DNA of 64,000 nucleotides from Algoriphagus sp. NG3 (GTDB taxonomy: Bacteria > Bacteroidota > Bacteroidia > Cytophagales > Cyclobacteriaceae), in contig NZ_CP139421.1 in NCBI RefSeq assembly GCF_034119865.1, positions 248,001-312,000 on the forward strand. Reading direction: 5' to 3'. Positions 1 to 64,000 of the stretch are shown here, piece after piece (the first letter of the stretch is position 1; the number at the start of each line of letters is the position of its first letter). A model generated the notes under the pieces. It was not told the origin of the DNA. It ran no database searches and was given only the letters and a program-made list of their open reading frames with translations. A program made the translations under genes and the position numbers.

Positions 1-3000
1 TGCCTCGATGATCCCCATTACCCTTTTCACAAAGAAATTATTTTCATTGTCAACTCCTCTGGACTGATGGGAGATTCCCATAAGGTTGGTGTTGAAATAA
101 AGATTCAATTCCTGGCGTCGGGCCAAAAGCTGATCTATATAGGCTTCTAATAGGGGTATTTCAAAAGGTTTGGTAAGGTAGATATCCGCTCCTACTTTAA
201 TCCCTTCCAACTCATTTGCGGGAAGGCTCCTAGCAGTAAGCAAGATTATGGAGATGGGGCTGGTTTTTGGATTTTCTTTGATTTTTTCACAAAAGGATAT
301 ACCATCCATGACGGGCATCATGATATCAGAAATAATCACGTTAGGGAGATATCTGTTTGCCTTAAAGAGTCCTTCTTCCCCGTTTTCCGCAGTCAAGAAA
401 TGGTATTTTTCCCCAAGGCTGGTTTCTATTAAGTCCAGGATGTCGGTATTATCATCGATCAATAATATCGTCGTTTTTTCTGAGGCGGTTTCTACATGGG
501 GCCACTTGTGATGATGGTGCTGGATATGATGTGCTTCCTTAGGATCAGCGTCTTCTAAAATAGATTTTCCGGTGCCTACATGTTCTTTAGCAAATGGTAA
601 TGTCACTATGAAAGTACTTCCTTTATTTACTTGGCTTTTTACGGAAATATGGCCATGGTGTAGCATGACATAATCTTTCACCAGCGTAAGGCCTATACCA
701 CTGCCTAAGTTCTTTTGTTTGCCGGTAGCAGCTTGGAAGAACCTATCAAAAATATGGGTAAGAGCCTCTTGCTCTATCCCCACTCCAGAGTCAATCACTT
801 CTATTTTACATTCCCCAGCTTTCACTCCGCCAGATTGAATTTCAGATATGCGAACGGTGATTTTACCATAATCCGGTGTGAATTTAAATGCATTGGAAAG
901 CAAGTTGAATAGAATAGTCTCCAGTTTATCTGCATCAGCCCATAGCATGGTGTCTTGGCAGCTATGCTCAAAGGAATAGCGTATGTGATGGCGATTGGCT
1001 GTATCCTCAAAGAGTATAAAGACCTGATGGCAAAATGAAACGAGGTCGATTTCTTGGGGAGAAAGCTGGAGCTCCCTAGATGTCATTCTACTGAAATCCA
1101 GCACCTGATTGACTAGTTTTAGGAGTCGGGAAGCATTTTTTTCTGCCAACTGAAGTAATGTGTGGCTTTTTTGATCAAGACTGGGCTGAAGTTGAACCTG
1201 ACGTAAAGGTGGGAGTATAAGGCTGATAGGAGTTCTAAGCTCATGACTGATGTTGGTGAAAAAGTTCTCTTTGGTTTTTTCCAGTTCCTCTGCATGTTCT
1301 ACCTTCAGTTTCGAAATCTTCAGTTCGTTTGTCAATCTGACTCTTCCGGAATAGAACTTTAGCGCATAATAGATCATTGCGATAAGAAATAGCGCATACG
1401 CTACTATAAAATACCAGCGTAGGAGAAATGGAGGCAAGACGGTTATCTTGAGTTTTCTGACTGCAGTTTCTCCTTGCTCATCTAGATTGATGGATTTCAC
1501 CAAGAACGTGTAAGTACCTGCAGGAAGGTTGGAATATACGGCAGTATTGTTGGATCCCGAGACTTGATGCCAAACATCATCAAAACCCAGAAGTTGATAG
1601 GAGTGCCTATTGTGATCAGGCTGTAGATAGTCCAAAGTTGAAAATTGAAGGGTAAATGACCGTTCATTGTAATTCAACCTCAGCTCGTCGGTAAATGAAA
1701 TATCCTGCTCTAGCAATACTCTTCCGTTTACGGGGTCTACCACTCTGATGGGTTTATTGTTTATTTCTAAATCAGTGATATAAACAGAAGGGTTTATGTC
1801 CTTCTTCTGAACCTGAAAAGGGGAGAAACTGATAAAACCGTTGTCACCGCCAAACAATAGCTGGCCATCTGTTCTTCTGGCCGCACAATTGTAATAAAAA
1901 CTCTTGATCGGAAGTAGATTATCCAAAGGATAACTGTGGAGCTGTCCAGTATTAATTTCAAATTTATGAATAGAACTGTTTCTTACAGACCAGATATTTC
2001 CCCCGAGATCCTCTATGATACTATTGATGCTTTCCTCCGTCACTGCGATGATGTCATGTATCTCGAGACTGTCGGTTTTAGGGCTGTATTGGATGAGCCC
2101 ATTCAATGTACCTGCCCATATTTCGCCTGATTTTGAAAAATAGAGCGTGTTGATCATCTTTCCTTTCACAGCCTGGTTGAATGTGGAAACAGGGAATGAC
2201 TTCATGGTTTCCGGGTCAATTTTATAGAGCTCGTCATACTCTATAGTCCAGATGTAATCATCTCCATAAACAAACTTTTCTGAATTGGACTCCAGGTCCT
2301 TGACCTCTTCAAAAACAATGTCTTTCAGATTATCCTCAGGTAGATCTATCCGGTAAAGTCCGCCCTGCCAGGCATTCACCCAGATGGTTCCGTCTGGTTC
2401 TTGGGCAAAATGTCCGATATAATTGGACTGCAGACCATTGGTGCTGTCAGCTCGGATTTCATCCATTCGGTTTTCCTGGGGATCCCAGATATTTATTCCT
2501 CCGGCAGTACCTATCCATATCCTGCCTTTCTCATCTTCTATTAGATCAGATACATTATTCATAATAAGCCGGTGTTCAGGAGGTCCTTGGCTTGTGAACA
2601 GCTTTTTAGTGGAAGTTTCCGGGTCTAGTAGTATCACTCCATGTTGAGTGGCAAGCCAGTAATCCCCGTTCTGGGAAATCATCATGGATTTGATCTGATT
2701 GCCGATCTGTTGACCATTAGAAGAGTTGGTGATATCAGTTACGGAATAGAAATCACCGCTTTTATTGACCTTGCTGAGACCATTGGAAGTGGCTAGCCAG
2801 ATTACACCGTGTCTATCTTCCATGATCTTCCATATGACATTATTTGCTATAGAGTATGGTAGTACAGGGTGATGGAAATGTTGGGTGTTTTCTTTAGAAA
2901 TAGGGTCATAGATATTCAGTCCAAAATCAGTTCCTAGCCACAGTTTACCCTGGTCGTCAGGAAATATCGTTTTGATTACCGGGTTGCTGAACAGGTTGTT

Positions 3001-3762
3001 TTCCAAGTCAATAGGCAAAACCTCCATGCGTTTGGAATCCACCCGGAACAAGCCTTGCTCAGTTCCTATCCATAGATTGGGATCCTCGTTTACAGAAGGT
3101 TTTATATCCAGCACCAGGAGATTTGACTGGGTTCCATTCTCTTTTACCGGTAGGGAAACCTGGGAGAATCTCTTTTGACCCACCCTCATATAATTGAGTC
3201 CGTCAAAGGTACCAACCCACACAGTGCCTGAACGGTCTTGGTATATACTTCGAACCATATTATGAGACAGGTTACTGTTGTCAGAAGTAAAAACCTGATA
3301 CTCGCCTGATTCAAGCCCGTACTTTATGATGCCATTTGCACTACCTATCCAAAGGATGTTGTTGTTTCCCAGGTACAGTGATCTGATGATGTTTATATTT
3401 TCAAGTTCAATCCTTGAAAACTCAAATGTCTTGATATTGACTTTACAGAGCCCATTCCAGGTGGCTACATACACATAGTCACCGTGAGGTATGACATCTG
3501 TAAGTAGGTTGGAAGGCAATGACTCCAAGACTGTGCTTTTTCTAAAGACAGAAATTTTATTGCCGTCATATCTTGCCAGTCCGCTATTGGTACTTATCCA
3601 TAGAAAACCATATCGGTCTTGGGTAATATTGGAGATGGAATTGGTAGGTAGTCCTTCGTTTATGGATAAGGTGTTAAAATGAAGATCTTGGGCTGTACAG
3701 GTAATCTGGCAAAGCCATAAGTGAAAGACCAGTGCTGTTATGCCTCGCAATTTTTCTGTCAT
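1..3762 (-). CDS. Hybrid two-component system sensor/regulator (HTCS), C-terminus cut by window edge
   Basis: The reverse strand is open from an ATG at 3762 to base 1 (1254 codons, no stop). The protein begins with a signal peptide (MTEKLRGITALVFHLWLCQI), then many two-bladed-propeller repeats of the reg_prop type (for example ITQDRYGFLWISTNSGLARY) and a Y_Y_Y domain. One membrane helix follows near residues 777-800, then a HisKA domain with NISHELRTP near residue 840, an ATPase domain with DSGVGIE and GSGIGLTLV, and a receiver domain with LLIDDN and phospho-acceptor Asp in IISDIMMP. The AraC-type DNA-binding domain expected next lies outside the window; only its lead-in (KRVMGIIEA) is visible. 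In Bacteroidota such sensors bind a glycan fragment in the periplasm and activate the adjacent locus. It is divergent from the SusC gene at 4011, which is its likely target. Confidence 0.95.
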   Translation of the reverse strand, partial: MTEKLRGITALVFHLWLCQITCTAQDLHFNTLSINEGLPTNSISNITQDRYGFLWISTNSGLARYDGNKISVFRKSTVLESLPSNLLTDVIPHGDYVYVATWNGLCKVNIKTFEFSRIELENINIIRSLYLGNNNILWIGSANGIIKYGLESGEYQVFTSDNSNLSHNMVRSIYQDRSGTVWVGTFDGLNYMRVGQKRFSQVSLPVKENGTQSNLLVLDIKPSVNEDPNLWIGTEQGLFRVDSKRMEVLPIDLENNLFSNPVIKTIFPDDQGKLWLGTDFGLNIYDPISKENTQHFHHPVLPYSIANNVIWKIMEDRHGVIWLATSNGLSKVNKSGDFYSVTDITNSSNGQQIGNQIKSMMISQNGDYWLATQHGVILLDPETSTKKLFTSQGPPEHRLIMNNVSDLIEDEKGRIWIGTAGGINIWDPQENRMDEIRADSTNGLQSNYIGHFAQEPDGTIWVNAWQGGLYRIDLPEDNLKDIVFEEVKDLESNSEKFVYGDDYIWTIEYDELYKIDPETMKSFPVSTFNQAVKGKMINTLYFSKSGEIWAGTLNGLIQYSPKTDSLEIHDIIAVTEESINSIIEDLGGNIWSVRNSSIHKFEINTGQLHSYPLDNLLPIKSFYYNCAARRTDGQLLFGGDNGFISFSPFQVQKKDINPSVYITDLEINNKPIRVVDPVNGRVLLEQDISFTDELRLNYNERSFTLQFSTLDYLQPDHNRHSYQLLGFDDVWHQVSGSNNTAVYSNLPAGTYTFLVKSINLDEQGETAVRKLKITVLPPFLLRWYFIVAYALFLIAMIYYALKFYSGRVRLTNELKISKLKVEHAEELEKTKENFFTNISHELRTPISLILPPLRQVQLQPSLDQKSHTLLQLAEKNASRLLKLVNQVLDFSRMTSRELQLSPQEIDLVSFCHQVFILFEDTANRHHIRYSFEHSCQDTMLWADADKLETILFNLLSNAFKFTPDYGKITVRISEIQSGGVKAGECKIEVIDSGVGIEQEALTHIFDRFFQAATGKQKNLGSGIGLTLVKDYVMLHHGHISVKSQVNKGSTFIVTLPFAKEHVGTGKSILEDADPKEAHHIQHHHHKWPHVETASEKTTILLIDDNTDILDLIETSLGEKYHFLTAENGEEGLFKANRYLPNVIISDIMMPVMDGISFCEKIKENPKTSPISIILLTARSLPANELEGIKVGADIYLTKPFEIPLLEAYIDQLLARRQELNLYFNTNLMGISHQSRGVDNENNFFVKRVMGIIEA

Positions 3763-4010
3763 TTCTTTGGTCTTGTTAATAGACTGCTCAATCTGCCAAT
3801 TTCAATTTTCACGGAATTGACCCAATGCCAATGTATGGAAAATACTAGTTTCTCTTTTGGTAAAAACAGCTTTTACGTCTACAAATCCTGCATTATGGGC
3901 TAAAAATAAAAGTTTATGTATGGAAAGTGAAAATTTTTGGATCAGACAAATTTTACATTTAGACCTGCATAACCTGCAGAATTAATCAATTACCAAAAAC
4001 CCAAAAGCAT

Positions 4011-7000
4011 ATGAAAAAGCAATTACTGGCTTTTTGTTGGATGCTGCTCTTATCTGTATCTGCCTATGCGCAGGTAGAAATCACCGGACAGGTGAAATCA
4101 TCAGAGGGAAGCGAAGCATTTCCAGGAGTATCCATTTTAGAAAAAGGTACCTCGAACGGTACTGTTACAGATTTAGAGGGACGCTATACACTTACTGTAA
4201 GCTCCGAAAATGCCACCTTGATATTTTCTTTTGTAGGGTATGAGACCCAGGAAATCTCCCTGCAAGGAAGACAAAACGTAGATGTCATCCTCGATCCGGA
4301 TATCCAGTCCCTGAGCGAGGTAGTGGTCATAGGATATGGAGAGGTAGATAGAAATGATGTCACAGGTGCTGTGGCTACACTGGGCGATAGGGATTTCAAC
4401 CCCGGGGTCACTACTTCTCCTCAGGATCTATTGACGGGGAAGATGGCTGGAGTGAATGTCACCAGTAATAATGGGGCACCTGGAGCAGGCTCTACGATTA
4501 GAATCCGAGGCGGTTCATCTTTAGGGGGAGCCATTAATGATCCCTTGATTGTGATCGATGGTTTTCCTATAGATGATGGAGATGTCAGTGGTCTTTCCAA
4601 TCCCCTCAATACACTCAATCCCAATGATATTGAGTCTTTCACAGTATTGAAAGACGCCTCTGCTGCTGCTATTTATGGATCGAGAGCTTCTAATGGAGTG
4701 ATTCTTATCACTACAAAGAAAGGGACATCTGACAAGCTCAGCTTCAATCTGAACTCCCAGCTATCTTTTAGTACGCCTATGGAGTATGTGGATGTGATGA
4801 ACGGGGATGAATATAGAGCTTTGATCAATGAACTGAACGATTCCGGCTTTAGTGGGATCAATGATGCTGCCATCGCAAAAATGGGCAATGAAAATACAGA
4901 TTGGCAAAAAGAGATTTTCCAATCAGTGGTTTCTCAAAATTATAACCTGAGTGTCAATGGAAAAGCTGCCGGAATACCCTTTCGGGCATCGTACGGCTTC
5001 ACGGATCAGAATGGGATTCTGAAAACCACCGAAACCTCTAGGCATACCCTTTCACTTAATTTGACTCCTAATTTCTTTAAGGATCATTTAAAGGTCAACG
5101 TCAACACAAAAGGGACATTTGCCCATACCAATTTTGGAGATCCCGGAGCCGTGGGTGCTGCTGTAAATTTTGACCCTACCCAACCCGTATATAATGGCAA
5201 TGAGCGATATGGCGGCTATTTCGCCTATACTACCTCTACCTTGCCTGATGGTAGTGTAGATCCGGAGGGGCCTGCCAATACTTTTATCAGTAACCCGGTT
5301 GCTCTCCTGGACTTACGGGAAAATGTGGCGGATGTCAATCGATTCATCGGTAACGTGCAATTGGACTATAAACTTCATTTCTTTCCTGATATACGGGCAA
5401 ACTTGAATGTAGGAATAGACAAAACCAACACCGATGGGGTTGATAATGCCTTGCCAGGATCTACCTGGACTTATAGAAATTACACCGGAGGAAATGGCCG
5501 CCTGCTGGACTATACCAATTCCTCAGATTCCGAACTTCTGGAATTTTATCTGAATTATAACAAGTCTTTTAACCAGCATAGCCTGGATGTGGTAGCCGGG
5601 TATTCATGGCAACACTGGCAACGTGAAACCAGCAGATTTGACCGAAATACTGACGGTGATCAAGTGCTGGAAGATGCCACTTATATAGATGAAAACTATT
5701 TGATCTCTTTCTATGGAAGGATGATTTATTCTTTCAACGAACGTTACGTCCTCACCGCGACATTAAGAAATGATGGCTCATCACGATTCTTGGGGGACAA
5801 TCAGTGGGGTTTATTCCCCTCCTTGGCCTTCGCTTGGAATCTGCATAATGAAGATTTTATATCCACCACCTCAAATATTTCCAATCTGAAGCTTCGGCTA
5901 GGATATGGGGTTACTGGGCAACAAGGACTTTCTCCCACACTAGATGATCCTTATTATCCGGCATTGGCAAAATATCGCCGGAGTATTCTAGGTGCCTCGG
6001 TGCAGTTTGGAGATCAATTCTTCAATACCCTTAGGCCATCTGCCTATGATGCCAATCTAAAATGGGAGGAAACTGTCACCTATAATATAGGGTTGGACTT
6101 TGGTTTTTGGAATGATAGATTCTCAGGTAGTCTGGAGTTGTACCACCGTGAGACTAAGGATCTGCTCAACCGAATACCTATCGCCGACGGAAGTAATTTC
6201 AGCAACTTCCTGATCACCAATGTAGGATCTATGGAAATTAAAGGAGTGGAACTTTCCCTAACAGGGAGGCTGGTTACCAAAGCAAATTTTACCTGGTCAG
6301 CTGGAGCCAATTTCACTTACAATGATCGCATGATCACCAGGTTGAATAAAACCGAAGATCCATCTGATCCTGGTGTGATGACAGGCGATATTGGTGGAGG
6401 AGTAGGGAATACTATCCAAATCCATACTGTGGGACATGCACCCAATTCATTTTACACATTTGAGCAGGTTTACGACAGCAATGGAAACCCTATAGAGGGT
6501 GAATATGTGGATAGAGTAGGAGATGGAGGACAGGTGGTGAGCAATAACTTCAATAAGTACCACAATCATAATCCCAACCCTGACTTTCTGATCGGAGTCA
6601 ATTCCAGATTGAACTATAACGCATGGGATTTTTCCTTCTCCGGCAGGCTGAGTTTGGGAAATCATGTCTATAACAATGGATTGGCAGCAAACACTCTTGG
6701 AGGCCTTTATGCGACTTCTGCAAACGGGTATTTTACCAATATCAGAAAAGAGGCAGCAGAAATAGGATTTACTGTTCCCCAGTATTGGTCTGATCTCTAT
6801 ATAGAAAATGCCTCCTTCTTTAAAATGGATAACATCAGTTTGGGATATAGTCTGGACAATCTGCTGAAATCCAAGGTGAAGGCCAGGTTTAGCTTCACCG
6901 TGCAAAATGCTTTCTTCATCTCAGACTACAGGGGAATTGACCCTGAAGTCAATAACGGGATAGACAACAATCTCTATCCTAGACCTAGAACCTACCTGCT

Positions 7001-7022
7001 AGGATTGAATTTCAACTTTTGA
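4011..7022 (+). CDS. SusC-family TonB-dependent outer-membrane transporter (locus 1)
   Basis: This 1003-residue protein starts with a signal peptide (MKKQLLAFCWMLLLSVSAYAQ). A carboxypeptidase-D-like beta domain follows (residues ~22-105; FPGVSILEKGTSNGTVTDLEG), then a TonB-dependent plug containing LSEVVVIGYGEV, IRIRGGSS and the SusC signature NPNDIESFTVLKDASAAAIYG. A large beta-barrel ends in aromatic LGLNFNF, the usual outer-membrane targeting end. It imports oligosaccharides in complex with the SusD lipoprotein encoded 17 bp downstream. The 248 bp between this gene and the divergent HTCS gene should hold its promoter; I could not define one with confidence. The substrate cannot be read from the protein, but the GH53 gene downstream hints at a beta-1,4-galactan-type glycan. 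Confidence 0.97.
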   Translation: MKKQLLAFCWMLLLSVSAYAQVEITGQVKSSEGSEAFPGVSILEKGTSNGTVTDLEGRYTLTVSSENATLIFSFVGYETQEISLQGRQNVDVILDPDIQSLSEVVVIGYGEVDRNDVTGAVATLGDRDFNPGVTTSPQDLLTGKMAGVNVTSNNGAPGAGSTIRIRGGSSLGGAINDPLIVIDGFPIDDGDVSGLSNPLNTLNPNDIESFTVLKDASAAAIYGSRASNGVILITTKKGTSDKLSFNLNSQLSFSTPMEYVDVMNGDEYRALINELNDSGFSGINDAAIAKMGNENTDWQKEIFQSVVSQNYNLSVNGKAAGIPFRASYGFTDQNGILKTTETSRHTLSLNLTPNFFKDHLKVNVNTKGTFAHTNFGDPGAVGAAVNFDPTQPVYNGNERYGGYFAYTTSTLPDGSVDPEGPANTFISNPVALLDLRENVADVNRFIGNVQLDYKLHFFPDIRANLNVGIDKTNTDGVDNALPGSTWTYRNYTGGNGRLLDYTNSSDSELLEFYLNYNKSFNQHSLDVVAGYSWQHWQRETSRFDRNTDGDQVLEDATYIDENYLISFYGRMIYSFNERYVLTATLRNDGSSRFLGDNQWGLFPSLAFAWNLHNEDFISTTSNISNLKLRLGYGVTGQQGLSPTLDDPYYPALAKYRRSILGASVQFGDQFFNTLRPSAYDANLKWEETVTYNIGLDFGFWNDRFSGSLELYHRETKDLLNRIPIADGSNFSNFLITNVGSMEIKGVELSLTGRLVTKANFTWSAGANFTYNDRMITRLNKTEDPSDPGVMTGDIGGGVGNTIQIHTVGHAPNSFYTFEQVYDSNGNPIEGEYVDRVGDGGQVVSNNFNKYHNHNPNPDFLIGVNSRLNYNAWDFSFSGRLSLGNHVYNNGLAANTLGGLYATSANGYFTNIRKEAAEIGFTVPQYWSDLYIENASFFKMDNISLGYSLDNLLKSKVKARFSFTVQNAFFISDYRGIDPEVNNGIDNNLYPRPRTYLLGLNFNF

Positions 7023-7039
7023 CCCAAAATCACTGAATT

Positions 7040-8593
7040 ATGAAAAACAATATAAAAATATGGTTGATAATCGCATTAGGAAGTTTTGTGGCAGCATCCT
7101 GCGTTGGCGACCTGGATGTAATTCCATTGGATCCCAATGTGGCGGTATCAGAAACTGTGTACAACACTACCGCGGATTATAAAGAAGGGCTGGCAAAGCT
7201 GTATGCCACCTTTGCGATCAGTGGACAGCGGGGGCCTGACGGACTACCGGATATTGAAGGGATAGATGAGGGCTTTGGCAACTACCTCAGACAGTATTGG
7301 AATCATCAGGAATTGACCACCGATGAGGCTGTACTCTCTTGGAATGATGCCACTATCAAGGATTTTCATTCCCAGACCTGGACTGCGACAGATGGGTTTA
7401 TAGCTGCCATGCATTCGCGTATTATGTACTCGGTGGCGTTAAGCAATGAATTTATCCGTGTGACCGCTGACACGGAAGAAGAGGAAATTCTACGCTTTCG
7501 TGCTGAAGCCAGATTTCTGAGAGCTTTGGCGTATAGTCACGGCTTGGACTTGTTTGGGACTATGCCTTTTGTGACTGAAGAAAATTTACCGGGTGCTTTT
7601 TTTCCTGAAAGAATCTCCAGGGAGGATCTATTTGCCTACATAGAATCAGAACTGCTGGAAATTAGAGACCAGTTGGGCCCGGCAAAATTTGAATATGGGC
7701 GTGCGGATCAGGGAGTAGCAGGAATGTTGCTTGCAAAGCTATACCTCAATGCGGAAGTTTATGTGGGACAGGCACGTTATGCTGATTGTATCGCCGCGTT
7801 AGAGCCAGTTCTCAATGGCCCTTACCAGATAGCTGATCAATATCTACACAGCTTTGTGGCGGACAATCACACCAGCCCGGAAATGATTTTTGCACTTACT
7901 TATGATGGTGTGGAAACCCAGACATGGGGAGGAATGGTCTATATTTTACATGCCCAGATCGGCGGGACGATGAATGCTATTGAAATGTTTGGCACCAGTG
8001 ATGCCTGGTCTGGACTGAGAACCACTTCTGCTTTGGTCAACAAGTTTGATATGGATAGTGATTCACGAGCCTTGTTCTGGACAGATGGCCAGAGTTTGGA
8101 AATAGATGATGTGGGGATTTTTTCACAGGGATATGCCATCACCAAATTCAGAAACAGAAAACTGAACGGTGATCTGTCTGATTCCAACCATAATGTGCAG
8201 GTGGATACGGATTTTCCATTATTCAGACTTGCGGATGCTTACCTGATGTATGCAGAGGCTGTAGTGCGGGGTGGTGGAGGAGATCAATCACAGGCCTTGT
8301 CCTACGTGAATATTCTGAGAGAGAGAGCGTTTGGAGATGCTTCGGGACAGATTACTTCCAGTGAACTTACGTTGGAATTTATCCTGGATGAAAGAGCTAG
8401 AGAGCTTTTTTGGGAAGGACACCGTAGAACGGATTTGATTAGGTTCGGACAGTTTACAGATGGCGACTATGTATGGCCTTGGAAAGGAAATGTGGCAGAG
8501 GGAGTGAAGACTTCATCTCATAGAGATCTCTTCCCCGTCCCGGCAAATCAACTGACAGCTAATCCTAACCTTATTCAAAATCAAGGGTATTAA
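7040..8593 (+). CDS. SusD-family surface glycan-binding lipoprotein (locus 1)
   Basis: This 517-residue protein has a lipoprotein signal peptide with the lipobox Cys in FVAASC (around residue 21). The body shows the SusD helical/TPR layout: RFRAEARFLRALAYSHGLDLFGTMPFVTE in the middle and the C-terminal family signature (FILDERARELFWEGHRRTDLIRFG), followed by the usual FPVPANQLTANPNLIQNQGY type of ending (positions ~8530-8590). It caps the SusC barrel and presents glycan. It starts 17 bp after susC, so the two are cotranscribed. The glycan specificity is not evident from sequence. Confidence 0.96.
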   Translation: MKNNIKIWLIIALGSFVAASCVGDLDVIPLDPNVAVSETVYNTTADYKEGLAKLYATFAISGQRGPDGLPDIEGIDEGFGNYLRQYWNHQELTTDEAVLSWNDATIKDFHSQTWTATDGFIAAMHSRIMYSVALSNEFIRVTADTEEEEILRFRAEARFLRALAYSHGLDLFGTMPFVTEENLPGAFFPERISREDLFAYIESELLEIRDQLGPAKFEYGRADQGVAGMLLAKLYLNAEVYVGQARYADCIAALEPVLNGPYQIADQYLHSFVADNHTSPEMIFALTYDGVETQTWGGMVYILHAQIGGTMNAIEMFGTSDAWSGLRTTSALVNKFDMDSDSRALFWTDGQSLEIDDVGIFSQGYAITKFRNRKLNGDLSDSNHNVQVDTDFPLFRLADAYLMYAEAVVRGGGGDQSQALSYVNILRERAFGDASGQITSSELTLEFILDERARELFWEGHRRTDLIRFGQFTDGDYVWPWKGNVAEGVKTSSHRDLFPVPANQLTANPNLIQNQGY

Positions 8594-8667
8594 TTCTTCC
8601 TTTCGGAGCTGCTATTTCCGGCTCGGGTGAAGAATGCTTTTACCAAGTTCATCTGATTTAATCTTAT

Positions 8668-8784
8668 GAGGCTGTCTCATAATCAGCTTTTCCTATTAGT
8701 CTGATCGCCTGTTATTTAGTGGGCGGGCCTGCCATCCGGGAGGCAGGCGCTCAGGCTGATAATCATGAGTTAGGAGACAGCCTC
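8668..8784. repeat. 117-bp palindromic element A (MITE/REP-like)
   Basis: The ends are perfect 11-bp inverted repeats: GAGGCTGTCTC at 8668-8678 and GAGACAGCCTC at 8774-8784. The inner arms ATAATCAGC and GCTGATAAT extend the pairing, and a separate hairpin GCCTGCC/GGCAGGC lies at 8727-8748. It sits between susD and the GH5-like gene. Its ends match those of element B at 17224-17341. It could act as a terminator/attenuator or be a non-autonomous derivative of an insertion sequence; no clear target duplication is visible. Confidence 0.6.
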
Positions 8785-8826
8785 TTTCTTTCCATTTCCC
8801 CGAAATACATGGGATATATAAACATC

Positions 8827-11379
8827 ATGAAGCATTTTACGATTCTATCTATAGTATTTTCTTTGTTTATCTATTTACTGCCCCACGGCGCTTTCTCTCA
8901 GCATAAAGATGTCTATGTTGACAAAGAGGGTGTAATCAGATGGCCTGACGGAGAAGAGGTTTATGGCTTTGGGGTAAACTATACTGTTCCTTTCGCACAT
9001 GCTTATCGCACTGCCAAAAAACTGGGAATAGATCCCAGAGAAGCGATGGAGAATGATGTCTATCATTTTGCACGTCTAGGATTTGATGCTTATCGGGTTC
9101 ATGTTTGGGATACGGAGATCAGTGACGAAAAAGGGAATCTGATGGAAAACGAGCACTTGGATCACTTCGATTACCTGATCCATCTGATGAAGAAGCGGGA
9201 CATGAAGTTCTTGCTGACACCTATAGCCTTCTGGGGAAATGGCTGGCCTGAGCCGAATGAAGATACTCCCGGATTTTCCCATAAATATGGTAAGGAAGCT
9301 TGTTTGACTGATCCGGACGCAATAGATGCGCAGGCAAATTATCTCAGCCAATTTTTGAATCATGTGAACCCATATACCGGGCTGGCCTATAAGGATGATC
9401 CAGATGTGATAGCATTTGAAGTCAGCAATGAACCCCATCATGATGAATCAGCGGAGAAAGTTACGGCTTATGTCAGCAAAATGGTGAAATCCATGAAAAG
9501 TACAGGAAGTGAAAAACCGATCTTCTATAATGTAAGCCATAGTATTCATCTAGTAGATGCTTATTATCAGGCTGAAATAGATGGGGGGACTTTCCAATGG
9601 TATCCCACAGGACTGGGAGCAGGGGAAGAAATCGGGGGCAATTTGCTTCCTAATGTGGATCAGTACACCATTCCCTTCGATGATCATGAAGGTTTTAGAA
9701 AGGGAGCCAAAGTGGTCTATGAATTCGATGCAGCTGATGTAGGAAGGTCTTATATCTATCCTGCCATGGCAAGAAGCTTTCGTACGGCAGGAATACAGTG
9801 GGCTACGCATTTTTCTTACGACCCTACCTATATGGCTTATGCCAATACCGAATACGATACGCACTACATGAATTTGGTATTTGCACCCCAAAAAGCCCTG
9901 AGTCTCAAAATAGCAGGTGAGGTTTTTTATCAAATGCCGACTTACAAAAACTATGGAAATTATCCTGAAAATCTACAATTTGACGGCTTTCGGATCAGTT
10001 ATCCCGATGACCTTGCTGAATATGTAAGCACCGATAAGTTCTTTTATACCAACGATACCGAGTCTGCTCCACAAGACCTTGACCAATTGAAAGAGCTGGC
10101 AGGTTATGGGAACTCCCCGGTGGTGAAGTATGATGGATCGGGTGCTTATTTTTTGGATAAACTGGATGAAGGGGTGTGGAGGCTGGAAGTGATGCCGGAT
10201 GCTTTCTGGATTGATAATTTGTTCGGTGATAATAGCCTGGATAAGAAAGTAGCCGATGTGCAATGGAATCAACGGACAATGAGTATCAATTTAGCTGATA
10301 TCGGGAAGTCATTTACTATCCAAGGACTCAATAAAGGAAATGAAACCAGCCTGAAAACCAGTGAAGGGAAGTTTCTTATCCGTCCTGGATCTTATCTCCT
10401 GGCTAAAGAAGGACGAGCTGGTGATTGGACAGCCGAAAGTTCTTATAAAAACATTCAAATAGGAGAGTTCTCAGCGCCAAAATCCACCGTTATCGGAACC
10501 AATTTGCTACATCAGCCAACTAGTGAATGGGAGGAGGGGAATGAGATAAAAATATCGGCAACTGTCATCAGTGAACAGGAGATCGAGGAGGTGAGTGTTT
10601 ATGCTTTCGTAGGGAATCGACCTAGAAAGATCCCATTGGTGGAGATGGGAAGAAACCTGTATGAAGTCGAGGTGCCGGGAGAATTGCTTAAGACAGGCTT
10701 TTTCAAGTACCACCTGCTGGTTACCACTCAAGAGAAAGAACTTACTTTCCCCTCGGGAATTGCAAGTAATCCGACTAATTGGGATTTTTATGCGGATGAG
10801 GTTTATGCGATTCGGATCCTACCTGATTCCTCTGCGATTTATCTGCTTGATGCGATGCGGGATTTTGAGCTGTTGAACATGCCTTGGTCCGCAGGTGTAA
10901 CCTTGCTACCATCCGCTGATCCGTCCAAGGCTTCTCTGGATGTCAACTTAGATGAATTACCCATAGATGATGGGCATAACGAGCCTAACTATGCTTTTCG
11001 CTTATATTTTGGAGATAAAGTAAGTGGCAGAAAGGAATCTCTGATTAAGGCAACTAAATTGGTGGTGACAGGGCAATCCCAAGAAGACAGTCCCAAAGAA
11101 ATAGAAGTATCACTACTCACCAAAAACGGTAACTCTTATGGAGGGACGGTTGCGTTAGGAAGTGAATATGGAGAATATTCCTTAGCTTTAAAAAGCTTGA
11201 AACCAACCGATTTGATCACATTGCCACGTCCCTATCCTGGGTTTTTACCTTATTATTTTGAACCTGGGACGGCTTCTGGACAATTCGATATTTCTGAAAT
11301 AGAAGTAGTACAGGTTTCTATTTCGCCGGAAAATAAGCCAAGCGCAAAATTGTCCATAACGAGCATCCATCTGGAATAA
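8827..11379 (+). CDS. Secreted GH5-like (beta/alpha)8 glycoside hydrolase
   Basis: I chose the ATG at 8827 (850 residues) because it opens a clean signal peptide (MKHFTILSIVFSLFIYLLP, cleavage after AFSQ). A longer frame from 8719 would start inside the repeat element. The N-terminal ~400 residues resemble a clan-A barrel of the GH5/cellulase type: VIAFEVSNEPHH carries the probable acid/base Glu202 (NEP motif), and KVVYEFDAADV carries a candidate nucleophile, Glu299. The C-terminal half looks like beta-sandwich domains, with an Ig-like stretch near residues 560-670, and has no recognised catalytic motif. It probably cleaves a beta-linked hemicellulosic or galactan-type glycan outside the cytoplasm. 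The family assignment is from motifs only; a distant GH2/GH42-like barrel is possible. Confidence 0.75.
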   Translation: MKHFTILSIVFSLFIYLLPHGAFSQHKDVYVDKEGVIRWPDGEEVYGFGVNYTVPFAHAYRTAKKLGIDPREAMENDVYHFARLGFDAYRVHVWDTEISDEKGNLMENEHLDHFDYLIHLMKKRDMKFLLTPIAFWGNGWPEPNEDTPGFSHKYGKEACLTDPDAIDAQANYLSQFLNHVNPYTGLAYKDDPDVIAFEVSNEPHHDESAEKVTAYVSKMVKSMKSTGSEKPIFYNVSHSIHLVDAYYQAEIDGGTFQWYPTGLGAGEEIGGNLLPNVDQYTIPFDDHEGFRKGAKVVYEFDAADVGRSYIYPAMARSFRTAGIQWATHFSYDPTYMAYANTEYDTHYMNLVFAPQKALSLKIAGEVFYQMPTYKNYGNYPENLQFDGFRISYPDDLAEYVSTDKFFYTNDTESAPQDLDQLKELAGYGNSPVVKYDGSGAYFLDKLDEGVWRLEVMPDAFWIDNLFGDNSLDKKVADVQWNQRTMSINLADIGKSFTIQGLNKGNETSLKTSEGKFLIRPGSYLLAKEGRAGDWTAESSYKNIQIGEFSAPKSTVIGTNLLHQPTSEWEEGNEIKISATVISEQEIEEVSVYAFVGNRPRKIPLVEMGRNLYEVEVPGELLKTGFFKYHLLVTTQEKELTFPSGIASNPTNWDFYADEVYAIRILPDSSAIYLLDAMRDFELLNMPWSAGVTLLPSADPSKASLDVNLDELPIDDGHNEPNYAFRLYFGDKVSGRKESLIKATKLVVTGQSQEDSPKEIEVSLLTKNGNSYGGTVALGSEYGEYSLALKSLKPTDLITLPRPYPGFLPYYFEPGTASGQFDISEIEVVQVSISPENKPSAKLSITSIHLE

Positions 11380-11426
11380 TAGCGCATTTTGCAATTAATT
11401 TTCAACAAACCTAACCCTTAATACCT

Positions 11427-12422
11427 ATGAACTTAAATGCTGAATTTTTATCGAAAATGTTTCTGATAGTCCAACGGAGAATGATGGATAAGCAAGGGGC
11501 GCAACCTATTCGGATAGTATCTTATAGAAATCCATTGAATCATCTCTTGATGGTGATTATGCTGATGTCTATTTCAATAATGAATCCAGTAATTGCCCAA
11601 GAGAGCAAATCCAGGGTAGTGGAAGATGGAGGGACGGGGAAATTTGCTGCCATCATGGAATCTGATCCCACTTTGCCTACCCATACGGTCTTCAGGCCTC
11701 AGGATTTAGGCCTGTTTGGAGAAAGTGAAAAGCTGCCGATCATTGCTTGGGGCAACGGTGCCTGTGCCAATTCCCCTTGGGAACATGTGAATTTTTTAAG
11801 TGAGGTGGCATCCCATGGTTTTTTGGTGGTGGCTATTGGCCCCATGCCAGCAGAAGGGGAAAGAACCAATGAAAAATCCCTGTCCTCCCAATTGATCGAT
11901 GCCATCGATTGGGCAATAGCAGCCAATGAGGATGAGAATAGTCCCTTTTTCCGCAAATTGGATACTTCCAAAGTTTCTGTGAGCGGGATGTCATGTGGAG
12001 GGCTTCAGACGTTGGAATCGGCTCCGGATCCTAGAGTAACGACAGTGGTGGTTTGTAATAGCGGGATTCTAGGCAACCCCGGACAAGGAATGCCTGGAAT
12101 GCCAGGTTTGAAAAAGGATCATTTGGAGAAATTGCATTCACCTACGCTGTATCTTCTCGGCGGGGAGTCTGATATAGCTTACAACAATGGGATGGACGAT
12201 TTTGAGCGGATCAATCATGTGCCAGTTTATGTGGCAAATATGGATGTGGGCCATGGAGGCACTTATGCACAAGAGCATGGGGGAGAGTTTGCACGGGTGG
12301 CGACAGCTTGGTACCTGTGGCAACTGAAAGGTGATCAGGAGGCAGGGAAACTGTTTATGGGCGATCCAAGTGGACTTGCCGCCTCACCTGAATGGACTGT
12401 GCAGAAGAAGATGATGCCTTGA
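11427..12422 (+). CDS. Secreted alpha/beta hydrolase (esterase-like)
   Basis: This 331-residue protein has a long N-terminus and a hydrophobic export segment (NHLLMVIMLMSISIMNPVIAQ, residues ~38-58). An internal start nearer this segment is possible. The fold resembles the dienelactone hydrolase/PET-hydrolase-like group: the strand LPIIAWGNGACANSP, a nucleophile elbow G-M-S-C-G with Ser189, and a late His in NMDVGHGGTYAQEHGG. The acid is probably an Asp in LGGESDIAYNNG. It lies 47 bp after the GH5-like gene and 28 bp before the GH53 gene, so it is probably part of the glycan operon, perhaps as a carbohydrate or phenolic-acid esterase. Substrate unknown. Confidence 0.75.
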   Translation: MNLNAEFLSKMFLIVQRRMMDKQGAQPIRIVSYRNPLNHLLMVIMLMSISIMNPVIAQESKSRVVEDGGTGKFAAIMESDPTLPTHTVFRPQDLGLFGESEKLPIIAWGNGACANSPWEHVNFLSEVASHGFLVVAIGPMPAEGERTNEKSLSSQLIDAIDWAIAANEDENSPFFRKLDTSKVSVSGMSCGGLQTLESAPDPRVTTVVVCNSGILGNPGQGMPGMPGLKKDHLEKLHSPTLYLLGGESDIAYNNGMDDFERINHVPVYVANMDVGHGGTYAQEHGGEFARVATAWYLWQLKGDQEAGKLFMGDPSGLAASPEWTVQKKMMP

Positions 12423-12450
12423 GGAAAATCCAAATTTTAATCTTATTCCT

Positions 12451-14430
12451 ATGACCCTTAATAACCTCTTTAAGACCAAAGTTTATGCCTTAATCTTCTT
12501 ATCCCTTGTGTGTTTTAGTTGCAAGAAGGAAATCGATTATAGAATCGGTGCCGATATTTCATTTGTACCACAGATGGAAGCGGATGGCATGACATATTAT
12601 GATGTGGACAACGAGCAGAAGGATATAGTAGCCCTTCTGGCTGATCACCAGTTCAACAACATCCGCCTTCGGCTTTTTGTAGATCCCCAAGCCGAAAATG
12701 GCTATTCTGACAAAGGTTTTTGTGACTTAGAGCATACCATAGCTATGGCGAAGCGCATTAAGAAGGCAGGGATGGAATTTACCTTGGATTTTCACTACAG
12801 TGACACTTGGGCTGATCCAGACAAACAGTACAAGCCCTCTGCCTGGGAGGGCGTTACCGGAAATGACCTTCAGGACAGTTTGTACAAATACACCAGAAGA
12901 GTATTGCAAAGGCTGGATAAGGAAGGCGTGGCGCCGGATATCATACAGATAGGGAATGAAATCAACCATGGAATGGTATGGCCTGATGGTAAAGTAATGG
13001 ATTATGCCACGGAAGAAGACTGGGAGCGATTGATGGGCTTGTACAAAGCAGGCCAGAATGCCGTACGAGAAATCCTTCCCGAAGCTAAAATAATGGTACA
13101 CTTGGCCTTAGGGGGTCAAAATCGATTGTCCAGGGAGTTTCTCGATTACATGAAGAAACATGATGCTCAGTATGATATTATTGGCCTTTCTTATTATGAA
13201 AAGTGGCATGGTACGTATGATGATCTTAAGATAAATGTGTATGATCTGGCTGCTACCTATAAAAAACCAATTGCAATCTGTGAATACGGTGCAAATCAAG
13301 ATAATATCAAGGCTATCAATGATATCGTCCGCTCTATTCCAAATAGCCTGGGATTCGGAACTATGGCCTGGGAACCTACGCGTGCGTTTTTTGATAAAGA
13401 AGGGAAAGCTTCGAAAGAATTGTTGACAAGCTACGATCAACTCTACGATGACTATTCCGATTCTGATTTCCAACCTGAAGTGGAGGTTCCTTACCTGAGA
13501 ACAGTAGCATTGGATAAGCCGATTATCGGTGCGGACATTTCATTTGTGCCCCAAATGGAAGCAAGAGGCACCACCTATTCCGATGATGGAGTTGAAAAAG
13601 ATGTGGTGGAAATTCTAAAAGACAATCGCTTTAACTTTATCCGACTGCGCTTATTTGTAGATCCTACCGCAGAGAATGGTTATTCCAAGGAAGGTTATGG
13701 CGGATTGGAAAAAACGCTGGAAATGGCCAAAAGAGTAAAAGCAGCTGGGATGAATTTTCTATTGGATTTTCATTACAGCGATACATGGGCTGACCCTGGG
13801 AAACAGTTTAAACCTGCCTCATGGGAAGGATTGGAAGGGGCTGCGCTTGAGGGTAGAGTTTATGCCTATACCAATGAAGTCATCCAGCGGTTTGTTGACG
13901 AAGGGGTAAAGCCAGAGCTGGTTCAGGTAGGCAATGAAATCCACAATGGGATGATTTGGCCCGATGGTAAAATAGAAGGTGATTCCGCAGAATCTTTCAG
14001 CGTTTTACTACGATGTGCAAGTGCGGCCGTCCGGGCGGTGGATCCTTCCATCAACATTATGATTCATATTGCCAAAGCCCACGATTTGAAAAATTCCATC
14101 AAGTTCTTTGATAAAATCATCGCCAGAGATGTGGTATTTGACATTATAGGCCAGTCTTACTATCCAGAATGGCATGGTGAACTTGATCCTATGGAAGCCA
14201 ATATGACCGAGCTGGCAAAGAGATATAATAAACCGATGGTCATAGCTGAATACAAAGAGCACAAAAGGGAAGTAAACGAGATAGTAAAGAACCTTCCTAA
14301 TGGTCTGGGCCTCGGTACATTTATCTGGGAAGCTACTTCTCCGCAGTGGGGTGATCTGTTTGACAGGAATGGGGCTACTAATGAAAACATGAAGATCTAT
14401 CACGAATTCTATGATAGCTATGACAAGTAA
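12451..14430 (+). CDS. Tandem two-domain GH53 endo-beta-1,4-galactanase lipoprotein
   Basis: This 659-residue lipoprotein (lipobox Cys in LVCFSC) contains two complete GH53 barrels, residues ~30-340 and ~355-655. Both begin with IGADISFVPQMEA and repeat the family blocks NNIRLRLFVDP/NFIRLRLFVDP and DFHYSDTWADP. Each domain keeps its catalytic pair: acid/base Glu170 (IQIGNE) with nucleophile Glu278 (ICEYG), and Glu496 (VQVGNE) with Glu600 (IAEYK). GH53 enzymes cut beta-1,4-galactan, the side chain of pectic type I arabinogalactan; most have one catalytic domain of 330-400 residues. The duplication is intragenic and already diverged. It is the best clue to the substrate of this locus. Confidence 0.93.
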   Translation: MTLNNLFKTKVYALIFLSLVCFSCKKEIDYRIGADISFVPQMEADGMTYYDVDNEQKDIVALLADHQFNNIRLRLFVDPQAENGYSDKGFCDLEHTIAMAKRIKKAGMEFTLDFHYSDTWADPDKQYKPSAWEGVTGNDLQDSLYKYTRRVLQRLDKEGVAPDIIQIGNEINHGMVWPDGKVMDYATEEDWERLMGLYKAGQNAVREILPEAKIMVHLALGGQNRLSREFLDYMKKHDAQYDIIGLSYYEKWHGTYDDLKINVYDLAATYKKPIAICEYGANQDNIKAINDIVRSIPNSLGFGTMAWEPTRAFFDKEGKASKELLTSYDQLYDDYSDSDFQPEVEVPYLRTVALDKPIIGADISFVPQMEARGTTYSDDGVEKDVVEILKDNRFNFIRLRLFVDPTAENGYSKEGYGGLEKTLEMAKRVKAAGMNFLLDFHYSDTWADPGKQFKPASWEGLEGAALEGRVYAYTNEVIQRFVDEGVKPELVQVGNEIHNGMIWPDGKIEGDSAESFSVLLRCASAAVRAVDPSINIMIHIAKAHDLKNSIKFFDKIIARDVVFDIIGQSYYPEWHGELDPMEANMTELAKRYNKPMVIAEYKEHKREVNEIVKNLPNGLGLGTFIWEATSPQWGDLFDRNGATNENMKIYHEFYDSYDK

Positions 14431-14484
14431 AGCATTATCGAATAAATTGAATGATCCAAACTACCCTTATAACCTAAGCAACTA

Positions 14485-15489
14485 ATGAAAAATACAATTT
14501 CTCTGAGTATAAGAAAAAGGCTGCCTTGCGTAGGAATCCTCACTTTAGTCTTGCTGTTGACTCTTCCTCTGAGAGTTTTTGCAGCTGATCCCCCGGGTAT
14601 TCCCGATGGCTGGTCACAAAATTACACCTATGTGAATGGCATTCGGGTGCACTACTATCAAGCTCTTCCTGCCCCGGACAAACCTGTCATTGTGATGGTT
14701 CATGGGGTCACGGACAATGGACTTTGCTGGACTACCCTAAGTTTGGAATTGCAGAAAGATTACAACATCTACATGCTCGATACCAGAGGTCATGGTCTGT
14801 CTGATCCATTTACTTCTTCAGATGATGGACAAACTCTGGTAAAAGATGTGGTGGGCTTTGTGGAAGCCATGAACCTGAAAAATCCTATTCTGATGGGACA
14901 TTCTATGGGAGCAGCCACAGTGATGCGGATAGGGGCCAAATATCCTGACCTGGCCAAAGCAATAGTCATGCTTGACCCATTTGTGTCCCGTCCTACGGGA
15001 AGTGGTGGACGCCCCACCAATCCACCTGCCCGAGACACCCACGAATCAAGCAAGGAGAAAGAAACTGAACCCAAAAAAATCTCGGTGAATATGTTTGGGG
15101 ATCCTGAAACTTTGGTGAAGCAGAACAACTATTCATTCGATGAATTGGTGGAGCTGGGAAAAAAACAAAGCCCCAAATGGGATCTAATGGATATACAATA
15201 CTGGGCGCTATCCAAAAAGCAATACCATGGTGCCTATACCGCTGAACAGCAGCAGGCGATGAGCGGTACGATGAGAACTGAAGGTGCATTGGCAAAAATT
15301 GCTGTGCCCTCCCTTATTCTGAAAGCAGATGCCTCTCCAGAGGCAAAGGAAGCAAATGAAACTGCAGTAGTTGGCTTGGATAAAATAAAGCTTCTTCACT
15401 TGGAAGGAACAGGTCATAACCTTCACCATGATGATTTGGAAGCTACCGTGAGGGAGATAAAGCGTTTCTTTTCTGAGACAGTCTTTTGA
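14485..15489 (+). CDS. Secreted alpha/beta hydrolase
   Basis: This 334-residue protein has a signal peptide (GILTLVLLLTLPLRVFA, residues ~16-33). Classical alpha/beta-hydrolase motifs follow: oxyanion strand VIVMVHGVTDNGLCW, the strand YMLDTRGHGLSDP, nucleophile elbow GHSMG with Ser140, an acidic residue after SLILKADASPE, and the catalytic His in GTGHNLHHDD. A Pro/Lys-rich lid insertion lies at residues ~172-198. It follows the GH53 gene by 54 bp and probably belongs to the same transcript. The substrate is not predictable; esterase, haloperoxidase-like or lactonase activities all use this fold. Confidence 0.8.
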   Translation: MKNTISLSIRKRLPCVGILTLVLLLTLPLRVFAADPPGIPDGWSQNYTYVNGIRVHYYQALPAPDKPVIVMVHGVTDNGLCWTTLSLELQKDYNIYMLDTRGHGLSDPFTSSDDGQTLVKDVVGFVEAMNLKNPILMGHSMGAATVMRIGAKYPDLAKAIVMLDPFVSRPTGSGGRPTNPPARDTHESSKEKETEPKKISVNMFGDPETLVKQNNYSFDELVELGKKQSPKWDLMDIQYWALSKKQYHGAYTAEQQQAMSGTMRTEGALAKIAVPSLILKADASPEAKEANETAVVGLDKIKLLHLEGTGHNLHHDDLEATVREIKRFFSETVF

Positions 15490-15504
15490 GTAGCTCCCTT
15501 AGTA

Positions 15505-15575
15505 ACCTGTCAGGTTTACACCATCGTTTTTTATAAATAAACTGGTTTTTATGATTCTAGTAAAACCTGACAGGT
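15505..15575. repeat. Inverted pair of ACCTGTCAGGTTT repeats
   Basis: ACCTGTCAGGTTT at 15505-15517 is exactly inverted as AAACCTGACAGGT at 15563-15575, and each half is itself nearly palindromic. It lies just after the hydrolase stop codon and could form a terminator-like stem with an AT-rich loop. It may instead be an interspersed palindromic repeat of the genome. Confidence 0.5.
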
Positions 15576-15735
15576 GTATCCGATACTTTATATTCTTAAC
15601 ATTCCACTAATTCATACTATCAAAATGGGTTACCGTTTATCCCTATTCACATAATGGTAATGCTCCATTCATCTATATGAAAAAATGTAACTTTAATTTC
15701 GGGCGTTTTAAAAAGTTACTTAACAAACGGCATAA

Positions 15736-17133
15736 ATGAAATCGGAGCAACAAAAAGAAAATCCAGGTAGAAGAACCTTTATAAAAAACTCATTGATGGT
15801 AAGTGTGGGCTTTATGGGGCTAAGGTATTTTACAGGTACCTCCGCATTTGCAGGAAATAATAGTTCACTATATAGCAAATACGGCCCACTGCTCGATGAC
15901 CCCCAAGGGATCTTCAACCTGCCAAAAGGCTTTTCTTATAAAATCATCTCAAGATCTGGAGAGCTTATGGATGACGGGTTTCTGTCTCCAGGCCGCAACG
16001 ATGCCATGGCAGCATTTTCGGGAAAAAGCGGTAGGGTAATAGTGATTAGAAACCATGAGATTTCCTCTGACGACCTTGAAAACGGGCCGTTTGGAATCGA
16101 TAATTCAAAGCTACAGCAGCTGTCTGAGTCCGAAATATACGATAGAGGTTATGGTAAAAACCCGAGTTTGGGTGGCACCACCACCTTTGTGTTCAATGAA
16201 GATACACAGGAAATAGAGTACCAGTACCTTTCCCTGGCAGGAACTATACGGAATTGTGCTGGAGGGCCCACACCTTGGGGCTCATGGCTTACCTGTGAGG
16301 AAACTTTTGATAGTAAGCTGGAAGGAGTAAATGAGCATAATCATGGGTATGTGTTTGAAGTGCCTGTCTCTGGTACCTCCATGCGGGCAGAGCCTTTTCC
16401 CTTGAAGGCCATGGGCAGATTCAACCATGAAGCTGTGGCAGTCGATCCTGATAGTGGGCTGGTGTACCTCACTGAAGATCGGGGGGACGGACTTATCTAT
16501 CGTTTTATCCCTAACGAACCAAGCAATCTACGTGCAGGAGGCAAGCTTCAGGCACTTAGTATAAAAGGGCAAAAAGGTTTTGATACACGGAATTGGGAAG
16601 CACAGACTATCAAAACAGGAAAGCAGCTCGAAGTAGAATGGATCGATCTTGAGGATACTGATCCGGAGGTAGATGATCTTAGACTCAGAGGCTTTGCGCA
16701 GGGAGCAGCGAGATTTGCCAGGGGAGAAGGCATGTGGTATGGAAATGATGAAATCTATTTTGCCTGTACCAATGGGGGTAAGGAAAAGCAGGGTCAGGTA
16801 TTCAGGTATATTCCTTCGGCCGAAGAAAAGAATGGGGATCACCAAAAAGGAGGACTTCTTGAATTGTTCTCGGAGCCAAATGATAAAGAGATCTTACGTG
16901 CCTGTGACAATCTTACAGTGGCTCCATGGGGGGATTTGGTACTATGCGAGGATGATAAACATCCCCGACTAATTGGTATTACTTCTAAAGGAGAAGTTTA
17001 TCATCTGGGTTTGAATGTAGGCTATGAATCAGAACTCGCCGGTGCTTGCTTTTCTCCAAGCGGTAAGACGCTCTTTGTGAACATCCAACATGTAGGACTT
17101 ACCTTAGCCATCACGGGCCCTTGGCAGGGATAG
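15736..17133 (+). CDS. PhoX-like (DUF839) protein with Tat-type signal
   Basis: This 465-residue protein has an N-terminus with a Tat-like or twin-Arg-related export signal (GRRTFIKNSLMVSVGFMGL), as is usual in PhoX. The body carries the DUF839/PhoX blocks: LPKGFSYKIISRSGE, VIRNHEI, NCAGGPTPWGSWLTCEETF, GRFNHEAVAVDPDSGLVYLTED, and a late CDNLTVAPWGDLVLCEDD, all of a calcium- and iron-binding six-bladed propeller. PhoX proteins are secreted phosphatases, but many DUF839 members are uncharacterised. It is 246 bp from the previous gene and probably has its own promoter. Its membership of the glycan locus is uncertain. Confidence 0.85.
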   Translation: MKSEQQKENPGRRTFIKNSLMVSVGFMGLRYFTGTSAFAGNNSSLYSKYGPLLDDPQGIFNLPKGFSYKIISRSGELMDDGFLSPGRNDAMAAFSGKSGRVIVIRNHEISSDDLENGPFGIDNSKLQQLSESEIYDRGYGKNPSLGGTTTFVFNEDTQEIEYQYLSLAGTIRNCAGGPTPWGSWLTCEETFDSKLEGVNEHNHGYVFEVPVSGTSMRAEPFPLKAMGRFNHEAVAVDPDSGLVYLTEDRGDGLIYRFIPNEPSNLRAGGKLQALSIKGQKGFDTRNWEAQTIKTGKQLEVEWIDLEDTDPEVDDLRLRGFAQGAARFARGEGMWYGNDEIYFACTNGGKEKQGQVFRYIPSAEEKNGDHQKGGLLELFSEPNDKEILRACDNLTVAPWGDLVLCEDDKHPRLIGITSKGEVYHLGLNVGYESELAGACFSPSGKTLFVNIQHVGLTLAITGPWQG

Positions 17134-17223
17134 CTCGGTTGATTTTATTGTTAATCCAGAATTGTGGATTCACAGGAAAAACAAATATTGTGGGATTAGG
17201 CGCCTATTTCTAAGCTAGAAAAA

Positions 17224-17341
17224 GAGGTTTTCTCATAATTTATAATTGTCACATTGAGCGAAGACGAAATGGGCTTAATTAGCGCATAAAAGGCTTCGAC
17301 TTCGCTCAACTGACAAGAAAACTTACTTTTGAGACAGTCTC
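17224..17341. repeat. 118-bp palindromic element B, with ends like element A
   Basis: The left end GAGGTTTTCTCATAAT (17224-17239) matches 13 of 16 bases of element A (GAGGCTGTCTCATAAT). The right end GAGACAGTCTC (17331-17341) matches 10 of 11. The inner part differs: a long imperfect hairpin pairs TGTCACATTGAGCGAAGACG (within 17246-17268) with TTCGACTTCGCTCAACTGAC (within 17295-17316). The element lies between convergent genes (phoX and GH16) and could terminate both. Confidence 0.6.
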
Positions 17342-17392
17342 TAAGTCTTGCTGAAAAGGACTGAGGTATGGTGCATGCCTAGAACTCCCTTT

Positions 17393-18523
17393 TTATTCCT
17401 TCTCAAAAACCCTCACATAATCCACTGCTAACTGTTGAGGAAAGACGGTGGTATTGTCAGGGTTACCTGGCCAGTTGCCCCCAACAGCCAGATTGATTAA
17501 AAGGAAAAAAGGTTTTCTGAATTCGTCCATCGCAGTGGGAGAGATGTCCATTTCATGAAAGACTTCATTGTCCAAAAGCCAGGTGATTTTATTTTCATCC
17601 CAGATAATGGAATAGACATGGAAGTTGTCGCTGAATTTGGCTCCTGCTGAAAGGCTCTTTGAGCCCCCGTGGTAAGCGTAGTTTCCGTTGTTGTCCCAGT
17701 GCAAGGTGCCATGAATAGTGTCATCCCTGCCACTTGCATCACCCCCGATCATTTCCATGATGTCGATTTCTCCACAGGCAGGCCAGTTTACCTCTGGGAT
17801 ATTCTCACCCAGCATCCACAGGGCAGGCCAGATGCCCTGCCCTTTTGGTAATGCGGCCCTGATATCTATTCTTCCAAATTGAAACACCTGTTTTCCTTGG
17901 GTTTTTAGCCTTGAAGATGTATAGTTTTTTCCTCCTATACTTTCTTCCTTGGCCGTGATGACCAGGTAGCCATCTTTTAATTCCGTATTTTCTCTGCGGT
18001 AATACTGCAGCTCGTTGTTCCCCCAGCCGCACAAGTTCGGACAGCCATCTCCCAGCTCAAATACCCAATCAGGGGAGAGTGTTCCTTCCTCAAATTCATC
18101 ATTCCATGCCAGCTCATACCCCTCATACTCCAGTGGAGACTCAAAGCCTGATGTTGGGAGGCCGATCCCAAGCAACTGCTCGGTAATGAGGACTTTTTCC
18201 TCCTTTTTGATAAATTCTGATTCCGTCGCATGTGCCTGCACTGTGATGGTATATTCCCCGGCTAAAGAATAGCGATAGGATGCCTGGAGACCCTGAACCA
18301 GTTCAGGTGGCTGATTGTTCGCACCAAAGCTCACCCTGTAGAAATTAGCTTTATCGGCAGCGTAACTCAGGTTGGCAACCCCGTTTTCGCCAAGCTCTAC
18401 ATTCATTTCCAGATTTTCAGGCAGCATCACCTGCTGATCAACCTCTTCTTGATTGCAGGAGCTTGTTAAGGACACCATAGCTAGAAAGAGGAAGGTGTGA
18501 TACAGTTTTGTTAGCATTAGCAT
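17393..18523 (-). CDS. GH16 laminarinase-type endo-beta-glucanase lipoprotein
   Basis: This 376-residue lipoprotein (Cys in VSLTSSCNQE) has an N-terminal PKD/Ig-like domain (residues ~30-120, ending GEYTITVQAHA). A GH16 jelly-roll follows, starting at YELAWNDEFEEGTLSPDWVF. The catalytic motif EIDIME carries Glu252 and Glu257 and has the beta-bulge spacing of laminarinases. The downstream block HGTLHWDNNGNYAYHGG and the end VDYVRVFEKE are typical. It cleaves beta-1,3-glucan or mixed-linkage glucan at the cell surface. It begins 2 bp after the stop of the PKD lipoprotein gene, so the two are translationally coupled. Confidence 0.94.
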   Translation of the reverse strand: MLMLTKLYHTFLFLAMVSLTSSCNQEEVDQQVMLPENLEMNVELGENGVANLSYAADKANFYRVSFGANNQPPELVQGLQASYRYSLAGEYTITVQAHATESEFIKKEEKVLITEQLLGIGLPTSGFESPLEYEGYELAWNDEFEEGTLSPDWVFELGDGCPNLCGWGNNELQYYRRENTELKDGYLVITAKEESIGGKNYTSSRLKTQGKQVFQFGRIDIRAALPKGQGIWPALWMLGENIPEVNWPACGEIDIMEMIGGDASGRDDTIHGTLHWDNNGNYAYHGGSKSLSAGAKFSDNFHVYSIIWDENKITWLLDNEVFHEMDISPTAMDEFRKPFFLLINLAVGGNWPGNPDNTTVFPQQLAVDYVRVFEKE

Positions 18524-18525
18524 AA

Positions 18526-20013
18526 TTAGTCGTGATCAGGAATGAGTACAAATGACCAGAATATCTCCCCAGAACCTGTGATATCCAAGGTGATAGTCAA
18601 TTCTTCAATTCCGTCTTCATTGGTGTATCCGATTACCTCGTAGGTGACTGAGCTGTTTTCGGCTGGAGGTCCACCAGCATATTCACCGCCATTGTATGCC
18701 TTAGGTAAAGCGATAAAAGCCCCAGTTCCTGTTACGGTGATTTTGGCATTAGAGGACTCATTTCCTTCGGTAAAGCTGAATTCGTGTGTACCTGCCCCCC
18801 AGGCTTCGCCCGTAGTTCCAGTCAGATTAGCTGCCGGCTGGCAGCCTTCTTCTTCTACCCCTAAGTATAATTCCCCGAAAATATCTCCCCGCGGGTCATA
18901 GGTATAGGTGCCATCTTGATTGAAAATAAAGAGATCATTGAACAGGCAAGGTCTGTCTCCTGATATATCAGTCCCATTAGGGTAATACTCATCGCTTCCC
19001 GGACCAGGTCCCACTCCGAAGGCACCTGCAGCTGGTTTTAGTTTCCAAGCTTTGGATCCATCCCCGATCAGATTCTCAAGACTAAATTCTCCTGGCACTA
19101 CTGGTTCAGGCTCTGGGTCAGGTATTTCCTCTCCAGGCTCATAACCTTCAGGAATCAACCGTATGTACCATGCTAAGTCCGTGTTGGCCTGATCCACAAA
19201 TCTTAATGACATCTCATTTTCTGAAATGCTGACCACCTGATAGGTGGTGCCCCCGGCAAAATATCCTAAAAACCCTCCCTGGGAAATCGTCAATTCTGGA
19301 TATCCGTCTTCTGGCTCGGCCATACTCCACTTCAGTCCTTCTGGTGCTGAATAGGGAGCGGATAGGTCACCCACTTCTGCTTCATAGGCACCTGGGAAAT
19401 TCCCTCCCTGTGCTGCGTTCAGATAGACCAATCCCTCGGTGTCCATGGTGAAATTAAAGCTATCCAAAAAGAAAGTGTAGCGGTCTGTGTACATCCCTGA
19501 ACCCGCTTTTTCGTTAGGTTGGGCCTGATACCATTCAGGGAAATCCCCAGCTCCGGAAGAAGGGTTAGGTCCTACCCCGAAATGGCCTGATCTTCCAGCA
19601 TCAATCTTCCAAGTCTTGCCTTCTGTAGCTTGGGCACCTCCGGTTAGGTTATTGTAAAGTGGTTTATCCAGTAGAAGTGGGTCAGTTTCCTCTATGACTA
19701 GTTCTCTGCTGGTGCTCACGCTGCCTCCCCGATTGAAAACCGTCAGAGTCACCGTGTAGGTGCCTGCTGTAGGGTAAGTGCCTGTTACGCTTTTTCCCGT
19801 GGCTGAGCTGCCGTTGCCCATATCCCAATTCATGAGAAAAAAATCATTGTCAGCGGTAAACTGAAGAATGTTGTCACTCTGCTCTGTTGGCTCGAAACTG
19901 AATCCTGCCTGCTCTTCTGTAGGAGGGCTGTCTTCCAGCGCATACTCCTCCACACATGCTGCCAATAGAAGCAAAGGCAACACATATATGATGTATTTTA
20001 TATAGTTCTTCAT
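18526..20013 (-). CDS. PKD-domain surface glycan-binding lipoprotein (SusE-like position)
   Basis: I chose the ATG at 20013 (495 residues) because it starts the lipoprotein signal MKNYIKYIIYVLPLLLLAAC; a longer frame from 20058 adds 15 polar residues before it. A PKD domain lies at residues ~30-115 (NWDMGNGSSATGKSVTGTYP). Two related beta modules follow, each opening with TWKIDAGRSGHFGVGPN or AWKLKPAAGAFGVGPG, so the protein is internally duplicated. Proteins of this layout sit between susCD and GH16 genes in laminarin loci and bind beta-1,3-glucan at the surface. It has no catalytic motif. Confidence 0.85.
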   Translation of the reverse strand: MKNYIKYIIYVLPLLLLAACVEEYALEDSPPTEEQAGFSFEPTEQSDNILQFTADNDFFLMNWDMGNGSSATGKSVTGTYPTAGTYTVTLTVFNRGGSVSTSRELVIEETDPLLLDKPLYNNLTGGAQATEGKTWKIDAGRSGHFGVGPNPSSGAGDFPEWYQAQPNEKAGSGMYTDRYTFFLDSFNFTMDTEGLVYLNAAQGGNFPGAYEAEVGDLSAPYSAPEGLKWSMAEPEDGYPELTISQGGFLGYFAGGTTYQVVSISENEMSLRFVDQANTDLAWYIRLIPEGYEPGEEIPDPEPEPVVPGEFSLENLIGDGSKAWKLKPAAGAFGVGPGPGSDEYYPNGTDISGDRPCLFNDLFIFNQDGTYTYDPRGDIFGELYLGVEEEGCQPAANLTGTTGEAWGAGTHEFSFTEGNESSNAKITVTGTGAFIALPKAYNGGEYAGGPPAENSSVTYEVIGYTNEDGIEELTITLDITGSGEIFWSFVLIPDHD

Positions 20014-20137
20014 GTCTTTATTTTTTGATTTTGGGTTTTGATAGTCACCGGAGCTCATCTTACTGATTTAGCCTGAAGCCAGTAGGAAAGGTTCTCCCAG
20101 GTGATAATGCTTTTCATAAAATCAAGTTGAGTTAGAT

Positions 20138-21610
20138 CTAATAACCTGGATTTTGATTCCAAGCACCACCGGCCAGATCTATTTCCACCTGAGGGATTGG
20201 AAACAACTCATTCTTTCCGCTAACAAAACCACTGATTCGATCGGCGGCTTGTCCTGTTCTTACCAGATCAAAGAATCTGTGCCCCTCTCCAGATAGCTCA
20301 TATCTTCTTTCCTCTAATATGGCTTGATATAATGCTTCTCCTGAACTGTTGATTGACGGCATAGCTACTCTGGCTCTTACCTTGTTCAGTTCAGTTTTTG
20401 CACGGTCATCATTTCCTGATCTTTGGAATGCCTCCGCTGCCATCAGCAGTACGTCTGCCCATCGGATCACTCTGTAATTGAGGGGACTGGTCAAGTCATC
20501 ATCCGGAAGGCCTCTTTCGTCCAGTCTTTTGATGTATTTATTATTGTAAAATCCGGTATGTCCTCCACCGCCTATTGCATAGGTGATTTCTCCTGCATTT
20601 GGCTGAGCTGCTATAAAGGCTTCCAAATCCAAAACAGTGGCCTCTCTTCTTATATCTCCTTCCTGAAAACTGTCGTATAGGTTCTGTGTAGGCAGATTAT
20701 AGCTATTGCCATCTGCGTACAATGGGCCATCGTATTGTCTGATGCTATTGAAACCCACTGCGGCATTTCCATTCAGACAAACCAAGCATCCGTAGCTCCC
20801 GCCCTCTAATCCACTAAACTGTACAGTAAATACATCTTCGGCGACGTTTTGGTTGCTGGCATAAAACAGCGTGCTGAAATCATCAAAAAGGGCATATCCA
20901 CCAGGATTAGTGTCGATGAGATTTCCTAGAATAGTGCTGGCTTCAGCATACTTGTCCTGATAAAGCAATACTTTTCCGAGCAGCGCCATAGCTGCTCCTT
21001 GGGTTAGCCTTCCCACTTCACTTGCAGCAGCAGGAAGATCTTCTATAGCATCCTGAAGGTCAGATTCTACTTGGGCGTAGATTTCTGCTTTTGGCGTTCT
21101 AGGCGTATTTGGGATTTCATTGATGGAGATTCTTCTGTCCACAATCAATGGCATATCTCCAAAATATGTCACCAGATTGAAGTAGAAATAAGCGCGCATG
21201 AATTTAGCTTCTGCAAGGATTCTGGCCTTGCCTTCGAAATCAATGTTTTCCTGGTTTTCGAAGATGTAATTTGCCCGGGCTATGCCTGTATAGTTTACCC
21301 GCATCACTGACCTTAGCTCTTCATTTACTCCACCGTGAGTCATACTTTCTATTTCATGTAGGCCTCTGGTATCGTTGACACTTTCTCCTCCCGCGATGGC
21401 ATTATCTGAAGCGATTTCGCCGATCCACATGGTCAGATAGGCGGGTTGCATCATGTCATACACTCCGATGATGGCCCTGTCAAAGTCTTCCTGAGTATTG
21501 AAGAAATTCTCCGCGTCCTGCGTGAACTCAGGCTCAATATTCAATAAACTATCGCAAGCGGTTCCCATCCCTAAGCAGAGGAACAGTATCCATTTTGTTA
21601 TATTTTTCAT
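20138..21610 (-). CDS. SusD-family surface glycan-binding lipoprotein (locus 2)
   Basis: This 490-residue lipoprotein (MKNITKWILFLCLGMGTAC) belongs to the SusD/RagB family. Landmarks are FDRAIIGVYDMMQPAYLTMW, AEAKFMRAYFYFNLVTYFGD, LPAAASEVGRLTQGAAMALLGK (the TPR core) and the C-terminal ILEERRYELSGEGHRFFDLV followed by FPIPQVEIDLAGGAWNQNPGY-type residues. It partners the SusC protein encoded 136 bp upstream. The PKD and GH16 genes that follow suggest a beta-1,3-glucan (laminarin) ligand. Confidence 0.96.
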   Translation of the reverse strand: MKNITKWILFLCLGMGTACDSLLNIEPEFTQDAENFFNTQEDFDRAIIGVYDMMQPAYLTMWIGEIASDNAIAGGESVNDTRGLHEIESMTHGGVNEELRSVMRVNYTGIARANYIFENQENIDFEGKARILAEAKFMRAYFYFNLVTYFGDMPLIVDRRISINEIPNTPRTPKAEIYAQVESDLQDAIEDLPAAASEVGRLTQGAAMALLGKVLLYQDKYAEASTILGNLIDTNPGGYALFDDFSTLFYASNQNVAEDVFTVQFSGLEGGSYGCLVCLNGNAAVGFNSIRQYDGPLYADGNSYNLPTQNLYDSFQEGDIRREATVLDLEAFIAAQPNAGEITYAIGGGGHTGFYNNKYIKRLDERGLPDDDLTSPLNYRVIRWADVLLMAAEAFQRSGNDDRAKTELNKVRARVAMPSINSSGEALYQAILEERRYELSGEGHRFFDLVRTGQAADRISGFVSGKNELFPIPQVEIDLAGGAWNQNPGY

Positions 21611-21746
21611 GTGATAAATTTTTAAATTTTTTAGGCTTCACCTGTCCCTATGCCAAGCAGCTAGAAACTCACGAGATGGCAATTTCTCCCATGTTGTGTA
21701 GTCTCTTTATGCCGTGCAATTTTTGCCAGGCTTAATCTCATCGTAT

Positions 21747-24700
21747 CTAGAATTTAATGTTTAAACCTGCCATAAAGGATCTAGCCTGAGGGTAGATTCC
21801 ATTATCTACACCGGCAAAAAGTGGATTCCCCGATCCCACATCAGGATCAAATCCCTGGTATCTGGTCAAAGTGACAAGATTATTTGCGGCTAGGTAAAAC
21901 CGGAAATGCTGAACACCTATCTTTTTGGTAAGGGTGTTAGGGATCGTGTAGCCCAGCTGTACATTTCTTAGTCTGAGAAATGACCCGTCTTCCACATAGA
22001 AATCAGAAAACACATTGTTTCTGGTGGCACCAGTAGTGAGTCTTGGAACCTCATTGCTAGTTCCCGGCCCTGTCCATCGGTCGAGGTTGTACGCCAGCTG
22101 ATTGGCATAGGGCTGTTGCCTTTCATAATTGCGGATAATATCCTGTCCCAAAGCTGCATAGAGGTTTGCTCCAAAGTCAAACCCCTTGAAATCAACTGAC
22201 ATATTGAATCCCATGACTACATCCGGGATAGGGGAGCCGATCATGACCCGGTCAGAATCATCCCCGAAATTGATCACTCCGTCACCATTTTGATCCACAA
22301 ACTTTAGATCTCCAGGCTGGGCTCCCGGCTGAGCAGTGCTGCTGGAAGCGATTTCCTCCTGGGTCTGGAATATACCGTCTGTCTGATATCCTATGAAGTA
22401 GCCTATAGGGTAGCCTTTTTCAAATCTTGTCGCTACGTTGCCCCCCACACTGAAACCAGCACCCGGGATAAATTCAAATCCTTGTGGAACTGCCGTTACT
22501 TCATTGTTGATAAAGGTGACATTGTAATCAAATCTGAAGTTTACACCAGAACTCTTATTGGTTCCATAGCCCAATTCTACTTCAATCCCCCGGTTTCTCA
22601 CATCTCCGGCATTGATTACCGGCGGTGAGCCTCCTGGCCCATAGCTACCTAGGATGGCTGAGACATCAGGCTGGAAGAGCAAGTCTTTGGTGTTTTTGAC
22701 AAAATAATTCGCGGTGATATCCAGGCTTTGGAACAAGGAGAAATCCAATCCTATATTGGTCTGGAAAGTGGTTTCCCATTTCAGATCAGGATTACTTGTG
22801 TTTCCAATGGCTGCTCCGTTGGCAATCAGATCATTGAATACATAGGTAGCAGAACCATTTAGCAGTCCTCTGTATCTGAATAATCCGATCTGATCATTTC
22901 CTGAGATACCAAAACTGGTTCTCAGCTTTAGGAAGTCTATGGCTTTTACGTTGAAAAAAGATTCATCAGAGATCAACCAGGCAGCAGAGACAGCGGGAAA
23001 ATACCCGATTCGGTTGTTAGGGCCGAAATTAGTAGAACCGTCTCTTCTCAGAATGGCAGAGACGAAATACCGCTGATTGTAGTCATATTCTCCACGGATA
23101 AAGGCTGAAATCAAGCGTTGTCTGCTTTGGAAGGAGCCAGTATTGTTCAGGTATCCCCCTGTGGCTTGGTTGGCGGATATGTCAGCAAAATTCACATCGT
23201 TGTTTGGGATATTGAATCCTGTGCCGCTTAGACCTTCACTTCTATTGCCCACTAATGAAAGTCCGGCCATACCTTTGACCCGATGGTCTTTCCCAAAGTT
23301 CTGGTTGTAGTTCAGGAAAGTTTCCAGATTGTAGTCCAGGTAGGTGTTTCTGGATTCATTTACATTTGCGCCTCTTTCGATCTCTATACCTCCGATATCC
23401 ACCAGCACCGGATCCAGGTTTTCATTTCTTGCCGAATTGGCAAATTTACCCTGGCCATACCATACCAGTGGATTGAAGGCTTTGTAATCTACCATTGCGA
23501 AATTGTACCCTGCCCGACCAGTCCAAGTGAACTTATCATTGATTTGATATTCGATTTCTTCTTTTCCCACAATTTTATTCACATAAGAATCATTGTAGGT
23601 GTTTGCCATCTGTGCCAGGGGATTGATGATATCATTGACATTGTCCAGATAGGAATACCGGTCTCCTACGCGCAGTGGCTCTGTGGGATAGGCATTGATG
23701 GTGTTGTACAATACTGACCCTATACCTCCTTGTGGCAAGCTTTTGCTATGCTCTCTGGTAAACAGAAAAACATTGGTGAACTTCAGCCTTGGAGCCAGCT
23801 CTGTGATGAAGTTGATTCGGGCATTGTATCGCTCAAAGTTGGCTTTGGGGCCGCCTACTATACCTTCCTGGGCAAAGTACGACCCTCCTATGGAATAGGA
23901 TGTTTTTTCTGAGCCACCCGTAACGGTAAGATTGTACTCCTGAATCGGAGCATCCTGAAAAACAGCATTCTGCCAGTTTGTACCTTCGCCTAATTCCACA
24001 TTGTTGAATGGCATGGACTGACCTCCTGCTGCAAAGGCTTCATTTTTTAAAATGGCATATTCCCTGGCATTCAGCAAATCCAGTTTCCGGGCTGTCTGTT
24101 GAACGCCATAAAACGCATCAAAATCAAGCCTGGGTTTGGCGCCAAGCGTGCCTTTTTTTGTTTCAATCAAAATCACCCCATTCGCTGCCCTTACTCCATA
24201 AATACCAGCTGTACCGTCCTTGAGTACGTTGACTGATTCAATGTCATTTGGATTAAGCGCATTCAGCCCGGCTGCATCATAGATGACTCCATCCACCAAA
24301 ATCAAGGGGTCGTTTTCGCCAAACGTGCCTATTCCCCGAATACGGATGTTGGAAGTGCCTCCAGGAGCCCCAGAGTTTGTGGTGATATTCACGCCTGCCA
24401 TCTGTCCCTGTAAAGCCTGATCCACACGGGGCATTTTCATCTTTTGGATGTTTTCTCCCTTCACCTGAGATGTGGCTCCGGTAAGTTCCCTTTTGGTGGC
24501 AGAACCATATCCTATTACCACCACCTCGTTGAGGTTGGTCAGGTCTTCAGCTAATATTACACTAAGTTCTGAACTATTTCCCACCTGAATAAGCTGGGTC
24601 TTGAATCCCATAAATGAAAATTGCAGTTCATCACCTTCCGTGGCATTAATGGAAAAATTTCCATCCAAGTCTGTGACAGTACCTATAGTACTACTCAACT

Positions 24701-24827
24701 TTAATACACTTACCCCAGGCAACGGACTTCCCGTCTCGTCAGTCACTTTGCCTTTTGTTTCAGGAGTTTGTGCCCAAGTCCCATAATGGAGGGCTAGTGC
24801 AAAGCACAGCAATAAAATTTTCTTCAT
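21747..24827 (-). CDS. SusC-family TonB-dependent outer-membrane transporter (locus 2)
   Basis: This 1026-residue protein starts with a signal peptide (MKKILLLCFALALHYGTWAQ) and a carboxypeptidase-D-like domain (GSPLPGVSVLKLSSTIGTVT). The plug carries LNEVVVIGYGSATKRELTGA, IRIRGIGTFGENDPLILVDG and NPNDIESVNVLKDGTAGIYG, and the barrel ends RSFMAGLNIKF. It imports oligosaccharides handed over by the SusD protein. It is the first gene of the minus-strand operon (susC, susD, PKD lipoprotein, GH16) and is divergent from the regulator gene at 25076. Confidence 0.97.
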   Translation of the reverse strand: MKKILLLCFALALHYGTWAQTPETKGKVTDETGSPLPGVSVLKLSSTIGTVTDLDGNFSINATEGDELQFSFMGFKTQLIQVGNSSELSVILAEDLTNLNEVVVIGYGSATKRELTGATSQVKGENIQKMKMPRVDQALQGQMAGVNITTNSGAPGGTSNIRIRGIGTFGENDPLILVDGVIYDAAGLNALNPNDIESVNVLKDGTAGIYGVRAANGVILIETKKGTLGAKPRLDFDAFYGVQQTARKLDLLNAREYAILKNEAFAAGGQSMPFNNVELGEGTNWQNAVFQDAPIQEYNLTVTGGSEKTSYSIGGSYFAQEGIVGGPKANFERYNARINFITELAPRLKFTNVFLFTREHSKSLPQGGIGSVLYNTINAYPTEPLRVGDRYSYLDNVNDIINPLAQMANTYNDSYVNKIVGKEEIEYQINDKFTWTGRAGYNFAMVDYKAFNPLVWYGQGKFANSARNENLDPVLVDIGGIEIERGANVNESRNTYLDYNLETFLNYNQNFGKDHRVKGMAGLSLVGNRSEGLSGTGFNIPNNDVNFADISANQATGGYLNNTGSFQSRQRLISAFIRGEYDYNQRYFVSAILRRDGSTNFGPNNRIGYFPAVSAAWLISDESFFNVKAIDFLKLRTSFGISGNDQIGLFRYRGLLNGSATYVFNDLIANGAAIGNTSNPDLKWETTFQTNIGLDFSLFQSLDITANYFVKNTKDLLFQPDVSAILGSYGPGGSPPVINAGDVRNRGIEVELGYGTNKSSGVNFRFDYNVTFINNEVTAVPQGFEFIPGAGFSVGGNVATRFEKGYPIGYFIGYQTDGIFQTQEEIASSSTAQPGAQPGDLKFVDQNGDGVINFGDDSDRVMIGSPIPDVVMGFNMSVDFKGFDFGANLYAALGQDIIRNYERQQPYANQLAYNLDRWTGPGTSNEVPRLTTGATRNNVFSDFYVEDGSFLRLRNVQLGYTIPNTLTKKIGVQHFRFYLAANNLVTLTRYQGFDPDVGSGNPLFAGVDNGIYPQARSFMAGLNIKF

Positions 24828-24852
24828 TGTTTTTTGGATTTATTACAGTATC

Positions 24853-24882
24853 CAAGATGATGCATAATTCACAACACACAAA
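24853..24882 (-). promoter_or_regulatory. Candidate Bacteroidota-type promoter of the locus-2 susC operon
   Basis: Read on the minus strand, a TTTG (-33-like, 24879-24882) is followed after 18 bases by TCATCTTG (24853-24860), an imperfect match to TAnnTTTG. This would place the transcript start about 20 bases upstream of the ATG. The two TACATCAT operator candidates lie immediately upstream. Motif-based only. Confidence 0.35.
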
Positions 24883-24891
24883 AAAAAGGAG

Positions 24892-24910
24892 TACATCATT
24901 ACTACATCAT
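24892..24910. promoter_or_regulatory. Tandem TACATCAT repeats, candidate operator
   Basis: TACATCAT occurs at 24892-24899 and 24903-24910, exactly 11 bp apart (about one helical turn). A third copy lies at 25023-25030, near the divergent regulator gene. The placement just upstream of the susC promoter candidate fits binding by the LuxR-type regulator encoded next door, possibly with autoregulation through the third copy. Confidence 0.45.
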
Positions 24911-25075
24911 CTAACTTGGATCACTTTCACAAAAACTCAACAAAATCTTCAATTATATGCTTTATTTTACTCTATATGCTGTTTTGTAGAATTCAAAAAA
25001 AGTGATTTGTGAAAGTTTAGAATACATCATGATCAAAATAGCTATATTGCAGCCTACATCAAGTAATGAACGTCA

Positions 25076-27952
25076 ATGAGGATTATTCTTACCCTTGTTC
25101 TACTGGTTTTACTCGTTCATTCTGGACTTTCCGGGAATATAGGATTACCTTTTTTCAAGTATTATAGTAGTCAGGAGTACCAGGGGGGAATTCAGAATTA
25201 TGCGATATCCCAGCATGGCACGGGGTTGATTTATGTCGCCAACAATCATGGTTTGATGGAGTACGACGGTACAACCTGGAGAAGACATGCCTTGCCTAAC
25301 GGTGCCAAAGTAAGACATGTGCAGATAGATGCAAGTGGGGTGATATATGTCTCGGGCCAAGGTGACCTTGGGACGTTTACGCCGGGTGTCGATGGACAGC
25401 TGACCTTTGAATCACTCAAAACATCATTGCCTGAGGAACTTCAAAACTTAGAAGAGGTATGGAAAGTGTATTTCAATGGGGAAAATGTGTTTTTCTGTAC
25501 CTCTGAGCGTATTTTGGTATTTGACAAAAGTAGGAGATTCCAGAACAGCATCGTTAGCGACACTAGTTTTGAAAGCTTCCATTTCAGTCATAATATGCTG
25601 ATGGTAAATGAAGTCGGAGTAGGGATCAAAAAACTTCAGGATGGGGTGCTGGTTCCACTCAATGATATGGGGTTTTTTGGCGATTACCGGGTGACAGGGA
25701 TCCTGCAGTTGAATCAAAACAAACATTTGGTTTTTACCCGTGATCATGGTGTTTTCAGCATGAACGGGAAATTGGTTGAATCCTGGAAAGGCCCTAAGGA
25801 TCTGACCATCAATACGGCTCTATTGTTAAGAAATGGCACTATTGCCTTGGGATCCCAACTCGATGGTCTTAGAATTATAGATGGTTCAGGAAATGAGCTT
25901 ATGAAACTGGACAAGGACAACGGGTTGAACAATAACTCCATAGTGTCTCTTTTTGAAGATCTCAACGGAAACCTGTGGGTAGGTCACAACAATGGGATCA
26001 CCATGGTGCAGCTTAGTCTTCCCTTTACCAAAATCAATCAATTTTCTGGACTTACAGGCACTGGATACCATGCCACCTACGACCAGGGCAAAATTTATTA
26101 TGGTACCAACAATGGGGTATTCGCACAGAAAACAAGTGACTTAGGTGGGCCGGAAGTTTCCTTGATCCGCAATTCCACGGGGCAAGTGTACCAAATCAAA
26201 TCCATACAAAATCAGCTGTTGGTGGCACACAATGACGGAGCTTTTGTTATAAAAGGGGAGGAAGCCCATAGGATAGCGGGGCCTGGAGGGGTATGGAATT
26301 TTCAGCATCTCCACGGAAGACAGGACTTGATACTGGTAGGGAGTTACAATGGCCTTCATCTCTATGAGATCCATGAGGGCACCATCCAATACCTCAGGCA
26401 GATAGAAGGTTTCAGTGAATCCAGCAGGATCATTGAGCAGGATGATAGAGGGAACATTTGGGTAGCCCATGGGTACAAAGGCCTATACAGACTGCAACTG
26501 GATGAGCTATTGGAAACTGCTACTGTAGCTTATTATGGAGCCGATGCTGGCTTGCCTACAGCTATGCTCAATAATGTCTGGCGTATCAACAACCGGCTTG
26601 TTTTTACTACACAAGCCGGTATTTTCAAGTTTGATGAACAAAACAACCGGTTTGAAAGGGATGATTTTTTTAAACCTTATTTTGAAGAGGGATTTTTGGC
26701 ACATTTCCTTTCAGAGGATCAAATGGGCAATATTTATTATATAGGCGAAACTGAAATAGGGGTATTGGAGAAAAAGGTGGATGGGAGTTATACAAAGAAT
26801 TTTCAGGTGTTTAATAAGCTGCTGCCACTACTCAATGATGATCTTCAGAATATTTCAATACTACAGGGAAATGAGGTTCTTTTTGCCGCAAAGGAGGGTT
26901 TTGTAAGGTTTAGTTTGAATGACAGCAAGTATCAATCTGCCATTTTCTCCACCTTGATCCGAAGGGTGTATTTGACAGGTGCGTCCGATTCCCTGGTTTA
27001 TGGAGGGAATGCCCCTTTGGTTGACATGCGGCATCAAAACCAAAATCAATCGAACAGACTGAAAATCCCTTTTAAACTGGCCAATATCCGTTTTGAAAGT
27101 AGCAATCCTACCCCAAACAACGAGATGGAGCTGAGGTTTCAATATTGGCTGGAAGGCCTGGAACCCAAGTTTGGGGACTGGATCGATAAGCCTGAAAAAG
27201 CATTCACCAATCTGAGAGAAGGCAACTATACCTTTCATGTCAAAAGTAAAAACCTCTTTGGGGAGGTTAGTCCTACGGCCTCGTATTCTTTTGAGGTACT
27301 ACCTCCCTGGTATAGAAGCCGGGTGGCTTATGCGGTGTATTTACTGGTCATATCTTTGCTTACTTTTCTGATATACCGTATCATCGAAAGTAGGTATCAA
27401 AAAAAGGAACTGTTGATTAAAACCGCTTCCAAAAGAGTGATCCAGGAAAAAGAATCCGAGCTCAAGCATACACAGGCTGAAATCGAAAAACTCAAAACCG
27501 AAAAACTGAAACAGGAAATTCACCTCAAGGACAAGGAACTTGCTACAGCGACAATGCATCTGATCACCAAAAACGGCTTTATTGACCAGTTGCGCAACAA
27601 TCTAAATGGCATTACCAAAAAAAGCAAGAATCAGGAAATCAAAAACGAGATTCAGAAAGTAATCAAAAACATTGAAAATAATTTTGCAGGCGACAGGGAT
27701 TGGGAGCAGTTTGAAATCCACTTTGATCAGGTTCACGGTGATTTTATGAGCAGATTTAAGAAAGAATACGGCAGTTTGAGCCCACAGGAAATCAAACTGA
27801 GTGCATACCTGAGGATGAATCTTTCTACCAAAGAAATCGCCTACCTGATGAATATCACCGTCCGGGGAGTTGAAATAGCAAGGTATAGGCTACGGAAAAA
27901 ACTTGGTTTGGTCAGGACTGATAACTTGCAGGAATACATTCTTAAATTTTGA
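25076..27952 (+). CDS. Transmembrane one-component regulator: propeller sensor, Y_Y_Y, LuxR-type HTH
   Basis: This 958-residue protein has a signal peptide (MRIILTLVLLVLLVHSGLSG), then periplasmic reg_prop propeller repeats (VANNHGLMEYDGTTWRRH, LFEDLNGNLWVGHNNGI) and a Y_Y_Y domain ending near residue 740. One membrane helix follows (VAYAVYLLVISLLTFLIYRI, ~748-768), then a cytoplasmic Lys/Glu-rich coiled coil (~770-840) and a C-terminal LuxR/GerE-like helix-turn-helix (LSPQEIKLSAYLRMNLSTKE, then VRGVEIARYRLRKKLGL). No kinase or receiver is present, so the glycan signal must reach DNA directly through the membrane. It is divergent from the laminarin-type operon, its likely target. Confidence 0.9.
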   Translation: MRIILTLVLLVLLVHSGLSGNIGLPFFKYYSSQEYQGGIQNYAISQHGTGLIYVANNHGLMEYDGTTWRRHALPNGAKVRHVQIDASGVIYVSGQGDLGTFTPGVDGQLTFESLKTSLPEELQNLEEVWKVYFNGENVFFCTSERILVFDKSRRFQNSIVSDTSFESFHFSHNMLMVNEVGVGIKKLQDGVLVPLNDMGFFGDYRVTGILQLNQNKHLVFTRDHGVFSMNGKLVESWKGPKDLTINTALLLRNGTIALGSQLDGLRIIDGSGNELMKLDKDNGLNNNSIVSLFEDLNGNLWVGHNNGITMVQLSLPFTKINQFSGLTGTGYHATYDQGKIYYGTNNGVFAQKTSDLGGPEVSLIRNSTGQVYQIKSIQNQLLVAHNDGAFVIKGEEAHRIAGPGGVWNFQHLHGRQDLILVGSYNGLHLYEIHEGTIQYLRQIEGFSESSRIIEQDDRGNIWVAHGYKGLYRLQLDELLETATVAYYGADAGLPTAMLNNVWRINNRLVFTTQAGIFKFDEQNNRFERDDFFKPYFEEGFLAHFLSEDQMGNIYYIGETEIGVLEKKVDGSYTKNFQVFNKLLPLLNDDLQNISILQGNEVLFAAKEGFVRFSLNDSKYQSAIFSTLIRRVYLTGASDSLVYGGNAPLVDMRHQNQNQSNRLKIPFKLANIRFESSNPTPNNEMELRFQYWLEGLEPKFGDWIDKPEKAFTNLREGNYTFHVKSKNLFGEVSPTASYSFEVLPPWYRSRVAYAVYLLVISLLTFLIYRIIESRYQKKELLIKTASKRVIQEKESELKHTQAEIEKLKTEKLKQEIHLKDKELATATMHLITKNGFIDQLRNNLNGITKKSKNQEIKNEIQKVIKNIENNFAGDRDWEQFEIHFDQVHGDFMSRFKKEYGSLSPQEIKLSAYLRMNLSTKEIAYLMNITVRGVEIARYRLRKKLGLVRTDNLQEYILKF

Positions 27953-28007
27953 CCCTGGAGAGGATAATCGCTGAAGTGTGGATTTCCTGATTTTTATTCC
28001 ATCCCTG

Positions 28008-28045
28008 CCATCGTTGACAGGACTTGCCATGCCAACGATGGCAAG
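28008..28045. terminator. Overlapping alternative hairpins after the regulator gene
   Basis: CCATCGTTG (28008-28016) pairs with CAACGATGG (28033-28041). CTTGCCAT (28023-28030) pairs with ATGGCAAG (28038-28045). The two stems share 28038-28041 and cannot form together. They lie 56-93 bp past the stop codon. There is no long U-tract, so the terminator role is uncertain. Confidence 0.4.
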
Positions 28046-28180
28046 TAATATTGCCCCGGCACACAAGCCGACTCTAAGCAAGGTCTAACATGCCCAATAC
28101 CCAATAAGTGAAGCGGTTCAGCAGCTGGTGAAAAACCAGAGTGCCCTGCGTGGTTCTTTATAGAGGCAAAGTATTGGCAT

Positions 28181-28216
28181 CTTTACGAAATCTTTATATT
28201 CCACAAACTAACTTTG
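28181..28216 (+). promoter_or_regulatory. Promoter with tandem CTTTAY operator before the KdpD-like gene
   Basis: CTTTAC at 28181 and CTTTAT at 28192 form a direct repeat with 11-bp period, as bound by OmpR-family regulators. A perfect -7 box TAACTTTG lies at 28209-28216. The same arrangement, at identical spacing, occurs at 29982-30017. The position implies a transcript start near 28222 and hence a start codon downstream of the longest open frame. Confidence 0.6.
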
Positions 28217-28227
28217 TAACAAAAAAA

Positions 28228-29310
28228 TTGGATTTACTTAGAACAAGGAAATATAGCACGGGAAATCAATACCTGATAGGTATTGTACTTATTGTGTTGA
28301 CCACTGTTTTGTGCTTTTTCTCCGTTGACTTCATAGGCTATAGGGCAGTAGCACTTATACTTTTAGTGGTGGTTTCATTAAACGCAGTTTTATTTGATAT
28401 TTTCCCTGTATTGCTATCTGCACTGTTAAGTGCATTGATTTGGAATTTCTTTTTTATCCCTCCCATTCTTACTTTACACATAGGCACACCGGAAGACGGA
28501 TTAATGTTTCTGATGTACTTTGTAATAGCTTCTATCAATGCCGTTTTGACATATAAAATCCGTGAAGTAGAACGAAAAGAAAGGGACGAAGAAGAAAAAG
28601 CGAAAGCAATCAAACTTTACAATACTTTACTTAATTCACTCTCGCATGAGTTGAGAACCCCCATTTCCACAATCATCGGAGCTATTGATACCATACAGGT
28701 CAACCAAACAAAACTCTCTGAAAACAGCAGGAATGAATTGTATTCGGAAATAGAAATCGCTGGCTATCGTTTGAACAGGCAAGTTGAAAACCTTTTGAGC
28801 ATGAGCCGGCTGGAAGCGGGTTTTATTCAGCCTAAAAAAGATTGGTGTGATCTAAGCGAAGTTATATTTACTGCGATTAAGGACAATAAGGAGGACGCCA
28901 AGGATCATTCTATTGCATTCAATCCGAATGAAAATTTGCCATTGTTTAAGCTGGATAGGGGGCTGATAGAGCAAATAGTCCATAATTTAATTCATAATGC
29001 CTTGCAGCATACACCTGAGAATTCTTCGGTAAAAATTGAAGTCAGCAACAGTGACACAACTTGTATTATTCAAATTTCAGACGACGGCAAAGGTTTCCCG
29101 GACAATGAAATTGGTTTTGTTTTTGACAAGTTTTACCGTCTGGACCACACATCAACAGGCGGCACGGGATTAGGGCTCTCTATCGTGAAGGGTTTTACTG
29201 AAGCAATGAACGGGGTGATATATTTAGAAAATGTACCGGAAAGCGGTGCAAAGTTCACCCTTGAAATTCCCTGTGAATTTTCTCAAAAAGCGGATTTGGA
29301 AAATGAATAA
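28228..29310 (+). CDS. Short KdpD-like sensor histidine kinase
   Basis: I place the start at TTG 28228 (360 residues). The frame is open back to a GTG at 28141, but that stretch contains the -7 box TAACTTTG and the operator repeats. The protein has four membrane helices of the KdpD DUF4118 type (LIGIVLIVLTTVLCFFSV through MFLMYFVIASINAVLTY), a HisKA domain with His140 in SLSHELRTP, and an ATPase domain with NLIHNALQHTP, DDGKGFP and GTGLGLSIVKGF. It lacks the ~400-residue cytosolic KdpD/USP sensor domain of classical KdpD. It overlaps the response-regulator gene by 8 bases. It probably senses potassium or turgor through the membrane domain alone. Confidence 0.85.
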   Translation: MDLLRTRKYSTGNQYLIGIVLIVLTTVLCFFSVDFIGYRAVALILLVVVSLNAVLFDIFPVLLSALLSALIWNFFFIPPILTLHIGTPEDGLMFLMYFVIASINAVLTYKIREVERKERDEEEKAKAIKLYNTLLNSLSHELRTPISTIIGAIDTIQVNQTKLSENSRNELYSEIEIAGYRLNRQVENLLSMSRLEAGFIQPKKDWCDLSEVIFTAIKDNKEDAKDHSIAFNPNENLPLFKLDRGLIEQIVHNLIHNALQHTPENSSVKIEVSNSDTTCIIQISDDGKGFPDNEIGFVFDKFYRLDHTSTGGTGLGLSIVKGFTEAMNGVIYLENVPESGAKFTLEIPCEFSQKADLENE

Positions 29311-29980
29311 AGCAGAAATACTTGTAATAGATGATGAACCGCAAATAAGGAAGCTGCTTCAAATTATCCTGGAGAGCAACGATTATAAAGTAGTTCAGGC
29401 AAGCTCAGGGAGAGAAGGATTAGTTTTGGCCGCCAACCATCCTCCCGACCTGATTTTATTGGATATTGGGTTACCTGACAAAAGCGGACACGGGATATTA
29501 AAAGAGTTAAGAGAGTGGTACAACAATCCTATTATTATACTTTCAGTGCAGGACAACGAGTCCGATATTGTTTCCGCCCTGGACAACGGAGCCGCTGACT
29601 ATTTAACCAAACCCTTTCGCTCAGGGGAATTATTGGCCAGGATACGTTCTGCCATTCGCAGAAGCCAGAATACAGATAACAACTCAACTTTAACCTGCGG
29701 TGATATCGAAATAGATTTTGTAGCCCGAGTTGTAACAAGAAAAGGCGGAACAGTTAAACTTACTTCCACCGAATATAATTTATTGGCATTGTTTGCCAGG
29801 AACGAAGGCAAGGTTTTAACGCACCAGTTTCTTTTGAAGGAAATTTGGGGGTACAGTTACCAAACCGAAACTCAATATTTACGGGTATTTGTCGGCACAC
29901 TTCGCAAGAAATTGGAAGATAACCCAAACAATCCTCAACATATACTTACTGAAAGTGGGGTTGGTTATCGGTTTGAATAG
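29303..29980 (+). CDS. KdpE-like response regulator (OmpR family)
   Basis: I chose the ATG at 29303 (225 residues, the usual KdpE length), which overlaps the kinase stop in ATGAATAA. The receiver domain carries VIDDEPQIRKLL, phospho-acceptor Asp54 in LILLDIGLP, and the conserved Lys in YLTKPF. The C-terminal winged helix is OmpR-type (KLTSTEYNLLALFARNEGKV, then ETQYLRVFVGTLRKKLEDNP and GVGYRFE). It should bind tandem repeats with an 11-bp period, which exist before both transcription units of this module. Confidence 0.9.
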   Translation: MNKAEILVIDDEPQIRKLLQIILESNDYKVVQASSGREGLVLAANHPPDLILLDIGLPDKSGHGILKELREWYNNPIIILSVQDNESDIVSALDNGAADYLTKPFRSGELLARIRSAIRRSQNTDNNSTLTCGDIEIDFVARVVTRKGGTVKLTSTEYNLLALFARNEGKVLTHQFLLKEIWGYSYQTETQYLRVFVGTLRKKLEDNPNNPQHILTESGVGYRFE

Positions 29981-29981
29981 T

Positions 29982-30017
29982 CTTTATAAAATCTTTATGC
30001 AGGGTGAATAAACCTTG
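29982..30017 (+). promoter_or_regulatory. Second promoter with tandem CTTTAT operator, before the small ORF and trkH
   Basis: CTTTAT at 29982 and at 29993 repeat with an 11-bp period. The 17-mer CTTTATAAAATCTTTAT differs at two positions from the one at 28181. AAACCTTG (30010-30017) sits at exactly the offset where the first promoter has TAACTTTG. The weaker -7 box fits an activator-dependent promoter with a leader of about 50 bases. Confidence 0.6.
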
Positions 30018-30070
30018 ATTTTTTACATATCCCTTACCTCTGACCTTTGTGGCATCAAAATGTCACGAAA

Positions 30071-30226
30071 ATGAAATGGGATTTTTTCTACGATGAGGAT
30101 GACAGTAAGCCTTACGAATCTTTTGAAGATTGGTATAAGGACATCAAGTATTTGATTGTTCCTACTATCCTCATGCTAGTGTCGGGGGCTGCTGTTTACA
30201 TCTACTTCCGGTTTTTCCATTTCTAA
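30071..30226 (+). CDS. 51-residue single-helix membrane peptide upstream of trkH
   Basis: ATG at 30071 opens a 51-codon frame ending TAA at 30226, 20 bp before trkH. The translation starts MKWDFFYDEDDSKPYESF, an acidic and aromatic N-terminus. It then carries one hydrophobic helix (YLIVPTILMLVSGAAVYIYF, residues ~27-46) and ends RFFHF. It fills the space between promoter and trkH, so it is probably translated with it. Small single-helix subunits accompany other potassium pumps (KdpF stabilises KdpABC), but no sequence relationship to KdpF is claimed. Function unknown; the frame is convincing by position and composition. Confidence 0.65.
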   Translation: MKWDFFYDEDDSKPYESFEDWYKDIKYLIVPTILMLVSGAAVYIYFRFFHF

Positions 30227-30246
30227 TTTATCAGATCAATCTAAAA

Positions 30247-31641
30247 ATGGAACTAGAACACAAGTTGTCCGATGGCAACGGAAAGAAAGCCAACGCTGGC
30301 AAACGGTATCAATTCATAAAACGATACCGGAGATTTCAACTATCGCTTTCACCACAGCAGAATTTGCTTTATGGCTTTCTGACTTACACGTTTATTGGTT
30401 GGCTTCTATTGTGCTTGCCATCCTTTCACAAGCAAGCGGTTTCAGCATTAGACAGCTTGTTTATTGCCACTTCAGCAATTTCAACGACAGGATTGGTAAC
30501 GGTAAGCGTTTTTGACACTTACAACTGGCTCGGCCAGTTAGTGGTGATGTTACTGTTTCAGATTGGGGGTATAGGATATATGACATTCACTTCCTTTGTT
30601 TTACTCTCCAAGAAAAGTCCATTGACGCATTGGCATCAACGCGTGTTGAACGCAGAATTTTCCATGCCTAAAGGGTTTGAAATCAAGGATTTTTTGAAGT
30701 CAGTCATCATCTTTACCATTGTTATAGAAACGCTGGGGGCATTAAGTTTTTATATAGCATTCACACAAGCAGGAGTTGATCATAATTTTGCGATTTGGAG
30801 CAGTGTTTATCATAGTGTTTCGGCATTCTGTACGGCAGGTTTCGGTCTGTATAATGACAGTTTTGAGCAATTTGCCGACAACTCATTTATAAATACTATA
30901 ATTTCCGTTTTGGCCATCTGTGGCTCTTTGGGTTTTATTGTTGTTACGGACTTATGGAATCGGATTTCAGGTAAAGCAACGGCAATTACCTACACTACAA
31001 AAACAATATTCGGAGTAATTACCTTATTGCTAACAATCGGCACTTTTATGATTTACTTTTTTGAGCCATCTGTAAGTCATATAGGAGAAAATAAATTAAT
31101 GGCTTCTTTTTTTCAGTCAATGACCGCACTGACCACCGTTGGATTTAATACGGTTCCGCTTGGTAGTTTTTCTTTGGGCGTGATGCTGGTGGTTATTTTT
31201 CTTATGTATGTAGGTGCTTCTCCATCGGGGACGGGCGGAGGAATGAAGTCAACTACATTAACAGCTTTAATCGCGATAATGTGGAACAGGATAAGAAATA
31301 ACAAACAGGTCACGTTTTTTGGGAAAGTCATTCCACTTGAAAGACTTTATGTGGCTACATCTGTCTTTATGCTGTATGCTTCAGTGATTTTTATCTCCAC
31401 CTTTCTATTGGCAATGACCGAAGAGTTTCCGCTACACCAGATACTTTTTGAGACCACATCAGCCATAGGGACAGTGGGATTAAGCACGGGAATTACAGGG
31501 AACCTGACCGCCTGGGGAAAGGTGGTTATTATTTTTGTAATGTTTGTTGGTAGATTAGGGGTTTTAACTTTTGGATTGGCAATTCTTGCCAGACGGAAAG
31601 AAATTATAGAGAGAGCAGATGAAGGCGATTTGGCAGTTTAA
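30247..31641 (+). CDS. TrkH/KtrB-family potassium channel subunit
   Basis: This 464-residue polytopic membrane protein has four MPM (membrane-pore-membrane) repeats. The pore glycines are visible in all four filters: STTGLVTVS, CTAGFGLYN, TTVGFNTVP and GTVGLSTGI. The extension GTGGGMKSTT after the third pore is the intramembrane loop that gates KtrB/TrkH. It moves potassium (or Na+/K+) into the cell together with a cytosolic TrkA/KtrA ring; none is encoded in the window. It overlaps the porin gene by 23 bases and lies downstream of the KdpE-type operator. Confidence 0.93.
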   Translation: MELEHKLSDGNGKKANAGKRYQFIKRYRRFQLSLSPQQNLLYGFLTYTFIGWLLLCLPSFHKQAVSALDSLFIATSAISTTGLVTVSVFDTYNWLGQLVVMLLFQIGGIGYMTFTSFVLLSKKSPLTHWHQRVLNAEFSMPKGFEIKDFLKSVIIFTIVIETLGALSFYIAFTQAGVDHNFAIWSSVYHSVSAFCTAGFGLYNDSFEQFADNSFINTIISVLAICGSLGFIVVTDLWNRISGKATAITYTTKTIFGVITLLLTIGTFMIYFFEPSVSHIGENKLMASFFQSMTALTTVGFNTVPLGSFSLGVMLVVIFLMYVGASPSGTGGGMKSTTLTALIAIMWNRIRNNKQVTFFGKVIPLERLYVATSVFMLYASVIFISTFLLAMTEEFPLHQILFETTSAIGTVGLSTGITGNLTAWGKVVIIFVMFVGRLGVLTFGLAILARRKEIIERADEGDLAV

Positions 31642-32731
31642 TAGTATCCTCCTGTTGAGTTTGTTGAGTTTCAAGCTTGCAGCACAGGTGGACAGTGTAT
31701 GGAGTCAAAAACCCACCTTGGAAATTTCGGGATTTGGGGATGTGTTTTATGTATATGATTTCAACAAACCAACAGGGACAGAAAGACAACCTTTTTTATA
31801 TAACCACAACAGGCACAACGAATTTAATTTGAATTTAGGGCTGATAAAGGTGGGGTTGGAGCATACAAAGTACAGAGCCAACCTGGCGCTGCAAACGGGA
31901 ACTTATGCTAACGACAATTATGCGGCAGAACCTGGACTCTTGAAAAACATCTTTGAAGCGAACATTGGAGTAGCACTGAACAGGGATAATACTCTCTGGC
32001 TGGATGCAGGGGTTTTACCTTCTCATATTGGTTTTGAAAGTGCTGTTTCTATGGATAATTGGACTATGACGCGATCCCTGTTGGCCGAAAATTCCCCGTA
32101 CTTTCTGACAGGGGCAAAATTGACTTTTAACCCGAAACAAAAATGGGAAATCGCAGGTTTGATTGTGAATGGTTGGCAAAGAATACAGCGACTTGAAGGG
32201 AATTCCTTGCCCTCTTTTGGCACTCAGATAAATTACAGTCCTACAGAGAAAGTGACCTTAAATTGGAGCACTTTTATTGGCACCGATACGCCAGATGAAA
32301 CCAGGCGCATGAGGTATTTCAATAATCTTTACGGCCAATTTCAATTCACGGAAAAGTTTGGTCTGATCACAGGTTTTGACATTGGGACACAGCAGAGGGT
32401 AAAGGGTAGTTCAGCTTATGACTTCTGGCTAAGCCCAGTTATTATCGGACAGTATGCCATCAATCGAAACTGGAAAACTGCAATAAGAGCAGAGTATTAC
32501 CAGGATAAGACAGGCGTTATTATCCCAACAGAAATAAAGGACGGATTCAAGACAACAGGGCTTTCTCTGAATCTTGACTACTCTCCGGCTCAGAACATTA
32601 TGTGCAGACTTGAAGGACGATGGTTAAGCAGTGAAAACAACTTTTTCGAAACTTCCACCGCACCAACAAATCATAACTTTATCATCGGGACATCTATTGC
32701 AATCAAATTTTCTGAGGTAATTAGGAAGTAG
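31619..32731 (+). CDS. Outer-membrane beta-barrel porin (OmpL/bbp2-like)
   Basis: This 370-residue protein has a signal peptide (MKAIWQFNSILLLSLLSFKL, cleavage after AAQ) and an alternating aromatic barrel pattern (ISGFGDVFYVYDFNKP, FNLNLGLIKVGLEHTKYRAN, NWSTFIGTD, LSLNLDYSPAQNIMCRLEGR). It resembles the porins found next to kdp operons in Bacteroidota (recalled association). Its 23-base overlap with trkH implies translational coupling. It probably lets ions pass the outer membrane to feed the inner-membrane transporter. Confidence 0.8.
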   Translation: MKAIWQFNSILLLSLLSFKLAAQVDSVWSQKPTLEISGFGDVFYVYDFNKPTGTERQPFLYNHNRHNEFNLNLGLIKVGLEHTKYRANLALQTGTYANDNYAAEPGLLKNIFEANIGVALNRDNTLWLDAGVLPSHIGFESAVSMDNWTMTRSLLAENSPYFLTGAKLTFNPKQKWEIAGLIVNGWQRIQRLEGNSLPSFGTQINYSPTEKVTLNWSTFIGTDTPDETRRMRYFNNLYGQFQFTEKFGLITGFDIGTQQRVKGSSAYDFWLSPVIIGQYAINRNWKTAIRAEYYQDKTGVIIPTEIKDGFKTTGLSLNLDYSPAQNIMCRLEGRWLSSENNFFETSTAPTNHNFIIGTSIAIKFSEVIRK

Positions 32732-33139
32732 GTTCAGGTAGGCATGAAAGGATGTATAGGGACAGTCGTTGCCATAATTCTATGGAAAGGTACGGGTAGA
32801 ATTTCCTTGCCTCACCCGTTAGGATTGTGGTGTGAAGACTACATTTTGTAAGTATTCAACGACAAGCGGTCTTTGTCAAATTGGTGAAAACATGAACTAT
32901 ACCCAAGGATTATCGCTGGTTTTCATGCCTTATAGCATGGGCATATCAAGCAGCTTGTCTGGAGTTTTTTGGTTGGAACCCTAATTGTGGCTTCAAAATA
33001 ATCAGAGCCGCTTAGATCCTATAAAAATCAGAAATACTGGCATGTATCTGTTCTATGTTTGCGGTCATGCTTTGATAGGGTCTTTGTAGCCGGATTCATT
33101 GAAACAACAGGAATTTCTTTTTGCTAAATCCACACTAAC
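32732..33139 (+). promoter_or_regulatory. 408-bp gene-free leader of the carbon cluster, with a -7 box
   Basis: No credible gene is present. A perfect Bacteroidota -7 box TATGTTTG lies at 33054-33061, about 80 bp before the fbaB start. It falls between an imperfect inverted pair, AGATCCTAT (near 33014) and ATAGGGTCT (near 33076). No FNR-type or KdpE-type site was recognised. Confidence 0.4.
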
Positions 33140-34195
33140 ATGAAGACTAAACTTGCTGAATTATTAGGAGACGAGCTGGAATATCTACTAGGTCACGAAT
33201 GCGACACCATAGATAAAAAACTTCTACAATTGCCCTCGGAAAACTTTGTAGATCAGGTTTTTCTATATAGCAATAGAAATTCCCAGGTACTTCGAAATTT
33301 AAATTTGCTGTTCGGTACCGGGAGATTGGGAGGGACAGGTTATTTATCTATTCTTCCGGTAGATCAGGGGATAGAGCACTCTGCAGGAAGTGCCTTCGCC
33401 CCAAATCCCATATTTTTTGATCCGGAGAACATCATCAAGCTTGCCATAGAATCAGGGTGTAATGCCGTGGCTACCACGATGGGTTCACTCGCAATCCTCT
33501 CTAGGAAGTATGCCCATAAGATCCCGTTTATAGCCAAACTAAACCACAATGAGTTGCTAACATTCCCCAATAAGCACAATCAAATCATGTTTGGGTCAGT
33601 CGATGAGGCTTGGGGTTTGGGAGCGGCTGCAGTGGGAGCGACCGTTTATTTTGGGGCTGAAGAGTCAAATAGGCAAATCATGGAAGTTTCATCAGCTTTT
33701 GAGCGGGCACACGAATTGGGCATGGCCACCATTTTGTGGTGCTATACCAGAAATGAAGCTTTCGAAAAAGGCGGCACCAATTACGAGACTGCTGCTGATC
33801 TCACAGGACAGGCTAATCATCTGGGAGTAACGATCCAGGCAGATATTATCAAACAAAAGTTGCCTACTACCAATCGCGGATTTACTGCGGTGGGTTTTGG
33901 CAAATCAGACCCGGCAATGTATGACAAGCTCAGTAGTGAGCACCCCATAGACTTATGCCGATATCAAGTAGCAAACTGTTATATGGGTAAAATTGGGCTG
34001 ATCAATTCAGGAGGTGCATCTATAGGTGAGGGAGATATGGAGGAAGCTATCAAAACGGCAATAATCAACAAGCGTGCAGGCGGAATGGGTTTGATTATGG
34101 GGAGAAAGGCTTTTCAAAGACCAATGAAGGAAGGGATTATGTTGTTGAATAAAGTTCAAGATGTATATCTCAATTCGGAGATAACAATTGCCTAG
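33140..34195 (+). CDS. fbaB: Class I fructose-bisphosphate aldolase (DhnA type)
   Basis: At 351 residues it has the length of Escherichia coli FbaB (350), and by memory it matches closely along its whole length: [20 protein letters not shown], the [19 protein letters not shown] block, [31 protein letters not shown] [11 protein letters not shown], and the end [18 protein letters not shown]. Class I enzymes use a Schiff-base Lys and need no metal. In E. coli FbaB is the gluconeogenic/stationary-phase isozyme. It opens a long same-strand cluster of sugar-phosphate genes. Confidence 0.96.
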
Positions 34196-34310
34196 TCCTT
34201 TTGAAGCCCCTTTGATTAAATTGACGGAGCACCTATTGCTTCAGGATTGCAGCTGTGGACTTACATGATCCAACTGCTGTTTCAATTAATAAAAAGCAAG
34301 CATAAGAATT

Positions 34311-35039
34311 ATGTCAGATACGATGAATAATTATAAAGCAATTATATTGGATATGGACGGTGTGGTCACACTGACCGCCATGCTACATGCGGAGGCATGG
34401 AAGCAGATGTTTGATGGATTTTTGAGGGAAAGGAAAGGAAATGACTTTCAGCCTTTGGTGATCAAAACGGACTACAAGCGGCACATCGACGGTATACCAA
34501 GATTCGATGGCGTACGTAATTTTTTGGCCTCAAGGCAAATAGAGCTTCCGGAGGGTCACTACGAAGACGGTGCTGACAAAGAGTCTGTCTATGGTTTGGG
34601 GAATCGCAAAAATGTGATTTTCAGGGAGCTGGTTGAGACCAAAGGAGCACATATCTATGATGATGCCTTAGAGATGCTGGAGAAATGGAAGAAGGCAGAA
34701 CTCAAGTTGGCGATTATTTCCTCCAGCAGAAATTGCAGATATATTATTGAAGCTGCCGGTCTCACTGAAATGTTTGACGCTAGGGTAGATGGAGAAACGA
34801 TGGGTGAGGAGGGGCTTTCAGGCAAGCCGGAACCTGATATTTTTCTCAAGGCCTGTGAGCTTCTGGAGGTGGAGCCTCAAGAAGCAATGATCTTGGAAGA
34901 TTCTATTGCTGGAATATCAGCAGGTAAGAAAGGCGGATTTGCACAAGTGGTGGGGGTGGCAAGACATGGAGATGAGAGTGAGTTGGAAGAGGCTGGAGCA
35001 GATAGTATTGTAAAAAAACTGACTGAGCTAAAACTATGA
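34311..35039 (+). CDS. Beta-phosphoglucomutase-like HAD hydrolase
   Basis: This 242-residue protein has HAD motif I ILDMDGVVTLTA (nucleophile and acid/base Asp pair), motif II Ser in LAIISSSRNC, motif III Lys in GKPEPDIFLKA and motif IV LEDSIAGISAG. The cap segment DYKRHIDGIPRFDGVRNFLA matches the beta-phosphoglucomutase group. It would convert beta-glucose 1-phosphate, the product of an inverting GH65 phosphorylase, to glucose 6-phosphate. It overlaps otsB by 4 bases (ATGA). The HAD-OtsB-GH65 order equals the domain order in mycobacterial OtsB1 (from memory). Confidence 0.88.
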   Translation: MSDTMNNYKAIILDMDGVVTLTAMLHAEAWKQMFDGFLRERKGNDFQPLVIKTDYKRHIDGIPRFDGVRNFLASRQIELPEGHYEDGADKESVYGLGNRKNVIFRELVETKGAHIYDDALEMLEKWKKAELKLAIISSSRNCRYIIEAAGLTEMFDARVDGETMGEEGLSGKPEPDIFLKACELLEVEPQEAMILEDSIAGISAGKKGGFAQVVGVARHGDESELEEAGADSIVKKLTELKL

Positions 35040-35851
35040 ATGAACTATTGGACACCAAACCGTATGTAGATCTTCCTGATGCATTGGAGTATTTTAATGA
35101 AATAGCAAAAAAACTTGAAGGACAAAGGCCGATCCTTTTTCTAGACTATGATGGGACACTGACTCCCATCGTATCTAATCCTGAAGATGCCGTTCTATCG
35201 CCTGAAACAAAAGAAATAGTACAGGATTTAGCGGAGAAAATCACCATAGCTCTTATCAGTGGACGTGACCGGAAAAACGTGGAATCCCTTATTGGTCTAC
35301 CAAATGTGATCTATGCCGGTAGCCATGGTTTCGATATCACAGGTCCAAATGGTATGGAGAAGCAACATGAGAAAGGTCAAGATGTACTGCCTGCTTTGGA
35401 TGAAGCAGAGCGCAGTCTAAAAGACAGTTTGGCAAACATATCGGGGGTGCAGGTGGAGCGTAAAAAGTATGCCATAGCAGTGCATTATAGAAATGTTGAA
35501 AAAGAGTTTGTACAGCAAGTAAAAACGGCTGTCTCAAAAGAAATTGAAAAACAGCCAGAACTAAAAAAGGGGAAGGGGAAGAAAATTCGAGAGCTTAAAC
35601 CAGATATAGATTGGCATAAGGGCAAAGCTCTTTTGTGGTTGTTGGAAGAATTAAGTTCTAAAACGGATCAACTCTTCCCGGTTTTCATAGGGGATGATAT
35701 TACTGATGAAGATGCTTTTCAGGCAATTCAGGATAGGGGCATCGGAATTATAGTAGGATCTCATGAGACAGAGACTGCAGCGTCCTACAGTTTGGAAAAT
35801 GTGGAAGATGTCAATCTGTTTTTAAAGGAACTAAAAAAAATGCTGAACTGA
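35036..35851 (+). CDS. otsB: Trehalose-6-phosphate phosphatase
   Basis: This 271-residue HAD-type phosphatase has motif I FLDYDGTLTPI, ISGRDRKNVESLIGLPNVIY with AGSHGFDI (the OtsB signature), a Lys-rich stretch GKGKKIRELKPDIDWHKGKA, and motif IV GDDITDEDAFQAI. It removes phosphate from trehalose 6-phosphate. No otsA (synthase) occurs in the window, so the substrate must come from elsewhere or the enzyme may serve another disaccharide phosphate. It is coupled to the preceding HAD gene by a 4-base overlap and is 107 bp before the GH65 gene. Confidence 0.93.
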   Translation: MNELLDTKPYVDLPDALEYFNEIAKKLEGQRPILFLDYDGTLTPIVSNPEDAVLSPETKEIVQDLAEKITIALISGRDRKNVESLIGLPNVIYAGSHGFDITGPNGMEKQHEKGQDVLPALDEAERSLKDSLANISGVQVERKKYAIAVHYRNVEKEFVQQVKTAVSKEIEKQPELKKGKGKKIRELKPDIDWHKGKALLWLLEELSSKTDQLFPVFIGDDITDEDAFQAIQDRGIGIIVGSHETETAASYSLENVEDVNLFLKELKKMLN

Positions 35852-35958
35852 GAGAAATGAAATAAATACACTTAAGAAATTAAATCTATAGTCGGATCCC
35901 AGGTGGTGTTCAATAGATTTTTCTGTTTCAATAACTGCTAAACCATTTCAGGATACAC

Positions 35959-38352
35959 ATGAAAAAATTCAGCATAGTATATAAAAACTGGAATCCTAAA
36001 GAACAAAATCATAGGGAAGCTATCTGCACTTTGGGCAATGGATACATTGCTACCAGGGGTGCCGCAGAGGAGAGCGGCAACACGGAATATAATTATCCTG
36101 GGACTTACTTGGCAGGAGGATTCAACAGGGCCAAAACAGAAATTTCGGGAAGGACTATAGAAAATGAAGATTTTGTCAATTTCCCGAATTGGCTTTGTCT
36201 CAGTTTCAGACCCTCAGGTGGAGAATGGCTTGACCTGGAAAGATTCAAGGTGCTGGAGTACCGCCAGTCGCTTAATATGAAGAAGGGGATTCTAGAACGA
36301 AAGTTTCGAGTGGAAGATGCGGAAGGCAGAAAAACCTATATACGTAGCCGTCGACTGGTAAGTATGCACAAGAAGCATATGGCAGGTCTACAATGGATCT
36401 TCAGGCCTGAAAATTGGAGCGGGAAGGTTGAGTTTCGTTCAGCATTGGATGGGAATGTGATCAATGACAATGTAGCAAGGTACAGAGACTTGGAAAGCCA
36501 CCACTTGGTTCCTCAAGGTACAGATCTGAGTCAGGATCAAATCATTCAGCTATCCGTACAGACCAAGCAATCCAAGATCAGCATGGCACAAGCTGCCAGT
36601 ACCGCTATACTTTATCAGGGAAAATTACTCCCTGCTGAGATTGAAACATATCAGGATGAAGGTAGTATCAGTCAGGTTTTTTCTACGGAAATTAAGGAGG
36701 GGAATGAATATACAGTGGAAAAAACCGTGGCTATCTATACGTCGAGGGACGTGGCGATCAGTGAACCCGTACAGGAAGCATGTAAAAGTGTAAGACGGGC
36801 AGGTTCTTTTGCGGAGATGTTACGTGAACATACCTTGGCTTTTGAAACTTTATGGCATCGGGCTGATATAAAGTTGGTGGATGATGATAAAAACCAGCTT
36901 TTGTTGCGCCTTCATGCCTTCCATATCCTTCAGACCGTGTCTCCGAATGTGATTGGGGCAGATGTGGGTGTCCCTGCCAGAGGACTTCATGGGGAAGCTT
37001 ACCGAGGCCACATTTTTTGGGATGAACTGTTTGTTTTCCCGTTTCTCAATCTCCGCTTTCCCGAGATTACACGGAGCTTATTGATGTATCGGTACCACCG
37101 GCTAGATGAGGCACGTTATGCGGCTAGGGAGGAAGGAAAAAGAGGGGCAATGTTTCCCTGGCAAAGTGGTAGCAATGGCAGATCAGAAAGTCAGGTTCTG
37201 CATCTTAATCCAGAATCTGGTAGGTGGATTGGAGATAACACTTATCTGCAGCGACATGTGAATTCCGCTATAGCGTATAACATTTGGAATTATTTTTTGA
37301 CTACGGGAGATCGAAAGTTTCTGTCTTTTTTCGGGGCTGAAATGTTTTTGAGTATTGCGGCATTCTGGGCAAGTATGGTCATATATAATGCGGAGGAGGA
37401 CCGCTATGAAATCCACGGAATAGTAGGGCCTGATGAATATCATACTGCCTATCCAGGTTCAGAGGAACCTGGATTGAAAAACAACGCCTATACCAATGTG
37501 ATGACTGCCTGGGTGATGCAGAAGGCATTGGAAATCCTTGAGATTATCGATACACGACGCAAGGAGGAATTGCTGCAGTCATTGGAGATCAATGATTTGG
37601 AAATACAACTATGGAAGGAAATCAGTCACAAAATGCATGTTCCTTTTATTGAAGAGGGTATTATCAACCAATTTGAGGGCTATGAAAAGCTAGATGAGTT
37701 TCCTTGGGATGAGTACCGGGAGAAATATGATGATATCCACCGACTGGACCGTGTTTTAGAAAATGAAAACAAAGATCCAAACAACTACAAAGCAAGCAAA
37801 CAAGCTGATGTGCTTATGCTTTTTTACTTGTTTTCAGTGGATGAACTCCATTTGATTTTTAAGAAGCTTGGCCATGAAGTGGATGAAGATGTAATTGTGA
37901 AAAACATAGAATACTATCGAAAACGAACCTCTCATGGTTCTACGCTTAGCAGGGTTGTCTTTTCATGGATCCTTTTGAAATACAATCAACTTCAGTCCTG
38001 GCAGAATTTTGAAAAGGTGCTAGTGAGTGACTTTGAAGATATACAGGGCGGTACCACCGCCGAAGGTATTCACCTTGGAGCGATGGCAGGTTCACTTGAT
38101 CTGGTCCAACGGGGATTCTTGGGGTTGGAAGTTGGTGAGGATACGCTTTGGATCAATCCTCACAGGCTAGACTACATCAAGGAAGTGTCTTTGAAAGTAA
38201 ACTTTCGGAGCCATTGGGTATTGGTCTTCCTTGCAGACAAAAAACTGAAAATCATTTTTGAAGAAGGATATAAGGATAAACTAGAAATCGGTGTTGTAGA
38301 TGACATCTATGAGTTCCACAAAGGAATAGCACGGGAATTTTCCCTTGCCTGA
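35959..38352 (+). CDS. GH65 disaccharide phosphorylase (trehalose/maltose/kojibiose type)
   Basis: This 797-residue protein shows the GH65 layout: an N-terminal beta-sandwich (LGNGYIATRGAAEES), an (alpha/alpha)6 barrel (RGLHGEAYRGHIFWDELFVF, FPWQSGSNG), and the catalytic acid Glu493 in GIVGPDEYH. The phosphate-binding block SHGSTLSRVVFSW marks a phosphorylase rather than a hydrolase. GH65 phosphorylases split alpha-glucobioses with inversion to glucose and beta-glucose 1-phosphate. The neighbouring beta-phosphoglucomutase-like and OtsB genes make trehalose the favoured substrate, but the sequence alone does not decide between trehalose, maltose and kojibiose. Confidence 0.92.
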   Translation: MKKFSIVYKNWNPKEQNHREAICTLGNGYIATRGAAEESGNTEYNYPGTYLAGGFNRAKTEISGRTIENEDFVNFPNWLCLSFRPSGGEWLDLERFKVLEYRQSLNMKKGILERKFRVEDAEGRKTYIRSRRLVSMHKKHMAGLQWIFRPENWSGKVEFRSALDGNVINDNVARYRDLESHHLVPQGTDLSQDQIIQLSVQTKQSKISMAQAASTAILYQGKLLPAEIETYQDEGSISQVFSTEIKEGNEYTVEKTVAIYTSRDVAISEPVQEACKSVRRAGSFAEMLREHTLAFETLWHRADIKLVDDDKNQLLLRLHAFHILQTVSPNVIGADVGVPARGLHGEAYRGHIFWDELFVFPFLNLRFPEITRSLLMYRYHRLDEARYAAREEGKRGAMFPWQSGSNGRSESQVLHLNPESGRWIGDNTYLQRHVNSAIAYNIWNYFLTTGDRKFLSFFGAEMFLSIAAFWASMVIYNAEEDRYEIHGIVGPDEYHTAYPGSEEPGLKNNAYTNVMTAWVMQKALEILEIIDTRRKEELLQSLEINDLEIQLWKEISHKMHVPFIEEGIINQFEGYEKLDEFPWDEYREKYDDIHRLDRVLENENKDPNNYKASKQADVLMLFYLFSVDELHLIFKKLGHEVDEDVIVKNIEYYRKRTSHGSTLSRVVFSWILLKYNQLQSWQNFEKVLVSDFEDIQGGTTAEGIHLGAMAGSLDLVQRGFLGLEVGEDTLWINPHRLDYIKEVSLKVNFRSHWVLVFLADKKLKIIFEEGYKDKLEIGVVDDIYEFHKGIAREFSLA

Positions 38353-38435
38353 AAATCAGGATTAAAAAAGGGAAGGTATGGATTTGCCTGTTTTTAGGTA
38401 CAATTCCAATGTCCATGTATAAATGACCTGATTTT
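38352..38435. terminator. Long inverted repeat after the GH65 gene
   Basis: AAAATCAGG (38352-38360), which begins at the last base of the GH65 stop codon, pairs perfectly with CCTGATTTT (38427-38435), and the right arm runs into a T-run. The 66-bp loop is long for a terminator. It falls between GH65 and the ATPase gene and may separate two transcripts. Confidence 0.35.
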
Positions 38436-38496
38436 TGAATCACCTATTTAGGCAAAAGCTACTAAGAATGAATTGGGATTTCAAACCAGACCTTAT

Positions 38497-41259
38497 ATGG
38501 ATACTTCCGAAGAGCCAAAAGTAATCGTCCAAGATGCCTATAAAAAATCTGGTCAAAAAGTAACTGAAGCCGCATCTGTCGATCCAAATCGTGGTCTTTC
38601 TGATGAAGATGTCATTGAAAGGCGGGAAAAATACGGGGCTAATATTCTTGAAGAACAAAAAAAGCGGGCAATTTGGCAAATTCTTCTTTCCCAGCTTAAT
38701 AATCCTATTGTTTATCTGTTGACTGCCGCAGCTGTCCTTGCGTTTATTTTTGAAGATACTGCGGAAGGGATAGCTATTTTAATAGTTCTTGTTCTGAACG
38801 CCATCATTGGTTTTTGGATGGAATACAAAGCCCAGAAATCCATGGAGGCTTTAAAGAAGATGGATAAAATAAAGTCCAATGTGTTACGGAATGGCAACAA
38901 ATCTACCATTGATGCAGAAGAGCTCGTTCCCGGAGATATACTAGTGGTAGAGGGAGGAGATCTTATACCGGCAGATGCCAGAATACTTGAGACTACCGAA
39001 TTGAATGTGGATGAATCGCCACTTACTGGAGAATCTGTTCCGGTACTCAAATCTCCCGATGCTCATAGTGGAGAGAAACCTATAGCGGACCGTACAAACA
39101 TTCTTTATAAAGGAACGGCCGTCACAGGCGGGACTGGCAAAGCAGTGGTTGTTGGTACTGCCATGCAGACAGAACTGGGTAGTATTTCAGCGATGGTTGG
39201 CGAAGAGGAAAAAGATAAAATACCCCTGAATCGAAAATTGGGAGAGCTCACTAAAACACTGATTTTCATGACGTTGGGTCTTGCAACTGCGTTTTTTTTA
39301 GTCGGTTGGATAGCCGGTGAAGAAGTCTATCAGCTTGTCCAGACATCCATAGCCTGGATTATTGCCGCTATTCCGGAGGGACTGCCCATTGTTGCCAGTA
39401 TTGCCCTTGCCAGGGGAATGTTACATCTGGCAAAGAAAAATGTGATCGTCAAGAAGATGGAAGCAGTGGAAACTCTAGGGGAAACCACCGTCATCTTTAC
39501 GGATAAAACCGGGACATTAACCAAAAATGAGTTAACGGTCAGGACGCTGTTTTTTCCAGATGATGTTCGGATGGAAGTGGATTGGGAAAATAAGGGACAG
39601 CCTGTTTTAAAAGAGCTGGAAAAGCATGAAGGGAATGAGAATTTCCATCATTTCAGAAAAATCTCCGTTTTGGCCAATGACGCCACTTTAGGGATTGATG
39701 AGACAAAATCTGAAGATAAGGGAGAATCTATAGGCAATGATGAGGAGGCTGGGCTAGAAGGAGCAAAATCCCAAGGCGACCCATTGGAAGTTGCATTACT
39801 TCAGTTTGCCTACAAATACGATCAGGATTTTTTTAATGAGTCTAGGAAATCAGATCGGAAGCTTCATGATCCATTCGATTCAGAGGCTATGGTGATGGGA
39901 AGTGTCAATACGGATGGAGATGGACTGTATGTAGCGGGAAAAGGAGCCGCCCATGCTATTCTTGACCGTTCCTCTCAGGTCTTGTACCAAGGAGATATCA
40001 GAGATCTCACTGATGAAGATAAAGCTTATTGGGACAGTAAGAACGATGAACTGGCAGATGAGGGATTACGCGTGCTGGCTTTTGGCTTTAAAATTATAGA
40101 GGCATTGCCGGAAGGAGAGGAAGCGGAGGATTTCTTGCGTGAATTGGTGTTTATAGGTTTGGCAGGGTTTATAGACCCGCCCCGCAAAGAAGTGGCTGAA
40201 GCTATTTCTATCTGTCATGACGCTGGTATAAAAGTGCTCATGGTAACTGGCGATCATGCGGGAACAGCTAAAAATGTTGCCGGACAGCTCAATTTTTTTA
40301 ACTCGGAAGATGATGGAAACCATGCCATTGTAGGGGCTGACCTGAAAGATGAATTAGCTGATGAAAACAGTTCAAAGGTGGCTAGAACGCATATATTCTC
40401 TCGGGTAGATCCTTCGCAAAAGCTTCAACTTATCAAATATTTCCAGGAGCAGGGAGAGATAGTGGGCATGACCGGTGATGGGATCAATGATGCGCCTGCC
40501 CTGAAGCGGGCCAATATTGGAATAGCGATGGGGAAGAGAGGTACCCAAGTAGCCCAGGAAGTTTCTGATATGGTTTTGAAAGATGATGCGTTTGGCTCTA
40601 TAGTAGAGGCTATTAAGCATGGAAGGGTGGTTTTTGGGAATATCCGTAAATTTATTACCTATCAACTGTCCTATCACCTGAGTGAGATACTGATCATCGC
40701 TCTGATCAGTTTTACCCTATTTGTTCTTCCCATACTCCCCCTACAGCTTCTGTTTCTTAATTTATTATCTGATGTTTTTCCTGCATTGGCCCTGGGTGTG
40801 GGAGCAGGGGATTCAGGGATTATGAAGAAAGAACCGAAAGATCCAAACGAACCGATCTTAAGTAAGAAGAATTGGTGGCAGATTGCGTTATATGGCGGAA
40901 TTATGACAGTCTGCACCTGCGGGGCTTATTTTTATGCACATTTTGTGTGGGATGAATCTGAGGAAATCACCAATAATGTGGTTTTCTTCAGTATGGCTTT
41001 TGCACAATTACTGCATGTATTTAATATGAGGGATCCACATGAAAATATTTTAAATAATCAGGTTACGCGAAACAAATATATCTGGATGGCTTTGGCCTTT
41101 TGTGCTACTACCCTGGTTGCTGCATACTTTATTCCGGCAGTCTCAGATGTATTATCCTTTCAGGAACTTGAACCCCGTATTTGGGTTCTGATCATCATTA
41201 CAAGTCTGCTGCCTCTAGTTATAATCCAGTCATTAAAATTTGCCACGAAGAAATTTTAA
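38497..41259 (+). CDS. P-type cation ATPase 1 (P2 type, probable calcium pump)
   Basis: I chose the ATG at 38497 (920 residues); the TTG at 38473 adds only eight residues. Features in order are an N-terminal cation-ATPase domain, the actuator motif LTGES, PEGLP in helix M4, phosphorylation Asp336 in DKTGTLT, GDPLEVALLQ in the nucleotide domain, and the hinge TGDGINDAPALK. In M5/M6 it keeps the calcium ligands equivalent to SERCA Glu771 (Glu730, HLSEIL), Asn796 (Asn755) and Asp800 (Asp759, NLLSD), with Ser for Thr799. The nucleotide domain carries a charged insertion at residues ~405-430. A calcium (possibly Mn2+) efflux role is likely. Confidence 0.9.
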   Translation: MDTSEEPKVIVQDAYKKSGQKVTEAASVDPNRGLSDEDVIERREKYGANILEEQKKRAIWQILLSQLNNPIVYLLTAAAVLAFIFEDTAEGIAILIVLVLNAIIGFWMEYKAQKSMEALKKMDKIKSNVLRNGNKSTIDAEELVPGDILVVEGGDLIPADARILETTELNVDESPLTGESVPVLKSPDAHSGEKPIADRTNILYKGTAVTGGTGKAVVVGTAMQTELGSISAMVGEEEKDKIPLNRKLGELTKTLIFMTLGLATAFFLVGWIAGEEVYQLVQTSIAWIIAAIPEGLPIVASIALARGMLHLAKKNVIVKKMEAVETLGETTVIFTDKTGTLTKNELTVRTLFFPDDVRMEVDWENKGQPVLKELEKHEGNENFHHFRKISVLANDATLGIDETKSEDKGESIGNDEEAGLEGAKSQGDPLEVALLQFAYKYDQDFFNESRKSDRKLHDPFDSEAMVMGSVNTDGDGLYVAGKGAAHAILDRSSQVLYQGDIRDLTDEDKAYWDSKNDELADEGLRVLAFGFKIIEALPEGEEAEDFLRELVFIGLAGFIDPPRKEVAEAISICHDAGIKVLMVTGDHAGTAKNVAGQLNFFNSEDDGNHAIVGADLKDELADENSSKVARTHIFSRVDPSQKLQLIKYFQEQGEIVGMTGDGINDAPALKRANIGIAMGKRGTQVAQEVSDMVLKDDAFGSIVEAIKHGRVVFGNIRKFITYQLSYHLSEILIIALISFTLFVLPILPLQLLFLNLLSDVFPALALGVGAGDSGIMKKEPKDPNEPILSKKNWWQIALYGGIMTVCTCGAYFYAHFVWDESEEITNNVVFFSMAFAQLLHVFNMRDPHENILNNQVTRNKYIWMALAFCATTLVAAYFIPAVSDVLSFQELEPRIWVLIIITSLLPLVIIQSLKFATKKF

Positions 41260-41267
41260 TCCTCAAA

Positions 41268-41290
41268 CCTGCCTAAAGGCGGTAGGCAGG
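41268..41290. repeat. Small palindromic repeat CCTGCC...GGCAGG
   Basis: CCTGCC (41268-41273) and GGCAGG (41285-41290) bracket TAAAGGCGGTA just after the ATPase gene. It resembles the GCCTGCC/GGCAGGC hairpin inside element A (8727-8748), so it may be an interspersed palindrome of this genome. It could also act as a weak terminator. Confidence 0.45.
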
Positions 41291-41425
41291 GATTCCAAGT
41301 GGCCATTGAAAATCAAATTATACACACATGAAATCGAGCATGTCGGAAACTACACACACTGGAATGATTCTCCTAAATGCGAGATTCCATGTGGCCATTG
41401 AAAATCAAATAATACACACATGAAA
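41291..41425 (+). repeat. Duplicated pfkB translation-start region (two 43-bp direct repeats)
   Basis: The 43 bp at 41291-41333 recur at 41383-41425 with two mismatches; the second copy contains the real pfkB ATG (41420). The first copy therefore holds a decoy start, ATG at 41328. From it runs a 31-codon frame that reads through the second repeat and ends in TGA overlapping the pfkB ATG. It is either a recent duplication scar or a coupled leader peptide. Confidence 0.7.
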
Positions 41426-42373
41426 ATAGCAACCCTAACCATTAGTCCTGCCTTGGATAAAAGCACTACCATCGACAGGCTACAGCCAGAAAAGAAACTT
41501 CGGTGTGAAGAACCTACCTATGAGCCTGGGGGTGGAGGCATCAATGTCTCAAGAGCCATTCATATTATGGGCGGGGAATCGCTGGCTATTTATGCTGCGG
41601 GCGGTCCTGAAGGAGACCGTATCGAAGCCTTGCTGGAAAAGGAGGGAGTCGTTCAGCACCGCATCAAAACCCAGAAGCCTACCCGTGAGAATTTATTGGT
41701 AATGGAGTCATCTACAGACAAGCATTATCGGTTTGGCATGCCTGGGAGTGAATTGAGTGAAAGTGAGCTGAAGCAGTGCCTGGATGCTGTCCGGGAATTG
41801 CCCGATGAAGTAGAATACCTGGTAGCAAGCGGGAGTCTTCCTCCTGGTGCTCCAGAAGATTTTTATGCCCAGGTGGCAGATACAGCCCGTGAGAAAAATG
41901 TAAAATGCATGATAGATACTTCTGGAAAACCCCTACTGAAGGCAGCTGGATCAGGGGTGTGCTTGATGAAACCAAATCTGTCAGAATTGAGCGAACTGGC
42001 AGGTAAAGATGAAATAACTGGAATGGAGCAGGAAGAAATTGCACGAAAAATAATCAGCGAGGGCAAGGCGGACATACTGATCGTATCGCTTGGGGCCAGA
42101 GGTGCCATGCTGGTGACGAAGGACGCCTTGGAATATGTCGTTCCTCCTACCGTAATGCAAAAAAGCACCGTTGGGGCTGGAGATACCATGGTGGCAAGTG
42201 TCATATTGTCTTTATCTCGCGGAGATGATATTCATGATGCTGTCAAATGGGGAGTGGCAGCGGGTACAGCTGCTACCATGACGCCTGGTACAGAGTTGTG
42301 CCGAAAGGAAGACGTCGAGAAAATCTTCGAATGGATCGATTCCAAAGGAAACCCAGACAAAAATTCCGGATAG
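41420..42373 (+). CDS. pfkB: 6-phosphofructokinase 2 (PfkB family)
   Basis: This 317-residue ribokinase-family protein resembles E. coli Pfk-2 closely: TLTISPALDKSTTIDRLQPE, the sugar-site block EPGGGGINVSRAIHIMGG, ASGSLPPGAP, VVPPTVMQKSTVGAGDTMVA with catalytic Asp255, and WGVAAGTAATMTPGT. The alternatives, 1-phosphofructokinase and tagatose-6-phosphate kinase, share the fold but usually differ in the GGGG region. It phosphorylates fructose 6-phosphate to the bisphosphate cleaved by FbaB. A duplicated start region precedes it, and the iPGM gene begins 41 bp downstream. Confidence 0.9.
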   Translation: MKIATLTISPALDKSTTIDRLQPEKKLRCEEPTYEPGGGGINVSRAIHIMGGESLAIYAAGGPEGDRIEALLEKEGVVQHRIKTQKPTRENLLVMESSTDKHYRFGMPGSELSESELKQCLDAVRELPDEVEYLVASGSLPPGAPEDFYAQVADTAREKNVKCMIDTSGKPLLKAAGSGVCLMKPNLSELSELAGKDEITGMEQEEIARKIISEGKADILIVSLGARGAMLVTKDALEYVVPPTVMQKSTVGAGDTMVASVILSLSRGDDIHDAVKWGVAAGTAATMTPGTELCRKEDVEKIFEWIDSKGNPDKNSG

Positions 42374-42414
42374 TTGATGGGAGAGGGATTAAATCAATCT
42401 ATAAGTGTATTCAA

Positions 42415-43965
42415 ATGGAAAGATCGGAACAAAAAGTCCTCCTTGTAATAATTGACGGTTGGGGCATAGCCCCAGAAAATGAAAAGGAGCTGTCAGCAAT
42501 AGAGAAAGCCCATACTCCCTATCTGGATAAGGTGCTGCAGAGCCAACCGAATTCACAATTGCGGGCTGATGGAATGGCTGTGGGGCTTCCGGACGGACAG
42601 ATGGGCAATTCGGAAGTAGGGCACATCAATATAGGGGCAGGCAGGATTGTCTATCAGATGCTTGTGAAAATCAATAAAGCGATTGAAGAACATGATTTAC
42701 ATAAACATGAACAGTTACTGGATGCCTTTAATTATGCTAAAAATGAAAGAAAGAAAGTCCATATCCTTGGATTGGTTTCGGATGGTGGGGTCCATTCCCA
42801 TATTGGGCATCTCAAAGCACTTTGCGATATAGCCTCTGAGCAGCATGTGGAAGAGCTATATATTCATGCCTTCACGGATGGAAGGGATACTGATCCCTAC
42901 AGTGGGATAGAGTTCATAGTTGATTTGCAAAAGCATATGCAGGAAACCACCGGAAAGCTGGCAAGTATTACAGGGAGGTATTATGCTATGGACAGAGGAG
43001 AAAATTGGGATAGAACAGCCAAGGCTTATCATGCGATGGTTCACGGTAGATCCGAGACTCAGGTGGATGGGAGAAAATGGCAGGAAGCGATGGAGGATAA
43101 GTACCGGAATGCAGAAACGGATGAGTTTATCAATCCAATCGTCCTAACGGATAATTCCAAACCCGTGACGACCATCAGTGATGGTGATGTGATTATCTGC
43201 TTCAACTACCGCCCTGATCGGGTCCGGCAGATTACCCAGGCACTTACCCAGCAGGATTTTCCCGAGCAGGGTACGGAAAAAAAAGATCTTCGATACCTCA
43301 CAATGTCCCAATATGACAGAAGATTTGAAAACATAAAGGTGTTGTTTGACTCTCAGGATCTTGAGCAGACCTTGGGAGAGGTATTGTCAGACAAAGGGAA
43401 AAAACAGCTCCGTATAGCTGAAACTATCAAATATCCACATGTGACCTATTTCTTCAATGGAGGAAGAGAGGAGCAGTTTGAAGGAGAAGATCGGATTATG
43501 GTAGAGACTGTGGATGTTTCTACTTTTGATAAGGCTCCCGAAATGAGTGCACCCGGTATCCGTGACGAGATCATCCCTAAACTAAATGATGGAAGTACCG
43601 ATTTTATCTGTTTAAACTTTGCCAATCCCGACATGGTGGGGCATTCTGGGGATATGGAAGCAACCATTATAGCCTGCGAAACAGTCGATTTCTGCTTGAG
43701 GTCAGTGGCAGAAGCCGCATTGGAAAACAATTATGCGGTAATGATAGTGTCAGATCACGGCAATGCCGAAAAAATGACAAACCGCAAAGGGCTGCCATTC
43801 ACTTCGCATACTTCCAATCCCGTGCCTTGTGCAGTAGTAAGAAAAGGTGAAATACAAAAGCTAACGAATGGTAAGCTCTGCGATGTGGCACCTACTGTTC
43901 TTTCCTTGATGGGCTTAGAGATTCCCAAAGAAATGACCGGAAATTCACTGCTTCATATAGGATAA
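42415..43965 (+). CDS. gpmI: 2,3-bisphosphoglycerate-independent phosphoglycerate mutase
   Basis: I chose the ATG at 42415 (516 residues, the usual length); the longer frame from 42247 overlaps pfkB without homology. The alkaline-phosphatase-like fold shows LLVIIDGWGIAPE (metal Asp), catalytic Ser66 in MGNSEVGHINIGAGR, GLVSDGGVHSHIGH, AFTDGRDTDP, FNYRPDRVRQI, and the metal-binding VSDHGNAEKM with FTSHTSNPVP near the C-terminus. It interconverts 3- and 2-phosphoglycerate and requires Mn2+ or similar metals. It is co-directional with pfkB. Confidence 0.96.
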   Translation: MERSEQKVLLVIIDGWGIAPENEKELSAIEKAHTPYLDKVLQSQPNSQLRADGMAVGLPDGQMGNSEVGHINIGAGRIVYQMLVKINKAIEEHDLHKHEQLLDAFNYAKNERKKVHILGLVSDGGVHSHIGHLKALCDIASEQHVEELYIHAFTDGRDTDPYSGIEFIVDLQKHMQETTGKLASITGRYYAMDRGENWDRTAKAYHAMVHGRSETQVDGRKWQEAMEDKYRNAETDEFINPIVLTDNSKPVTTISDGDVIICFNYRPDRVRQITQALTQQDFPEQGTEKKDLRYLTMSQYDRRFENIKVLFDSQDLEQTLGEVLSDKGKKQLRIAETIKYPHVTYFFNGGREEQFEGEDRIMVETVDVSTFDKAPEMSAPGIRDEIIPKLNDGSTDFICLNFANPDMVGHSGDMEATIIACETVDFCLRSVAEAALENNYAVMIVSDHGNAEKMTNRKGLPFTSHTSNPVPCAVVRKGEIQKLTNGKLCDVAPTVLSLMGLEIPKEMTGNSLLHIG

Positions 43966-44403
43966 ACGAAACTTTGGATGATACCGGTCAGTGGTACAAG
44001 ATGCTTACTACCTGTTGCGTTTATGTTACACATCTGAGTATTTTTATGCTAAGGCGAGTAAAAAACAATACTCATTTTGATGAATTAAAACCTCAATTTT
44101 TATCCTGGTAGAGGTTTATCAGGCATGTTTTTTTCCTGAGGGCTCATATAAGGTCATATTGGTTTAAAGGCATTTTTTTTGTCCCAAATAGTTGATTAGG
44201 TGAGGGATGAGCCTAACTGGTAGCTCGTATTTATGCGGATTTCAATTAACCGGATAGCTCCTGCCCTACGCCGCACATAACCTGATAATTAGGCAGCCCT
44301 TGCCTTTAGGCAAACATGTTTGGGATTCCCATCCTATAGAAGGCAGGCATCTGTCTGAAGACAGTAGTCATGGTCGATTATCTCCAATTATAACCATAGG
44401 AAA
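43966..44403. other. 438-bp gene-free region before ppsA
   Basis: I see no open frame with coding character. Small palindromes are present, including TTGCCTTTAGGCAA near 44299-44312 and CTGTC-TGAA-GACAG at 44352-44365. The region probably holds the end of the pfkB-gpmI transcript and the ppsA promoter, but no clear -33/-7 pair was found. Confidence 0.4.
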
Positions 44404-46791
44404 ATGAGTAAATACATTCGGTTTTTTAGTGATCTAAATCATGAGGATACAGCATTAGTGGGTGGCAAGAACGCTTCTCTGGGAGAAATGATCAGGGAAC
44501 TGGAGCCAAAAGGGATCAGAATACCCGCAGGGTTTGCCACTACCTCAGACGCCTACTGGGACTATCTGGACCATAATGGACTGAGAGAGAAACTGGCCGA
44601 GAGTCTGGATAAACTGGATAGGAAGGAGTTCAAGAACCTCAGAAAAATAGCTGAGACACTCAGGCACTATGTCCTGAAGGGAGATTTTCCCGAGGAGCTG
44701 GCCAAACAGATTAAGGAAGCTTACCACCAATTGGAGGAAAAAGAAGAAGCCTTGACAAGTGTGGCGGTGAGAAGCAGCGCCACGGCCGAGGATCTTCCTG
44801 AGGCATCTTTTGCCGGGCAGCACGATTCCTTTATGAATGTACAAGGAGCCGGAAATGCTCTGGACACGGTTAAGAAATGTTTTGCCTCACTGTTTACCGA
44901 CCGTGCCATCAGGTACAGGGAACACAACGGATTTGACCATATGCAAGTGGCTCTGTCGGCAGGGGTACAGAAAATGGTCCGCTCAGATAAGGCTTCCGCA
45001 GGAGTTGGATTTACCATTCTCCCTGATTCCGGATTTGAAAAGACCATATTCCTTACAGGATCCTGGGGACTCGGTGACAATGTAGTGCAGGGAGCAGTGA
45101 ATGCTGATGAGTTTTATGTATTCAAACCCTCATTAAAAAAGGGACTCCGTTCCATTATTTCCAAAAAACTAGGTTCCAAAGAACTGACCATGGTGTACGC
45201 CGACTCGGATCAGGAAAAGGGAAATACAACGGTAAACAAAAAAACTCCGGCTGCGAAGCGGAATAAGTATGTCATCAATGATGAAGAAGTAAAACAACTC
45301 GCTGTATGGGCTGTGGAAATAGAGGAGCATTATGGCAGGGCTATGGATATAGAATGGGCCAAAGACGGGGTATCCGGAGAGCTCTACATCGTCCAGGCAA
45401 GACCTGAAACAGTGCACTCGGGGAAAGAGAATACAAAAGTCAAAGAATATAGGCTGAAAGACCAAGGTAAAGTGATCACTTCAGGGACAGGAATAGGCGA
45501 TAAAATAACCCAAGGGGTAAGCCGGTTATTGGATTCACCCGAAGATTCCGATAAGCTTCAGGAAGGAGACGTGCTGGTTACCGATATTACCAACCCTGAT
45601 TGGGACAATGTCATGAAAAAAGCCTCTGCCATCATCACAAACAGTGGTGGGCGTACGAGCCATGCAGCTATAGTCGCCCGGGAACTCGGTGCCGTAGCGG
45701 TGGTGGGTACGGAAAATGCGACAGAAGTCATCAAAGATGGGCAGGAAATCACCGTTTCATGTGCGGAAGGGGCTACAGGCAAAATATATGAAGGATACCT
45801 GGACTGGGAAGAAGACGAGCTTGACTTTGCTACTTATGACGAGCCGGAAACCGACGTAATGCTTATCCTGGCCGATCCCGATCTGGCTTATAGCTATAGT
45901 AAATATCCTGTAAAAGGAGTGGGGCTTATGCGCCTGGAATTTGTGATCAATAATACCATACAGATTCACCCATTGGCACTTCTCCATTATGGGGAATTGA
46001 AGGATTCTAAAACCAAAAAGCGAATAGCGGAACTGACCACATCCTATTCTGAAAAGCGGCTCTTTTTCGTGGAAAAACTGGCCGAGGGCGTGGCTACTAT
46101 TGCCGCTGCTTTTTATCCACGGGAAGTAATTGTCCGCATGAGTGACTTCAAATCCAATGAATATGCAAATCTCATGGGTGGTCAGGAATTTGAACCGAAA
46201 GAGGAAAATCCAATGCTGGGCTTCCGTGGAGCATCCAGATATTATAGCGAGGAATATAGAGAAGCTTTCAGAATGGAGTGCGATGCCATGAAACTCGTAC
46301 GGGATGAGATGGGATTTACCAATGTGAAGCTCATGGTTCCTTTTTGTAGGACTGTGGAAGAAGGAAGAAAAGTGATCAACCTAATGGGAGACTTTGGGTT
46401 AAAGCAGGGCTGGAATGGGCTGGAGATCTACATGATGTGTGAGATTCCTTCCAATGTCCTGCAGGCAGAGCAATTTGCCGAGATTTTTGACGGTTTTTCT
46501 ATAGGATCCAATGACCTCACCCAGCTCACATTGGGACTTGACCGGGATTCAGCACTGGTCAGTGGTCTATTTGATGAAAATAATAACTCAGCCAAACAGA
46601 TGATCAGTATGGCCATTGAGCGAGCCAAAAAGAAAGAAATCAAAATAGGGCTTTGCGGCCAGGCTCCCAGTGATTTCCCTGATTTTGCCAAGCTCCTTGT
46701 CAGCGAAGGGATTTCCAGTATTTCCTTCAATCCGGATGCTGTCGCAAAAGGGATTAAAAACATCCTTGAAGCGGAAAAAACCACCGCTTGA
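44404..46791 (+). CDS. ppsA: Phosphoenolpyruvate synthase
   Basis: At 795 residues it matches PpsA length. The N-terminal ATP-grasp domain carries ALVGGKNASLGEMI and VAVRSSATAEDLPEASFAGQ. The swivelling phosphohistidine domain has catalytic His420 in SGGRTSHAAIVARELGA. The C-terminal PEP/pyruvate TIM barrel contains GVGLMRLEF, GFRGASRYY, GSNDLTQLTLGLDRD and the late Cys in IGLCGQAPSD. It converts pyruvate, ATP and water to PEP, AMP and phosphate. Its pairing with PfkB, FbaB and pyruvate dehydrogenase suggests a switchable lower glycolysis. It is 69 bp before ATPase 2. Confidence 0.96.
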   Translation: MSKYIRFFSDLNHEDTALVGGKNASLGEMIRELEPKGIRIPAGFATTSDAYWDYLDHNGLREKLAESLDKLDRKEFKNLRKIAETLRHYVLKGDFPEELAKQIKEAYHQLEEKEEALTSVAVRSSATAEDLPEASFAGQHDSFMNVQGAGNALDTVKKCFASLFTDRAIRYREHNGFDHMQVALSAGVQKMVRSDKASAGVGFTILPDSGFEKTIFLTGSWGLGDNVVQGAVNADEFYVFKPSLKKGLRSIISKKLGSKELTMVYADSDQEKGNTTVNKKTPAAKRNKYVINDEEVKQLAVWAVEIEEHYGRAMDIEWAKDGVSGELYIVQARPETVHSGKENTKVKEYRLKDQGKVITSGTGIGDKITQGVSRLLDSPEDSDKLQEGDVLVTDITNPDWDNVMKKASAIITNSGGRTSHAAIVARELGAVAVVGTENATEVIKDGQEITVSCAEGATGKIYEGYLDWEEDELDFATYDEPETDVMLILADPDLAYSYSKYPVKGVGLMRLEFVINNTIQIHPLALLHYGELKDSKTKKRIAELTTSYSEKRLFFVEKLAEGVATIAAAFYPREVIVRMSDFKSNEYANLMGGQEFEPKEENPMLGFRGASRYYSEEYREAFRMECDAMKLVRDEMGFTNVKLMVPFCRTVEEGRKVINLMGDFGLKQGWNGLEIYMMCEIPSNVLQAEQFAEIFDGFSIGSNDLTQLTLGLDRDSALVSGLFDENNNSAKQMISMAIERAKKKEIKIGLCGQAPSDFPDFAKLLVSEGISSISFNPDAVAKGIKNILEAEKTTA

Positions 46792-46860
46792 CATCCAGTT
46801 TCTATCGCCAATCCGAACATTTGGCTTTGCTGTTTCTGACCCTAACCTAAAAGAATTCCT

Positions 46861-49623
46861 ATGGAAATAGATCAAAATCATCCCTATCATACTTTTGAAA
46901 TTCAGGATACGCTGCAGGAGGTTTCCGCTGAAGAAAAGGGTCTTTCATCAGAGGAAGCGCAAAACAGACAGGAAGAATTCGGAAAGAATGTACTACCTGA
47001 AAAAGAGGTCGCAAATCCCTTTTTGCTTTTTTTGAAGCAGTTCAAAGACTTCCTGATACTAATACTTTTCGTCGCTGCGGGTATTGCTTTTTGGGCTGAA
47101 AAAATGGCTGATGTGTACATCATCTTAGCCGTAATTCTATTCAACGGAATCGTGGGATTTGTTCAGGAATACAGAGCTGAAAAGGCCATTCAGGCCATAA
47201 AAAGTCTGGATCAAAAGTATGCTTTCGTCTTGCGTGATGGAAAAGAAGAAAAAATTGAAGCGGAAAATGTAGTCCCAGGAGATATTATCATCTTAAAAGA
47301 AGGAAACAGTATTCCTGCTGATGCCAGGCTGATTGAGGCCAAAGAACTGAGGACTTCGGAGGCTTCCCTAACCGGTGAATCCATGCCAGTGGAGAAAAAC
47401 ACAGCGACTACTGATGAAGGCGCTTCGATAGGTGATCGGCTCAATATGGTATGGAAAAGCACCAACATTGTCAACGGCAAAGGCAAAGCTGTGGTGACAG
47501 CTACAGGCAAGAAAACCGAAATCGGAAAGATCGCCCGATCTATGGGAGAAATGAAAATGCAGGATTCCAATTTTCGCAAGAAAACCAAACTGCTTGGAAA
47601 GCAAATGGCAGTTATTGCGATGCTGGTGTCCGCTGTGGTTTTTTCTTTGGGCTACTGGTTTCGGGATTATGAATTCGAAGAAACACTTTTAGTAACCATT
47701 GCTGTTTTGGTATCCATCATTCCGGAGGGCTTGCCAGCAGTGATTTCCATTGTTTTGGCAATAGGAGCAAGCAGAATGGCCAAACAAAATGCCATTGTCC
47801 GGGAATTTACCGCAACTGAAATTATGGGATCGGTCTCTACTTTACTTACAGATAAAACAGGGACGTTGACCCAGAGCATTCTGGTGATAAAGAGATTTTT
47901 TACAGGAAGCGGTAAAGAAATAGCCGTCACGGGAAACGGCTATGAGCTAGAGGGCGAATTTAAGGAAGAGGGGAACTCGTTCGAATGGGAGGATAGACCG
48001 GTAGAGCGGAAGCTTTTAGCGATAGCGGCATTCTGCAATGATGCCCAAATCCAAAAAGGGCACGAGAAAGGTGAAGATTTAGAAATTGAAGGAAAAGAGA
48101 AGGATGCCAATAAAGAAAGCGATGATCCACAAATATCCGGAGATCCCACAGAGGTAGCCATGCTGGTGATGGGTAGGAAGTCCAACGTGAAAGACAAAGA
48201 TCCTTTCACCGGCTATAAAATTTTGGATGATGTTCCCTTTAAGTCCGAACAGAAGTTTCGCGCATCCTTGGTCGAGACAGAAGAAGGCCCAGAACTATTT
48301 GCCATTGGAGCTCCAGAGAGGATTTTGGAATTGAGCACAGAATACCTCACTGAAGAGGGTTCAGAGGAGCTGGGGGAGAAAATGGAGCAGGAAATCCAGA
48401 GTAAAATGGATGAATGGGCTGATGATGCCATGCGGGTATTGGCACTGGGTTTCCGTAAGTGGGGGGATAAAGAGCGTATTTCAGCTGAAGATGTGAAAGA
48501 GCTGTGCTGGGTAGGGATGGTTGGAATAGTGGATCCACCACGGGAAGGCGTAAAAGAATCCATTGCGGAATGCAAGACTGCGGGAATCCGGGTCATGATG
48601 GTCACCGGAGATCATAAGAAAACAGCCGCTGCCATTGCCAAAGACGTGGGCATTCTTTCGGGTGAGGAAAATGATGATAAATATCCTGCGGCCATGACCA
48701 CTCAAGAGTTGGATGTGGCCGATGAGGAATTTGATGAATACATCAACCATGTGAATGTTTTTGCCCGAATGAATCCTGACACCAAGCTGAGGATAGCTGA
48801 GCGTCTGCAGGCAAAAGATACGCTGATAGCCATGACAGGTGATGGTGTGAACGATGCTCCAGCTCTGAAGCGCGCAGATGTGGGCATTGCCATGGGAATC
48901 AGAGGAACGGACGTTGCCAAAGACGCCTCTGAAATAGTCCTTCAGGATGATAATTTCAGCAGCATCGTCAACGCCATACGAGAAGGTCGCATCGTTTTTA
49001 ACAATGTGCGGATTACCAGCTTTTTTCTTCTTTCTACAAATTTCGCTTTTGGAATCGCATTCATTACGAGTATGATTCTTGGATGGCCTCTACTGTTGAC
49101 CGCGGTCCAGATACTGTTTGTGAATCTGGTTACGGCAGGCATCGTGGATATTGCGCTGGCTACCGAACCCGGTCATGGGGATATTATGAAGATGCCACCG
49201 ATAAAGAAAAGCGAGAGTATATTAAAGAAAGATTTTTTTCCTTTTCTGCTTACAGTCTCTGTTGTCATCGTGATTTTGACCTTGTTCACATTTAACCATT
49301 ACCGGAGTGAAAGTGAAGAGATGGCACGTACAGCCACATTTGTTATGGCCTCCATGTCTCAGATATTCAATGTTTTCAATATGAGGTCTCTTCGCTTGTC
49401 CATCTTTGAAATCCGTCCTTTTTCCAACCGTTGGGTAACTCTCGCTTTTTTAGCGGCGATTGTACTTCAAGTGTTGGTAATCAAGATCCCGTTTTTCAGA
49501 GACCTGATGGAGTTTGAAGATTTTCCGATCCTCGACTTTCTGGTGATTACGCTTATTTCTATAGTGATCATCGGAGCAGGGGAATTGTACAAGTATTTGA
49601 AATTTCAGAGGAAAATGTTCTGA
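46861..49623 (+). CDS. P-type cation ATPase 2 (P2 type, altered ion site)
   Basis: It is 920 residues, the same length as ATPase 1. It keeps the catalytic parts: LTGES in the actuator, PEGLP in M4, phosphorylation Asp331 in DKTGTLT, SGDPTEVAMLV, and TGDGVNDAPALK. In M5/M6 the ligands differ from calcium pumps: the Glu771 position is Phe730 (TNFAFG) and the Asp800 position is Ala759 (NLVTAG), while Asn755 and Thr758 remain. An extra Asp763 follows. A highly charged insertion lies in the nucleotide domain (residues ~398-425). It is an active-looking pump of unknown ion, possibly Na+, H+ or another cation. Confidence 0.85.
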   Translation: MEIDQNHPYHTFEIQDTLQEVSAEEKGLSSEEAQNRQEEFGKNVLPEKEVANPFLLFLKQFKDFLILILFVAAGIAFWAEKMADVYIILAVILFNGIVGFVQEYRAEKAIQAIKSLDQKYAFVLRDGKEEKIEAENVVPGDIIILKEGNSIPADARLIEAKELRTSEASLTGESMPVEKNTATTDEGASIGDRLNMVWKSTNIVNGKGKAVVTATGKKTEIGKIARSMGEMKMQDSNFRKKTKLLGKQMAVIAMLVSAVVFSLGYWFRDYEFEETLLVTIAVLVSIIPEGLPAVISIVLAIGASRMAKQNAIVREFTATEIMGSVSTLLTDKTGTLTQSILVIKRFFTGSGKEIAVTGNGYELEGEFKEEGNSFEWEDRPVERKLLAIAAFCNDAQIQKGHEKGEDLEIEGKEKDANKESDDPQISGDPTEVAMLVMGRKSNVKDKDPFTGYKILDDVPFKSEQKFRASLVETEEGPELFAIGAPERILELSTEYLTEEGSEELGEKMEQEIQSKMDEWADDAMRVLALGFRKWGDKERISAEDVKELCWVGMVGIVDPPREGVKESIAECKTAGIRVMMVTGDHKKTAAAIAKDVGILSGEENDDKYPAAMTTQELDVADEEFDEYINHVNVFARMNPDTKLRIAERLQAKDTLIAMTGDGVNDAPALKRADVGIAMGIRGTDVAKDASEIVLQDDNFSSIVNAIREGRIVFNNVRITSFFLLSTNFAFGIAFITSMILGWPLLLTAVQILFVNLVTAGIVDIALATEPGHGDIMKMPPIKKSESILKKDFFPFLLTVSVVIVILTLFTFNHYRSESEEMARTATFVMASMSQIFNVFNMRSLRLSIFEIRPFSNRWVTLAFLAAIVLQVLVIKIPFFRDLMEFEDFPILDFLVITLISIVIIGAGELYKYLKFQRKMF

Positions 49624-49682
49624 GCAGTTAGCCAAAGGCAAAGTGCCTTGGCTCATGGATTTTGGATGAAAATTAACTAGTG

Positions 49683-52349
49683 ATGTCGAAAAATGAAAAC
49701 CAAGAAATACAGGAAATAGAAAACCAAGAATGGCTGGACTCCTTACGCTATGTCCTGAAAAACGGGTCTAAAGAGCGGGTTCAGGAGCTGTTGGATCTAC
49801 TTCACATTGAGGCGCAAAAAAATGGAATTGAACAGAAAAATCCATTCAGCACGCCTTACATCAATACTCTTTCTCCTGAGGATGAAACAGCATATCCAGG
49901 AGACCTGGAAATAGAAGAAAAGCTGACCGGCATGATCCGCTGGAACGCCATGGCTATGGTCGTAAAAGCCAATATAAGATCCAAAGGAATCGGAGGTCAT
50001 ATTTCTACTTATGGTTCTATTGCGGATCTATGGGAAGTGGGGTTTCATCATTTCTTTAAAGTCCATGATGATGGCAAATCGGATATGATTTACTTTCAGG
50101 GACATGCCACTCCCGGAGTATATGCGAGAGCTTTTTTGGAAGGAAGAATCACGGAGAAGCAACTCCTCAATTTCCGCAGGGAGCTACAACCGGATGAAGG
50201 GCTTTCTTCTTATCCCCATCCCTATCTGATGCCCAAGTTTTGGAGCTTTCCTACAGTATCCATGGGCTTGTCCCCCATCATGGCTATCTATCAAGCCAGA
50301 TTCAACAAGTATTTGAAGAAGAGAGGGCTTATTGAAGAAGACAGGCAGAAAGTTTGGGCTTTCTTAGGCGATGGGGAAATGGACGAACCGGAATCCAAAG
50401 GGGCTATAGGAGTAGCTTCCAGGGACAAACTGGACAATCTGATCTTTGTGGTCAACTGTAACCTTCAGCGGTTGGATGGCCCTGTGCGCGGAAATGGGAA
50501 GATAGTCCAGGAGTTGGAATCAAGTTTTAAAGGTGCGGGTTGGAATGTTATCAAACTTTTGTGGGGAAGTGACTGGGATCCTCTTTTCGAGCAGGACAAG
50601 GACGGGAAGCTCATCAAGAAACTTAATGAATTACCGGACGGGCAATTTCAGAAATATGCTTACTCCGATGGTGACTTTATTCGGAAGGATCTGTTTGAAG
50701 GGGATGAGAATCTCAGGAAACTTGCTGACAATTATTCAGACCAGGAACTGCAAAATCTGAAAAGAGGAGGGCATGATCCAGTCAAGATCCATCAGGCATA
50801 TAAAGCTGCTTTGGCACATGAAGGACAGCCTACAATTATTCTCGCCCAAACGATAAAAGGGTATGGACAAGGTGACGCAGGGGAAGCGAGTAATGTTTCC
50901 CACCAGACTAAGGCATTTAAAGAAACTGAACTGAAGGAATATCGGGATCGCTTCAATATTCCGCTTTCCGACGATGAACTGGAGGATATTCCTTTCATAC
51001 AGCCGGACAAAAACAGCCCAGAAATCAAATACCTGTTGCAGAAAAGAGAGGAAGCCGGAGGATTTTTACCGCAACGAGAAGATAGAAGTGATCGGCTCCC
51101 TCAGCCATCTGAATCCATATTTTCGGACTTTTTTAAAGGCTCTGGGAAATCCGAGGCAGCCACTACCATGGCGATGGTCAAGATTTTGGCGAAGCTACTC
51201 AGTGATGAGGATTATGGGAAATTGATTGTGCCCATCATCCCTGATGAATCCCGGACGTTCGGTATCGAATCCCTCTTTCGGCAGGTCGGAATCTATGCGC
51301 CGGGAGGTCAGCAATACGATCCTGTGGATCAGGAAAGCCTCTTGTACTATAGAGAGTCGAAGGAAGGGGTGATCCTGGAAGAAGGGATCACCGAAGCAGG
51401 GGCCATGAGCGATTTTATCGCCGCCGGTACGGCATATTTGGTACATGGGATCAATACTATTCCATTTTACTTTTTCTATTCCATGTTTGGTTTCCAACGC
51501 ATCGGCGACCTGATCTGGGCTGCGGCAGATGCAGGTGCCAAAGGCTTCTTGATCGGAGGGATTTCCGGTCGCTCCAGCATGCCTGGAGAAGGACTTCAGC
51601 ATCAGGACGGGCAGAGCCATATCTATGCTTATGCGGTTCCAAACTTGATGGCCTACGATCCGGCTTTTGCCTATGAACTATCGGTGATTGTACAAGATGG
51701 AATCAGGCGGATGTATGTGGAAAAGGAGGTCGTTTTCTACTACATCACTGTGGGAAATGATACCTACTCCATGCCAAAGATGCCCAAAGGAAGCCAGAAA
51801 GGTATTCTAAAAGGAATGTACAGATTCAAAAAGTCCTCAAGCAAAAGCAAAAAGAAGAAAGCACATCTTTTTGGCAGTGGAGCCATCATGACGGAAGTGC
51901 TGAAGGCTGCTGAACTGCTGGAAAAGAAATACCGTGTAGCTGCGGATGTATGGAGTATCACCAGCTACAAAGCACTTTATGATGATGCGATAGATACGGA
52001 TAGAAGCAATCGCTGCAGTGCTGATCCGGATCAAAAACCGAATTACATCCAGAACTGTCTTCAAAATGAAGGTGGCGTTTTCATTGCTGCTTCCGATTAC
52101 CTCAAGGCTCTTCCTGAATCAGTGGCCAGGTGGTTTCCAAACAAACTCGCAACGCTTGGAACCGATGGGTTTGGCAGAAGTGACAGCCGGGAAGCACTTC
52201 GAGAATTCTTCGAGGTGAATTCAAACCATATTGCTTTTGCGGCACTCTATGAATTGGCATTGGCAGGGCAATTTAAAACGGAGGAATTAAAGAAAGCTGC
52301 CAAGGATCTGGGCATTGACCCTGAAAAATCCAATCCCAGAACTTCCTGA
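49683..52349 (+). CDS. aceE: Pyruvate dehydrogenase E1 component, homodimeric type
   Basis: I chose the ATG at 49683 (888 residues; E. coli AceE has 887); a GTG one codon earlier is possible. The thiamine-diphosphate motif is visible as AFLGDGEMDEPESKGAI ... NCNLQRLDGPVRGN. Other landmarks are GHISTYGSIADLWEVGFHHF, HATPGVYARAFLEGR, EAGAMSDFIAAGTAYLVHG and GEGLQHQDGQSH. It decarboxylates pyruvate and acetylates the lipoyl group of E2. Many Bacteroidota have the alpha2-beta2 type, so this may be an additional complex. The E2 gene follows 27 bp downstream. Confidence 0.96.
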   Translation: MSKNENQEIQEIENQEWLDSLRYVLKNGSKERVQELLDLLHIEAQKNGIEQKNPFSTPYINTLSPEDETAYPGDLEIEEKLTGMIRWNAMAMVVKANIRSKGIGGHISTYGSIADLWEVGFHHFFKVHDDGKSDMIYFQGHATPGVYARAFLEGRITEKQLLNFRRELQPDEGLSSYPHPYLMPKFWSFPTVSMGLSPIMAIYQARFNKYLKKRGLIEEDRQKVWAFLGDGEMDEPESKGAIGVASRDKLDNLIFVVNCNLQRLDGPVRGNGKIVQELESSFKGAGWNVIKLLWGSDWDPLFEQDKDGKLIKKLNELPDGQFQKYAYSDGDFIRKDLFEGDENLRKLADNYSDQELQNLKRGGHDPVKIHQAYKAALAHEGQPTIILAQTIKGYGQGDAGEASNVSHQTKAFKETELKEYRDRFNIPLSDDELEDIPFIQPDKNSPEIKYLLQKREEAGGFLPQREDRSDRLPQPSESIFSDFFKGSGKSEAATTMAMVKILAKLLSDEDYGKLIVPIIPDESRTFGIESLFRQVGIYAPGGQQYDPVDQESLLYYRESKEGVILEEGITEAGAMSDFIAAGTAYLVHGINTIPFYFFYSMFGFQRIGDLIWAAADAGAKGFLIGGISGRSSMPGEGLQHQDGQSHIYAYAVPNLMAYDPAFAYELSVIVQDGIRRMYVEKEVVFYYITVGNDTYSMPKMPKGSQKGILKGMYRFKKSSSKSKKKKAHLFGSGAIMTEVLKAAELLEKKYRVAADVWSITSYKALYDDAIDTDRSNRCSADPDQKPNYIQNCLQNEGGVFIAASDYLKALPESVARWFPNKLATLGTDGFGRSDSREALREFFEVNSNHIAFAALYELALAGQFKTEELKKAAKDLGIDPEKSNPRTS

Positions 52350-52376
52350 TCATTTTATCAACCAAAACAAACTGTC

Positions 52377-53744
52377 ATGGCTATAGAAGTGAAAATCCCA
52401 CTCATATCAGAAGGTGTAGATACCGCAGAAGTAATAGAAGTGCTGGTCTCAGAAGGCGACAGCATCAAAGAAGAACAGTCCATCATTGCGCTGGAGACAG
52501 ACAAGGCTTCCGTGGAGGTTCCTTCCTCCCATAGCGGAGTGATCAAAGAAATCAAAGTCAGCGTAGGGGACGAAGTCAAAGTGGGGGATGTCATCCTGAT
52601 CCTTGACGATGAAGGTGGTGAAGAAGAGGGAAAGGAAAATGGGGATGATGATTCAGGTGAAACCGAACAAAAGAAAGATAAGAAAGAAAACGATAAAGAT
52701 TCGGAATCCGGGAAAAACACAAAAAGAGAAAAAGCCGAAAAAACCGGTGATAGTGAGGAGGAAAGTTCTGAAGGCGAGGGAAGAAATGAACCTAAAAGAG
52801 ATGAAAAGGCGGGAGAAAATAGCGAGACAAAAGAAGAGGAGATGGAGGCAAGCGATGTCCCAGCTTCCCCAAGTGTTCGAAGACTTGCGAGAGAATCCGG
52901 CGTAGATATCAAGCGGATAAAGGGCAGTGGCCCCGGAGGTAGAATCACTGAGCAAGATGTAAAATCCCAGTCAAAGCAAGCGGGGAAAGAAGGAGAAGAC
53001 AAAAAATCAACAGCAGTTGACCTACCGGATTTTAGCAAGTGGGGAGCCGTGCAGCGGGAAGCCTTATCCAATATTCGAAAGACCACAGCCAAAAACACCC
53101 TCACTTCCTGGCAATCTATTCCGCATGTATTTCAATTTGACGAAGCTGACATCTCCGGCATTACGCAGTATATGGATGAAAACAAATCCAAAACAGAAAA
53201 TGCCGGTGGTAAACTGACCATCACCGCTATTCTGGTGAAAGTCATGGCCAGTGCCCTACAGCAGTTTCCTCAGTTCAATGCCAGTATTGACATGGAAAAT
53301 GAGGAAGTAATCCTGAAGAAATACTTCCATATAGGGGTCGCAGTAGATACGGACAAAGGACTGCTTGTTCCGGTAATCCGCGATGTAGAAAAGAAGACAA
53401 TTGTTGAATTGGCGGTAGAGATTTCGGAACTGGCAGAGAAAACCCGGCAGGGAAAACTCTCCCCCGAAGAAATGCAGGGAGGAAATATCACAATTTCTAA
53501 TCTCGGCGGCATAGGTGGGACACAGTTTACACCCATTGTTTATTCTCCACAGGTGGCGATTTTGGGAGTTTCCAGAGCCAAAGAGCAAGCAGTCTATCTC
53601 GATGGCAGCTTCGAGCCCCGACAGATTCTTCCCTTGAGTCTTTCCTACGACCACCGCCTAATCGATGGGGCAGATGGAGCCAGGTTTTTGAGGTGGATAT
53701 GCCAGGCATTGGAAGATCCTTATAGGGCTCTATTAGGGGCCTGA
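52377..53744 (+). CDS. aceF: Dihydrolipoamide acetyltransferase (PDH E2) with a highly charged linker
   Basis: This 455-residue protein has a single lipoyl domain (residues 1-75, Lys43 in ETDKASVEV). A linker of about 85 residues (~80-163) follows, made almost only of Glu, Asp, Lys, Gly, Ser and Asn. A peripheral-subunit-binding domain comes next (PSVRRLARESGVDIKRIKGS). The catalytic domain ends with YDHRLIDGADGARFL (His426, Asp430). It passes acetyl groups from lipoate to CoA. E2 linkers are normally Ala/Pro-rich and flexible; this polyampholyte linker is unusual. It lies between aceE and two E3 genes. Confidence 0.95.
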   Translation: MAIEVKIPLISEGVDTAEVIEVLVSEGDSIKEEQSIIALETDKASVEVPSSHSGVIKEIKVSVGDEVKVGDVILILDDEGGEEEGKENGDDDSGETEQKKDKKENDKDSESGKNTKREKAEKTGDSEEESSEGEGRNEPKRDEKAGENSETKEEEMEASDVPASPSVRRLARESGVDIKRIKGSGPGGRITEQDVKSQSKQAGKEGEDKKSTAVDLPDFSKWGAVQREALSNIRKTTAKNTLTSWQSIPHVFQFDEADISGITQYMDENKSKTENAGGKLTITAILVKVMASALQQFPQFNASIDMENEEVILKKYFHIGVAVDTDKGLLVPVIRDVEKKTIVELAVEISELAEKTRQGKLSPEEMQGGNITISNLGGIGGTQFTPIVYSPQVAILGVSRAKEQAVYLDGSFEPRQILPLSLSYDHRLIDGADGARFLRWICQALEDPYRALLGA

Positions 53745-53789
53745 CCCTTTGACCAATGCTTAGAAGAAGTGAAGTTAAATAAAAACACT

Positions 53790-55211
53790 ATGGCCAAATC
53801 AAAAGAAAAGGAGCTGGTAATCATCGGGGCGGGACCTGGCGGCTATGCGGCGGCATTCAGAGCAGCGGATCTTGGGCTTCAAGTTACCCTCATTGGTACG
53901 GATATCGATCCTGGAGGTACTTGTCTTTATGAAGGTTGTATCCCGTCAAAAACCCTGATAGAAGTGCTGAAGACCAAGGATGATGCTGCCACAGCAAAGG
54001 AGTGGGGGCTGGAATTCGGCAAGCCTACTATTGATGTAGAGGCTTTGGCTACATGGAAAGATGAAATTGTGAAAAAACTTACCGGGGGAGTAGGGTTGCT
54101 TTCCACAGATCGGGAGATAGAATACATAAAAGGGAAAGCAGTATTCCTTTCGGAAAATGAACTGGAGATCCAGCCAGTGGAAGGTAAACCGTACCCCGTG
54201 ACTTTCAAAAATGCAATCCTGGCTACCGGAGCTGTGCCGAAGGAATTACCGGAGGCTAAGTTTGATTCGGAGAGGATCATAGATTCTACTACTGCTCTGG
54301 AGTTGAAAGAAATCCCTAAAAGGATGCTTGTAATCGGAGGAGGATATATTGGTCCCTCACTCGGGAGCATTTATGCGTCTCTGGGCTCTAAAGTGACTTT
54401 GGTGGAGGAGACGAAAAGACTTTTGTCATGGGTAGATCCTGATCTGGCTACTATCTACACCAAGGAGAATGAGGGGCTTTTCAAAACCATGCTTTTTGAA
54501 ACCACCTTATTAAAAGAGGTGAAAGTCGATAAGAAAAAGGTAAAAGTGAAGTTGGAAACCAAAGGAAAGGAATGGGAAGAGACCTTTGATTTGGTTTTGG
54601 TAGCTATGGGGAGGATTCCCAATACCCAATCTTTGGATCTGGAAAAAGCAGGTATAGAGACGGATAGCGGGGGTTTTATCCAGGTAGATGATCAAAGGAG
54701 AACAGCCAAGCAGAACGTTTTTGCCATCGGCGACCTTGTCAACCAAGCTCTTTTTGCAAATAAAGCATCCCATGAGGGCAAATTCGTGGCAGGGCTAATA
54801 GCCGGTAAACACAGAGATAAATTTGACCCCAAAGCTATTCCTTCCATCGTGGCTACCACCAGAACAGAAATGGCCTGGTGCGGTTTGACGGAAGCCGAAG
54901 CAAAACAGCAAGAAATAGAAATCAGAGTGGCGAAATTTCCATGGTCAGCTTCAGGAAGAGCTGCTTCTATGGGGTTAAGGCGAGGGCTTACGAAACTTAT
55001 CATCGATTCCCAGAGCAATAAGATCCTAGGAGGGGGAGTGGTAGGGGAAAAGGCAGGCAGTTTGATTGCTGAAATCGCATTTGCTTTGCAAATCTCCGCC
55101 AGTGCAGAGGATATAGCCCTTACCGTACATCCGCATCCCACACTCTCGGAGAGTATCATGGAAGCCGCGGAAGCTTACCAGGGAACCGCCACTCATTTGG
55201 CAGGGGGGTAA
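53790..55211 (+). CDS. Dihydrolipoamide dehydrogenase-like E3, copy 1 (altered flavin-site motif)
   Basis: I chose the ATG at 53790 (473 residues). FAD motif IIGAGPGGYAAAFRAADLG, redox disulfide Cys45/Cys50 in GGTCLYEGCIPSK, the NAD motif GGGYIG, and the C-terminal HPHPTLSE with the catalytic His-Glu are all present. However, the motif that normally reads GLELG is GPSLG: Ser190 replaces the conserved Glu that pairs with Lys54 beside the flavin. The interface block also differs (TTRTEMAWCGLTE instead of THPEIAWCGVTE). It may be a specialised or partly impaired E3. Copy 2 lies 29 bp downstream. Confidence 0.88.
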   Translation: MAKSKEKELVIIGAGPGGYAAAFRAADLGLQVTLIGTDIDPGGTCLYEGCIPSKTLIEVLKTKDDAATAKEWGLEFGKPTIDVEALATWKDEIVKKLTGGVGLLSTDREIEYIKGKAVFLSENELEIQPVEGKPYPVTFKNAILATGAVPKELPEAKFDSERIIDSTTALELKEIPKRMLVIGGGYIGPSLGSIYASLGSKVTLVEETKRLLSWVDPDLATIYTKENEGLFKTMLFETTLLKEVKVDKKKVKVKLETKGKEWEETFDLVLVAMGRIPNTQSLDLEKAGIETDSGGFIQVDDQRRTAKQNVFAIGDLVNQALFANKASHEGKFVAGLIAGKHRDKFDPKAIPSIVATTRTEMAWCGLTEAEAKQQEIEIRVAKFPWSASGRAASMGLRRGLTKLIIDSQSNKILGGGVVGEKAGSLIAEIAFALQISASAEDIALTVHPHPTLSESIMEAAEAYQGTATHLAGG

Positions 55212-55240
55212 AAACTTGTAAATCCTTTATTGATAAGAAT

Positions 55241-56674
55241 ATGACAGCAGATAGGAAATCGGAAATAGTCATCATCGGAGCTGGCCCTGGCGGCTATGCG
55301 GCAGCGTTCAGGGCTGCGGATCTAGGTCTGGAGGTTACCTTGATAGATCCAGAGGCAAATCCTGGCGGGGTATGTCTTTACAGAGGATGTATTCCTTCCA
55401 AAACCTTGCTCCATATCTCCAAAGTGAAGCAGGATTCACTTAATGCGAGTAAAAGCGGAATAAATTATAAAAATCCCAAAGTCGATTTAAAGAAAATCAA
55501 TGCTTGGAAAGATAAGGTAGTCGAAAAACTCACTACTGGATTGGGACAACTTGCCAAGCATCGTAAGATTGAGTACATCAGGGGAAAAGCAAAATTCAGA
55601 TCTGAGAATTCTCTTGATGTGGAAAAGAATGATGGTGGAAATAGTATTCTTGAATTTCAAAAAGCTGTGATCGCAACAGGATCAATTCCTACGCACTTAC
55701 CGCATATAAAAATAGATCATCAGGTGATTATGGATTCTACTGACGCTTTGGAGCTCAAAGATGTTCCTGACCAGCTGCTTGTCATAGGAGGAGGATATAT
55801 CGGACTGGAACTGGGTAGCGTATATGCCGCTTTGGGATCTAAAGTAACAATTGCGGAAATGACCTCAGGCTTGCTGCCAGGAGCTGATCGGGATCTGGTG
55901 GAAGTGTTTGAAGAGGAGAGTAAGGGACTTTTTGAAGCCTTGCACTTAAATACCAAAGTGGAGAAAGTAGAACTTGGAAAAGAGGGGCAAGCAAAGACAA
56001 TTCTAGTGTCAGATGAAGGAAAGCAAGAAAAAGAATATGATAAGGTGCTGGTGGCTGTGGGAAGAAAGCCAAACACAGATTCCTTGAATCTGGGAAAAGC
56101 GAATCTGAAGACAGATGAAAAAGGGTTTTTGAAAGTAGATGAGCAGCGTAAAACCCAGGTGGAGAACATCTATGCAATTGGAGATATTACAGGAGAACCC
56201 CTTCTTGCCCATAAAGCAACGCATGAAGGCAGGGTAGTGGCGGAAGTGTTGGCAGGAGAAGCAGGTGCCGGATATGCACCGAAAGTTATCCCCGGAATAG
56301 TTTTTACCCATCCGGAAATCGCCTGGTGTGGGGTGACGGAAACTCAGGTGGAAGAGAAAAGTCTGGATGCAAAGGTGATCAAATTTCCTTGGACAGCCTC
56401 TGGTAAGGCGGTGTCACTGGATGCTGAGACAGGACTGACAAAACTCATATTTGATGCTGAAACAGGGAGGATACTTGGAGGGGGCGTAGCGGGAAAAGAT
56501 GCTGGGATTTTGATTTCCCAAATCTGCCTTGCCATAGAAATGGCGGCTACAGCGCAAGAAATAGCGGAAACTGTACATCCGCATCCAACGCTCTCTGAGA
56601 CCATCATGGAAGCAGCTGAGCTTTTTCTCGAAAGTGCCACTCATATGGAAAGCACTAAACTTGAGCAAGCCTAA
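55241..56674 (+). CDS. lpdA: Dihydrolipoamide dehydrogenase (E3), copy 2
   Basis: This 477-residue protein contains every canonical E3 element: FAD motif IIGAGPGGYAAAFRAADLG, Cys45/Cys50 in GGVCLYRGCIPSK, GGGYIGLELGSVYAALGSKV with Glu190, YAIGDITGEPLLAHKATHEG, FTHPEIAWCGVTE, and the C-terminal HPHPTLSETIMEAAE. It reoxidises dihydrolipoamide on E2 and reduces NAD+. It is clearly a tandem paralogue of copy 1, and residue numbering of the motifs coincides exactly. This copy probably supplies normal E3 activity to the complex. Confidence 0.95.
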   Translation: MTADRKSEIVIIGAGPGGYAAAFRAADLGLEVTLIDPEANPGGVCLYRGCIPSKTLLHISKVKQDSLNASKSGINYKNPKVDLKKINAWKDKVVEKLTTGLGQLAKHRKIEYIRGKAKFRSENSLDVEKNDGGNSILEFQKAVIATGSIPTHLPHIKIDHQVIMDSTDALELKDVPDQLLVIGGGYIGLELGSVYAALGSKVTIAEMTSGLLPGADRDLVEVFEEESKGLFEALHLNTKVEKVELGKEGQAKTILVSDEGKQEKEYDKVLVAVGRKPNTDSLNLGKANLKTDEKGFLKVDEQRKTQVENIYAIGDITGEPLLAHKATHEGRVVAEVLAGEAGAGYAPKVIPGIVFTHPEIAWCGVTETQVEEKSLDAKVIKFPWTASGKAVSLDAETGLTKLIFDAETGRILGGGVAGKDAGILISQICLAIEMAATAQEIAETVHPHPTLSETIMEAAELFLESATHMESTKLEQA

Positions 56675-56879
56675 ACGAGCTGAATCATAAGTTTATGCTA
56701 ATTAAAATATGTGTATCCTCCTAACTGCACATGTGTATTTGGGGTTAATGCCAGAAGTTCAAATTAGGCAATTCCCTCAGCCGCGGCGGAGGGCAAGGGG
56801 GATTTTCCGATGAATAAAACCAGATATAATTCCGGTACATACATTTATGTGTATACTCATAAATTAAGATAAATAACCC

Positions 56880-57887
56880 ATGAACAGAATACTTATCGCC
56901 TTGAATTCAATTCTCTTTTTTTGCGCTTGCAATTTTGCTTTTGCTCAGCAAAGCGAGCTCAAATCGTTAGATCTTGACCTTTCGAATTACGACTATCCTT
57001 ATGAAGTTCAGTTTCTGAACCTTCATGTTCAAAACCAAGAGCTGAAGATGGGGTACATGGATGTAAGGCCTGAAAAACCAAATGGGAAAAACGTCATGTT
57101 GCTTCATGGCAAAAACTTCAATGGGGCTTATTGGAGAACAACCGTCCAGCACTTGTCCACAAGTGGCTATCGGGTAATTGTGCCCGATCAGATTGGCTTT
57201 GGCAAATCCTCCAAACCAGCATGTTTCCAATACACCTTCCATCAATTGGCTTTGAATACCAAAGCACTTCTTGACTCGCTTACTATTGATAAAGTCAGTG
57301 TACTGGGGCATTCCATGGGAGGAATGCTGGCTACGAGATTCGCTCTTATGTATCCAGAAGTCACCGAAAAACTCATTTTGGAAAATCCCATAGGCCTAGA
57401 AGACTGGAAGCTGAAAGTCCCCTATCAACCAGTGGAGTGGTGGTATCAGAATGAATTGGACAAGGATTATGAGCAGATTAAAGAGTACCAATTGTCAAAT
57501 TACTACCATGGCGACTGGAAGGAAGAGTACAATGAGTGGGTGAAGTTGCTGGCAGGATGGACTCTTAATCCTGAATATGAACGGATTGCCTGGAATGCGG
57601 CACTGACCTATGATATGATTTTTACCCAGCCTATTTTATATGAATTCGGTGAAATCCAAATGCCCACACTGTTAATAATTGGGACAGAAGACAGAACAGC
57701 ACTAGGAAAGCAGCTTGTAAATGAAGAGGTAAGAAAAACCATGGGATTGTATGGGGAGTTGGCGAAAAAGACCCGAGATGCAGTTCCAGATGCCAAACTT
57801 GTAGAAATCCAAAATGTAGGTCACCTGCCTCACATTCAAAGTTTCGAAAAGTTTATTAGGCCACTTTTGGAGTTTTTAGCTCAGTAA
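56880..57887 (+). CDS. Secreted alpha/beta hydrolase
   Basis: This 335-residue protein has a signal peptide (MNRILIALNSILFFCACNFA, cleavage after FAQ). Motifs: NVMLLHGKNFNGAYW (oxyanion strand), IVPDQIGFGKSSKP, the nucleophile elbow GHSMGG with Ser145, the acidic strand LLIIGTEDRTALGK, and His in NVGHLPHIQS. The fold is that of epoxide/haloalkane-type and esterase-type hydrolases. It is 205 bp from lpdA and likely independently expressed. Substrate unknown. Confidence 0.85.
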   Translation: MNRILIALNSILFFCACNFAFAQQSELKSLDLDLSNYDYPYEVQFLNLHVQNQELKMGYMDVRPEKPNGKNVMLLHGKNFNGAYWRTTVQHLSTSGYRVIVPDQIGFGKSSKPACFQYTFHQLALNTKALLDSLTIDKVSVLGHSMGGMLATRFALMYPEVTEKLILENPIGLEDWKLKVPYQPVEWWYQNELDKDYEQIKEYQLSNYYHGDWKEEYNEWVKLLAGWTLNPEYERIAWNAALTYDMIFTQPILYEFGEIQMPTLLIIGTEDRTALGKQLVNEEVRKTMGLYGELAKKTRDAVPDAKLVEIQNVGHLPHIQSFEKFIRPLLEFLAQ

Positions 57888-57990
57888 GTGAAAAGAGTCG
57901 TGGGTGTTTGCTTGGCTTAGTTTTTTAGCCGCACGGGAATCCGCAAACTGAGATTAAGGGCTGGGTTTTATGCGTTGAAAAATATTGGGT

Positions 57991-58013
57991 ATTGCCCCTT
58001 TTGCAAGGGCAAT
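57991..58013. terminator. Hairpin after the hydrolase gene
   Basis: ATTGCCC (57991-57997) pairs with GGGCAAT (58007-58013) across a 9-base loop, about 100 bp past the hydrolase stop and 85 bp before the convergent small gene. It could terminate either strand; there is no strong U-tract. Confidence 0.4.
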
Positions 58014-58098
58014 TGTAGTGAATTCACTTGAGGGCTTAACAAAAATCCAATTTTTATAGCAATGTTGTTGTTATCGCCAATTTAGCAATCCCCACTTT

Positions 58099-58410
58099 CT
58101 AATAGTTCATGCTCATTTGAGAACTGTTTTTGAAAAACCCTTCTCCGTTATTCATGAAATTCAAGCATTCACACCTAAACGCTAAAGCATAATTGGCGTG
58201 GGCTTTTATGATAGATCGGATAATATGATCGAGCTGGTTGAATTTTAATTTGGATCGATCCAAAAGCTTAATGTATAATGGCTTGTACGGAGACTCTTCA
58301 AGATGCTCCCCATATAGATTTATTTTGATTATTGGATCGGAGTTATGTAAATGATGGGCGAGATCGTGTTCATTAATAAATAAGTAGTTGGGTTGGGTTT
58401 GAGTTTTCAT
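58099..58410 (-). CDS. Hypothetical protein, 103 residues
   Basis: I prefer the ATG at 58410 (MKTQTQPNYLFINEHDLAHH); an upstream ATG at 58431 adds seven residues. It has no signal peptide or membrane helix and no family I recognise. It is rich in His, Asn and Leu, with a central helix-like stretch (LDHIIRSIIKAHANYALAF). It is isolated, flanked by AT-rich sequence. Coding status is supported only by the open frame. Confidence 0.45.
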   Translation of the reverse strand: MKTQTQPNYLFINEHDLAHHLHNSDPIIKINLYGEHLEESPYKPLYIKLLDRSKLKFNQLDHIIRSIIKAHANYALAFRCECLNFMNNGEGFFKNSSQMSMNY

Positions 58411-58431
58411 AGCTAGAGGTGGTTGGTTCAA

Positions 58432-58734
58432 CTTGCACTAAGTTATAAACAAAAAAATAAGAATTAAACTTTTTTACAGCATTATATCAAGAAAATTTTA
58501 AATATAAATTAGTAACTAATAAGGTCATATATCATATAAGCATGAAAAAATACAATATTTTGATTTTTCGAGTTAGTGCCCTTAACTCCACTTGGATGTT
58601 TCCATGTAAGTAATCGAGCCTGGAATTAGGACTCTTAGGCCAGTATAAAGGCAAAAACAGTCCAATACTGACTACGACTTTGGACATGCATAGCCAATAA
58701 ATTAGATCAGATGACAGAAAATCTTCTGGATCTA
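58432..58734. other. AT-rich gap of 303 bp
   Basis: I see no gene or strong hairpin here. A 23-codon frame near 58542 has no support. The region presumably contains the promoter of the minus-strand gene at 58410. Confidence 0.4.
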
Positions 58735-59232
58735 TTACAAAACCTTTGCTTCATCTTGCAATTGGTACCACAGTTCAGGGTTATCGGTAATAAGCTGGAA
58801 TACATTTACACTCACAATACCGAAGACAATATGAGCTAGAAACAACGCTATAAAGTAGTGGATTTGGGAGATTTTGGGAGGGTAATTATGTAAGGTGAAA
58901 TAGGCTTTCCACACGATGATTGCTACTATTCCACTTGCCGCACCAATAAGGACAGAATCCTGGAAGTTAATCCTGAAAGCCCCCCAGTTCCACAATAGAA
59001 AATAGCCGAAGGAGAAAATAACGCCTACTCCAAAATGGCCAAGAACCCCTACAATTAGTGAGTTTTTTCCCGGATTTCTGAAATTTTCATCTCCAGCGAG
59101 CATGCTGCCAAGCAAGTGGGTGACTTTGGTGAATTTCCCGGTGAGCACAGCATAAAGATACATTATACAGGTCATGGCTATCGTTCCGGCTATTCCGGAA
59201 AGGATGGTGATCATAAAGTGGGTAAAGTCCAT
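58735..59232 (-). CDS. Four-helix membrane protein of unknown function
   Basis: This 165-residue protein has four predicted membrane segments: ITILSGIAGTIAMTCIMYLY, VGVLGHFGVGVIFSFGYFLL, SVLIGAASGIVAIIVWKAYF and YFIALFLAHIVFGIVSVNVF. Histidines occur within or beside helices 2 and 4 (GHFG, LAHIV), which might bind metal or haem, but this is speculation. I do not recognise the family. It is followed on the same strand, upstream, by the SDR and alcohol dehydrogenase genes, 124 bp away. Confidence 0.75.
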   Translation of the reverse strand: MDFTHFMITILSGIAGTIAMTCIMYLYAVLTGKFTKVTHLLGSMLAGDENFRNPGKNSLIVGVLGHFGVGVIFSFGYFLLWNWGAFRINFQDSVLIGAASGIVAIIVWKAYFTLHNYPPKISQIHYFIALFLAHIVFGIVSVNVFQLITDNPELWYQLQDEAKVL

Positions 59233-59356
59233 TTCAGAGTCTGGGGTTTAATGGCTAATTGGAAAGAAGGCAAAGCCTAGTAGGGTTTTGCTCTTTTCAT
59301 TTTTCTAGCATGTAGCATTTCTTCTAATGTACAAGCCCTCTATCAGAGGAAAGATT

Positions 59357-60154
59357 TTATTCTCTATCAACTGGTTTTTGTTGTTCGTCAAATTGTTTGG
59401 CAAGCTGTTCATCAGGCGTGATGTTGGCCATGGTGGAGCTTACCTTGTTTGTGAACCCAGATACCACCTTATCATCATTGTTCATCAAAGCTTCATAACC
59501 GTCTCTTGCTACATCTTTTGGATCGGATAAATTGTCCTTATCCTGCACAATTTTACTTTCGTTCATATTAGCCTTGTTAAAGAAATCAGTATCTGTAGCT
59601 CCCGGCAACAGGGCAGTGACAGTTACATTTCTGTCTTGAACTTCATGCCGAATAGCTTCAGTGAACGATAATACGAAAGCCTTGGTACCATGATATACAG
59701 ACTGCCACGGGCCTGGGGCTTTTCCTGCAATCGATGACAGGTTCAGTATTTTGCCAGATTTTTTAGCAGTCATTTTCCTTACAAAATGCTTGGTAAGGAT
59801 TACCAGTGAGGAGATGTTGAGATTTATAATGTCCAGTTCACGTCTGATGTCCGTGTCCTCAAATTTACCATACAGTCCTTGCGCTGCATCGTTTACCAGG
59901 ATATCTATATCCACCCCCATGGCTTCTGCTTGTTCGCAGACTGCAAAGGCTGAGTCTGTGTCGAATAGGTCAGCCTGAATGGTTTTTACATCGACTCCGC
60001 AATCTTTAAATTTGATTGCTTTGGCTTGTAATTCATTTAGATCACGTGACACAATAATCAGGTTGTATCCGTTTTGTGCAAATAAAAGAGCCAATTCATA
60101 GCCTATTCCACTGGTAGCTCCGGTTATCAGTGCATATGTTTTTTTAGTTTTCAT
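59357..60154 (-). CDS. Short-chain dehydrogenase/reductase (classical SDR)
   Basis: This 265-residue Rossmann protein has the glycine motif TGATSGIG (residues ~12-19), a variant NNAG motif (NDAAQG), catalytic Ser in LNLSSIAGK, and the YxxxK motif in YHGTK. The Arg in VSRD at the end of strand 2 suggests NADP(H). The substrate is unknown; the overall sequence resembles DltE/YqjQ-type SDRs. It lies 18 bp downstream of the zinc alcohol dehydrogenase gene, so the two form an operon of redox enzymes. Confidence 0.9.
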   Translation of the reverse strand: MKTKKTYALITGATSGIGYELALLFAQNGYNLIIVSRDLNELQAKAIKFKDCGVDVKTIQADLFDTDSAFAVCEQAEAMGVDIDILVNDAAQGLYGKFEDTDIRRELDIINLNISSLVILTKHFVRKMTAKKSGKILNLSSIAGKAPGPWQSVYHGTKAFVLSFTEAIRHEVQDRNVTVTALLPGATDTDFFNKANMNESKIVQDKDNLSDPKDVARDGYEALMNNDDKVVSGFTNKVSSTMANITPDEQLAKQFDEQQKPVDRE

Positions 60155-60172
60155 GATGATATAGTTTTTCGG

Positions 60173-61330
60173 TTATGGTTTTAGGACTACTTTGACGCAG
60201 TCATCTTCTTTTTTGTCAAAGAGCTCGTAGCCTTTCGCGGCTTCGGATAATGGCAAAGTATGGGAGATGATATCTTCCAGGATTACTTTATTATTCTGTA
60301 CCAGGTCGAACAATTTGTCTATATAATTCAATACAGGAGCTTGTCCTTGTTTGATCGTGATCGCTTTATCAAAAACCCGATGAAGGGGGAAGTTATCATA
60401 AGTGGATCCATATACACCCATTATGCTGACAGTTCCCCCTCTTCTCACTGCTTTGAAAGCCATATCGAGCACTTTCATACTGCCTTTTTCAAAGTGGACA
60501 GTAGCTTTCATTTTATCCAACATCGTCCGCTCTGGTTCAAACCCCACAGCCTCTACACATACATCAGCTCCACGGCCGCCCGTCATCTCTCGGATAGCCT
60601 CAATTACATCCACTTTATGGGGATTTAGAGTATCAACGTAGTTTACGTTTTTAGCCTTTTGAAGGCGGTAGTCAAGGGGATCGATTGCAATCACGCGGCT
60701 GGCACCATTAATCCAGGCAGCTTTCTGGGCCATCAGTCCCACTGGGCCGGATCCAAATACGGCTACTACTTCTCCCCCTTGAAGCTGAGCCCAATCTATA
60801 GCTGACCAGCCGGTAGGAAAAATATCCGTGAGAAATAGAACTTGCTCATCAGTCATCTCTTCCGGGATAATTCTAGGGCTGATGTCTGCATAGGGCACCC
60901 GGACGTATTCTGCCTGCCCTCCGGCGTATCCACCATATAAATCTGTGTAACCAAAGAGTGCCCCACCTTTTTCATCAGTTAGATCGCCGTTTGGGCCATA
61001 ATGTTCATAATTGGAATTCTCACAATGGGTAGATGCCCCATGGTTGCAGAAGAAGCATTGCCCACAGGCAATTGGGAAGGGCACAACCACCCTGTCGCCC
61101 TTAATTAAGTTGGTGACGGATGATCCTACTTCTTCTACAATTCCCATGAATTCATGTCCCATGATCATGTTGCTGGCTTGGGGAACAGCCCCACTTAAAA
61201 TATGGAGATCTGAGCCACAGATAGCAGTGGAGGTTACTTTTAAGATTACATCTCGATCATTTTCTAACTTTGGGTCTTCTACAGTATCTACCTGTATATT
61301 TCCGGGACTGTGAAAAACTGCTGCTTTCAT
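60173..61330 (-). CDS. Zinc-dependent alcohol dehydrogenase (formaldehyde-dehydrogenase-like subgroup)
   Basis: This 385-residue medium-chain dehydrogenase has catalytic-zinc ligands in ICGSDLH and GHEFMG, and a structural zinc site with four Cys in the pattern CxxCxxCx7C (CGQCFFCNHGASTHC). The NAD site is AVFGSGPVGLMAQKAAWING. The insertion GPNGDLTDEKGGALFGYTDL is typical of the glutathione-independent formaldehyde dehydrogenase-like group. It probably oxidises or reduces aldehydes or alcohols under stress. It is first in a two-gene operon with the SDR. Confidence 0.92.
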   Translation of the reverse strand: MKAAVFHSPGNIQVDTVEDPKLENDRDVILKVTSTAICGSDLHILSGAVPQASNMIMGHEFMGIVEEVGSSVTNLIKGDRVVVPFPIACGQCFFCNHGASTHCENSNYEHYGPNGDLTDEKGGALFGYTDLYGGYAGGQAEYVRVPYADISPRIIPEEMTDEQVLFLTDIFPTGWSAIDWAQLQGGEVVAVFGSGPVGLMAQKAAWINGASRVIAIDPLDYRLQKAKNVNYVDTLNPHKVDVIEAIREMTGGRGADVCVEAVGFEPERTMLDKMKATVHFEKGSMKVLDMAFKAVRRGGTVSIMGVYGSTYDNFPLHRVFDKAITIKQGQAPVLNYIDKLFDLVQNNKVILEDIISHTLPLSEAAKGYELFDKKEDDCVKVVLKP

Positions 61331-61859
61331 TTCTATGCTGTTTAGTAATTATAAGGTAACTCTCACGGTGATAACCACCTCATTGCATGAAGCCTATATC
61401 CTTCGATGTAACTTCTGGATGGTGTGGATGTATAAACAAAGCGGTTGCCACCAAGCCAGGTATTGGATTTGATTCTAAGCGGACACCAGTGTATGAGAAG
61501 GACTTCTCTTGCGAATAGCTAGAAAACACTACCTTGCAAAGTGCTTAATTTGAAAAAAATCAGGTGTATTAAAGCTAAAATGCGTTTTTCTTATTAATTG
61601 ACTAGTTGTGTTTTGCCGCATACTCCTAAGTTCTCCTTCATGAGATCGAATACAGCTTACATTTTTGTAAGCCCCGGGACCTACAGCAAAAACAAAAAGA
61701 TGTGGCATAAAACGCACAAGCTGTAACGGCTAGGTGCCGCCTAACGTAATTTTTTGTACAAAGTGATTGTGCTTCTTGTATTACCTACACGATAGCCAAT
61801 AGCCCTATGTGCAATACATTTTGTTGGGCTGATCAACAAATACCTTTACACTACTGATC
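61331..61859. other. 529-bp gene-free region
   Basis: No credible gene is visible; a 62-codon minus-strand frame (61529-61717) has no signal of coding. The region presumably carries the promoter of the alcohol dehydrogenase operon near its left end. Confidence 0.4.
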
Positions 61860-62052
61860 GTGCCTTTGGCATGGGAAATCATTTTTCCGGAAATGAGTTG
61901 GTTTAAGCGTTTGTGCCAAAGGCACAACAGGTAACCGTCCTGAATGCAGCAAAGCGAAATTCAGGGTTGGGAAATCCGAATGAATTCGCCAAGAGTGCCA
62001 ACGGCACGATCGGTAAATCCTGGGTCACTCCTATAGGTAGGGATTCCTATAG
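61860..62052. other. Dense hairpin region, candidate structured RNA or intron remnant
   Basis: Five perfect inverted pairs occur in 193 bp: GTGCCTTTGGCA (61860-61871) with TGCCAAAGGCAC (61914-61925); palindrome TTTCCGGAAA (61884-61893); CCTGAAT/ATTCAGG (61939-61945, 61959-61965); GTGCC-AAC-GGCAC (61995-62007); and CTATAGG/CCTATAG (62031-62037, 62046-62052). The short frame 61913-62104 across it does not resemble a protein. The 5' part of a group II intron is one possibility; no domain V was recognised. Confidence 0.5.
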
Positions 62053-62130
62053 CTCGGGTAAAAACCATGGAGGCTTGATGGCTATGGGATCCAACACAAG
62101 TTAACTACATAATCAAGCATCACGATCGCT

Positions 62131-62151
62131 GACCAGATATTCAGACTGGTC
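62131..62151 (-). terminator. Hairpin downstream of the response-regulator gene
   Basis: GACCAG (62131-62136) and CTGGTC (62146-62151) form a 6-bp stem 33 bp past the stop of the minus-strand response regulator. It is weak and lacks a U-tract. Confidence 0.35.
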
Positions 62152-62183
62152 CTTGATACGGGATAGATTGCGTCTATTGAAAA

Positions 62184-62624
62184 TTATACGACCATTAGGA
62201 AATTGTCCTTACTTAATCCAGTGCTGTGATACTGGTGATTTACTGTGATTACTTTGTAAAGGATTGATTTAAGGATTTCAAAGTCTGAGGGTTTCTTAAT
62301 GTAAATGTTTGCGCCATGGATAAGACAGTCATCTATGTCTTTTTGGGCACTAGAAGTGGAATATATTGCCACGGACAGGTTCTTTAAAATCTCTGTCCTG
62401 CGCATTTCCACAAGGCATTCAATTCCTCCTTTGACCGGCATATTCAGATCCAGGAAGATCAGCTCCGGCAATAGGGTGTCTGGTCTTTTTAAATAATTAA
62501 GCAAGTCTATACCGTTTACCACCCATTCCAAGGAAATTGCTAGATCGAGCTGTTCGATCGCTTCAATGAAAAACAATCGATCATCATCGTCATCATCTGC
62601 TAAAAGTATATTGATATGCTTCAT
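62184..62624 (-). CDS. Stand-alone response regulator receiver (Rcp1-like)
   Basis: This 146-residue single receiver domain has an acidic pocket (LLADDDDDDRLFF), phospho-acceptor Asp in LIFLDLNMPVKGG, a Ser/Thr switch in AIYSTSS and the conserved Lys in YIKKPSD. No output domain is attached. Such proteins relay phosphate or bind a partner kinase. It follows the AraC-type gene by 20 bp on the same strand, so the pair is probably cotranscribed. No cognate kinase is adjacent. Confidence 0.9.
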   Translation of the reverse strand: MKHINILLADDDDDDRLFFIEAIEQLDLAISLEWVVNGIDLLNYLKRPDTLLPELIFLDLNMPVKGGIECLVEMRRTEILKNLSVAIYSTSSAQKDIDDCLIHGANIYIKKPSDFEILKSILYKVITVNHQYHSTGLSKDNFLMVV

Positions 62625-62644
62625 GATTTTCTGTAGTTAGAATA

Positions 62645-63214
62645 TTAATCATTATAGCTTGTCAATAATAGATTTTTTTGTTTTACTATTCTCAGAAAAG
62701 TGGTGGAAGTGAGTCCGGTGATTTTCTTGAATTGACTGGATAAATGCCCTACGCTACTGTAGTTTAATTTATAGGCTATTTCCGTAAGCGTATATTCATC
62801 GCTTAATATCATAGACTTCGCCCTTTCTATCTTCTGAAGAATAATATAATTTTCTAGTGTGTTTAAGGTGTGGGTTGAAAATGTGTTTGCAATATATCCA
62901 TAACTTAAATTTAGTTTTTCTGCAATTAAATTTGATGTGTTTACGGTTTGATAAGAGTCTCCATAGACTATTTCTGTCACTGTGTCTTTTACTTTTTGAA
63001 TAAATTGATCTCGTTGTGTTTCTTTTAATTGTATCCCATATTCTCCTAGAATGTGTGTTAGCTTTTGATGTAGTGCATTGGGAATCTCCTCAAGTAGTTC
63101 TATGTTCAAAGAATTATGGTATTTGTACTTAATTCCAAGGTGCTTTAATTCTTTTTCCACTACTTGTTTGACTACGGCGTGTATCTGGTATCCTAATATT
63201 AATCTCATCTTCAA
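62645..63214 (-). CDS. AraC-family transcriptional regulator
   Basis: This 189-residue protein has an N-terminal helical region of about 90 residues without a recognised ligand domain. A C-terminal AraC-type double helix-turn-helix follows (LIAEKLNLSYGYIANTFS, then LTEIAYKLNYSSVGHLSSQF and KKITGLTSTTF). It probably controls nearby stress genes or itself. Either of two starts three codons apart is possible (MKMR). It is upstream of a receiver protein, resembling an HTCS output split from its sensor. Confidence 0.85.
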   Translation of the reverse strand: MKMRLILGYQIHAVVKQVVEKELKHLGIKYKYHNSLNIELLEEIPNALHQKLTHILGEYGIQLKETQRDQFIQKVKDTVTEIVYGDSYQTVNTSNLIAEKLNLSYGYIANTFSTHTLNTLENYIILQKIERAKSMILSDEYTLTEIAYKLNYSSVGHLSSQFKKITGLTSTTFLRIVKQKNLLLTSYND

Positions 63215-63891
63215 ATACTTGTTTAAAAATCCTGATTTCTCAGCTAATTCCTATGGGTTCTAATTTATTTCACCAAATGTGCCAGATAATATATAAAATT
63301 TTTTACGATAAATTTGATTTTTCTAATCTCAAACACTTTCCGTCCCCTGAATTAGGGAAGATAAAAGAGCATGGAGATTTTTTATTCCCTCAAAAACGTT
63401 TTTTATTGCCGTAATGAGTCATTTCGTATTTCAGATGTCTAGAGTTATGCGAGAAGAATGATAAGCTATTTCACCTTTTAAATAATACCATTAAGGTGGA
63501 TTAATACGTTTAAATCTTTTTAAAATTTAATTTTGACCTGATATTTTTATATTTATTGCGTGGATGACGTATAAGCTGAATGCTTTGTCTGTGTAGATTT
63601 TCCACATATAGGGAATCATTCTCTACATCTTCCTTTCTGCACTGAAAATCGACATAGGACTATAAGGATTCTTAAGTTCTGATATCTATCAATCTCTATT
63701 TACTTATTATTTTTAAGTGATCAATGTAGTTTCAATGTGACACTTTCGGGAATAAAAGTCACATATTTATTTACTCTATATGTCTGAATCCGCTATCCTA
63801 TCCATAATTAAGCTAATTTATAATTGGCAAGTTATTGGTCTATGAATCAATATCAACTATTTATTAACCTATAACTAACCACGGAACTATT
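63215..63891. other. 677-bp AT-rich region between divergent genes
   Basis: No gene is visible. It contains a loose inverted pair, TGTGAC near 63736 and GTCACA near 63757, about 150 bp before the YciF-like start. The spacing (16 bp) is too wide for a CRP/FNR site. The region should contain promoters for both flanking genes. Confidence 0.4.
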
Positions 63892-64000
63892 ATGACTACT
63901 AAAACACCAACAGCCACAGCTGCTTCATCACAGAAAATGAAGAATTCAAAATTCCACAAATTATTTTTGAAGGAACTGAAGGATATCTATTGGGCCGAAA
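63892..64000 (+). CDS. YciE/YciF-type ferritin-like (DUF892) stress protein, 5' end only
   Basis: The ATG at 63892 opens a frame to the window edge (36 codons). After a Thr/Ala-rich leader, the sequence FHKLFLKELKDIYWAE matches the start of the first helix of the YciF/DUF892 family. These are four-helix ferritin-like proteins linked to osmotic and general stress. The rest lies outside the window. Confidence 0.75.
   Translation, partial: MTTKTPTATAASSQKMKNSKFHKLFLKELKDIYWAE

Follow-up and report, generated by a model that had tools for sequence, protein, structure and literature searches.

Analysis of the window, a 64,000-nucleotide stretch of DNA from Algoriphagus sp. NG3, revealed five genes on one strand that probably form a self-activating switch for potassium starvation, in which a reduced KdpD-like kinase and a KdpE-like regulator would act through two promoters bearing KdpE-type boxes, the regulator and operator being fixed and the transporter exchanged. 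The genes are, in order, those for a sensor kinase of the short DUF4118 (KdpD-like) kind, a KdpE-like response regulator, a peptide of 51 residues, a TrkH of KtrB type and a porin of family BBP2 (Table 1). This gene list agrees with the original prediction. More broadly, it is likely that the Bacteroidota KdpE-type regulator, its box and a fixed geometry (a 32-bp step between boxes and 28 bp from the last box to the -7 element) constitute a portable low-K+ unit whose transporter has been exchanged several times (KdpFABC, KtrB/TrkH, KtrBA, TrkHA, Kup), with a kinase that lacks the pump-inhibiting serine-kinase domain where Kdp is not the target; Kup and Trk would thus be inducible, not constitutive.

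Table 1. Features of the potassium module and its two promoters, in window coordinates
Feature	Position	Strand	Remarks
KdpE-type box CTTTACGAAATCTTTAT, kinase promoter	28181..28197	+	proximal position only
-7 element TAACTTTG	28209..28216	+	starts 28 bp after box start
Short KdpD-like sensor kinase	28228..29310	+	DUF4118 membrane domain, then HisKA, HATPase_c
KdpE-like OmpR-type response regulator	29303..29980	+	receiver and winged helix
Distal KdpE-type box CTTTATAAAATCTTTAT	29982..29998	+	conserved in modules
Proximal, weaker KdpE-type box CTTGATTTTTTACATAT	30014..30030	+	32 bp after distal box
-7 element GACCTTTG	30042..30049	+	28 bp after proximal box start; transcript start predicted at ~30054
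51-residue peptide	30071..30226	+	C-terminal half hydrophobic; matches no known family
Putative KtrB-type TrkH potassium transporter subunit	30247..31641	+	PF02386 and solved relatives
BBP2 (PF07642) outer-membrane porin	31619..32731	+	sole match of PF07642 in window genome

Trk and Kup are usually regarded as constitutive importers, and KdpDE is taken to switch the Kdp pump (PMC2813290). No report joining KdpDE to Kup or Trk in Bacteroidota was found among the titles and abstract openings of the open-access papers searched. The survey reported in PMC11018627 took species with annotated Kdp(F)ABC, and therefore most of the present systems would lie outside its scope. If the proposed reading is true, bacteria without the pump retain a KdpDE-type switch and apply it to other importers, which may explain how they switch on potassium uptake. 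KdpE regulons would then be predictable from a 17-bp box and its fixed distance to the -7 element, and potassium-starvation genes from their operators, in a phylum where regulation has been charted only sparsely.

The kinase has the domain order of a KdpD sensor kinase, but PF02702, the KdpD N-terminal domain, matched neither the kinase nor anything else in the window genome. Its predicted start codon is TTG, which occurs at the aligned position in 9 of 11 modules. The regulator gene overlaps the kinase gene by 8 bp, and the best NCBIfam match of its product was KdpE (NF007820, 230.3 bits); as the cut-off of 325 was missed, the protein is classed from its sequence as KdpE-like and not as an equivalog. 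Its best solved relative was KdpE 4kny, and alignment to that structure (YLRVFVGTLRKK against YLRIYMGHLRQK; TESGVGYRF against TETGIGYRF) showed that both recognition-helix arginines (R193, R200) and the wing threonine are retained. The recognition residues are named in PMC3264566, which says that R193 is conserved among KdpE orthologs alone. The transporter matched PF02386 at 167.5 bits (cut-off 27) and TIGR00933 at 265.5 bits, which falls under the curated TrkH-subfamily cut-off of 331.15, and all five solved relatives found were KtrB. The Trk-type transporter originally proposed is therefore of the TrkH family, with KtrB-like as the closer typing. Open reading frames and domain searches gave no TrkA/KtrA gene within the module, and the two such genes found in the window genome, with TrkA_N and TrkA_C, adjoin its two other TrkH-family genes.

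The module had been proposed to work without kdpABC, and a kdpABC operon elsewhere with a different operator used by the pair would have spoken against it. No KdpA, and hence no sign of a KdpFABC pump, was found in the window genome, and there was likewise no KdpA match in the nine other module genomes or in G498. Across 27 genomes KdpA and PF02702 were both present in 4 and both absent above the cut-off in 23, so that PF02702 exceeded its cut-off solely where KdpA occurs. These bacteria may thereby offer a natural test of the purpose of the KdpD N-terminal domain.

The operator CTTTAY-N5-CTTTAT had been placed at 28181 and 29982, and both 17-mers were found there. As was also claimed, an octamer begins 28 bp downstream of the start of each operator; its identity as a -7 element was upheld for TAACTTTG but not for AAACCTTG at 30010, the trkH -7 element being GACCTTTG at 30042. 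At the kinase promoter the transcript start is predicted at ~28221, and in a flavobacterium the -7 box occupies -12 to -5, according to PMC9723704. The kinase-promoter box scored 12/12 in four of the 11 modules, 11 in one and 10 in four, and none scoring at least 10 was found in L009 and L016. Conservation of the tandem site in related genomes, on which the original prediction was staked, was clear on the trkH side, where every one of the 11 modules has the distal box, nine of them without a mismatch and two with 11 of 12 positions. When these Trk promoters, which belong to related modules and are not independent, were aligned, 17/17 columns of the distal box and 16/17 of the proximal box were common to at least 9/11 modules, against 4/15 in the spacer. 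Invariant columns made up 12/17 of the distal box and 7/8 of the -7 element, with none in the spacers. The resulting geometry puts the far box at -72.

It is highly improbable that the single box at 29982 acts 28 bp before AAACCTTG as the -7 element of trkH, as first laid out. That octamer, which the proximal box overlaps, does have the right spacing, is identical in 7/11 modules and is replaced by CAACTTTG in the relative L016. The octamer at its position, however, lacks TTTG in 10/11 modules (reading ATCCCTTG in L013 and AGTTCTTG in L014); at offset 60 from the distal box, by contrast, all 11 modules have TTTG. In addition, eight kinase- or transporter-side promoters of kup and ktrBA loci have an octamer at 59/60 and none has one at 28. 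AAACCTTG was rejected as the -7 element on these grounds.

The same box was found at other potassium-transporter loci with a KdpE-type regulator, namely kup (12/13 KdpE-linked loci), ktrBA, trkHA and kdpABC. The non-Kdp loci numbered 27 (the 11 Trk modules, seven short-DUF4118 loci of the same class as the window's and nine from a family search), of which 25 have a box scoring 11 or more; short-DUF4118 matches in G351, G370, G056:C96 and G091:C140 and two weak ones in G223 were left out. The 38 kdp stretches included one without a KdpA open reading frame (L221) and nine with neither regulator type, which were tallied separately and had a box in 2/9; L188 and L189 entered neither the non-Kdp nor the kdp count. 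Within 1.5 kb upstream of kdpA, a distance over which other genes may intervene, a box scoring at least 11 was present at 13/14 KdpE-type kdp loci (0.25 expected) and at 0/14 sigma-54-type loci (0.50 expected), and because of this difference the box appears to track the regulator and not kdp. Only 6/14 KdpE-type loci have such a box within 500 bp of kdpA. A -7 element lay 28 or 59/60 bp from the box in 30/34 promoters, against an average of 0.6 and a maximum of 4 in shuffles, and the spacing of the trkH promoter's boxes and -7 element recurs at Kup promoters. An offset of 32 gave the best score for a second box in the trk, kup/other and kdp promoter sets (the last comprising 12 promoters, L188 and L047 among them), although offsets 39 and 52 scored nearly as high in the trk set; the sets were chosen for having the first box (L211 at score 10), and the comparison bears on the second offset only. 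One locus, L013, has a third box preceding a KtrB-KtrA pair, and L184 has a kinase-regulator pair with neither a box nor a recognised potassium transporter alongside. Comparison of open reading frames found no adjoining kinase-regulator pair at five TrkH homologs of 44-60% identity (L054, L055, L056, L170 and L171, the last on a contig of only 6.1 kb), a check that left out G471, G638 and G551. Boxes with one mismatch were scattered through the 16 stretches L057-L072 and were treated as chance.

A genome-wide search for CTTTAYN5CTTTAT had also been suggested. It gave 7 matches against 10 for the reversed control, so the bare pattern alone is not significant and, being at chance level, was excluded from the evidence. 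A long pattern of box, N11 and the next octamer, composed after the module promoters had been inspected, gave ten matches without mismatch in the 10 module genomes, all at modules and two of them the window's own. With up to two mismatches 15/17 matches were at modules, and comparison of open reading frames showed no potassium gene beside the other two (G006:C14 and G005:C1, two mismatches each); with up to three the count was 35, and 25 in the reversed control.

According to PMC3264566 the E. coli KdpE box is TTTATA-N5-TTTACA, and comparison with the E. coli DNA showed that the window box equals it in half-site and 5-bp spacer. Measured against TTTA(T/C)A-N5-TTTA(T/C)A, the TTTAY cores and spacer agree and the sixth base varies. 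The window system resembles E. coli KdpD/KdpE-kdpFABC in its DUF4118-type kinase, its KdpE-type regulator and its two TTTAY half-sites, and the E. coli KdpE footprint begins at -72, the same predicted distance at which the far box starts. It differs in having a KtrB-type TrkH as transporter, a kinase without the KdpD N-terminal domain, boxes also at -40, and a box-bearing promoter for the pair itself. PMC11018627 describes split KdpD systems from D. radiodurans, Anabaena and Alicyclobacillus and from species in which the serine kinase and the histidine kinase are separate chains. Their histidine kinase likewise sits on a chain that lacks the N-terminal serine-kinase domain, but they retain KdpFABC and a separate N-terminal chain, neither of which was found in the window genome.

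The pho box offers another parallel. PhoB is an OmpR/PhoB-family regulator that binds 11-bp direct repeats replacing the upstream core promoter element, and the window has a regulator of the same family and 11-bp repeats in the same place. Its half-site, however, is TTTAY and not TGTCA, and its -7 element is of the Bacteroidota type.

The proposed mechanism begins with a kinase reduced to a membrane sensor and a histidine-kinase core, which would phosphorylate the regulator when potassium is low. In that form the regulator would occupy pairs of CTTTAY half-sites at 11-bp spacing: near the -7 element (about -40 to -24) in the kinase promoter, and both at about -72 to -56 and at about -40 to -24 in the promoter of peptide, trkH and porin. 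There it would bring in sigma-A RNA polymerase. The switch would thereby amplify itself and raise potassium uptake through the KtrB-type TrkH, with the porin presumably admitting potassium and the peptide taking some part. The pair and its operator would be the conserved unit joined in Bacteroidota to one or another of the importers listed above. That potassium is the signal is inferred from E. coli KdpD, although the module kinase has no counterpart of its N-terminal part. The serine-kinase domain in that part has KdpB as its known substrate, and the non-Kdp kinases lack it.

The genes, boxes and spacing, their conservation and the lack of KdpA and PF02702 matches are read from sequence, and they could be accounted for in other ways. 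The module TrkH shares 75-83% identity with flavobacterial copies, but the genome's own KtrB shares only 45-51% with theirs, so the cassette appears to have been transferred horizontally, and the boxes might then be kept solely through recent spread between genomes and bind nothing, or another OmpR-type regulator. This is quite improbable, since invariant columns in the Trk alignment are frequent in the distal box and the -7 element and absent from the spacers, the box with its 28/60 spacing recurs at kup and ktrBA promoters next to a regulator of the same type, and the box also occurs at KdpE-type kdp loci and is missing at sigma-54-type ones. A less remote alternative, though still unlikely, is that the operator-regulator pairing is right and the signal is osmotic or Na+ stress, the KtrB-type protein serving turgor or Na+ handling. 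The KtrB family mediates Na+-dependent K+ uptake, the transporter's solved relatives are KtrB, the kinase lacks PF02702, and several named carriers are marine. Against this, potassium import is what unites the box-bearing loci (TrkH, KtrBA, TrkHA, Kup and KdpABC), and the kinase retains its DUF4118 membrane region.

The two remaining genes vary among modules. The 51-residue peptide was found in 6/11 modules, and the database has 8 such proteins including that of the window; at locus L179 it is present without trkH downstream. The porin was rejected as a constant member, as it adjoins trkH in only 3/11 Trk modules, one of these interrupted. The 14 sigma-54-type kdp operons examined in Bacteroidota differ from the module in having an NtrC-type regulator, a HAMP-type kinase and a separate KdpD N-terminal protein, but resemble it in a BBP2-like porin gene, present in 11/14 stretches. 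The window porin is 41-53% identical to the porins of six kdp operons compared and 25% identical to that of a seventh.

At the level of sequence the KdpE-type box (17 bp, CTTTAY-N5-CTTTAT, scored out of 12) tracks the regulator and not the pump. Among 38 kdp stretches, 37 with a KdpA open reading frame, those with a KdpE-type regulator had a box scoring at least 11 within 1.5 kb upstream of kdpA in 13/14 cases (0.25 expected from shuffling) and a perfect box in 8/14 (0.02 expected); with a 500-bp limit the former count was 6/14. None of the 14 loci with a sigma-54 regulator had a box scoring at least 11 within 1.5 kb upstream of kdpA (0.50 expected), and where neither regulator type was found a box was present in 2/9. 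The short DUF4118 kinase and KdpE-like regulator were also found beside Kup at 13 loci (all called at 43-71% identity to the protein of Kup locus L180, three scanned as K_trans), beside KtrB-KtrA in locus L179 and beside TrkH-TrkA in locus L207, and boxes scoring at least 11 occurred at 12/13, 1/1 and 1/1 of these. At a further locus with the pair, L184, neither such a box nor an adjoining recognised K+ transporter was found. The flavobacterial module L013 has a third box, upstream of a TrkH-family gene and a TrkA_N/TrkA_C gene. In stretches L057-L072, from the class of the window organism, many kdp operons combine a sigma-54 (NtrC-type) regulator and a HAMP-type kinase with a BBP2-like porin and a KdpD N-terminal protein encoded separately.

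The operator of the window is itself a KdpE box, as judged by comparison with E. coli. In the E. coli KdpE box, as an excerpt of PMC3264566 describes it, 5 bp separate the half-sites TTTATA and TTTACA, the TTTA core is essential and the footprint spans -72 to -50; the E. coli K-12 sequence was consistent with these half-sites. The two boxes in the window are TTTACG-AAATC-TTTATA and TTTATA-AAATC-TTTATG. KdpE (4kny) was the best solved relative of the window regulator, which in alignment to 4kny retains the arginine and threonine residues that the excerpt names, and the two recognition arginines were seen in 41/41 KdpE-like regulators compared.

Features of the potassium module in the window (G000:C1:248001-312000, single-contig genome of 5.89 Mb)
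Feature	Position	Strand	Description or evidence
Kinase	from TTG at 28228	+	360 aa; DUF4118, HisKA, HATPase_c
KdpE-like regulator		+	gene overlaps kinase gene
trkH promoter	box 29982, weaker box 30014, -7 GACCTTTG at 30042	+	octamer distances and second-box offsets
51-aa peptide		+	no known family
TrkH-family protein		+	five solved relatives, all KtrB
BBP2 porin		+	gene overlaps trkH

The two gene overlaps make it likely that the module forms two transcription units, and the far box of the trkH promoter starts two bases past the end of the regulator gene. The kinase promoter carries the near box only, with a predicted leader of ~7 nt; within 28209-28230 the gene seems to start at a TTG about 7 nt past the predicted transcript start. 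The aligned start codon was TTG in 9/11 modules, CTG in module L169 and TTC, preceded by GTG, in module L015; the kinase message is possibly near-leaderless with a weak start codon. Downstream, between 33140 and 38352, lie a DeoC/LacD-family aldolase and reading frames that may encode a HAD protein of the beta-phosphoglucomutase type, a trehalose-phosphatase-like protein and a GH65-type phosphorylase.

The bare box pattern was not enriched in the window genome (7 matches against 10 for the reversed control). A longer pattern (box, N11 and the next octamer), composed only after the module promoters had been viewed, gave ten matches without mismatches across ten module genomes, every one at modules; with up to two mismatches 15/17 lay at modules, and with three the noise level was reached (35 matches in total against 25 for the reversed control). 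The 11 modules are those of the window, of genome G498 and of nine named genomes (Algoriphagus, Algibacter, two Flavobacterium, Confluentibacter, Aestuariibaculum, Galbibacter, Sinomicrobium and Leeuwenhoekiella). All 11 had a trkH-side box, nine of them perfect and two matching 11/12 positions. Invariant columns in the aligned trkH promoters numbered 12/17 in the distal box, 0/15 in the spacer after it, 10/17 in the proximal box, 0/11 in the following spacer and 7/8 in the -7 octamer. The kinase-promoter box scored 12 in four modules, 11 in one and 10 in four; none scoring at least 10 was found in L009 and L016.

The regularity extends wider than the window locus. Among 34 promoters from non-Kdp loci with a box scoring at least 11, a TTTG -7-type octamer started 28 bp (and not 59/60 bp) from the box in 8 and 59 or 60 bp from it in 22, while 4 had one at neither distance; shuffled sequences averaged 0.6/34, with a maximum of 4/34. 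The best second box, at offset 32 from the far box, had mean scores of 8.45 in the trk set (n=11), 7.93 in the kup and other set (n=15) and 8.42 in the kdp set (n=12), against a background of ~4.3. In the trk set, whose promoters are mutually related, offsets 39 (8.27) and 52 (8.0) nearly equalled it; the stronger test is given by the kup and kdp sets, with next-best offsets at 6.13 and 6.33. The exact distance to the -7 was clear in only some kdp promoters. An excerpt of PMC9723704 places the -7 box at -12 to -5, so that the far box would start at -72 and the near box at -40; the former is also where the E. coli footprint begins in the PMC3264566 excerpt. The original prediction of a Kdp-type pair beside TrkH, with the same operator at two promoters, was right in substance. 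It also set a -7-like octamer 28 bp after the start of each operator, which for trkH was wrong: the octamer chosen, AAACCTTG, lies over the second box and was rejected in favour of GACCTTTG. At locus L189 (7524-7633) four tandem KdpE-type boxes, two perfect and two with one mismatch, stand in steps of 30-32 bp before a DUF4118 kinase, the last beginning 28 bp ahead of TAGCTTTG.

KdpA had no match in the 10 module genomes searched, nor in G498. Among 27 genomes with a non-Kdp pair, four had KdpA and the same four had PF02702 above cut-off; the remaining 23 had neither, one of them (G009) with a single PF02702 match below cut-off. Since an excerpt of PMC11018627 describes this domain as a serine kinase acting through KdpB to inhibit the pump, its absence without the pump would make sense. 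In a sample of the phylum KdpA was present in 111/395 genomes and the module TrkH subfamily in 5/395 (E up to 1e-100), 0/5 being among the 111. This subfamily occurred in 7/245 genomes of the window organism's family and was not found in the 8 further members of its genus in the sample. Flavobacterial copies share 75-83% identity with the module TrkH, while the KtrB of the window genome itself shares 45-51% with flavobacterial KtrB and 85% with that of the Algoriphagus genome; by this comparison the cassette has probably passed from one family to another. An unrooted tree of 41 regulators, in which some Kdp rows were long-branched, set the Kdp-linked ones apart (100/98) and intermixed those linked to Kup, Trk, KtrBA and TrkHA. 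Its six labels need 6 changes (the minimum possible is 5), and starred branches force at least three for Kup; the tree is consistent with partner exchange.

Box binding, activation, a K+ signal, transport and the TrkH partner are inferred, as are the parts that the peptide and the porin play. A TrkA/KtrA gene was not found in the module; two were found elsewhere in the genome. The 51-aa peptide is present in 6/11 modules. A peptide gene of this type (9326-9559) also follows the KtrB-KtrA-kinase-regulator cluster of L179, with no trkH behind it and with its own one-mismatch box and a TTTG octamer 60 bp further, so that the peptide is itself a plausible target. The porin is the sole BBP2 match in the window genome; BBP2-like porins occur in 11/14 sigma-54-type kdp stretches, and the TrkHA locus and two of the Kup loci have neighbouring porins 45-57% identical to that of the window. 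This suggests a route for K+ across the outer membrane. In the Algoriphagus locisalis module (L008:7370-8478) the BBP2 porin gene is broken into two reading frames. A protein of 109-117 aa precedes trkH in the flavobacterial modules L010 (5634-5981), L011, L012, L013, L014 and L016, the L010 copy matching no Pfam family. In L013 a gene for the flavin transferase ApbE (4306-5316) separates the regulator and peptide genes, and an open reading frame at the same place in L014 (4316-5305) is of similar size.
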